Part shown: positions 1 to 32,929 of the stretch, piece after piece
Layout of the letters: every line of letters starts with the position of its first letter
How positions within the stretch are numbered: the stretch's first letter is position 1
Assembly: GCA_946616385.1 (NCBI GenBank)
Contig: CAMOIZ010000002.1
Span: 1 to 32,929, forward strand
Length of the DNA: 32,929 nt
Reading direction: 5' to 3'
Origin: an uncultured Bacteroidales bacterium
Lineage (GTDB): Bacteria > Bacteroidota > Bacteroidia > Bacteroidales > UBA932
Notes under the pieces: generated by a model
Seen by the model: the letters and a program-made list of their open reading frames with translations, nothing else
Told to the model about the DNA's origin: nothing
The model's database searches: none
Position numbers and translations under genes: made by a program

Positions 1-1271
1 GCGAACATGTTCTTCTTGTAGGCCTCCACACCGGGCTGGTTGAAAGGATTCACACCGAGCAGATATGCGGAAACGCCGCACGCGAACTCGAAGAAGTAGA
101 ATATGGCTCCGAGATTGTACTCGTCGATCTTCTCGACCGAAAGCTCGATCTGGGGCACACCGCCGTCGATATGGGCGAGTTTGGTGCCGAGAGCGGCCAT
201 CGCATTGCAGTGCTCGACATGCTGGCCTGCGAGATAATTGAGCTGGTCGAGATTCTGGGGATCGGTCCCTATCACTACGCTGCGCTGGGCTTTCTCGACC
301 TTCACCACGGTTTCGAACATCACGCGGTCACCCTCCTGAATGAACTGTCCTACAGAGTGGAGGTCGGTGGTATTGTTGACGGATGCAGGGAAAATACCCT
401 TCAGATCCTTGCCTTCGGATTCGCCGTAGAGCTGCTTCCACCATTCACCCAGATACTGGAACTTGGGATTGTAGTTCACCAGAACCTCAATCTTCTTTCC
501 GAGTCCGGTATAGAGAAGGTTGCGCATTGCGGCATACTCGACAGCGGCGTTCTTCTCCCCTTTCTTCAGGAGTTCGGCACGCTCGTCGGCAGCGCCCCTG
601 AGCATGGCACGGATGTCGAAACCGGCAAGCACTATGGGAAGGATTCCCACAGGGGTAAGCACGGAGAAACGTCCGCCCACGTTGTCGGGAACTATGAAGG
701 AACGGTATCCTTCCTGGGTAGCAAGGGTCTTGAGAGCGCCCTTCCTGGCATCGGTGATGGCCACGATACGTGCAGAAGCTTCTGCCTTGCCGTATTTATT
801 CTCGAGGTATTCTTTCACGATACGGAATGCTACCGCAGGTTCGGTGGTGGTTCCGGACTTGGAGATCACCACGCATGCTGCGTTGCTCTGCCCGACGAGA
901 TCCATAACTTCGGCGAGGTAATCTTCGCTGAGGTTGTTGCCGGCGAACACTACGCGGATCTGCCCCTCGGGATGCACGAACTGATGTGAAAGCGCCTCGA
1001 TTGCACAGCGGGCTCCGAGATAGCTGCCGCCGATGCCAATGACAACGGCGAGATTCACGCCACGGGCCTTCCAGTCATCGCGAACGGCCTCGCAGTCTGC
1101 TATCAGGGTTTCCGGGGTGTCAACAGGAAGAGTCTTCCAGCCGAGAAAATCGTTCCCGGCGCCTTTTTCGCTTTCGAGAACATCGAAGGCCTCGAGGGCC
1201 TTGCCCACATATTCTTTGTAATCGGATTCTTTAACGAAGGGGTTGCAGCCCTTCAAATCAACTTTAACCAT
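1..1271 (-). CDS. pgi: Glucose-6-phosphate isomerase, 3' end cut by window edge
   Basis: Interconverts glucose-6-phosphate and fructose-6-phosphate in cytosolic glycolysis and gluconeogenesis. The minus-strand frame is open from ATG at 1271 to the left edge, giving 423 codons. Both family signatures are visible: GGRFSVLTPVG around residues 199-209 (Arg201) and FNQPGVEAYKK around residues 410-420. Also present are the sugar-phosphate-binding SKSGTTTEP near residue 138, GEWWKQLYGE near 275 and the catalytic-type His305 in TTDLHSVGQF. Bacteroidetes Pgi proteins are usually about 445-450 residues, so only some 25 C-terminal residues should lie outside the window. A TAAATTTG -7 box lies 20 bases before the start, in a 53-base gap shared with the divergent GDPD gene. 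Identity is very secure; only the missing end is unseen. Confidence 0.97.
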   Translation of the reverse strand, partial: MVKVDLKGCNPFVKESDYKEYVGKALEAFDVLESEKGAGNDFLGWKTLPVDTPETLIADCEAVRDDWKARGVNLAVVIGIGGSYLGARCAIEALSHQFVHPEGQIRVVFAGNNLSEDYLAEVMDLVGQSNAACVVISKSGTTTEPAVAFRIVKEYLENKYGKAEASARIVAITDARKGALKTLATQEGYRSFIVPDNVGGRFSVLTPVGILPIVLAGFDIRAMLRGAADERAELLKKGEKNAAVEYAAMRNLLYTGLGKKIEVLVNYNPKFQYLGEWWKQLYGESEGKDLKGIFPASVNNTTDLHSVGQFIQEGDRVMFETVVKVEKAQRSVVIGTDPQNLDQLNYLAGQHVEHCNAMAALGTKLAHIDGGVPQIELSVEKIDEYNLGAIFYFFEFACGVSAYLLGVNPFNQPGVEAYKKNMF

Positions 1272-1291
1272 AATTCATTAGATTTGAGACG

Positions 1292-1299
1292 CAAATTTA
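1292..1299 (-). promoter_or_regulatory. -7 promoter box for pgi
   Basis: On the minus strand this reads TAAATTTG, matching the Bacteroidetes consensus TAnnTTTG, 20 bases before the pgi ATG. No good -33 TTTG is seen at the expected distance. Confidence 0.6.
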
Positions 1300-1311
1300 C
1301 TAAAATCTTCC

Positions 1312-1319
1312 TATATTTG
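1312..1319 (+). promoter_or_regulatory. -7 promoter box for GDPD gene, start-proximal
   Basis: TATATTTG is a perfect match to TAnnTTTG. Only five bases separate it from the ATG at 1325, so transcription should begin at or next to the start codon and give a leaderless mRNA. Confidence 0.7.
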
Positions 1320-1324
1320 TGATT

Positions 1325-2152
1325 ATGAAACTCAAAAACATCTCCGTCATCGCCGCAGCGGCGCTGCTGGCCTTGGCAGCCTGCGCCGGGGGCAAGTCCG
1401 GCTTTCCAAAAATCGATCAGGATGGAAAAACCGCTGTCGTAGCCCACAGAGGGTTCTGGAATTGCGAAGCTGCCGGGTTTGCAGAGAATTCGATCGCATC
1501 GCTCAAGGCCGCTCAGGACAACGGATTCTGGGGAAGCGAATTCGACGTTCACATCACCACCGACGACGTGATCCTTGTTTTTCACAACGATGAAATCGAC
1601 GGTGCACGCATCGACACATGCGAGGCTGCCACTTTCGCTGAACACCGCCTGGCAAATGGCGAAAAGGTTCCTACCATCGACGAATATCTCACCCAGGGCG
1701 AAAAATCCGACAAGACCGTCCTGGTGATTGAACTTAAACCGGAAATTACCATCGAGCGGGAGGACGCCCTGATCGACCTTAGCATCGAGGCCTTGAAATC
1801 CCACAATCTGCTTGATCCCTCGAGAGTCGTTTTCATCAGCTTCAGCAAATACATCTGCGACCGCATAGCCGCCGAGTATCCCGAATTCATCAATCAGTAT
1901 CTCGAAGGGGATTTCTCTCCTGAGGAACTTGCCGAATTCGGAATCAACGGTTTCGACTACAATTCAAAGGCCGTACTCAAAGATTCTACCATCGTAGATC
2001 GCGCGCACGCCCTCGGAATGAGCACAAACGTGTGGACCGTGAACAAGCCCGAGAAAATGCGCAAATTCATCGATTTAGGCATAGACGCCATCACCACCAA
2101 CGAGCCCCTTGTGCTCCGTGAGCTTCTTGGCGAAAAGGAATTCAAACTGTAA
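1325..2152 (+). CDS. Glycerophosphodiester phosphodiesterase, lipoprotein
   Basis: Predicted to hydrolyse glycerophosphodiesters (deacylated phospholipid head groups) to glycerol-3-phosphate and an alcohol. The 275-residue protein starts with a lipoprotein signal peptide with lipobox ending at Cys20 (LAAC), so it should be anchored in the envelope. GDPD-family metal and active-site residues are present: His41-Arg42 in the HRGFW motif, Glu54 in AENS, Glu72 and Asp74 in SEFDVH, and His87 in FHND. The reading frame extends upstream to a GTG at 1319, but that G is the last base of the -7 box, so ATG 1325 is chosen. A hairpin follows the gene. It could feed glycerol-3-phosphate to the GlpABC enzyme encoded at 27183-30458, although the two loci are separate. 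The family is secure; the exact substrate is not known. Confidence 0.93.
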   Translation: MKLKNISVIAAAALLALAACAGGKSGFPKIDQDGKTAVVAHRGFWNCEAAGFAENSIASLKAAQDNGFWGSEFDVHITTDDVILVFHNDEIDGARIDTCEAATFAEHRLANGEKVPTIDEYLTQGEKSDKTVLVIELKPEITIEREDALIDLSIEALKSHNLLDPSRVVFISFSKYICDRIAAEYPEFINQYLEGDFSPEELAEFGINGFDYNSKAVLKDSTIVDRAHALGMSTNVWTVNKPEKMRKFIDLGIDAITTNEPLVLRELLGEKEFKL

Positions 2153-2169
2153 CCAATTTCCTTTTTCTG

Positions 2170-2201
2170 ATAATCCGGCACCCGAAAGGATGCCGGATTA
2201 T
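2170..2201 (+). terminator. GNRA-capped hairpin after GDPD gene
   Basis: An 11-bp perfect stem (2170-2180 with 2191-2201) carries a 10-base apical region that can form two further C-G pairs closed by a GAAA tetraloop at 2184-2187. The downstream tract (TTGCTATATTTG) is only moderately T-rich and contains the next promoter. It is a probable terminator, though it could also be a regulatory element. Confidence 0.7.
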
Positions 2202-2204
2202 TGC

Positions 2205-2212
2205 TATATTTG
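2205..2212 (+). promoter_or_regulatory. -7 promoter box for A2M-pbpC unit
   Basis: TATATTTG, a perfect TAnnTTTG match, lies 21 bases before the ATG at 2234. It abuts the upstream hairpin, so the stem occupies the position where a -33 element would lie. Confidence 0.65.
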
Positions 2213-2233
2213 CATAGTATAACACCCACAAGT

Positions 2234-5200
2234 ATGAAATCATTATTCCGCGCTTTCACATTTGCTATATGCATCATTCTATGCTTCTCTGAGTGCAAGA
2301 ACGCTTCAAAGGCGCCCGAAACCGACTTTGCCCCATACATTTCCGCTTACACGGGAGGGGTGATCTCAGAAGACGCCTCGATCAGAATCGACCTTGCCCG
2401 CGAAGTTCCGGAACAGGCCCGCACGACAGACGGACTCTTCTCTTTCTCCCCTTCCGTCAAGGGCTCCGTGAGATGGACAAGCCCCGCTTCTGTCATATTT
2501 TTTCCCGACCAGGGAGCCTTGACTCCAGGCAAGAACTACAAGGCCGTTTTCAATCTCGGGAAAGTTCTGGATGTGGAAAAGAAGTCCCTGAAGACCTTCA
2601 AATTCGGCTTTACCGTTAAAGGTGCCGATACGAAGGAGGTGTCCGAAAACGCTTCCGGAGAAATACCCGGAAACGGATTCCACATTTCGGCGGCGTACAT
2701 TTCCGGAACAGGAAATCCCCATATCGAAATCGTGTTCTCCGGCACACCGGCAAACGCATTGAAAAAGGGCCTCATCGAGCTTGAAGGTGCTTCCCGCTTC
2801 TACACGGAGCAGCAAGGTTCCGTGATAAACGTGTTTTACGAAGACGTCGGAAAGGATATCACGCTCAAAGTCTCGTCCAGTGTAAAGGATGCCTCCGGAG
2901 CCACTCTGGGTCAGGATTTCGTCAAGGTATTCCCTCTCGGAGATATTCCTCCGGCAGTTGAAATCGCCCTTCAGGGCCAGATTCTCCCGAATGAAGGAGA
3001 CCTTGTACTTCCTTTCCGCGCGGTCAACCTCGCCGCCGTCGAACTCCGCATAGTAAAGATATATCCGGGCAACGTGCTAATGTTCCTGCAAGACAACGAC
3101 CTCGGCGAAGAAGAGTACCTGCGCAGGGCCGGACGTCTTGTGTGCCATAAGGATATAGCACTGGATCCCAAATACGACCTGCATACCTGGAACAACTTCT
3201 CCATCGACCTTTCCGGTCTGCTCAGAAAGGATCCGGGCGCCATCTACCGCATAAGGCTCTCGTTCAGGGAGGATCAGTCGCTGTATGGCGGCAGGACTCC
3301 GGACAATGTCGTCAAGATGTCCGACGGCACTCCGGACGCAAAAGACGAAGCCATCTGGGATTCCGCCCAGCCGTGGTACTGGGACAACGACTACGACTGG
3401 AACAATTACAAGTATAAGGAACGCAACGACCCTACCAGGCCTTCCTATTTCATGGAGTCGTCCCGCTTCCCCGTTGCGCAGCTGCTGACCTCGGACCTGG
3501 GGCTCGTGGCCAAATACGCGGGAGGTGATAAAATCTGGGTGGGTGCCAACAATCTCATTACCGCCAAGCCGGCTGCAGGCGTGCAACTGACCGTATATGA
3601 TTTCCAGCTTCAGAAAATCGGCCAGGCAAGGACAGGTTCCGACGGCATGGTGGAGATTCCTGTTTCCCGCCGTCCCTTCGTTGTCACCGGCACATCCGGC
3701 AACTCTGTCACCTATCTTAAAGTCAACGACGGCAACGAAAAATCGCTGAGCCGCTTCGACACCGGAGGCGAAACCGTTGGACACGGTCTAAAGGCTTTCA
3801 TCTACGGGGAACGTGGCGTTTGGCGTCCGGGCGATACCTTGCATCTCACCATGATTCTTCAGTCGAAGGATGCCGAACTTCCCTCCGCCCATCCGGCCAC
3901 TCTCGAATTATACACTCCGGAAGGACAGTTCCACTCAAGACTGGTACGTCAGGGGCTGAACGGATTCTACGCATTCGATATCCCCACTTCCGCCGATGAT
4001 CCAACAGGATTCTGGAACGCATACGTGAAAGTTGGAGGAAGTTCATTCCACAAGACACTTCACATTGAAACGATCAAACCCAACCGCCTGAAAATCAATA
4101 TCGATTATGGTTCGGAACCTCTGGTTGCCGGAAGCACGGTGACAGTTCCCATTTCCGCTTCATGGCTGACCGGATCCCCGGCTTCCGGCCTGAAGGCAAG
4201 GGCGGTGATGACCCTGCGGAGGTCGTCCTCACAGCTGCGCGGATACGAGAAATACAGTTTCACGGTCCCCGGTGCTGAATTCACCTCAACCGAGACCAAA
4301 CTATTCGAAACCAAGCTGAATTCGGAAGGAAAAGCTTATGTGGGCTTACAGCTTCCTCCCGCAGCCAACGCCCCCGGCATGCTGAATGCCACCATCATGA
4401 CAGCGGTCCAGGAAGATGCCGGAGACGAAAGTTTCACCACCGCGACCGTTCCTTTCTCGCCATACACTGCATACGTCGGCGTCAGGATTCCGGATGAAGA
4501 TTATCTCGAAACCGACAAAGACCAGACTATTCGATTCGCCGTGGTCGGTCCGGACGGCAAGCGCATCTCCGGACACAAACTGGAATACCGCATCTTCAAG
4601 ACAGGCTGGAACTGGTGGCTGGAGAATTCCGCGACCGAACTCGATTCCTACGTAAACGGATCCTCGGTGCAGCTGGTATCCGGAGGCACCCTCGTTTCCG
4701 GCAACTCCGACGTCACCTGCACGGTGAGGGTGAATTATCCTGACTGGGGACGCTTCATCGTTATAGTAAAGGACCTCGACAGCGGTCATGTAAGCGGCAG
4801 AAGCTTCATCATAGACTGGCCTGAATACAGGGGCCGTGCAGACAGACGGGACCCCGAGAATCTCACGATGCTCACCTTCTCTACCGACAAATCTTCATAC
4901 AAGGTCGGTGAAAAGGCGACCGTATACCTCCCTGCCGCTCCCGGCGGACAGGCTCTCATATCGGTCGAGAATTCTACCAGAGTTCTTTCTTCTTCCTGGG
5001 TTTCAACCGGAGATACCGACCGTGCGTGGAGCATGCAGGTGACTGAAGACATGGCTCCTGACTTCTACATTCATGTGACTCTCGTGCAGCCGCGAGGAAA
5101 GGTCGCAAACGAGCTCCCCGTAAGGTTATATGGAGTTCAGCGTGTGTTGGTAGAGAATCCTCAGTCGCATCTGCATCCGGTGCTCGACATGCCCGGGGCC

Positions 5201-7354
5201 CTGCATCCGGAAGAGGAATTCACCCTGAGCGTGAGCGAGACTTCCGGACGCCCGATGACCTACACCCTCGCGATAGTAGACGAAGGCCTGCTCGATCTCA
5301 CCGCCTTCAAGACCCCGGATCCTTGGAAGGCCATGAACAAGGTGGAAGCGCTGGGCGTACGCACATGGGACATGTACGACAACGTGATAGGAATTCTGGG
5401 CGGACAATTTGCGAAGATTGCAGCAATCGGCGGCGACCAGGACAACATAGTCTCCGCCCGCAACGACAACCGCTTCAATCCCGTAGTCTACGTTCTCCCT
5501 CCCAGCCAGCTTGCCAAAGGCGCCAAGGCTAAACACAAGATCAAGCTTCCGATGTATGTCGGAAGCGTAAGGGTGATGCTTGTAGCCGGCCAGGGAAAGG
5601 CCTTCGGCAATGCCGAAAAGACCGTGCCCGTCACAGCACCTCTCATGATTCTGCCTACTGCTCCCCGCACATTGAGTCCCGGAGAGGAAATCCAGCTTCC
5701 CGTGAACGTGTTCGCGATGGAAGACGGCATCCGCTCCGCTGATGTGAGCGTAGACATCAAAGGTCCCGTGGAACTCACCGGCAATCGGAAGCAGACCATT
5801 ACATTCAACGGAAAGGGCGACCAGCTGGTGCGTTTCGCCCTGAAGGCGAATGGAGAAGGCACGGCGACCATTACCGTGAATGCTTCCGGCGCAGGTCACA
5901 AGGCTTATGAGACGGTCAGCATCCCCGTGGCGAATCCCAATCCGGTACGCGCTACTGTAACGCGCAGAGAACTTCCCGCAGGCGCGACAGCATCATTCAC
6001 TCCTGCAGGAACATCCTACCTCCAGCTTACGGCCTTCCCGGCTTTCGATGCAAGGGCTTTGTATCAGGAGATGCTCTCTTACCCCTACAATTGCTCCGAA
6101 CAACTTGCTGCACGCGGTCTTTCGTTCCTGCATCTGGCTTCATTCCTCGGAGAAAAACCCGATGCAGCGCAGATAGACGCCATTGTCCGGCAGCTCTATT
6201 CCAGGCAGAATGCCGACGGCGGCTTCGGCTACTGGAATGGAGGATCCAGCAATTCATGGGTCAGTTCAATGGCCGGACTCTTCCTTTCTGAAGCCGCAAA
6301 GTCGGGCTATACGGTCGACAGGACAGTCCTCCAGACATGGACCCGTTACCAGCAGAAACTGTCGAACGCATACAGGATAGCCGGAAATTCGGCATTCCCC
6401 CATCTGGACGAGGCATTCAGGCTTTATACCCTGGCCGCGGCCGGCTCCCCCTCGACCGCATCTATGAACAGACTGAAAGAAGACGATTCCATCGGCTACA
6501 GGGCAAAGTGGATGCTCGCTTCGGCCTACGCCCTTTGCGGCAAGAAGCAGGTTGCAAGCGACATGATCGCAAAGATCGACCGTTCCTTCGAGAACGGGAA
6601 TCCTTACAACATCACTTTCGGCACCTCGCTCCGCGACAAGTTCCTTGCCCTTGAAGCGATGGCTCTTACATCCAATCTTGCCGAAGCTATCCCCCTTGCC
6701 CAGGAACTCGTGTCGGAAAAAGACCTTTCAACACAGGAGACGGCATTCGCCGCAATAGCGTTCGACCGCCTGCGCAGCGAATTGTCCGCATCTTCGGTGA
6801 AGGCGACGGTCGGCGGCAGGCAGATCAGCGCCAAGGCACAGGTCTCTGTGCCCGTAGAAAGCAAGGTAGATGTGAAGAACACTTCGGACGGACCACTGTA
6901 TCTCACATTCGTAGATCTGGTCAAGGATCCTGCAGGGACTTCAGTTCCTGCCACGTCGAACGGACTCTCGCTAAGCGTGAGATACGAATCCGGCGGAAAG
7001 GTCATCAACGCATCGGAGTTGCGCCAGGGCATGCTGTTCACGGCTGTAGCCGAGGTGAAGAACCTTTCCAAAGTATCTGATTACGACATGCTTGCACTCT
7101 CGCTCAACATTCCTTCCGGCTGGGAAATACAGAATGAAAGACTTATGGGCGGAAGTGACGTTACCGCCGACATTCGCGATGACCGCTGCGACTGGTTCTT
7201 CTCGCTCGAAAAGGGTCGTAGCAAGGTATTCAGGCTCTCGCTTCGCGCAGCATACGAAGGTTCCTACATTCTTCCTTCGTCCAAGTGCAGCGCCATGTAC
7301 GAGCCCGAAATATCTGCCTGCACAGCGTCTTCCAATACGGAAGTCGTGCGATGA
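2234..7354 (+). CDS. Bacterial alpha-2-macroglobulin with thioester motif
   Basis: A 1706-residue envelope protein of the bacterial alpha-2-macroglobulin family, which traps attacking proteases after cleavage and covalent capture. The N-terminus is a hydrophobic signal ending in Cys21 (FSEC), a plausible but imperfect lipobox. An MG2-type segment begins near residue 518 (GERGVWRPGDTLHLTM). The A2M domain is marked near residue 1010 by LAIVDEGLLDLTAF. The thioester site is NCSEQ, with Cys1287 and Gln1290, followed by an alpha-alpha toroid-like region. Start: the frame runs up to 2201, but ATG 2234 begins the signal peptide and follows the promoter. The gene overlaps pbpC by four bases (ATGA), as expected for the conserved A2M-PbpC partnership (E. 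coli yfhM-pbpC). Partners suggest a role at the peptidoglycan, for example protecting the periplasm when the wall is breached. No protease target can be inferred. Confidence 0.93.
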   Translation: MKSLFRAFTFAICIILCFSECKNASKAPETDFAPYISAYTGGVISEDASIRIDLAREVPEQARTTDGLFSFSPSVKGSVRWTSPASVIFFPDQGALTPGKNYKAVFNLGKVLDVEKKSLKTFKFGFTVKGADTKEVSENASGEIPGNGFHISAAYISGTGNPHIEIVFSGTPANALKKGLIELEGASRFYTEQQGSVINVFYEDVGKDITLKVSSSVKDASGATLGQDFVKVFPLGDIPPAVEIALQGQILPNEGDLVLPFRAVNLAAVELRIVKIYPGNVLMFLQDNDLGEEEYLRRAGRLVCHKDIALDPKYDLHTWNNFSIDLSGLLRKDPGAIYRIRLSFREDQSLYGGRTPDNVVKMSDGTPDAKDEAIWDSAQPWYWDNDYDWNNYKYKERNDPTRPSYFMESSRFPVAQLLTSDLGLVAKYAGGDKIWVGANNLITAKPAAGVQLTVYDFQLQKIGQARTGSDGMVEIPVSRRPFVVTGTSGNSVTYLKVNDGNEKSLSRFDTGGETVGHGLKAFIYGERGVWRPGDTLHLTMILQSKDAELPSAHPATLELYTPEGQFHSRLVRQGLNGFYAFDIPTSADDPTGFWNAYVKVGGSSFHKTLHIETIKPNRLKINIDYGSEPLVAGSTVTVPISASWLTGSPASGLKARAVMTLRRSSSQLRGYEKYSFTVPGAEFTSTETKLFETKLNSEGKAYVGLQLPPAANAPGMLNATIMTAVQEDAGDESFTTATVPFSPYTAYVGVRIPDEDYLETDKDQTIRFAVVGPDGKRISGHKLEYRIFKTGWNWWLENSATELDSYVNGSSVQLVSGGTLVSGNSDVTCTVRVNYPDWGRFIVIVKDLDSGHVSGRSFIIDWPEYRGRADRRDPENLTMLTFSTDKSSYKVGEKATVYLPAAPGGQALISVENSTRVLSSSWVSTGDTDRAWSMQVTEDMAPDFYIHVTLVQPRGKVANELPVRLYGVQRVLVENPQSHLHPVLDMPGALHPEEEFTLSVSETSGRPMTYTLAIVDEGLLDLTAFKTPDPWKAMNKVEALGVRTWDMYDNVIGILGGQFAKIAAIGGDQDNIVSARNDNRFNPVVYVLPPSQLAKGAKAKHKIKLPMYVGSVRVMLVAGQGKAFGNAEKTVPVTAPLMILPTAPRTLSPGEEIQLPVNVFAMEDGIRSADVSVDIKGPVELTGNRKQTITFNGKGDQLVRFALKANGEGTATITVNASGAGHKAYETVSIPVANPNPVRATVTRRELPAGATASFTPAGTSYLQLTAFPAFDARALYQEMLSYPYNCSEQLAARGLSFLHLASFLGEKPDAAQIDAIVRQLYSRQNADGGFGYWNGGSSNSWVSSMAGLFLSEAAKSGYTVDRTVLQTWTRYQQKLSNAYRIAGNSAFPHLDEAFRLYTLAAAGSPSTASMNRLKEDDSIGYRAKWMLASAYALCGKKQVASDMIAKIDRSFENGNPYNITFGTSLRDKFLALEAMALTSNLAEAIPLAQELVSEKDLSTQETAFAAIAFDRLRSELSASSVKATVGGRQISAKAQVSVPVESKVDVKNTSDGPLYLTFVDLVKDPAGTSVPATSNGLSLSVRYESGGKVINASELRQGMLFTAVAEVKNLSKVSDYDMLALSLNIPSGWEIQNERLMGGSDVTADIRDDRCDWFFSLEKGRSKVFRLSLRAAYEGSYILPSSKCSAMYEPEISACTASSNTEVVR

Positions 7355-9492
7355 AACACAGGCGGAGATGGCTGATTGCAGGGGGCGTCCTGTTGTTGGG
7401 GCTGATAATCGCCTCTCCCGGACGTCCCTTTGCAAGTGTGCCATACTCCACCGTGGTCACGGATTCGGAAGGGCAGCTGCTCGGAGCCAGGATAGCCTCC
7501 GACGGACAATGGCGTTTTCCCCCGTCGGACACCATCCCTGCAAGATTCAAGACCGCTCTTCTGCAATTTGAAGACAGGCATTTCTACTATCATCCAGGCG
7601 TGGATCCCTTTGCGCTTGTCCGCGCTCTGGCAGGCAATCTGAAGGCCGGGCATGTTACCAGCGGCGGAAGCACCATCACGATGCAGGTGATCCGCCTCTC
7701 GCGGGGAAGGGAACGTACAATCATGCAGAAGTGCATCGAATCGCTGCAGGCCGTGCTGCTGGAATGCCGGTATTCCAAAAAGAGGATTCTGGGCATGTAC
7801 TGCGCCCACGCCCCCTTCGGAGGCAATGTAGTAGGGCTTGAGGCGGCCGCCTGGCGGTATTTCGGCCGGCCGGCCGCGGAACTGTCCTGGGGAGAAGCCG
7901 CCACTCTGGCGGTACTGCCGAATTCCCCGGCATCGATCCACCCCGGCAAAAACAGGGACAAGCTTCTCGCAAAGCGGAACCGCCTTCTCCGGCGTCTTTG
8001 CGACAAGGGTTTCCTAAGCGAAGAAAGTTGCGCGCTGGCCATGGAAGAACCTTTGCCCGATGCCCCCCTTCCACTCCCCTCCCATGCCGCACATTTTGTA
8101 GCATCCGCACCCGAAGGTGTGCTCACACGCAGCAGCCTGAAACTCGACCTGCAGACTAAGGCGGAAGAAATCGCCCGGCGTCAAAGCGACGAACTGGCCC
8201 GGAACGGCATTGCCGACCTCTCCATAATCATTCTCGACAACAAAACAGGGCTCCCCGTGGCATGGTGCGGAAATGCATCCCCGGAAAGGAAAAGGCCGGG
8301 AGCGCAGGTAGACATCGCTTCATCGCCCAGGTCAACGGGCAGCATCCTCAAACCCTTCCTGTTCTGCGCAGCCCTTCAGGAAGGACTCATCCTGCCCGGG
8401 ACCCTGTTGAAAGACACTCCCGTGAGCCTGAACGGATTCTCTCCGCAGAACTTCGACCAGAAGTTCTATGGGGCGGTGCCGGCTTCGAAGGCTCTTTCGA
8501 GATCGCTGAACGTGCCCGCAGTGCACCTGTTACGTGAATACGGCGTCCCTCGCTTTCACACCCTGCTGCGCAATGCAGGCCTCACTACCCTCACGAAAGA
8601 CGCTTCATGGTATGGTCTGTCACTTATTCTCGGAGGCGCCGAAGCGACCCTCAAGGAAATCACCGGCCTATACTGTTCATTGGTACGGAGTTACACCGGT
8701 GCAATCGACTTCCCCATCAACGACAAGGTTGCCATCTGGTATACTTTTGAAGCCTTGAAAGACGTCAACCGGCCGGATGAATTGGATTGGCATCTGCTTC
8801 CTTCCCTGCGTAAAGCGGCATGGAAGACCGGAACTAGCTACGGGTTCCGCGATGCTTGGGCAGTAGGGATGACTCCCGATTATACCGTGGGAGTATGGGC
8901 CGGGAATGCGGAGGGGCAGGGCGTGCCCGGACTGACAGGCGCAAGCACCGCGGGCCCTGTCCTTTTCGACGTTTTCAACATGTTGCCGGCATCGCCGGAA
9001 TGGTTCGACGAGCCCGACGGCGGAATCTTTGCCGAGGTCTGCCCCGAATCCGGGCATCTTCGCGGGCCCGACTGCCCGTCCGGAACCGAAATGCTGCTTC
9101 CCGCCGCAGCCCTGGAAAGCGAGCCTTGCCCTTACCATGACGGCGGTGTTTTCGTCCTCCCTCCCGCAATGGAATGGTACTACAGGCAATATCATCCTGA
9201 ATATACCGTTCCGAAGACGGAAAAGAAACAGATGGAATTCATCTACCCCGAAAACGGCAGCATGCTGACCATTCCAAGGCAGCTGAACGGCGAAGTGGAA
9301 GGCATTGCATTCCAGCTTGCGGTACGCGACGCATCCGGACCTGTATGGTGGCATATGGATGGAGAATACGTGGGCGAAACCCGTTTCATGCACAGCCTGC
9401 GGCTGCTCCCGGGACCAGGCCGGCATACCATCGTTGCAGTAGACCCCGAAGGAAGCACGGCCTCGGTGCAGTTTACAGTGACTGATAATTGA
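7351..9492 (+). CDS. pbpC: Penicillin-binding protein 1C (glycosyltransferase/transpeptidase)
   Basis: A bifunctional peptidoglycan synthase of 713 residues anchored by one N-terminal membrane helix (about residues 7-25). The GT51 glycosyltransferase domain has its catalytic-type Glu74 in FEDRHFYYHPGVD and the GGSTITMQ motif at residues 105-112. The transpeptidase domain has SILK with nucleophile Ser331 and Lys334, SLN at 385-387 and KTGTS at 492-496, so both active sites look intact. The C-terminal stretch from about residue 625 resembles the BiPBP_C domain typical of PBP1C. The start is ATG 7351, overlapping the A2M stop codon as ATGA; the frame extends further upstream but only inside the A2M gene. 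Coupling to A2M is the classic arrangement for class PBP1C enzymes. Confidence 0.95.
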   Translation: MKHRRRWLIAGGVLLLGLIIASPGRPFASVPYSTVVTDSEGQLLGARIASDGQWRFPPSDTIPARFKTALLQFEDRHFYYHPGVDPFALVRALAGNLKAGHVTSGGSTITMQVIRLSRGRERTIMQKCIESLQAVLLECRYSKKRILGMYCAHAPFGGNVVGLEAAAWRYFGRPAAELSWGEAATLAVLPNSPASIHPGKNRDKLLAKRNRLLRRLCDKGFLSEESCALAMEEPLPDAPLPLPSHAAHFVASAPEGVLTRSSLKLDLQTKAEEIARRQSDELARNGIADLSIIILDNKTGLPVAWCGNASPERKRPGAQVDIASSPRSTGSILKPFLFCAALQEGLILPGTLLKDTPVSLNGFSPQNFDQKFYGAVPASKALSRSLNVPAVHLLREYGVPRFHTLLRNAGLTTLTKDASWYGLSLILGGAEATLKEITGLYCSLVRSYTGAIDFPINDKVAIWYTFEALKDVNRPDELDWHLLPSLRKAAWKTGTSYGFRDAWAVGMTPDYTVGVWAGNAEGQGVPGLTGASTAGPVLFDVFNMLPASPEWFDEPDGGIFAEVCPESGHLRGPDCPSGTEMLLPAAALESEPCPYHDGGVFVLPPAMEWYYRQYHPEYTVPKTEKKQMEFIYPENGSMLTIPRQLNGEVEGIAFQLAVRDASGPVWWHMDGEYVGETRFMHSLRLLPGPGRHTIVAVDPEGSTASVQFTVTDN

Positions 9493-9493
9493 C

Positions 9494-9501
9494 TATATTT
9501 G
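9494..9501 (+). promoter_or_regulatory. -7 promoter box for GH106 gene, start-proximal
   Basis: TATATTTG begins two bases after the pbpC stop and ends five bases before ATG 9507, the same spacing as at the GDPD gene. The transcript would be leaderless or nearly so. A TTTA sits 18 bases upstream as a weak -33 candidate. Confidence 0.65.
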
Positions 9502-9506
9502 TAATA

Positions 9507-12329
9507 ATGAAACATATCCTGACCACTATTTCCCTTTGTCTGATTGCCGCATCGGCTATTGCTGCAAAACCTAAAACCACCTCCAATGACATTGACAGGC
9601 TGTTCAGCAGCCCGGAGATGCAAAACAGACCATTTGTGAGATGGTGGTGGAATGGAGACCGCGTGGAGCCCTCCGAAATTATCAGGGAACTGGGAATAAT
9701 GCACGAAGCAGGCATCGGCGGGGTGGAGATCAGCCCCATAGAATTCCCTTCAGGTGCAGACACGGTTGGCAGAAAGGCACTGGAATACCTCAGCCCGGAA
9801 TGGCTGGAATGCCTTCAGACCGCATTCGACGAAACCAAACGGCTTGGTATGTACTGCGACCTGCTGATAGGTTCCGGCTGGCCTTTCGGCTCTGAAAGCT
9901 TGCCAAAGGAAGACAGGGCATCAATACTCATCACCACTGCCGATTCCCTCTCTTCCCGGCATCTGGAAATATCGAAATTCGCACTTATAAAACAGGCCGA
10001 TCCCCTTACGACCGTAACCAACCCGAGACGCACGGCGGAGGTGCTTAAAGCGATGCTGGTCCCCCAGGGCATCGGATCCCTTGAAGATGCCATTGACGTT
10101 AGCGACAGATTCCGCGGCGATATTCTCGACATCGACATCCCCGAAGGCGTATGGTGGCTGTACAGCCTTATCCGTTTCGATTCTTTCGCGAGCGTCATCA
10201 ACGGTGCCCCCGGAGCTGCAGGCAGCCAGATCGATTATATGAATGCCGATGCCATCCGGCGTTATCTCGATCATATGGCAGAGAGCATCGAGGCAAAGAC
10301 AGGCCCGCTCAACGGGCATCTGCGTGCTTTTTTTGTCGACAATATGGAACTCGAAGGATGCAACTGGACCTCCGACTTCGCAGAGGAATTCCTCAAACGC
10401 AGGGGCTATGACATAATGCCATGGTTCCCTTTCATAATGTTCAAGATGGGGCGCCTCGGGGATGTTTCCGACTACAGCTTCGGGGCTGAAAAGACTCCGG
10501 AATTCGAGAATCTCGTGCAACGCGCACGATACGACTTCGAAATCACCCGCATGGAGCTCAATTACGAGCGTTATACTGAGACCTTCCTCGCCTGGTGCAA
10601 GGAGAAGGGCGTTAAAGCCAGGGCGCAGGCCTATGGACGCGGCTTCTGGCCTCTTGATTCATCCCTCGGCTACGACATTCCCGAAGGTGAATCCTGGACT
10701 ACCAACTGGCTCAAGCACCGCCTTGGCGAAGAGATGGGAGACGACGACTACCGCCGCGGACGCGGATATACCATGGTCAACAAATACGTATCTTCCGCCG
10801 CCCACCTTGCAGGAAAGCGAATAGTCAGCGCCGAGGAGATGACCAATACCTACAAGGTGTTCAACGTGCCATTGGAGTTCCTGAAAGTCGGCTCCGACAT
10901 GGCCGCATTTTCCGGCATCACCCACTCGGTCTGGCACGGATTCAATTACTCCCCTCCCGACGCCCCCTTTCCGGGCTGGGTACAATACGGCACATTCCAC
11001 AACGAACGCAACACATGGTGGCCTTTCGTGAAGCATCTTAACGACTACAGGGCCCGCCTGAGCGCAATCCTTCAGAACACGGACATGGTCACCGACATCG
11101 CCATCCTGCCTGCGAACGGCGACCTCTGGAGCGAACTCGGGGCCCAGAACGAGCCCTTCCCCACGGCGCTCAACATTACCTATACATCAATGGTATGGGA
11201 AGCGGTGCATAAAAACGGTGGCGGCGCCGATTACGTGAGCGAAGGAATACTTCGCGATGCAAGCATCAAAGACGGGCATCTCTGCTACGGCCCCAAGGCC
11301 TACAAGGTGCTGTTCATCGTCGAAAACAAGGGTATGGACGAAGACGCCCTCGCCAAGATAGAAGAATTCGTAAAGGGTGGAGGCAGGGTTTTCTGCATTG
11401 GATGCATGCCACACAAGAGTCTGGGCCTCAAGGATTTCAGTTTGCGAGATAAAGATATCAAGACAAGGATCGAAACACTTCGGGAGGCATTCCCTGAAAG
11501 GCTTGTCCTGCTTCCCAAAGCAGGGAACGATGCTTATCTTGAGTGGTATACCGAAGTGCAGAGCCGCTATGGTCTCCCCCATTTCGTAAGTATCTCGAAT
11601 CCGGACAGATTCCTCCTTCAGAACCATTACAAGGCCGATGACGGCTCGCACTGGTTCCTGTTTGCGAATGCCAGCTTCTCCGCAAGGCAGAGTACAATGC
11701 TGGAATTCGATCCATCAATATGCAAAGGGAGGAAGGCCTGGGTATACAACCCATCCGACGGCAGGAAATACCGTCTGAAAATGGAGGGAAACAAAGTCCG
11801 TCTCGAACTCGGGCCTTCTGAAACCATCGTGATAGCCTTCAACAAACTTGGAGGGAAAGCCCCTGAATGGAAACAGCTGCCACCGCGCCAGGGAGCCGGC
11901 ACAAAGATTTGCGGTTGGACGGTGGAACTGCGCAATCCTCAAGTAGATACCCTGATCCGCTTCGAGTGCGACACTCTCGCCGACCTCAAGGACAGCCATC
12001 CGGCCTTCATGGGCACGGCAACATATACGGCAAGCATCAAGCTCTCGGACTCCATTCCCTCATACATCGACCTGGGCAAGGTCTGCGACATAGCCGAACT
12101 CCGCATCAATGGCAAGGATGCCGGACTTCGCTGGTGGGGGGAATCCGTTTTTGAAACCGAAGGTTTGCTGCATGAAGGTGTGAACACCATCGAGATAAGG
12201 GTAACCACCATGATGGGCAATTACGTACGTTCGTTAGGTAATGAGAATTCCGCCGCCAGACGCTTCATCCTGCGCAGGAACCATCCGCTTGTATCTGCAG
12301 GTCTCCTCGGACCGGTGATACTATATTAA
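9507..12329 (+). CDS. GH106-type glycoside hydrolase (probable alpha-L-rhamnosidase)
   Basis: A 940-residue secreted glycosidase with a type I signal peptide (cleavage likely after the AIA at about residue 19). Family features of GH106 are visible: the N-terminal NRPFVRWWWNGDRV (residues 40-53), the REL..MHEAGIGGVEISP segment, LGMYCDLLIGSGWPFG (113-128), a central SAEEMTNTY...HGFNY stretch and the terminal AGLLGPVILY. The C-terminal part around WKQLPPRQ to EIRVTTMMGNYV looks like the galactose-binding-like beta domain seen in these enzymes. GH106 enzymes remove alpha-L-rhamnose from plant pectin-type glycans. No SusC/D pair or other polysaccharide-utilisation genes adjoin it, so its target glycan is unclear. 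It has its own promoter and converges on the M28-like gene, with stop codons overlapping by four bases. Confidence 0.85.
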   Translation: MKHILTTISLCLIAASAIAAKPKTTSNDIDRLFSSPEMQNRPFVRWWWNGDRVEPSEIIRELGIMHEAGIGGVEISPIEFPSGADTVGRKALEYLSPEWLECLQTAFDETKRLGMYCDLLIGSGWPFGSESLPKEDRASILITTADSLSSRHLEISKFALIKQADPLTTVTNPRRTAEVLKAMLVPQGIGSLEDAIDVSDRFRGDILDIDIPEGVWWLYSLIRFDSFASVINGAPGAAGSQIDYMNADAIRRYLDHMAESIEAKTGPLNGHLRAFFVDNMELEGCNWTSDFAEEFLKRRGYDIMPWFPFIMFKMGRLGDVSDYSFGAEKTPEFENLVQRARYDFEITRMELNYERYTETFLAWCKEKGVKARAQAYGRGFWPLDSSLGYDIPEGESWTTNWLKHRLGEEMGDDDYRRGRGYTMVNKYVSSAAHLAGKRIVSAEEMTNTYKVFNVPLEFLKVGSDMAAFSGITHSVWHGFNYSPPDAPFPGWVQYGTFHNERNTWWPFVKHLNDYRARLSAILQNTDMVTDIAILPANGDLWSELGAQNEPFPTALNITYTSMVWEAVHKNGGGADYVSEGILRDASIKDGHLCYGPKAYKVLFIVENKGMDEDALAKIEEFVKGGGRVFCIGCMPHKSLGLKDFSLRDKDIKTRIETLREAFPERLVLLPKAGNDAYLEWYTEVQSRYGLPHFVSISNPDRFLLQNHYKADDGSHWFLFANASFSARQSTMLEFDPSICKGRKAWVYNPSDGRKYRLKMEGNKVRLELGPSETIVIAFNKLGGKAPEWKQLPPRQGAGTKICGWTVELRNPQVDTLIRFECDTLADLKDSHPAFMGTATYTASIKLSDSIPSYIDLGKVCDIAELRINGKDAGLRWWGESVFETEGLLHEGVNTIEIRVTTMMGNYVRSLGNENSAARRFILRRNHPLVSAGLLGPVILY

Positions 12330-13213
12330 AGCGCTTGCAACCAACGGGTTATCAGATCAACCCTGTCGGCAAATACGGAATAATCCAGAGACTCGAAGGT
12401 ATCGCTCTCACGGTTCGTGTTGAGGGTGATGCCGGAAGTGAACATCAGTACCGGGACTCCCCTGCTGAAGAAAGGCTTTTGATCGCCGACCTTGCGGTAG
12501 AACAGGTCGGTGAACGAGCGGCTGTTGTAATAATTGTAGTACAGGTGAAGAGTTTTCCCGGAGTTCAGTTTGTCGAAGCTGCGCTGATATGCGGATCCTC
12601 CGAGAATGATCAGGTAGTTCTTCCAGAATTTGTCGGGAGGGGCAAGCGAAGAGCCGAGAATATCCAGATTCACGACCATACGCAGAGGACGCTTTGCCAA
12701 TAAAGCCGCCAATGCTTCGGATCCGGCCATGTTGGCGTTGTGACCATCCACGAAGGCAATTATCACGTCGCTTCTCTCCTTGAGCTTCTCTGCTATGGCA
12801 AGCAGTGCTGCGGCTCCGGACCCGTTGCTGTCGGCGCCGGGATAAAGGCGTCCCCCCATCTTGCCTAGCCCATCGTAATATGCCATAAGCAGGATTGCCG
12901 GTTTTTTACCGTCGATGGAGCCTGCCAGGATGTTGTGTCCGACGGCATCTCCTGTCGTGCTGAAACTTTTAGTCTGCACGTCGTATCCATGATTGACCAG
13001 GCGCCTGATTATGTAGAATGCCGCCTCGTTAGCCCCCTGGCTGCCGGTTTTGCGTCCGCAGCACAGACTGTCGGAAAGAAACTCCACATCCCTTTTCAAC
13101 GATGACTCAAGACGGGTGCAATCCCCCTCATCTCCATCTGCCTGCGCCCTCAGCCCGCTCAGGAGCAGGATGAGAATGAAAAATATTTTTGCGCCACGGG
13201 CTGAAACAGGCAT
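12326..13213 (-). CDS. M28-family peptidase homologue lacking most zinc ligands
   Basis: A 295-residue protein with an N-terminal signal peptide (hydrophobic residues 9-20, cleavage near RAQA), so it is exported. The fold is that of M28 aminopeptidases: AILLMAYYDGLGK, YPGADSNGSGAAALLAIAE, a VIIAFVDGHNANMAGS strand, VNLDILGSS and GVPVLMFTSG...ESDTFESLDY. Aligned to the di-zinc enzymes, only the two aspartates (Asp128, Asp184) survive. The first His is Tyr112, the catalytic and metal-binding Glu-Glu pair is His158-Asn159, and the last His is Asn267. It is therefore probably not a peptidase and may be a binding protein. ATG 13213 is chosen because it begins a clean signal peptide and follows a promoter; the longer frame to 13438 runs through the divergent TPR gene. 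The stop overlaps the GH106 stop. Confidence 0.85.
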   Translation of the reverse strand: MPVSARGAKIFFILILLLSGLRAQADGDEGDCTRLESSLKRDVEFLSDSLCCGRKTGSQGANEAAFYIIRRLVNHGYDVQTKSFSTTGDAVGHNILAGSIDGKKPAILLMAYYDGLGKMGGRLYPGADSNGSGAAALLAIAEKLKERSDVIIAFVDGHNANMAGSEALAALLAKRPLRMVVNLDILGSSLAPPDKFWKNYLIILGGSAYQRSFDKLNSGKTLHLYYNYYNSRSFTDLFYRKVGDQKPFFSRGVPVLMFTSGITLNTNRESDTFESLDYSVFADRVDLITRWLQAL

Positions 13214-13222
13214 AATAAATGT

Positions 13223-13230
13223 TATATTTG
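13223..13230 (+). promoter_or_regulatory. -7 promoter box for TPR-MBL unit
   Basis: TATATTTG lies 29 bases before ATG 13260. It faces the minus-strand box at 13252-13259, so the two predicted transcripts overlap at their 5' ends. Confidence 0.6.
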
Positions 13231-13251
13231 CTTGATAGTGCAAAAGCAGCA

Positions 13252-13259
13252 CAAAATTA
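13252..13259 (-). promoter_or_regulatory. -7 promoter box for M28-like gene
   Basis: On the minus strand this reads TAATTTTG, with ATTG 19 bases upstream as a -33 candidate inside the TPR coding region. It directly abuts the TPR start codon at 13260. Confidence 0.5.
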
Positions 13260-15311
13260 ATGAAAAAGTTCGGGCTGGCAATATTTCTTACGATATGTCT
13301 GACATTCTGTCCGTCAGGGCTTGCCCGTGCCCAATACGACAAGGACGTTTTCTTCCTCCGCGGCAGGCAGGCATTCTCGGACGGCAAGTACGCACTTGCC
13401 ATAGAGAACTTCAATGTACTCGCCCGTCTGGACTCCACGGATTACTGGAACTTTTTCTTCCGCGGCATCTCCAAATACAATCTTGGCGACATTCGCGGGG
13501 CCCAGCAGGACTTCGACCGTTCGGTGCGCCTGAATCCCGTCTTTACAAACGGATACCACTACCGAGGCATTACCAGGAGCCGCCAAGGCCAGTATGAGGA
13601 AGGGCTTGCAGACATCAACAAGGCGATTGAACTCCGTCCGGGCTACATAGGCCTCTACTTCAGCCGCGGCATCACGTATTTCCTCGCACAGCGCTTCGAC
13701 GAGGCGGTCGAAGACTTCAACCGTTACATAAAGAAGGAACCCAAGGATCCGGGCGCCTACCTCAACCGCGGTGCCTGTTACCTTTTCCGGAAAGATACCC
13801 TCAAAGCTCTCGAAGACTACAACAAAGCCCTGAAACTCGACCGCTACGACCCCGAGGCCTACATACGGCGCGGCCGTCTCTACGCTGCCAAGCAGGATTA
13901 CGAGAAGGCCATCGGCGATCTCGATTTCGCCATCCAGCTCGATTCCTCCAACACATTCGCTTATTTCAACAGGGCCCTGATGCATGCCGACAACAATAAT
14001 CCGAAGGCTGCAATGGCAGATCTCGACAGGGTGCTGAAGGAAGAGCCCGGGAATGCCCTCACTCTCTATAACAGGAGCCTGCTGAAAGCTCAGGTCGGCG
14101 ATTTCGAAGGAGCTCTCGACGACATGGACAGGGTCATAGGCATCAACAAGGGCAATGTGCTCGCATTCTTCAACAGGGCAGGATTTTTCATCGAGATGGG
14201 CCGTTGGCAGGACGCTCTTGAAGACTACAATATGGCCATCGCCCTCTATCCCGACTTTGCAAAGGCCTACATGAACAGGTCATATGTCGAGAACAGGATG
14301 GGCCGGATGAAGGCATCCAAGGCCGATTACGAAATCGCCAGAAAAAAGGTTGCGGAGTATGAGAGCAAGAATTCCAGAGGAGAAGCGGATTTCGCCGATA
14401 CCACGCGCAAATACAGCTCCCTGCTGGCCCTTGACGCCGACTTTGCAAAGAAGGATTTCGACAACGAACTCCTCCAGCACCGCGACATCGACATCCGACT
14501 CAAGCCTCTGTTCAAGTTCAAGATCGCAGGCGACGAAAACGGCCCCGTGCAACCATTGCGCCGCGAATTCGACAATCCTCTGATAGAGCGCTTCATTTCT
14601 ATGGTGCCTGTTCCGGTCACCCTTACAAACGAAGATATCCAGGCCGTCCGGCTTAGCAGAAGTCTCTCCAGCATCCTCGCAGGCGATACCAGCAGCGGGG
14701 CCAGGGGCACTGCTCTTACTCCGGCAGAAATCAGTTTCATCCAAGGTATCTACGAAGTGCAGAACAAGCAGTACAATGCCGCCCTGGCCTGCTTCGACAA
14801 GGCGGCCAGGACTGCAGAGGACTACGTATCGAAAGACAAGTTCTCCCGTTTCTACAAAGCTTTCTATCTTATGAACCGTGGGGTACTCAAGGCGGAAATG
14901 ATTGACTTCATAGCCAGCATGGAGCGCAACGTGCAGACCCTCACGATGGATGACCAGGGAACAATACGGGCCCGGGTGAGCGACCGCATAGACCGCAACT
15001 ACGACTATTCCGAAGCCATCGACGACATGAAGGAAGCAATACGTATTCTCCCGGACATCCCCTATCTCTATTTCAACCTGGGGAACCTTTACTGCCTTTC
15101 CGGACAGATGGTGGATGCAATAGGCAATTACGACCGTGCCATAGGCATCTATCCCTACCTGGGTGACGCATATTACAACCGCGGACTCGCGCTCATATTC
15201 ATCAAGGATAAAGAAAAAGGCTGCATAGACCTTTCCCGCGCCGGAGAACTGGGCGTGGCAGATGCCTACAGCGTAATCTCCAAATACTGCAAATCAGATG
15301 ATCAGCAATAA
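13260..15311 (+). CDS. Exported tetratricopeptide-repeat protein
   Basis: A 683-residue protein with a type I signal peptide (MKKFGLAIF..., cleavage near ARA-Q at residue 24). From about residue 25 to 365 there are ten back-to-back TPR units, nearly all exactly 34 residues, with recurring YxxRG and ALEDYNKAL-like positions. An approximately 125-residue linker follows, rich in charged residues (LKPLFKFKIAGDENG region). A second block of about four units runs to the C-terminus, ending with YLYFNLGNLYCLSGQ and AYYNRGLALIF. TPRs form superhelical scaffolds for protein binding, so this is likely a periplasmic or outer-membrane adaptor. Its last 14 bases overlap the start of the MBL hydrolase gene, implying co-translation. 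The function is otherwise unknown. Confidence 0.9.
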   Translation: MKKFGLAIFLTICLTFCPSGLARAQYDKDVFFLRGRQAFSDGKYALAIENFNVLARLDSTDYWNFFFRGISKYNLGDIRGAQQDFDRSVRLNPVFTNGYHYRGITRSRQGQYEEGLADINKAIELRPGYIGLYFSRGITYFLAQRFDEAVEDFNRYIKKEPKDPGAYLNRGACYLFRKDTLKALEDYNKALKLDRYDPEAYIRRGRLYAAKQDYEKAIGDLDFAIQLDSSNTFAYFNRALMHADNNNPKAAMADLDRVLKEEPGNALTLYNRSLLKAQVGDFEGALDDMDRVIGINKGNVLAFFNRAGFFIEMGRWQDALEDYNMAIALYPDFAKAYMNRSYVENRMGRMKASKADYEIARKKVAEYESKNSRGEADFADTTRKYSSLLALDADFAKKDFDNELLQHRDIDIRLKPLFKFKIAGDENGPVQPLRREFDNPLIERFISMVPVPVTLTNEDIQAVRLSRSLSSILAGDTSSGARGTALTPAEISFIQGIYEVQNKQYNAALACFDKAARTAEDYVSKDKFSRFYKAFYLMNRGVLKAEMIDFIASMERNVQTLTMDDQGTIRARVSDRIDRNYDYSEAIDDMKEAIRILPDIPYLYFNLGNLYCLSGQMVDAIGNYDRAIGIYPYLGDAYYNRGLALIFIKDKEKGCIDLSRAGELGVADAYSVISKYCKSDDQQ

Positions 15312-16107
15312 GATAGTATTCCAGTCTTTGTCCAGCGGCAGTTGCGGAAACTGCTATTTTCTCCATCTTGACGACGGAGAAGGAGGAGCAGGGATAGTGA
15401 TCGATGCCGGAGTGAGCATGAGGCGCCTGAAGCAGGAACTGACCAAAAACGGATTCACCTACGACGACATCGACGCCGTGCTGATCACCCACGACCACAT
15501 GGACCACATCCACAATCTTGGCCCCTACTGCAAGCGGCTGCTGAAACCGGTATGGATGACACGCAAACTCAGATCTTCGCTCGCAACCCACTGGATGACA
15601 GGCGAATATCTCACTCCGGTGGTGAAGCAGCTGCAGGATGGCGAGTGGTCGGAAATCGTGCCGGGCAAAGTGAGGGCACGCTACTTCATAGTGCCTCACG
15701 ACGCCACCCAGACCGTCGGATACTGCATCGACCTTCATGGATATATCTTCGTGATAATGACCGACATAGGACGCATGACCGACGAAGCGATAGCCTATGC
15801 GCGGCAGGCATCCACGGTAGTGATCGAATCCAACTACGACCTCGACATGCTGCGCGGCGGCTCGTATCCGATAGAGCTTCAGAACCGCATCTGCAGCGGA
15901 TTCGGGCATCTTTCGAACGAGGAGTGCGCCGATGCGATCAGGGATTTCCTGCATCCGGGGCTGTCCAATGTGTTCCTCTGCCATCTCAGCGAGAACAACA
16001 ACACCCCCCACAAAGCCCTTGCCGCCAGCGCCCCTGTAGTGGAAGGCACCGGAATCAGGCTGCTGCCGCTTCCCAGACAAACGGCGTCTCCTATGTTCAT
16101 ATTGTAA
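15298..16107 (+). CDS. MBL-fold metallohydrolase, WalJ/YycJ-like
   Basis: A 269-residue cytosolic metallo-beta-lactamase-fold hydrolase. The start FQSLSSGSCGNCYFL is characteristic of the YycJ/WalJ group. The metal-binding THDHMDH motif gives His65, Asp66, His67, Asp69 and His70. Further candidate ligands are the His in VPHDATQTVGY, the Asp in IMTDIGRMT and the His in CHLSENNNTP. In Gram-positive bacteria this group is linked to WalRK wall regulation and to nuclease activity coordinated with cell division, but the Bacteroidetes role is not established. ATG 15298 lies 14 bases before the TPR stop, so the two genes form one unit. It is followed by the inverted repeat at 16113-16131, which precedes the ABC exporter. 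Confidence 0.9.
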   Translation: MISNKIVFQSLSSGSCGNCYFLHLDDGEGGAGIVIDAGVSMRRLKQELTKNGFTYDDIDAVLITHDHMDHIHNLGPYCKRLLKPVWMTRKLRSSLATHWMTGEYLTPVVKQLQDGEWSEIVPGKVRARYFIVPHDATQTVGYCIDLHGYIFVIMTDIGRMTDEAIAYARQASTVVIESNYDLDMLRGGSYPIELQNRICSGFGHLSNEECADAIRDFLHPGLSNVFLCHLSENNNTPHKALAASAPVVEGTGIRLLPLPRQTASPMFIL

Positions 16108-16112
16108 TTTTG

Positions 16113-16131
16113 ATTATCTTTGTAAGATAAT
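16113..16131 (+). promoter_or_regulatory. Perfect inverted repeat over the ABC exporter -7 box
   Basis: ATTATCTT-TGT-AAGATAAT is an 8-bp perfect palindrome with a 3-base centre. It contains the -7 box TATCTTTG (16115-16122) and ends immediately before ATG 16132. It could be an operator or an mRNA hairpin at the start site. Confidence 0.55.
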
Positions 16132-17961
16132 ATGAAAGCATTCTGGAATATGCTGAGGCGCTATGTCAGCCCCTACAGCAAATATCTCGGAGGATCGGTG
16201 CTGATGAACGTGCTCAGCGCCGTATTCAATATTTTCTCCTTTGCCCTTATCATCCCTGTTCTCAGGATCATATTCCAGATGGACGATACTGTGTACGAAT
16301 TCATCCCCTGGGGCACCGGAGATCTGATGAAAACCCTGGCGAACAACTTCAACTGGTTCGTCAGCCAGTACAATGTGGAGCACGGTCCTATCATTACCCT
16401 TATCAGCCTTTCGGCGGTAATGATCCTGATGACCGCCCTCAAGACCGCATGCTATTTCGGATCCACCGCAGTCATGGTGCCTCTTCGCACGGGCATCGTC
16501 AAGGACATGCGCATGGAAATCTACAACAAGATCCTTTCCCTGCCGCTTGGGTTCTTCTCCCAGGAACGGAAGGGCGACATCATAGCCCGCATGAGCGGAG
16601 ATGTGCAGGAGGTGGAGAATTCCATCACGGGTTCACTGGACATGATCATCAAGAATCCTATCCTGATCATCATCTATCTGGGGACTCTCATAGCCATTTC
16701 CTGGAAACTGACCTTGTTCGTGCTGATTTTCGCACCTTTGATGATATGGCTGATGGGCGTGATCGGGCGTAATCTCAAGAAGAAATCCACTGAAGCCCAG
16801 GCACTTTGGAGCGATACCATGAGCCAGGTGGAAGAGACGCTCGGAGGTTTGAGAGTCATCAAGGCGTTCCTTGCAGAAAAGGTCATGAGCCTGCGTTTCG
16901 GAAAGGTCACGGATGCCATGAGGCGCAAGAATGCCAGGGTCGCCACCCGTCAGGCGCTGGCGCATCCTGTCAGCGAATTCCTCGGAACAGTGATGATATG
17001 CATCGTACTCTGCGTAGGCGGAGCCCTGATCGTGGGAGACAATTCATTCATCGACGCCCCCACCTTCATCTATTTCATGACCATCCTCTACAGCATCATA
17101 CAGCCGATAAAAGACCTTTCAAAGGCCGCCTACAACATTCCAAAGGGTCTTGCTTCGATGGAGAGGATCGACCGCATACTCAACGCCCGCAATTCCATCA
17201 AAGATTCCGAGGGTGCCAAGGATATCGCATCGCTGGATGGGAGCATACGCTTCGAAGGAGTTGGTTTCAGCTACGACGGTTCCCGCCAGATACTGTCCGA
17301 CATCAACCTCGATATTCCCAAGGGCAAGACCATCGCGATAGTAGGAGCTTCCGGAGGAGGCAAATCCACGCTGGTGGATCTTATTCCCCGCTTCTACGAC
17401 GTTAATGAAGGGCGCATCACCCTGGACGGCACCGACATACGCGAATTCAAGCTCGAAAGCCTCAGGGCTCTGATGGGCAACGTCAACCAGGAGCCCATCC
17501 TCTTCAACGATACCATCTTCAACAACATAGCCTTCGGCGTTGAAGGAGCGACCGAGGAACAGGTGATCGAGGCGGCAAAGATTGCCAACGCCCACGAATT
17601 CATCATGGAGAAAGAGGAAGGATACCAGACAAACGTCGGCGACCGCGGTTGCAAGCTCAGCGGCGGACAGCGTCAGCGCATCAGCATTGCCAGGGCGATA
17701 CTCAAGAATCCGCCCATCCTCATTCTTGACGAAGCTACGGCTGCCCTCGACACCGAGAGCGAACGTGCCGTACAGGAAGCCCTCGAGCGCCTTATGAACA
17801 ACCGCACAACCATTGCCATCGCCCACCGCCTGAGTACTATCAAGGATGCCGACGAAATCATCGTGATCGACGAAGGAAGGATCGTGGAAAGGGGCAGGCA
17901 CGACGAGTTGATCGCCTTGAACGGCTACTACCGCAAACTCAACGACATGCAGGCACTATGA
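16132..17961 (+). CDS. ABC exporter, MsbA-like (fused membrane and ATPase domains)
   Basis: A 609-residue half-transporter that should work as a homodimer in the inner membrane. The N-terminal transmembrane domain spans about residues 1-330 and has several long hydrophobic segments, with coupling-helix-type sequence RKGDIIARMSGDVQEVE. The ATPase domain is complete: Walker A GASGGGKST at 405-413, signature LSGGQ at 509-513, Walker B ILILDEAT ending at residue 536 and H-loop His565. It resembles lipid A-core exporters (MsbA) and other lipid or peptide exporters; substrate specificity cannot be read from sequence. It heads an apparent operon: its stop overlaps the VanZ-like gene as ATGA, followed by the amidase-fold protein and aspA. 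A start-proximal promoter inside an inverted repeat suggests regulated expression. Confidence 0.92.
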   Translation: MKAFWNMLRRYVSPYSKYLGGSVLMNVLSAVFNIFSFALIIPVLRIIFQMDDTVYEFIPWGTGDLMKTLANNFNWFVSQYNVEHGPIITLISLSAVMILMTALKTACYFGSTAVMVPLRTGIVKDMRMEIYNKILSLPLGFFSQERKGDIIARMSGDVQEVENSITGSLDMIIKNPILIIIYLGTLIAISWKLTLFVLIFAPLMIWLMGVIGRNLKKKSTEAQALWSDTMSQVEETLGGLRVIKAFLAEKVMSLRFGKVTDAMRRKNARVATRQALAHPVSEFLGTVMICIVLCVGGALIVGDNSFIDAPTFIYFMTILYSIIQPIKDLSKAAYNIPKGLASMERIDRILNARNSIKDSEGAKDIASLDGSIRFEGVGFSYDGSRQILSDINLDIPKGKTIAIVGASGGGKSTLVDLIPRFYDVNEGRITLDGTDIREFKLESLRALMGNVNQEPILFNDTIFNNIAFGVEGATEEQVIEAAKIANAHEFIMEKEEGYQTNVGDRGCKLSGGQRQRISIARAILKNPPILILDEATAALDTESERAVQEALERLMNNRTTIAIAHRLSTIKDADEIIVIDEGRIVERGRHDELIALNGYYRKLNDMQAL

Positions 17962-18365
17962 CGACACCAAAGACCATACTTGCAAGAATACTCTTTTTCG
18001 TGTACCTTGCAGCGATAGCTTTCCTGTGTTTCATGCACGTGGACAAACTTCCGGACATGCAGAAGTTCATTTTCGGCATCCCTGCCGACAAAGTCGCTCA
18101 TTTCCTGATGTTCCTCCCCTTCCCCATTCTGGCATATATGGCTTATGACCATCTGACTAACAAGGTGAGCCATGCCGCCCTGTTCTCAATCGCTACTCTG
18201 CTGATGGGAGCGCTGATCGCATACGGCACCGAATACATTCAGGGCAAACTCCCCTACAGATCGATGGACATTACTGATTTCAAGGCAGATTTGCTTGCTC
18301 TTGCAATCAGCAGCATTTTCGTATTCATCATCGACATCACACACCTGAAAGTCAGAAAAAACTGA
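17958..18365 (+). CDS. VanZ-like membrane protein
   Basis: A 135-residue protein with about four transmembrane segments (near residues 8-26, 45-62, 72-90 and 108-125). VanZ-family features are the conserved ADKVAHFLMF stretch and GTEYIQGKLPYRSMDITDFKAD, with the acidic and polar residues typical of the family. VanZ from enterococci gives low-level teicoplanin resistance, but most bacterial relatives are uncharacterised membrane proteins and should not be read as resistance genes. The start overlaps the ABC exporter stop by four bases, and the next gene begins three bases after its stop, so it is firmly within the operon. Confidence 0.85.
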   Translation: MTTPKTILARILFFVYLAAIAFLCFMHVDKLPDMQKFIFGIPADKVAHFLMFLPFPILAYMAYDHLTNKVSHAALFSIATLLMGALIAYGTEYIQGKLPYRSMDITDFKADLLALAISSIFVFIIDITHLKVRKN

Positions 18366-18368
18366 GAT

Positions 18369-21308
18369 ATGCTCCGCCGCTTGTCGATCGCAGCCGCATT
18401 ACTGATTGCAGCAGTCACCCCCGCCAAAGCCCAGAAAGCCATTCTGGATGCTTTCAAGCCCGCCACCGATTCTATTACAGTGCTTGCAAAAGAGCACTTC
18501 GGGGTCAGGTCGTTCATCAAGCTCAACAAGGCCATGAAACGCGGAGACCTGCTGGACCTCTATTTTACCAAGGAACTGGGCGACTATCCCTGGCGCAACG
18601 CCGACCAGCAATGGTTCCGCACACAACTAAGGGAACAGTGGCCGGATGAGGTCAAAAGTTATAAACTGGGAGGCATTTGGTGTGAATCCGTGGCACTCGA
18701 AGACCTTCTGGACCCTGAAATAAGCTACAACGGAAACCCGCGCAACTATAAATTCCGGCCCGGGAAAGTGCCTCCCCGCACCGTTTTCATCGAAGAGATA
18801 GGAGCACAGAAATTCGACCAGGGCCTGAGCGGCAGGACCGTCGCCCTATGGCAGAGCCACGGACGCTTCTACGACAACGGAACCAGACTTTGGAGCTGGC
18901 AGAGATCCCCCAACTGGCGTACTACTGAGGACCTTTATACCCAAAGCTACGTACTCCCCTTCCTTATTCCCATGCTGGAAAGGGCCGGGGCCTACGTGCT
19001 CACTCCTCGCGAACGCGACACCAACCCGATCGAGGTCATCTGCGACAACAATCCCTACTTCCGAAGCCCGGGCCTGCCCGTGCGTACCCACGGAAGCTAT
19101 AAGGAGAAGGGCAATTGGAAAGATGCAGGAGAGGGATTCGCCGACAAGAAGCAGGTATATGTGAACGAAGACAACCCCTTCACGATGGGCACAGCGCGCC
19201 AGATTGCCGCAGTAGGCGGCAAGGGCAACGCCAGCATACGTTGGAGCCCCGAACTCGAAGAGAACGGGCGCTACTGCGTCTACATCTCATACAAGAGTCT
19301 GCCCAACAGCAGCACATGCGCCAGATACACCGTAGTGCACAGAGGAGGAACCAGCGTTTTTGCCGTCAACCAGAAAATAGGCGGAGGCACCTGGATTTAT
19401 CTGGGAGAATTCGATCTCGGCCCCGATTCCTACATCATGCTCGACAACGGGACTCCTGCCGGACGCAATCACAAGGGCGGCAGCGTGGTTACCGCCGATG
19501 CTGTCAAGATAGGCGGAGGCATAGGAAAGATAGCTCGCGGACGCGGCAAGGATACATCCACCTGGGAAATCTCCGACGTGCCGGCCTACCTGGAAGGAGC
19601 CATGTACTGGGAGCAGTGGGCAGGAATGCCCTACAAGCGCATCCATCAGTGGAACAACGACTACACCTGCGACTACGCCTCCCGCGGAGAGTGGGTGAAA
19701 ATGATGAAGGACGACAAGGATCTTCCCATCGACATGTCGCTTGCCTTCCATACCGATGCAGGCGTGACCCCTAACGACTCTATCGTGGGCACCCTCTCTA
19801 TCTATACACTCAAGGCGGATGGAAGCCGCAAGTTCACCAACGGCGACAACAGGGATGCCTGCCGTCTGCTTGCAGATTTTGTGCAGACACAGATTACAAA
19901 CGACCTCCGCGCCGACTACGATTCCCTTTGGACAAGGCGGCAGATTTGGAACAGGTCTTATTCGGAATCCCGCACTACCGATGTGCCCGGCATGCTACTG
20001 GAACTACTTGCGCATCAGAACTTTGCAGACATGAAGTTCGGTCTCGATCCCGGTTTCCGCTTCGACGTGTGCCGATCTGTTTACAAGGGGATGCTGAAGT
20101 TCCTCGGCACCTACTATGGATTGACCTACAAGGTAGCTCCCCTGCCTGTAAACTCATTCTCCGCAGTATTCGGCCCTGAAGGCAAGGCACTTCTCAGCTG
20201 GGAGCCGACTCACGACACGCATGAACCCACTGCCGATCCGGATTCCTACATAGTATATACGAGAGTTGATGACGGCGCCTTCGACAACGGCAGGCCGGTG
20301 AAGGGCACTTCCGTGGAGATGCCTGTCGAAAAAGGGCATATCTACTCCTACAAGGTAGAGGCCTGCAATCGAGGCGGAAGGAGCTTTCCTTCGGAGATCC
20401 TGAGTTTGGGCATTGCTTCAGATGAGGCCAAGAAGGTTTTGGTTATCAACAATTTCGACAGAGTAAGCGCACCCTCGTGGTTTGATTCGGAGAAGTACGC
20501 CGGATTCGATGCCGCACGCGATGGAGGAGTTCCCTACATCAAGGACATCTCCTACGCCGGAGAAACATACGAATATCGCAGGGACGTGAAATATGTGAAC
20601 AACACGGCACCCGGCTTCGGAGCCACCGATACCGACATGGCCGGTTTCCAGCCTGCAGGAAATACCTTCGACTACCCTGCCGTGCACGGACGTGCTTTGC
20701 TCGATCTAGGATTCAGCTTCTGCTCCACGAGCCGCAGCGCCTTCGAGAAGGCTGCTCCCGAGCAGTATTTCGCACTCGACATCATCTGTGGCAAGCAGGT
20801 AAGCACCTTGATCGGAAATGCTCGGAAAGGCCCAAGATTCCAGGTTTTCCCGGAAGCCTTCCGCAAGGCTGTAAGCGCCTCGGCATCGGCAGGATGCAAT
20901 ATCCTTATCTCCGGAGCGTACATTGCCACCGACGCATGGGATGAACTCTATCCCATAGGAGATACGGAATATCAGGAAGAAGCGCAGTTTTTCATACGCA
21001 ACAAACTGGGTTACAGATGGGAAACTTCAAGAGGATCCGTCAATGGAAAGTTTACGTTTGACGGCAGTAATTACAGTTTCGCCCACGAGCTCAACGAGGA
21101 CAGTTATTGCGTGGAAATGGCAGGAGCCATCAGGCCTGCCGGCAGCGACGGCCGCACCATTGCCCGCTACACCAACCGCACAGGAGCTGCCGTTCATACT
21201 TCCTTCGACAGCTATGCCGTAGTTGCATGGAGCTATCCTTTGGAGTTGACCGAATCGCAAGAATCACTTAAGATAATTATCGATAAATCATTGAAATACT
21301 TTAAATAA
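18369..21308 (+). CDS. Envelope protein: amidase-like fold with inserted golvesin-like domain
   Basis: A 979-residue exported protein (signal peptide about 1-21, cleavage near AKA-Q). Relatives in Bacteroidetes are, as I recall, often labelled xanthan lyase or golvesin-domain proteins. The sequence shows two halves resembling an N-acetylmuramoyl-L-alanine amidase (Amidase_3) fold. The first is WQSHGRFYD (His164), TTEDLYTQ (Glu187) and [17 protein letters not shown] (residues 201-217). The second is SLAFHTDAG (His461), [15 protein letters not shown] (Glu545) and [15 protein letters not shown]. Between them, around residues 250-390, lies a beta-rich golvesin-like segment ([24 protein letters not shown]). 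A fibronectin type III-like domain follows at about 590-685, then an alpha/beta C-terminal region. The likely role is peptidoglycan cleavage or binding, but activity is inferred. It lies three bases after the VanZ-like gene and four before aspA. Confidence 0.8.
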
Positions 21309-21312
21309 CACT

Positions 21313-22719
21313 ATGGAACAAACAAAATTCAGAATTGAATCCGACCTGATCGGAGAACTCGAAGTCCCCGCAGAAGCCTACTATGGCGTACAGACCCAGA
21401 GGGCTATCAACAACTACAAGATCTCCAATACCCACATGAGCGATTACCCTGAGTACATCATTGCGATGGCTTATGTGAAATGGGCGGCAGCGTCAGCCAA
21501 TGCCGAACTCGGCGCTCTCGATCCCAAGATTGCCGATGCCATCTGCAAGGCCTGCAAGGAGATCGTCGAAGGCAAATTCCACGATCAGTTCCCTGTCGAC
21601 ATGATGCAGGGCGGTGCCGGAACATCCGTGAACATGAACGCCAATGAGGTTATTGCAAACAGGGCTCTTGAAATCATGGGGCACAAGAAGGGCGAATATC
21701 AGTTCTGCTCTCCCAACGACCACGTGAACTGTGCGCAGTCCACCAACGACGCCTACCCTACCGCCTTCCGTTACACCTTCGTGCGCATGAACAAGCATCT
21801 GGAAAAGGCTTTGAGCGACCTGATCGCTTCCTTCCGCGCAAAGGGAGAAGAATTCAAGGATATCCTCAAGATGGGGCGCACTCAGCTTCAGGATGCAGTT
21901 CCCATGACCTCCGGACAGGAGTTCAACGCATTTGCGAACAACCTTGAAGAAGAACTTGCGAATCTTGAGCGCAATGCCGTGCTGCTCAAAGAGATAAATA
22001 TGGGAGGAACCGCTATCGGCACAGGCTTGAACGCCGTACCTGGCTTTGCAGAACTCTGCACCAAGCGCATGAGCGAACTTTGCGGCGACGAACTCATTTC
22101 CGCACCCGACCTCGTAGAAGCCACCCCCGATACCGGTGCTTATGTCAGCTATTCAGCTGCACTCAAGAGGCTTGCAATCAAACTGAGCAAAACCTGCAAT
22201 GACCTCCGCCTGATGGCATCCGGCCCTCGCTGCGGTCTTCACGAGATCAATCTTCCCGCAATGGCTCCCGGTTCTTCGATCATGCCCGGCAAGGTGAACC
22301 CTGTCATCCCCGAGGTCACCAACCAGGTGTGTTTCAAGGTAATAGGTAACGATACCACGGTAGCGTTCGCCGCCGAGGCCGGCCAGCTTCAGCTCAACGT
22401 GATGGAGCCCGTTATCGCGGAATCTATCCTGGAAAGCATCACCTGGCTCACAAATGCCATGAATACGCTGCGCGAGAAGTGCATCAACGGAATTACCGTA
22501 AACAAGGAGCACTGCTATGAGATGGTAAAGAATTCAATCGGCATTGTAACCGCACTCAATCCCTATATTGGATACAAGAACAGCACTAAAGTGGCCAAAG
22601 AAGCCCTTGAAACTGGTGGAAGCGTGTACGACATCGTACTCGAGAAGGGACTCATGAGCAAGGAAGATCTCGATAAAGCCCTGGATCCCGTAGCCATGCT
22701 GCACGCTCATAAGCTTTAA
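21313..22719 (+). CDS. aspA: Aspartate ammonia-lyase
   Basis: Deaminates L-aspartate to fumarate and ammonia in the cytosol, feeding fumarate to the reductive branch used by anaerobic Bacteroidetes. The 468-residue length is standard. The fumarase/aspartase superfamily signature [11 protein letters not shown] is at residues 320-330, with the catalytic serine of the flexible loop expected at Ser321 or its neighbour. The substrate-binding [14 protein letters not shown] (100-113) and STNDAYPT (143-150) motifs are also present. The aspartase-like reading (rather than fumarase C) rests on overall resemblance, including the N-terminal [15 protein letters not shown]. It follows the amidase-fold gene after four bases with no promoter visible between them, and is followed by a strong terminator. 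Confidence 0.93.
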
Positions 22720-22740
22720 TACGACAAATGACATTGCATG

Positions 22741-22771
22741 ATAGCCAGCTTCAATGCTGGCTATTTCTTTT
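22741..22771 (+). terminator. Rho-independent terminator after aspA
   Basis: A 9-bp perfect stem, ATAGCCAGC (22741-22749) with GCTGGCTAT (22756-22764), and a 6-base loop are followed by TTCTTTTT. It closes the exporter-to-aspA unit. Its right arm contains the stop codon of the converging manC-like gene. There is no T-tract on the other strand. Confidence 0.88.
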
Positions 22772-23693
22772 TACTGCGCTGATACTCGTCCTGGGCGTCC
22801 TTGATGTTCTGAGGGATCGGCCTGCCCGTAATTTTCTCGATTGAAGCGAAACTTCCAAGGTCGTCCCACGGCCAGTCGGCAGGAATGCACCAGACATCGC
22901 GTGATTTTTCCATGACGGCATAGTCGATGGAGATCTTATCGCATGTAGGGAAAAGCCGGGCAAGTTCACTCTCTTCAGCCGAGGTGTAGAAGGAAGGAGA
23001 AAGCTCATCGAAAACCGCTGCGATCTGCGGAGCATGCGTGCGGATTTCTTTTTCTACGGTATCGGTATTCCAGACAAAAATTCCGGCATTCCAGAAATAA
23101 TTTCCGGCCTCCAGATAACGTTTTGCCGTCTCGATGTCAGGTTTCTCCCTAAACGAAGCAACTTTAATTATATCCTGCTGATTTTCAGCGGATTTCATTT
23201 TGTCAATTGACGAAATTTCAATATAACCATAGCCAGTGTTAGGGTTGTCCGGGCGTATTCCCACACACACAATAGCCGATTTTTCCGAGGACGTAAAATC
23301 GAGTGCCTTTTTCATCGTAACTGCATGTAAATCAATAGATGAAACAAATGCGTCAGACGGGCTAACAATTATGTTACATCGGCCAAATCGGGCTTTTATC
23401 TTCCAAATTGCATAAGAAATACATGGAGCCGTGTTGCGAGGGACCGGTTCAGCAAGGATCTGATCGTCCGGAATGGTCGGAAGCTGCTCTTTTACCCAGT
23501 GGACATAGTCTTTGGTAGTGACCACCCAGATATGGGCGTCCGGATCCACTGCAAGGAAGCGCTCATAGGTCATCTGGATCAGAGTCTTGCCAGTACCAAG
23601 CAGGTCGAGGAACTGTTTTGGTTTATCGGCGGTGCTGAGCGGATACAGACGCGTCCCCTGCCCCCCTGCCATTATTACTATATGATTTGTCAT
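22761..23693 (-). CDS. manC: Mannose-1-phosphate guanylyltransferase, short form
   Basis: Makes GDP-mannose from mannose-1-phosphate and GTP for glycan synthesis. The 310-residue protein has the nucleotidyltransferase core: AGGQGTRLYPLS (9-20), DKPKQFLDLL (23-32), EPVPRNTAPCISYA, FREKPD, NYFWNAGIFVW and DWPWDDLGSF. It ends about 30 residues after this last motif. The C-terminal beta-helix segment common in family members of about 355 residues and the cupin domain of bifunctional ManC are both absent. ATG 23693 is chosen because it begins the first beta strand; ATG 23699 is an alternative. A weak -7 box (GATCTTTG) lies at 23711-23718. The centre of the gene is unusually AT-rich. Its stop lies in the aspA terminator. 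The core family is clear, but activity of the short form is uncertain. Confidence 0.85.
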   Translation of the reverse strand: MTNHIVIMAGGQGTRLYPLSTADKPKQFLDLLGTGKTLIQMTYERFLAVDPDAHIWVVTTKDYVHWVKEQLPTIPDDQILAEPVPRNTAPCISYAIWKIKARFGRCNIIVSPSDAFVSSIDLHAVTMKKALDFTSSEKSAIVCVGIRPDNPNTGYGYIEISSIDKMKSAENQQDIIKVASFREKPDIETAKRYLEAGNYFWNAGIFVWNTDTVEKEIRTHAPQIAAVFDELSPSFYTSAEESELARLFPTCDKISIDYAVMEKSRDVWCIPADWPWDDLGSFASIEKITGRPIPQNIKDAQDEYQRSKKK

Positions 23694-23710
23694 AAGCATG
23701 TATTTGATTA

Positions 23711-23718
23711 CAAAGATC
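23711..23718 (-). promoter_or_regulatory. Weak -7 box upstream of manC
   Basis: On the minus strand this reads GATCTTTG, one mismatch from TAnnTTTG, 17 bases before ATG 23693. No -33 element is seen at the usual spacing. Confidence 0.35.
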
Positions 23719-23761
23719 GTATTTTTTTTAGTATATGCGAGAGCAAAAAAGTGAAAAATAA

Positions 23762-23793
23762 TTTGGATTATTGAAAGCAAAGTTATACCTTTG
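23762..23793 (+). promoter_or_regulatory. Promoter of the lysine tRNA pair
   Basis: TTTG (23762-23765), 20 bases, then TACCTTTG (23786-23793) matches both elements of the Bacteroidetes housekeeping promoter. The first tRNA starts 15 bases further on. Confidence 0.75.
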
Positions 23794-23808
23794 CAATCCC
23801 AATTCGGA

Positions 23809-23881
23809 GACTCGTTAGCTCAGTTGGTAGAGCACAACACTTTTAATGTTGGGGTCTCGGGTTCGAGCCCCGAACGGGTCA
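23809..23881 (+). tRNA. tRNA-Lys (anticodon TTT)
   Basis: A complete 73-base cloverleaf. The acceptor stem GACTCGT pairs with ACGGGTC (one T-G pair). The D arm is GCTCAGTTGGTAGAGC, the anticodon loop is CTTTTAA with anticodon TTT, and the T arm is TCGGG-TTCGAGC-CCCGA with a discriminator A. CCA is not encoded. Confidence 0.95.
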
Positions 23882-23897
23882 CAATCTTTGAAAGCAT

Positions 23898-23970
23898 GCA
23901 CCCTTAGCTCAGCTGGTAGAGCAACTGACTCTTAATCAGTGGGTCCAGGGTTCGAATCCCTGAGGGTGTA
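23898..23970 (+). tRNA. tRNA-Lys (anticodon CTT)
   Basis: A complete 73-base cloverleaf 16 bases after the first tRNA. The acceptor stem GCACCCT pairs with AGGGTGT (G-T at the first pair). The anticodon loop is CTCTTAA with anticodon CTT, and the T arm is CAGGG-TTCGAAT-CCCTG with a discriminator A. CCA is not encoded. It probably shares the upstream promoter. Confidence 0.95.
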
Positions 23971-23975
23971 CAAAG

Positions 23976-24005
23976 AAAAAGGCTTGCAAGACTGCAAGCC
24001 TTTTT
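23976..24005 (+). terminator. Strong bidirectional terminator after tRNAs
   Basis: A 13-bp perfect stem (23976-23988 with 23993-24005) and a 4-base loop AGAC are flanked by A5 on the left and T5 on the right. It can terminate both the tRNA transcript and the converging nadE transcript, which ends at 24022. Confidence 0.92.
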
Positions 24006-24021
24006 CCGTTTATGGCTGATC

Positions 24022-25947
24022 TCAGTCTGTCCAAAGACTGGAATAAGCATCGGAAGGCATGCGCCAGTCCCCTCTCGGTGACAATGATACGCTTCCCACT
24101 TTAGGCCCGTCCGGCATGCAATTCCGTTTGAATTGCTGGCTGAAGAAGCGCCGGCAGAAGGTCTTGAACCATTTTAAGATGGTAGCCTCATCGTAACGGC
24201 CTGCAAATGCCTTGCAGGCAAGGAACATTACCTTTTCGGGGGTAAAGCCCCAGCGCATGACATTGTAGAGGAAGAAATCATGCAATTCATAAGGACCGAC
24301 CACATCTTCCGTAACCTGAAGAATGGTTCCGTCGGCCGCTGCAGGCAGAAGTTCAGGGGAAATAGGAGTGTCCACAATGTCGCTGAGCACGTCCTGTGCA
24401 CCGTCAAAATGCTCCGAGGCGGCAAAAGCGACCAGAGTTCGTACCAAGGTCTTGGGAATGGAGCCATTCACGCCATACATGGACATGTGGTCGCCATTGT
24501 AAGTACACCAGCCAAGAGCAAGTTCCGAAAGGTCTCCTGTGCCGACGACGATTCCTCCTTCCTGTCCGGCCACATCCATCAGGATCTGCGTACGCTCACG
24601 TGCCTGGGCGTTCTCGTATGTGGTGTCGTGAACATTGAGAGGATGGCTGATATCGTCGAGATGCCTGGTTACCGAGGGCACAATGGAGATTTCCCTGGAA
24701 CTGATGCCCAATTTCTCCATAAGTATCCCGGCGTTGCCCTTGGTTCGGCTGGTGGTGCCGAATCCGGGCATGGTAATACCGATTACGCCTTTACGGTCCA
24801 GTCCAAGTTTGTCGAACGCGAGAACCGTCACCAGAAGGGCCAGCGTTGAGTCCAGACCACCTGAGATACCGATCACGGCCTTCTTGCAACCAATATGCTC
24901 GAGTCTGGTGCATAGCGAGAGCACCTGGATCGAAAGTATCTCCCTGCACCGCTGTGCGAGTGTATCTGCAGACGGCACAAATGGATGCGCTTCTACCGAC
25001 CTAAGCAATTTCGCATTGAAATCAGTCGGGAAGGCAGCACCTCCGTTTACGCAAGCGTATGACTCCGCCCTTCTGGATGCAGCATCGCGGAAATTAGGAG
25101 ACTTCGCCCTGGATGAATTCAGTTTTTCAACATCGACATCGGCATAGATGGCGCTGGATTCCCTAAGGAAACGTTCGTTCTCTGCCAGCAGCACACCATT
25201 CTCATAAATCACGCTTGATCCGGCCCAGACCAGATCCGAAGTAGATTCACCATATCCGCAACTGCTATACACATACGCAGCGTTAAGCCTTGCTGATGTG
25301 GAAGATACGAGCATCTTCCTATAGTCGTGCTTGAGGATGGCTTCGTTCGAAGCGGAAAGGTTGATTATAATATTCGCCCCGGCCAGTGCAGCATAGGTGC
25401 AAGGAGGCACAGGAACCCAAAGATCCTGACATACCTCGACTCCTACAACGGCCTTTCCAACACTGAATAACTGCTTGGTACTCAAGCGCACGGTCTGCCC
25501 TGCATAAACCAGTTCTTTATCTACATTGACACCGCTTTCGAACCAGCGCATCTCATAGAACTCGGCCGAATTGGGCAGATATGTCTTGGGGACGAGGCCG
25601 AGTATCTTCCCTCCCTTGATGAGTACCGCGCAGTTGTAAAGCCGTCCGGCGCATAAAACAGGAGCACCCACTGCTATCAGGGTTCCGCTGTGAATGCCTG
25701 CTGCGGCGATTTCTTCCACGGCCCTCTCCGCCCCGTCAAGAAGCGTTTTCTGACCGAAAAGATCTCCGCAGCTGTAACCGGTGACACAAAGCTCGGGGAA
25801 ACCCGCCACCGAACACTCTGCAGCGGCAGCTTCGCCCGCCAGCCTTATAATTTCGGCCGTATTGCGGACCGTGTCCGCCAAATATACTCTCGGCATGATC
25901 GCTGCAACGCGAACAAAGCCGAAATCCTTATTATCAAGTACTTTCAT
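24022..25947 (-). CDS. nadE: Glutamine-dependent NAD+ synthase
   Basis: Catalyses the last step of NAD synthesis: nicotinate adenine dinucleotide, ATP and glutamine-derived ammonia give NAD. The 641-residue length fits the fused two-domain type. The N-terminal nitrilase-like glutaminase domain has the triad Glu52 (GFPELCVTGYSCGD), Lys121 (VPKTYLPN) and Cys173 (VEVCQDLW). The C-terminal synthetase domain has the ATP-pyrophosphatase loop SGGLDST at residues 362-368, plus MPGFGTTSRT and GTGDLSELALGWCTYNGDHMSMY. ATG 25947 fits the N-terminus and lies 20 bases after a TAAATTTG box. It is divergent from fabZ and shares the bidirectional terminator with the tRNA unit. Confidence 0.96.
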   Translation of the reverse strand: MKVLDNKDFGFVRVAAIMPRVYLADTVRNTAEIIRLAGEAAAAECSVAGFPELCVTGYSCGDLFGQKTLLDGAERAVEEIAAAGIHSGTLIAVGAPVLCAGRLYNCAVLIKGGKILGLVPKTYLPNSAEFYEMRWFESGVNVDKELVYAGQTVRLSTKQLFSVGKAVVGVEVCQDLWVPVPPCTYAALAGANIIINLSASNEAILKHDYRKMLVSSTSARLNAAYVYSSCGYGESTSDLVWAGSSVIYENGVLLAENERFLRESSAIYADVDVEKLNSSRAKSPNFRDAASRRAESYACVNGGAAFPTDFNAKLLRSVEAHPFVPSADTLAQRCREILSIQVLSLCTRLEHIGCKKAVIGISGGLDSTLALLVTVLAFDKLGLDRKGVIGITMPGFGTTSRTKGNAGILMEKLGISSREISIVPSVTRHLDDISHPLNVHDTTYENAQARERTQILMDVAGQEGGIVVGTGDLSELALGWCTYNGDHMSMYGVNGSIPKTLVRTLVAFAASEHFDGAQDVLSDIVDTPISPELLPAAADGTILQVTEDVVGPYELHDFFLYNVMRWGFTPEKVMFLACKAFAGRYDEATILKWFKTFCRRFFSQQFKRNCMPDGPKVGSVSLSPRGDWRMPSDAYSSLWTD

Positions 25948-25967
25948 AAACTAGTTCTTAATTCTCA

Positions 25968-25975
25968 CAAATTTA
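25968..25975 (-). promoter_or_regulatory. -7 promoter box for nadE
   Basis: TAAATTTG on the minus strand, 20 bases before ATG 25947. It lies two bases from the fabZ box on the other strand. Confidence 0.6.
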
Positions 25976-25977
25976 AT

Positions 25978-25985
25978 TATTTTTG
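25978..25985 (+). promoter_or_regulatory. -7 promoter box for fabZ-thioesterase unit
   Basis: TATTTTTG fits TAnnTTTG and lies 25 bases before ATG 26011. No clear -33 element is seen. Confidence 0.55.
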
Positions 25986-26010
25986 TACACTTAAACGAAA
26001 AACCTGACCG

Positions 26011-26451
26011 ATGAACAGAGAAGAAATTCAAAAAATCATTCCCCACAGAGCTCCAATGCTCCTCGTGGACGAAACCAACCTTTTCGAAGACGGACACGTA
26101 GAATCCAAATTCACCATTCCTCAAGACGCATGGTTCGTGCAGGGGCACTTCCCGGGATATCCCGTCGTGCCAGGAGTCATCATGTGCGAAATCATGGCGC
26201 AGGGCAGCGTACTGCTGATACCCAGAGAGTATCTTGAGGTCAATACTGCCATGTATGCCGGCCTGGACGGCATTAAATTCAAGAATTCCGCATTTCCCGG
26301 CGATACCGTGGAAGTAACTTCCAAACTCGTGGATCTCCGTCCTCCGCTCGTGGTAGTGGATTCCATGGCCAAGGTCAATGGGAAACTCTGCACCAAAGGA
26401 ACTCTCAAGTTCTTTCTTGTGCCAAAGGAAAACCTAAAGGGAATTGAATAG
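26011..26451 (+). CDS. fabZ: 3-hydroxyacyl-ACP dehydratase (FabZ-like)
   Basis: Dehydrates 3-hydroxyacyl-ACP to trans-2-enoyl-ACP in fatty-acid elongation. The 146-residue hot-dog-fold protein has IIPHRAPMLLVD near its start and the family motif GHFPGYPVVPGV, with catalytic His46 and Glu60. It is a stand-alone copy, whereas Bacteroidetes commonly carry a dehydratase domain fused to LpxC, so this may be a second dehydratase. Its stop codon touches the start of the thioesterase gene, suggesting that the pair act in one pathway branch, elongation followed by acyl release. The dehydratase call is secure; chain-length preference is not known. Confidence 0.92.
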   Translation: MNREEIQKIIPHRAPMLLVDETNLFEDGHVESKFTIPQDAWFVQGHFPGYPVVPGVIMCEIMAQGSVLLIPREYLEVNTAMYAGLDGIKFKNSAFPGDTVEVTSKLVDLRPPLVVVDSMAKVNGKLCTKGTLKFFLVPKENLKGIE

Positions 26452-27186
26452 ATGGACGCCCCTATCGTAGAACAGAACCTTGTCATCAACAGTTACGAAT
26501 CCGACCTTAACGCAAACATCAAGGCCGTCAGCCTGCAGAATCTGCTGCAAGAAGTTGCATACAGGGGTTCGGAGTTCTGCCATTGCGGACCTTCGGAAAT
26601 GAACCGCCGAGGCATCTTCTGGGCGCTGAACCGCATTCATTTCCATATATACGATTATCCGAGATGGGAAGATCATGTCGTGCTTCAGACATGGTCCCGC
26701 GGACAGGTCGGGCCCTTGTGGCACAGGAATTTCAGGATGCTCCGACCGGACCGGAAAGGAGAACCTATGGTGCTGGGCACATCTGCATGGACAGTCGTAG
26801 ACCTGAATGAACGGAGTATTTTCCGCGGAGACCTTGGGTTCGACAGCGCATTCCACCATTCCGAGGACACACTCCCCTTCTGCTCGAAAATAATCGTGCC
26901 GAAAGGCCTGGAAGCCATCCCCTCCGGCTCGCACCAGGTCCAATGGTCAGATCTGGACACCAACGGGCATGCGAACAACTGCGCCTACACCCAGTGGGTA
27001 CTGGACCTGCTTCCCTTCGATTACATGAAAACGCATCGTGTGAGAGACGTTCAGGTCAATTACCACCACGAGGTGCATTATGGCGAGAACGTGGATTTCT
27101 TTATAAGCCGCACAGACAACACGTGGTACATCACCGGCAAGGCCGGCGATCTTCTGTGTTTCGTCGAGAAGCTGGAATTCGATTAA
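26452..27186 (+). CDS. Acyl-ACP thioesterase
   Basis: Hydrolyses acyl-ACP to free fatty acid and ACP. The 244-residue protein consists of two hot-dog halves. The first has EVAYRGSEFCHCGPSEMNRRGIFWALNRIHF and the second has WSDLDTNGHANNCAYTQWVLD. The latter carries the conserved DxNxHxNN pattern: Asp169, Asn171, His173 and Asn175. Bacterial acyl-ACP thioesterases of this family resemble plant FatA/FatB. The ATG directly follows the fabZ stop with no gap, so translation is likely coupled. The stop codon overlaps that of glpC on the opposite strand. Confidence 0.9.
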   Translation: MDAPIVEQNLVINSYESDLNANIKAVSLQNLLQEVAYRGSEFCHCGPSEMNRRGIFWALNRIHFHIYDYPRWEDHVVLQTWSRGQVGPLWHRNFRMLRPDRKGEPMVLGTSAWTVVDLNERSIFRGDLGFDSAFHHSEDTLPFCSKIIVPKGLEAIPSGSHQVQWSDLDTNGHANNCAYTQWVLDLLPFDYMKTHRVRDVQVNYHHEVHYGENVDFFISRTDNTWYITGKAGDLLCFVEKLEFD

Positions 27187-28382
27187 TACTCGAGCGCTTC
27201 AGCCAAGATTTCAACAGGATTGAGCACGGTTTTTCCCGTGCTCATTTCTATTTGCCACTTGCAGGTTTCGCAGTCCGTGGCCACCACATCGGCTCCGGAG
27301 GACTCGATGTCGGAGAAAAGCTTGCCGCCTATTTCCTGAGACCACTCATAGTTCTCTTTCTTGAAACCGAAAGTGCCAGCGATTCCACAGCAGTTCTGAT
27401 CGAGAACGGTCAGTTCCAAGCCGGGTATCATTTGAAGCATTGCGATGGAATAAACCTGCCAACCCATTTTCTGCATGTGGCAGGCCGTATGATAAACCAC
27501 CTTCATTCTGAAGTCTTTACGGAACTTCAGCTTCACTTCTCCTTCAGATATCTTTTCGTAGAGCCATTTTGTCGCCAGCATGAGTGAATCACGGACATCC
27601 TCATTCCTCAGTCCGAGCACGTCGGCATATTCGTCGCGCATGGTAAAAGTGCAAGTTGACGAGGTGGTCAGCACTTGTTCCCCGGCAGCGACTGCCTTTC
27701 GCATCGAAGCGAGATTCACTTCACCCTGACTGCGGGCCTTGTCGGCAAAACCGTTGCTCATGAGTGCCACGCCGCAACATTTTTCCTTCTCGAGCTTATG
27801 CACGCCGTAGCCCGCCGCATTCATCAGTTTCACAAAGGCCTTGCCGAGTTCAGGATAATTGTAATTGACGTAGCAGCCATGGAAATAAGACACATACTTG
27901 TCGAAGCCGCTTTGGTCTTGTTTACGGAACCAGGAGCTGAATTTCCTTGAACTGTAGGCAGGGAAAGTGCGGTTTTTGTGAACACCGAGCACCCCGTGCA
28001 TTACGGCCTTCACCGGTTTCATTTTAAGAACCCCGTTCACTACCGGCGCAATAGGAGAAGCCACGCTTCCCACGAGGTCGGTGGAGGCAAGTGCCCAGTC
28101 GCGCAGGCCGTTGCGACCGCGAATATGGGCCTGGGAGCCATATTTGATGCGTGCAGACTGTATCATGTCGCCGATGTGAACATCCGAAGGACACGCAACC
28201 TCGCATCGCTTGCAATTCAGGCAGTATTTCAGGGCATAGTCGAAGAATGCCGGATCCTTAAGACGGTAGCGTTCCCCGTCCGGGCCGGCCTTCTTGGGGC
28301 CGGGATACGCAGGATTCACCTCCATCATGGGGCACACCAACGTGCAAAGGTTGCACTTCAGGCATTGTTCAAGATTATTCAT
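27183..28382 (-). CDS. glpC: Anaerobic glycerol-3-phosphate dehydrogenase subunit C
   Basis: The iron-sulfur subunit that passes electrons from GlpAB to the membrane quinone pool. The 399-residue protein has two [4Fe-4S] ferredoxin motifs: Cys7, Cys10, Cys13, Cys17 and Cys54, Cys57, Cys60, Cys64. Two CCG domains follow (FHGCYVNYNYPE with EKCCGVAL, and HTACHMQKMGW with QNCCGIAG). The start overlaps the glpB stop as ATGA, so the gene is the last of rmlB-glpA-glpB-glpC. No clear terminator follows. The TAA stop overlaps the thioesterase stop by four bases. Confidence 0.92.
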   Translation of the reverse strand: MNNLEQCLKCNLCTLVCPMMEVNPAYPGPKKAGPDGERYRLKDPAFFDYALKYCLNCKRCEVACPSDVHIGDMIQSARIKYGSQAHIRGRNGLRDWALASTDLVGSVASPIAPVVNGVLKMKPVKAVMHGVLGVHKNRTFPAYSSRKFSSWFRKQDQSGFDKYVSYFHGCYVNYNYPELGKAFVKLMNAAGYGVHKLEKEKCCGVALMSNGFADKARSQGEVNLASMRKAVAAGEQVLTTSSTCTFTMRDEYADVLGLRNEDVRDSLMLATKWLYEKISEGEVKLKFRKDFRMKVVYHTACHMQKMGWQVYSIAMLQMIPGLELTVLDQNCCGIAGTFGFKKENYEWSQEIGGKLFSDIESSGADVVATDCETCKWQIEMSTGKTVLNPVEILAEALEY

Positions 28383-28936
28383 AGTTTACCAAGATCAGAT
28401 TGAGGATATCCTTCCGCCACAATCTCTCCTACAGCAAGCAGGTTGCCCACAACGGCTCCGCCTGCAAGCACAAAACCGTCCGGAGAAGTCTTTACTCCGT
28501 ATTTCATGAACGGCTGCGGCTTATTGAAATCGGGATCGTACCATTTGCTGCGGTCCGGATCATATTCAACATCAGCTCCGAACACCGGCTCCCATATATG
28601 CTCTTTGTCGGACAGCAAGCCTCGGGAGAAGAATTTGCCCGTTGCCAGTACAAACCGGTCGGCCTGCAGCGCATCATCGCCCAGATTCCGGGTATGCACT
28701 GATTTCACCCGCCCGTCTTCGATCAAGGCGCCTACGGCACGATCGCCACGAAGGACGGTCACGCCTCTGCGCTGGAGTTCCGCCAGCCGGGCATAAGGCG
28801 TAGCGGATCCGCTCACGGAAAGAGAAAGACCTTCCGACACGATGGCCACCTTCAGGCCGGAATCGCAAAGTTGTGCAGCGGCCGAACATCCTGCCCAGCC
28901 GCCTCCTATTATCACGACATCAAATTTCATTGCCAT
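28379..28936 (-). CDS. glpB: GlpB-like flavoprotein subunit, strongly shortened
   Basis: Position between glpA and glpC, and sequence similarity, identify anaerobic glycerol-3-phosphate dehydrogenase subunit B, but this form has 185 residues against 419 in E. coli. It keeps the N-terminal dinucleotide-binding motif (VVIIGGGWAGCSAA, residues 7-20), then resumes at a segment equivalent to the last third of GlpB: RFVLATGKFFSRGLLSD (94-110), EPVFGADVE, WYDPDFNKPQPFMKYGVKT (132-150) and NLLAVGEIVAEG. The middle (about 230 residues) and the last roughly 30 residues are missing. The frame is open and overlaps both neighbours (17 bases with glpA, or 11 if the third codon is the start; 4 with glpC), so it seems to be a maintained gene and not debris. 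Confidence 0.8.
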   Translation of the reverse strand: MAMKFDVVIIGGGWAGCSAAAQLCDSGLKVAIVSEGLSLSVSGSATPYARLAELQRRGVTVLRGDRAVGALIEDGRVKSVHTRNLGDDALQADRFVLATGKFFSRGLLSDKEHIWEPVFGADVEYDPDRSKWYDPDFNKPQPFMKYGVKTSPDGFVLAGGAVVGNLLAVGEIVAEGYPQSDLGKL

Positions 28937-30458
28937 CGACTTTATGCATATATTCGGCTTCGCGCAAGGTGTCTCCCCAAAGCACAGGAGTCATGCCTTT
29001 CCAACGTTCCTGCCTGTATTCATATACAAGTTCATCTGCGGATGCCTCCACATACTCCGCGAGCACGCGAGCCACTTTACGGATGCAGAAAGAGCCCTGG
29101 CAGGTGCCCATTCCGATACGGGTATGCCTGCGCAGATCGGAGATATTCCTGACACCGAAGTTCTTCACGGCATATTCGATCTCGGCCCTCGTAACATTCT
29201 CACACTCACAGAGAATCTCTCCGCCTTTCTCAAAATCCATCTTGCCGATCTCGGTGCCATGCCTTCCTATGGCCGCCCTTTTGTTGAACGGGTCCTTGAA
29301 TCCGGGTTTCCTGCCTTCGGAGCCCGGCAGAGGCCGATTTGCCGTCTCGCAGACAGCAGTTGAACCGAGTTTGCGGCAGATCAGGTCCGTCGCCATCTCC
29401 GCCATCAGACGGGCAGTGGTAAGTTTTCCTCCCGTAATTGTGATGAGTCCGGGCACACCGTCGCGCTCCTCGTGGTCGAGCAGCACTATGCCGCGGCTCA
29501 CGTTGCGCCCGTCTCCGGCAGGATCGGCCACAACCAGAGGACGCACTCCGGCATAGGCGCGTATTATGCGCGTACGGGCAAGAGAAGGCACCAGCTTCTC
29601 TCCTTCCCGCATCAGCAGATCCACCTCGGCGGGAGTGGCGTGCATGTCGTCGCATGCGTCCATGGGGACTTTGTCGGAAGTGGTACCAAGTACGCTCACC
29701 ACATCCCCGGGCACAAGTATATCGGCATTGGCAGGTTTTCGGCAGCGGTTGATCACCATGTTCGCAACCCTGTGTCCATATATCACAAGGGCCCCCTTGC
29801 TGGGCATCATGCCAATCCTGACTCCGGCAGCGGCTGCAATATCCGCAGTCCATATTCCTGCTGCCAAAACCACCTCTTTGGCACGCAGTACATCGCCTTT
29901 CGAGGTCTTCACACCAACCACGCGCCCATCTTCCTTTACCAGAGAAGCCACCGCGGTGAATTTAAGGATCTCCGCGCCATGCCTCTGGGCGTCGAGAATA
30001 TGGGCGTCTACCAGACGGAAAGGATCCACCGCAGCATCGGGCACTTTTACGGCACCGATAATCGCCGGATTGATTGCCGGCTCCATCCTAAGTGCCTCGG
30101 CAGGATCTATGGCCTGAGCGTCGATTCCGGCTTCCCTGCATTTGGCAATGAAATTTGCCTGATAATCCAGGCCATCTTCCGGAAGAGAAATGAAAAGACC
30201 ATCCGTCGGTTCCACGCAGTTGGAAGCTATGCGGCGCAGGATGCGGTTCTCGCGTATGCATTCTTCGGCTCCTTCCCTGTCGGTCACTGCGTAGCGTGCG
30301 CCGCTGTGAAGCAGGCCGTGATTGCGTCCCGATGCTCCGTCGCAGATATCCCCGCGCTCTATCAGAAGCGACGAGAGACCGCGCAACGCACAGTCTCTCA
30401 ACGTGGCGGCGCCAGTGATGCCACCGCCTATTATGATAACATCATATTCTTTCTGCAT
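28920..30458 (-). CDS. glpA: Glycerol-3-phosphate dehydrogenase subunit A
   Basis: The catalytic FAD subunit that oxidises glycerol-3-phosphate to dihydroxyacetone phosphate. It has 512 residues. The FAD-binding GGGITGAA motif is at residues 11-18, followed by ASGRNHGLLHSGARY (42-56) and ITGGKLTTARLMAEMA (341-356), all typical of GlpA/GlpD. A C-terminal BFD-like [2Fe-2S] domain carries Cys417, Cys419, Cys453 and Cys458 (LCECENVT, GTCQGSFC), which distinguishes anaerobic GlpA from aerobic GlpD. The gene starts four bases after the rmlB stop and overlaps glpB. The last roughly 30 residues past the iron-sulfur domain (KGMTPVLWGDTLREAEYM) also resemble family C-termini. Confidence 0.94.
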   Translation of the reverse strand: MQKEYDVIIIGGGITGAATLRDCALRGLSSLLIERGDICDGASGRNHGLLHSGARYAVTDREGAEECIRENRILRRIASNCVEPTDGLFISLPEDGLDYQANFIAKCREAGIDAQAIDPAEALRMEPAINPAIIGAVKVPDAAVDPFRLVDAHILDAQRHGAEILKFTAVASLVKEDGRVVGVKTSKGDVLRAKEVVLAAGIWTADIAAAAGVRIGMMPSKGALVIYGHRVANMVINRCRKPANADILVPGDVVSVLGTTSDKVPMDACDDMHATPAEVDLLMREGEKLVPSLARTRIIRAYAGVRPLVVADPAGDGRNVSRGIVLLDHEERDGVPGLITITGGKLTTARLMAEMATDLICRKLGSTAVCETANRPLPGSEGRKPGFKDPFNKRAAIGRHGTEIGKMDFEKGGEILCECENVTRAEIEYAVKNFGVRNISDLRRHTRIGMGTCQGSFCIRKVARVLAEYVEASADELVYEYRQERWKGMTPVLWGDTLREAEYMHKVDGNEI

Positions 30459-30462
30459 TCAG

Positions 30463-31602
30463 TTATCTCCCCTTGTACATGTCGTCGTAATACTTCTGGT
30501 AGTCACCGGAAGTTACGTTGTCCATCCACTCCTGATTGTCGAGATACCAACGGACGGTCTTCTCGATGCCTTCCTCGAACTGGAGACTGGGCTCCCATCC
30601 AAGTTCGCGCTGGAGTTTTGAGGAATCGATCGCATATCGGAGATCATGCCCGGCGCGGTCGGTTACGTATGTGATCAGATCCATATCGGCGCCTTCCGGA
30701 CGTCCGAGCAAGCGGTCCACAGTGGCAATCAGCACCTTTATGATGTCTATGTTTTTCCACTCGTTGAAACCGCCGATATTGTAGGTATCCCCCACCTTGC
30801 CCTCATTGAAGATCAGGTCGATCGCGCGGGCATGGTCTTCAACATACAGCCAGTCGCGCACATTCTCGCCCTTTCCGTAGACCGGAAGGGGTTTGCGGTG
30901 ACGTATATTGTTGATGAACAGAGGAATAAGCTTCTCGGGGAACTGATAAGGGCCGTAATTATTAGAGCAGTTCGTAACGATTGTAGGCATTCCGTAGGTG
31001 TCGTGGAATGCGCGTACGAAATGGTCGGAAGAAGCCTTGGCGGCACTGTACGGGCTGTGCGGCTGATACTTGAGGTCTTCCGTAAAGAACTTCTCGCCAT
31101 AGGCAAGATGGTGTTTTCCGGAGGAAGCCTTGGTCGTGAACGGAGGTTCGAGTCCTTCGGGATGAGTCATTTCGAGAGCTCCGTAAACCTCATCCGTGGA
31201 GATGTGATAGAAACGTTTTCCCTCGTACTTTTCCGGCAGGCTTTCCCAATAGAGTTTCGCCGCCTGAAGCATGCTGAGGGTACCCATCACGTTCGTACGG
31301 GCGAAAGTGAACGGGTCCTTTATGCTGCGGTCCACATGGCTCTCGGCTGCGAGATGGATCACTCCGTCAACCTTTTCTTCCTGCATCAGGGCGTAAATAG
31401 TATCGAAGTCGCAGATGTCCGCCTTTACGAAGCGATAATTGGGAGCGTTCTCGATATCCTTGAGATTTGCCAGATTCCCGGCATAAGTCAGTTTGTCGAC
31501 ATTGATAATCCTGCAGTCAGGATATTTGTTCACGAAAAGACGCACGACATGGCTTCCGATGAAACCTGCGCCGCCAGTGATGATTACTGCCTTGTGATTC
31601 AT
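30463..31602 (-). CDS. rmlB: dTDP-glucose 4,6-dehydratase
   Basis: Converts dTDP-glucose to dTDP-4-keto-6-deoxyglucose, the second step of dTDP-L-rhamnose synthesis. The 379-residue short-chain dehydrogenase-fold protein has the NAD-binding GGAGFIGSH motif near its start, LTYAGNLANL, HLAAESHVDRSI, the active-site STDEVYG and the catalytic YSAAK. ATG 31602 is chosen over the longer frame to 31626, because it begins the first beta strand and lies 21 bases after the promoter box. It heads the minus-strand unit ending with glpC, and no rmlA, rmlC or rmlD is nearby. Confidence 0.95.
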   Translation of the reverse strand: MNHKAVIITGGAGFIGSHVVRLFVNKYPDCRIINVDKLTYAGNLANLKDIENAPNYRFVKADICDFDTIYALMQEEKVDGVIHLAAESHVDRSIKDPFTFARTNVMGTLSMLQAAKLYWESLPEKYEGKRFYHISTDEVYGALEMTHPEGLEPPFTTKASSGKHHLAYGEKFFTEDLKYQPHSPYSAAKASSDHFVRAFHDTYGMPTIVTNCSNNYGPYQFPEKLIPLFINNIRHRKPLPVYGKGENVRDWLYVEDHARAIDLIFNEGKVGDTYNIGGFNEWKNIDIIKVLIATVDRLLGRPEGADMDLITYVTDRAGHDLRYAIDSSKLQRELGWEPSLQFEEGIEKTVRWYLDNQEWMDNVTSGDYQKYYDDMYKGR

Positions 31603-31623
31603 TCCAAATTGGTTAAGTTTCCA

Positions 31624-31654
31624 CAAATATAACTAATAATTCCCGACGTTCAAA
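31624..31654 (-). promoter_or_regulatory. Promoter of rmlB-glpABC
   Basis: On the minus strand TTTG (31654-31651), 19 bases, then TATATTTG (31631-31624) matches both consensus elements. It is one of the best promoters in the window. ATG 31602 follows after 21 bases. Confidence 0.75.
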
Positions 31655-31657
31655 AAA

Positions 31658-32626
31658 TCATTCTTTACTCAGGCCGCTCACCTTCCTTGTCTGATACAGT
31701 TCATATGAGTTCACGAGATTGTGCCAGATCGCATACAGTCCGCCGGCTACCGACGTAACGGGCGTCATATAATTGAATCCGAGCCAGATGATGAAACCGG
31801 TGTTCTTCTGGCCAAGGGCCTGCCCGGCGGTGATCGATTCGGATCGCCCGTAACGCCGCGCAACGCGCCTGCCCAGCCAGAACTGGAAAATACAGCATAT
31901 CAAGGAGACAAGGGCAATCCCCAGCACAACGACAAGCCCTATATGACTGCCCACAAGGGCCCCTGTAGCAAGCGATATGGCAAAGGTGAGCCCGAAAGCC
32001 CAGACATAGAATGCCCATCCTGCGTAACGGGCCAGCCAACGCTGGAGGCCGGGGAAGAAATACCGGATGAACCATGCAAGGAGACAGGGAAGCACGAGTA
32101 TGGAGAACACTCTCCTTATTATTGCGAAGAAATATGAAAAAAAGCCGACCTCGACAGTAGGATGCACCAAAGGAATCATCAGCGGTATCAGAAGGGATGC
32201 CAGCAGGTCTGCAAGCACTGTATATGTCATTATTCCGGGCAGGCTTCCACCTATTTTGGATGTAATGACTCCGGCAGCTGCAGCAGTCGGACAGATGAAG
32301 CATAGCATTGCGCACTCGGTGAGAATCCGCCCTCCCCCGTCCGGAAGGCCGGTCGCAATGAAAGCGAAGGCCGCAAACAACACGGCCTGCACCGCTATCA
32401 GCTCAAAATGCCATTTGTGAAAATGAAGGTCCGACGGCGCGACGACATTCAACTGCAGAAAGAGCATCACACTGATCAGGACGGGCTGCACCTTGCGGGC
32501 AATGTTCATATAGCCGGTTTCGCTGAAAGACGGCACGTAATGAAGTATAAGGTAAATAGCCGCTCCGGTCGTCATTGCGATAGGCAGCATCCAGTCTTTG
32601 AGGAATCTTATCTCTTTCTCCAGCAT
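31658..32626 (-). CDS. BASS-type (bile acid:sodium symporter family) transporter
   Basis: A 322-residue integral membrane protein with about nine or ten hydrophobic segments and little soluble sequence. It resembles the bile acid:sodium symporter superfamily, with MLFLQLNVVAPSDL in the early region, CFICPTAAAAGVITSKIGGS at the first crossing region and SITAGQALGQKNTGFIIWLGFNYMTPV at the second. The substrate cannot be told; the name does not mean bile acid is moved. Related bacterial proteins carry organic acids or other anions. ATG 32626 is chosen because it lies eight bases after a TAAATTTG box; the longer frame to 32677 runs through the promoter. It diverges from the gene at the right edge. 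Confidence 0.7.
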   Translation of the reverse strand: MLEKEIRFLKDWMLPIAMTTGAAIYLILHYVPSFSETGYMNIARKVQPVLISVMLFLQLNVVAPSDLHFHKWHFELIAVQAVLFAAFAFIATGLPDGGGRILTECAMLCFICPTAAAAGVITSKIGGSLPGIMTYTVLADLLASLLIPLMIPLVHPTVEVGFFSYFFAIIRRVFSILVLPCLLAWFIRYFFPGLQRWLARYAGWAFYVWAFGLTFAISLATGALVGSHIGLVVVLGIALVSLICCIFQFWLGRRVARRYGRSESITAGQALGQKNTGFIIWLGFNYMTPVTSVAGGLYAIWHNLVNSYELYQTRKVSGLSKE

Positions 32627-32634
32627 TATGGGCG

Positions 32635-32642
32635 CAAATTTA
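32635..32642 (-). promoter_or_regulatory. -7 promoter box for BASS transporter, start-proximal
   Basis: TAAATTTG on the minus strand ends eight bases before ATG 32626, leaving a very short leader or none. Confidence 0.55.
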
Positions 32643-32670
32643 CAAAAACTGCCATTATTCTGGATTAATA

Positions 32671-32701
32671 TTTGCATAATAAAAAAATATATTTACCTTT
32701 G
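32671..32701 (+). promoter_or_regulatory. Promoter of the outer-membrane/TonB-type gene
   Basis: TTTG (32671-32674), 19 bases, then TACCTTTG (32694-32701) matches both consensus elements. ATG 32727 follows 25 bases after the box. Confidence 0.75.
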
Positions 32702-32726
32702 CAGTGTAATAGTAGACTAATACACT

Positions 32727-32929
32727 ATGTTTTTTAAGAATTCCCCCATCAAATGGTTGTCGGTGGCACTTGCTCTGGCACTCCCCTGCTTTACGGCGAA
32801 TGCCCAGAACATAATCACCGGAAAAGTGATCGACAATACGAGCCTCGCACCCGAACCGGGAGCCGTGATCCAACTTTTCGAAGGCAGCGACACCAACGAT
32901 AACATGAAAGGCTATGCCATCAGCGATTC
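32727..32929 (+). CDS. Exported protein with carboxypeptidase-like regulatory domain, 3' cut by edge
   Basis: Only the first 67 codons are in the window. They encode a signal peptide (MFFKNSPIKWLSVALALALP, cleavage near ANA-Q at residue 25) followed by NIITGKVIDNTSLAPEPGAVIQLFEG. This is the start of the beta-sandwich domain found at the N-terminus of TonB-dependent outer-membrane receptors and related Bacteroidetes envelope proteins. The rest, including any TonB box, plug or barrel, is outside. It could therefore be a SusC-like receptor or another outer-membrane beta-barrel protein. It has a strong promoter divergent from the BASS transporter. Confidence 0.7.
   Translation, partial: MFFKNSPIKWLSVALALALPCFTANAQNIITGKVIDNTSLAPEPGAVIQLFEGSDTNDNMKGYAISD

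Follow-up and report, generated by a model that had tools for sequence, protein, structure and literature searches.

A shortened GlpB without its central domain in the glpABC operons of one Bacteroidales family

What is left of GlpB when more than half of it is missing, and does the remainder still serve the GlpABC complex? The question is raised by a 32,929-nucleotide stretch of DNA from an uncultured Bacteroidales bacterium (contig CAMOIZ010000002.1; hereafter the window), in which a very short glpB gene, here called mini-glpB, lies between intact glpA and glpC genes (Table 1). GlpABC is the anaerobic glycerol-3-phosphate dehydrogenase, a respiratory enzyme. GlpA pairs with GlpB in an active, soluble dimer for which GlpC serves as the anchor, and electrons are proposed to reach GlpB from the BFD-type Fe-S domain of GlpA (PMC11962113). 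GlpB is the least understood of the three subunits. The complex itself is known, while the short GlpB is new; our literature searches, which covered open-licence papers, found no report of it.

The NCBIfam profile TIGR03378 (GlpB, 419 positions) matched the window ORF, which opens with ATG, with an E-value of 3.3e-42 and 145 bits. This confirms the first-pass annotation, which had read the sequence as a GGGWAG motif directly followed by the final third of GlpB. Profile positions 273-393 pair with residues 54-174, a separate N-terminal stretch also matches, and the protein lacks approximately 230 positions in the centre and 26 at the C-terminus, close to the 230 and 30 residues estimated in that annotation. 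What is retained is the N-terminal flavin-binding beta-alpha-beta unit (~39 aa) joined to the last third of the protein; there is no counterpart of the conserved NALHFSSGSF segment located after beta-2 in full-length GlpB, and of the three parts of a complete GlpB (a central domain between an N-terminal flavin unit and a C-terminal flavin part) the central one is missing. Because it is too short, mini-GlpB falls below the curated equivalog cut-off of TIGR03378 (145 vs 174.15 bits) although its homology is clear, and annotation cut-offs miss such proteins. It passes the gathering score of Pfam FAD_binding_2 (PF00890, GR2-type; 73.4 vs 20.4 bits). Common descent with full-length GlpB is supported by the alignment, which extends across all retained parts, and by the trees described below.

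Table 1. Features of the mini-glpB locus in the window.
Feature	Coordinates	Strand	Description
glpB-mini	28379..28936	-	185 aa; single-domain, cap-less GlpB
GGGWAG dinucleotide/flavin-binding motif	28889..28906	-	residues 11-16; positions 11-13 with 91-100% conservation across the 35 rows of the main mini clade
Junction/linker	28775..28819	-	residues 40-54; site where ~230 central GlpB residues are gone
ATGKFFSRG segment	28619..28645	-	residues 98-106; matches ATGSFFSKG of full-length GlpB
NLLAVGE, C-terminal strand	28424..28444	-	residues 165-171; N165 and G170 do not vary in either mini or full-length GlpB
glpA	28920..30458	-	FAD catalytic subunit of 512 aa; BFD [2Fe-2S] domain at the C-terminus; 17-bp overlap with glpB
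glpC	27183..28382	-	399 aa; two each of [4Fe-4S] motifs and CCG domains; 4-bp overlap with glpB

Both neighbours are full-length in the profile search of the window (GlpA, E 3.9e-216; GlpC, E 1e-168). The first-pass annotation held that the gene is kept within the operon by overlapping glpA and glpC in frame. Its place in the operon is borne out, as glpB lies between glpA and glpC in one operon in the window and at nearly all other mini loci, but at both overlaps the two genes use different frames, a usual arrangement in coupled genes, the overlap with glpC having the form ATGA. A second in-frame ATG at position 28930 (MKFDV...) corresponds to the start that would be used in most homologues. 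A dTDP-glucose 4,6-dehydratase-like gene (30463-31626, minus strand) ends 4 bp upstream of glpA, so that glpABC may be co-transcribed with this sugar-nucleotide gene.

The window belongs to a fragmented assembly that is 53% complete, and a short gene in such a genome could stem from faulty assembly or binning, or from an in-frame deletion in one strain. We consider the chance of this negligible, given that the same architecture is present in independent assemblies of many species. Among 399 genomes of the window's family, whose members come from gut and rumen, about 38, the window's own included, encode the short form, and its recurrence in genomes of four genera (g1, g3, g16 and g17) rules out a deletion confined to one strain or assembly. 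These proteins are 170-207 residues long and share a common architecture: ~39 N-terminal residues, a variable linker and the last third. The form was also found on contigs of other rumen Bacteroidales (L031-L034; L031 and the G384 contig are one identical contig). Two further loci, L045 and L051, were left out, as their apparently short GlpB proteins are longer forms cut at contig ends. Several genes in the set were split over two or more frames (glpC in L020, glpA in L069, and glpA, glpB and glpC in L037), which represents frameshifts or sequencing errors.

Approximately 100 other genomes of the family encode a longer GlpB, mostly of 370-432 aa, and lesser shrinkage of the central part is seen among them (to ~375 aa in many cases and to 296 aa in L049/L050). 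Outside the family, no mini-GlpB was detected in 393 genomes of the order or in a phylum-wide sample of 396 genomes; every match in other families of the order was full-length, with an open frame of 417-432 codons, as was the sole other match in the phylum sample. Since GlpB is full-length (413-432 aa) both in other families of the order and in Pasteurellaceae, a length of ~420 aa is ancestral. Closely related genomes with a full-length glpB at this locus would, according to the first-pass annotation, point to a deletion specific to the strain or the assembly. Long glpB genes do occur in other species of the same genera, but within a different GlpABC lineage, and the close operon relatives of the window are all of the mini type.

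A GlpA+GlpC tree of 75 rows grouped 35 mini operons, including that of the window, in one clade (SH-aLRT 98), and six g17 mini operons in a second clade, in which the junction sequences differ. Two clearly independent origins, at which this quick tree and the six junctions hint, were not supported by the AU test or by the GlpB tree. When all 41 mini operons were constrained together, the likelihood was slightly better and one origin was not rejected (AU test, p 0.564); in a GlpB tree built from the retained columns, a branch supported at 92/92 separated the mini forms from all others. A single origin of the mini form is the simplest reading of these trees. The mini operons of g3 and g16 are nested within those of g1 in the GlpA+GlpC tree, so the mini operon does not track genus lines, and it has likely been transferred between genera. 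The excision probably occurred once, at most twice, within one Bacteroidales family, after which the operon would have diversified and spread between genera. The ~375-aa and 296-aa proteins sit elsewhere in the GlpA+GlpC tree, which indicates separate reductions; the partial loss of the central domain in L049/L050 is one such separate event.

Estimates of dN/dS in close pairs were 0.06-0.21 for mini-GlpB, 0.04-0.19 for longer GlpB, and 0.03-0.13 for GlpA and GlpC of mini operons, all of them rough ratios since dS is near saturation in several pairs. Could mini-glpB be a decaying gene that is retained merely through translational coupling? It is shortened, it overlaps both neighbours, and within most mini operons it is somewhat more relaxed than glpA and glpC, but all 41 mini sequences are free of frameshifts and stops, dN/dS is well below 1 in every pair estimated, and identity falls to ~40% while the residue pattern stays fixed. 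Decay is thus very unlikely, and the open frames and dN/dS values rule out a pseudogene. Judging from these comparisons, mini-GlpB is kept by purifying selection across many species. The first-pass suggestion of a lineage-specific minimal subunit is supported by its presence in about 38 genomes of one family, its single clade, the selection acting on it and the preserved operon.

In the main mini clade, residues G11-G13, G36, G58, D65, A92, G100, G106, E116, P117, F119, D122, W132, Q141, G147, N165 and G170 are 91-100% conserved, and the near-invariant residues are also shared with full-length GlpB. The partner subunits show little sign of compensation: just six clade-specific positions were found in GlpA and GlpC at the 80% level, and the main mini clade has acquired no extra domain in either protein. 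Every mini operon preserves the four BFD cysteines of GlpA, and the 35-row mini clade is invariant at each cysteine of the window GlpC. Four related sequences have a degenerate GxGxxG motif (GGDPKD in L027, GGDSAD in L029, GGDRCD in L041 and GGGQGD in L048), and their operons retain all Fe-S cysteines of GlpA and GlpC.

It should also be asked whether another gene provides the missing centre in trans. A query of the 224 central residues from a sister GlpB yielded nothing at E<=1 in 11 genomes with the mini form (completeness of 94% or more in five), against a match with E 5.5e-151 in the control genome. At this threshold, which a strongly diverged homologue might escape, a centre encoded elsewhere is ruled out at the sequence level in these 11 genomes, and we regard supply in trans as highly improbable. 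An AlphaFold model of the window protein, computed from six sequences (pLDDT 73, pTM 0.79), has one cap-less domain with a strand-helix-strand unit, a helix, and strands at 60-63, 67-73, 76-82, 89-98, 155-158 and 161-169, in the strand order of the GR2 flavin fold; the conserved FFSRGL loop was modelled at pLDDT <50. The NLLAVGE strand is presumably in contact with the flavin, as we take from established knowledge of this fold. Foldseek returned 659 PDB matches to the model at E<=0.001, those listed being mostly FAD-binding proteins, GR2-type among them, with modest TM-scores of 0.38-0.53. Full-length GlpB was modelled poorly (pLDDT 61, few sequences), and we set aside the fold matches of that model; a PDB sequence search with full-length GlpB found no significant relative. 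In this poor model, the elements shared with mini-GlpB flank a helical/alpha-beta middle. Altogether, these results place the loss in the central domain and show the flavin domain to be retained. Removal of the whole central (cap/inserted alpha-beta) domain and of the C-terminal tail would leave one flavin-binding domain.

Mini-GlpB is probably a functional, derived GlpB with a single flavin domain that works with GlpA, most likely as an electron relay to GlpC and menaquinone. A preserved flavin domain and two intact Fe-S partners together point to such a stripped-down relay; flavin binding is predicted from the sequence, and passage of electrons through the protein from analogy with known GlpABC. 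Glycerol-3-phosphate would be oxidised on the FAD of GlpA and the electrons passed to its own [2Fe-2S] domain; the flavin of mini-GlpB would most likely accept them, from where they would move via the [4Fe-4S] clusters in GlpC to menaquinone. If about 38 species can drop half of GlpB yet keep the complex, the part that is needed would be the flavin domain and a few invariant residues, and both the role of the central domain and that of GlpB as an electron relay become testable in a small protein.

A possible though rather unlikely alternative is that mini-GlpB is a flavin-free structural or assembly adaptor and that electrons pass directly from the [2Fe-2S] cluster of GlpA to GlpC. The broken GxGxxG in the four-member subclade, where GlpA and GlpC are intact, is better explained by such an adaptor than by a relay, and the absence of cap, SSG segment and C-terminal helix, together with the faster evolution of mini-GlpB than of GlpA and GlpC, also fits an adaptor. 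However, GGG, ATGxFF and the C-terminal strand hardly vary among most of the mini sequences, and three genomes keep the protein where there is nothing to bridge. These are the g17 genomes G232, G227 and G269 (83, 89 and 60% complete), which carry mini-glpB with no adjoining glpC and in which no glpC was found elsewhere; at the corresponding loci (L043, L044 and L047), mini-glpB is followed instead by genes that resemble an antiterminator and a UDP-sugar dehydrogenase. The dN/dS of mini-GlpB in these genomes is still 0.12-0.15. The first-pass proposal of a bridge between GlpA and GlpC is therefore supported in part: bridging is not the sole role of mini-GlpB, and its tie to GlpA appears more basic. 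A more specific version of the relay, doubtful at present, takes mini-GlpB as a minimal flavin relay that works chiefly with GlpA, less with GlpC, and which, in G232, G227 and G269, with their NadD-fused GlpA (see below) and no GlpC, would perhaps form a soluble glycerol-3-phosphate dehydrogenase feeding another acceptor.

Compared with GlpB of known GlpABC systems (TIGR03378; E. coli, Pasteurellaceae and most Bacteroidales having it), mini-GlpB has the same glpA-glpB-glpC position and shares the N-terminal GGG, LATGxFFSxG, EPxFxxDV...W...F...Q and the N-L-x-A-x-G strand; it differs in its size (170-207 vs ~370-432 aa, less than half the usual) and in having neither the central domain nor the GCGAGVAI-type C-terminal helix. 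The intermediate GlpB proteins of the same family resemble it in their operon and in their shortened central part, but keep most (~375 aa) or part (296 aa) of the central domain. The fold search also gave precedents for a solitary short flavin-fold domain, Thermus TTHA0370 (180 aa, PDB 2cvj) and a GidA-related protein (225 aa, PDB 2cul), neither of which has sequence kinship to GlpB or, to our knowledge, belongs to a respiratory complex. In GlpA-CoxG of Sulfolobus acidocaldarius, GlpB and GlpC are replaced by an unrelated anchor (PMC11962113); the partners of GlpA are exchangeable or reducible in both cases, while the mini operon keeps a reduced GlpB.

Finally, a NadD-like nicotinate-nucleotide adenylyltransferase (PF01467) is fused in frame ahead of GlpA in L039, L040, L043, L044, L046 and L047 (genomes G275, G189, G232, G227, G245 and G269, respectively), and the fused copy is the only NadD match in all six genomes.
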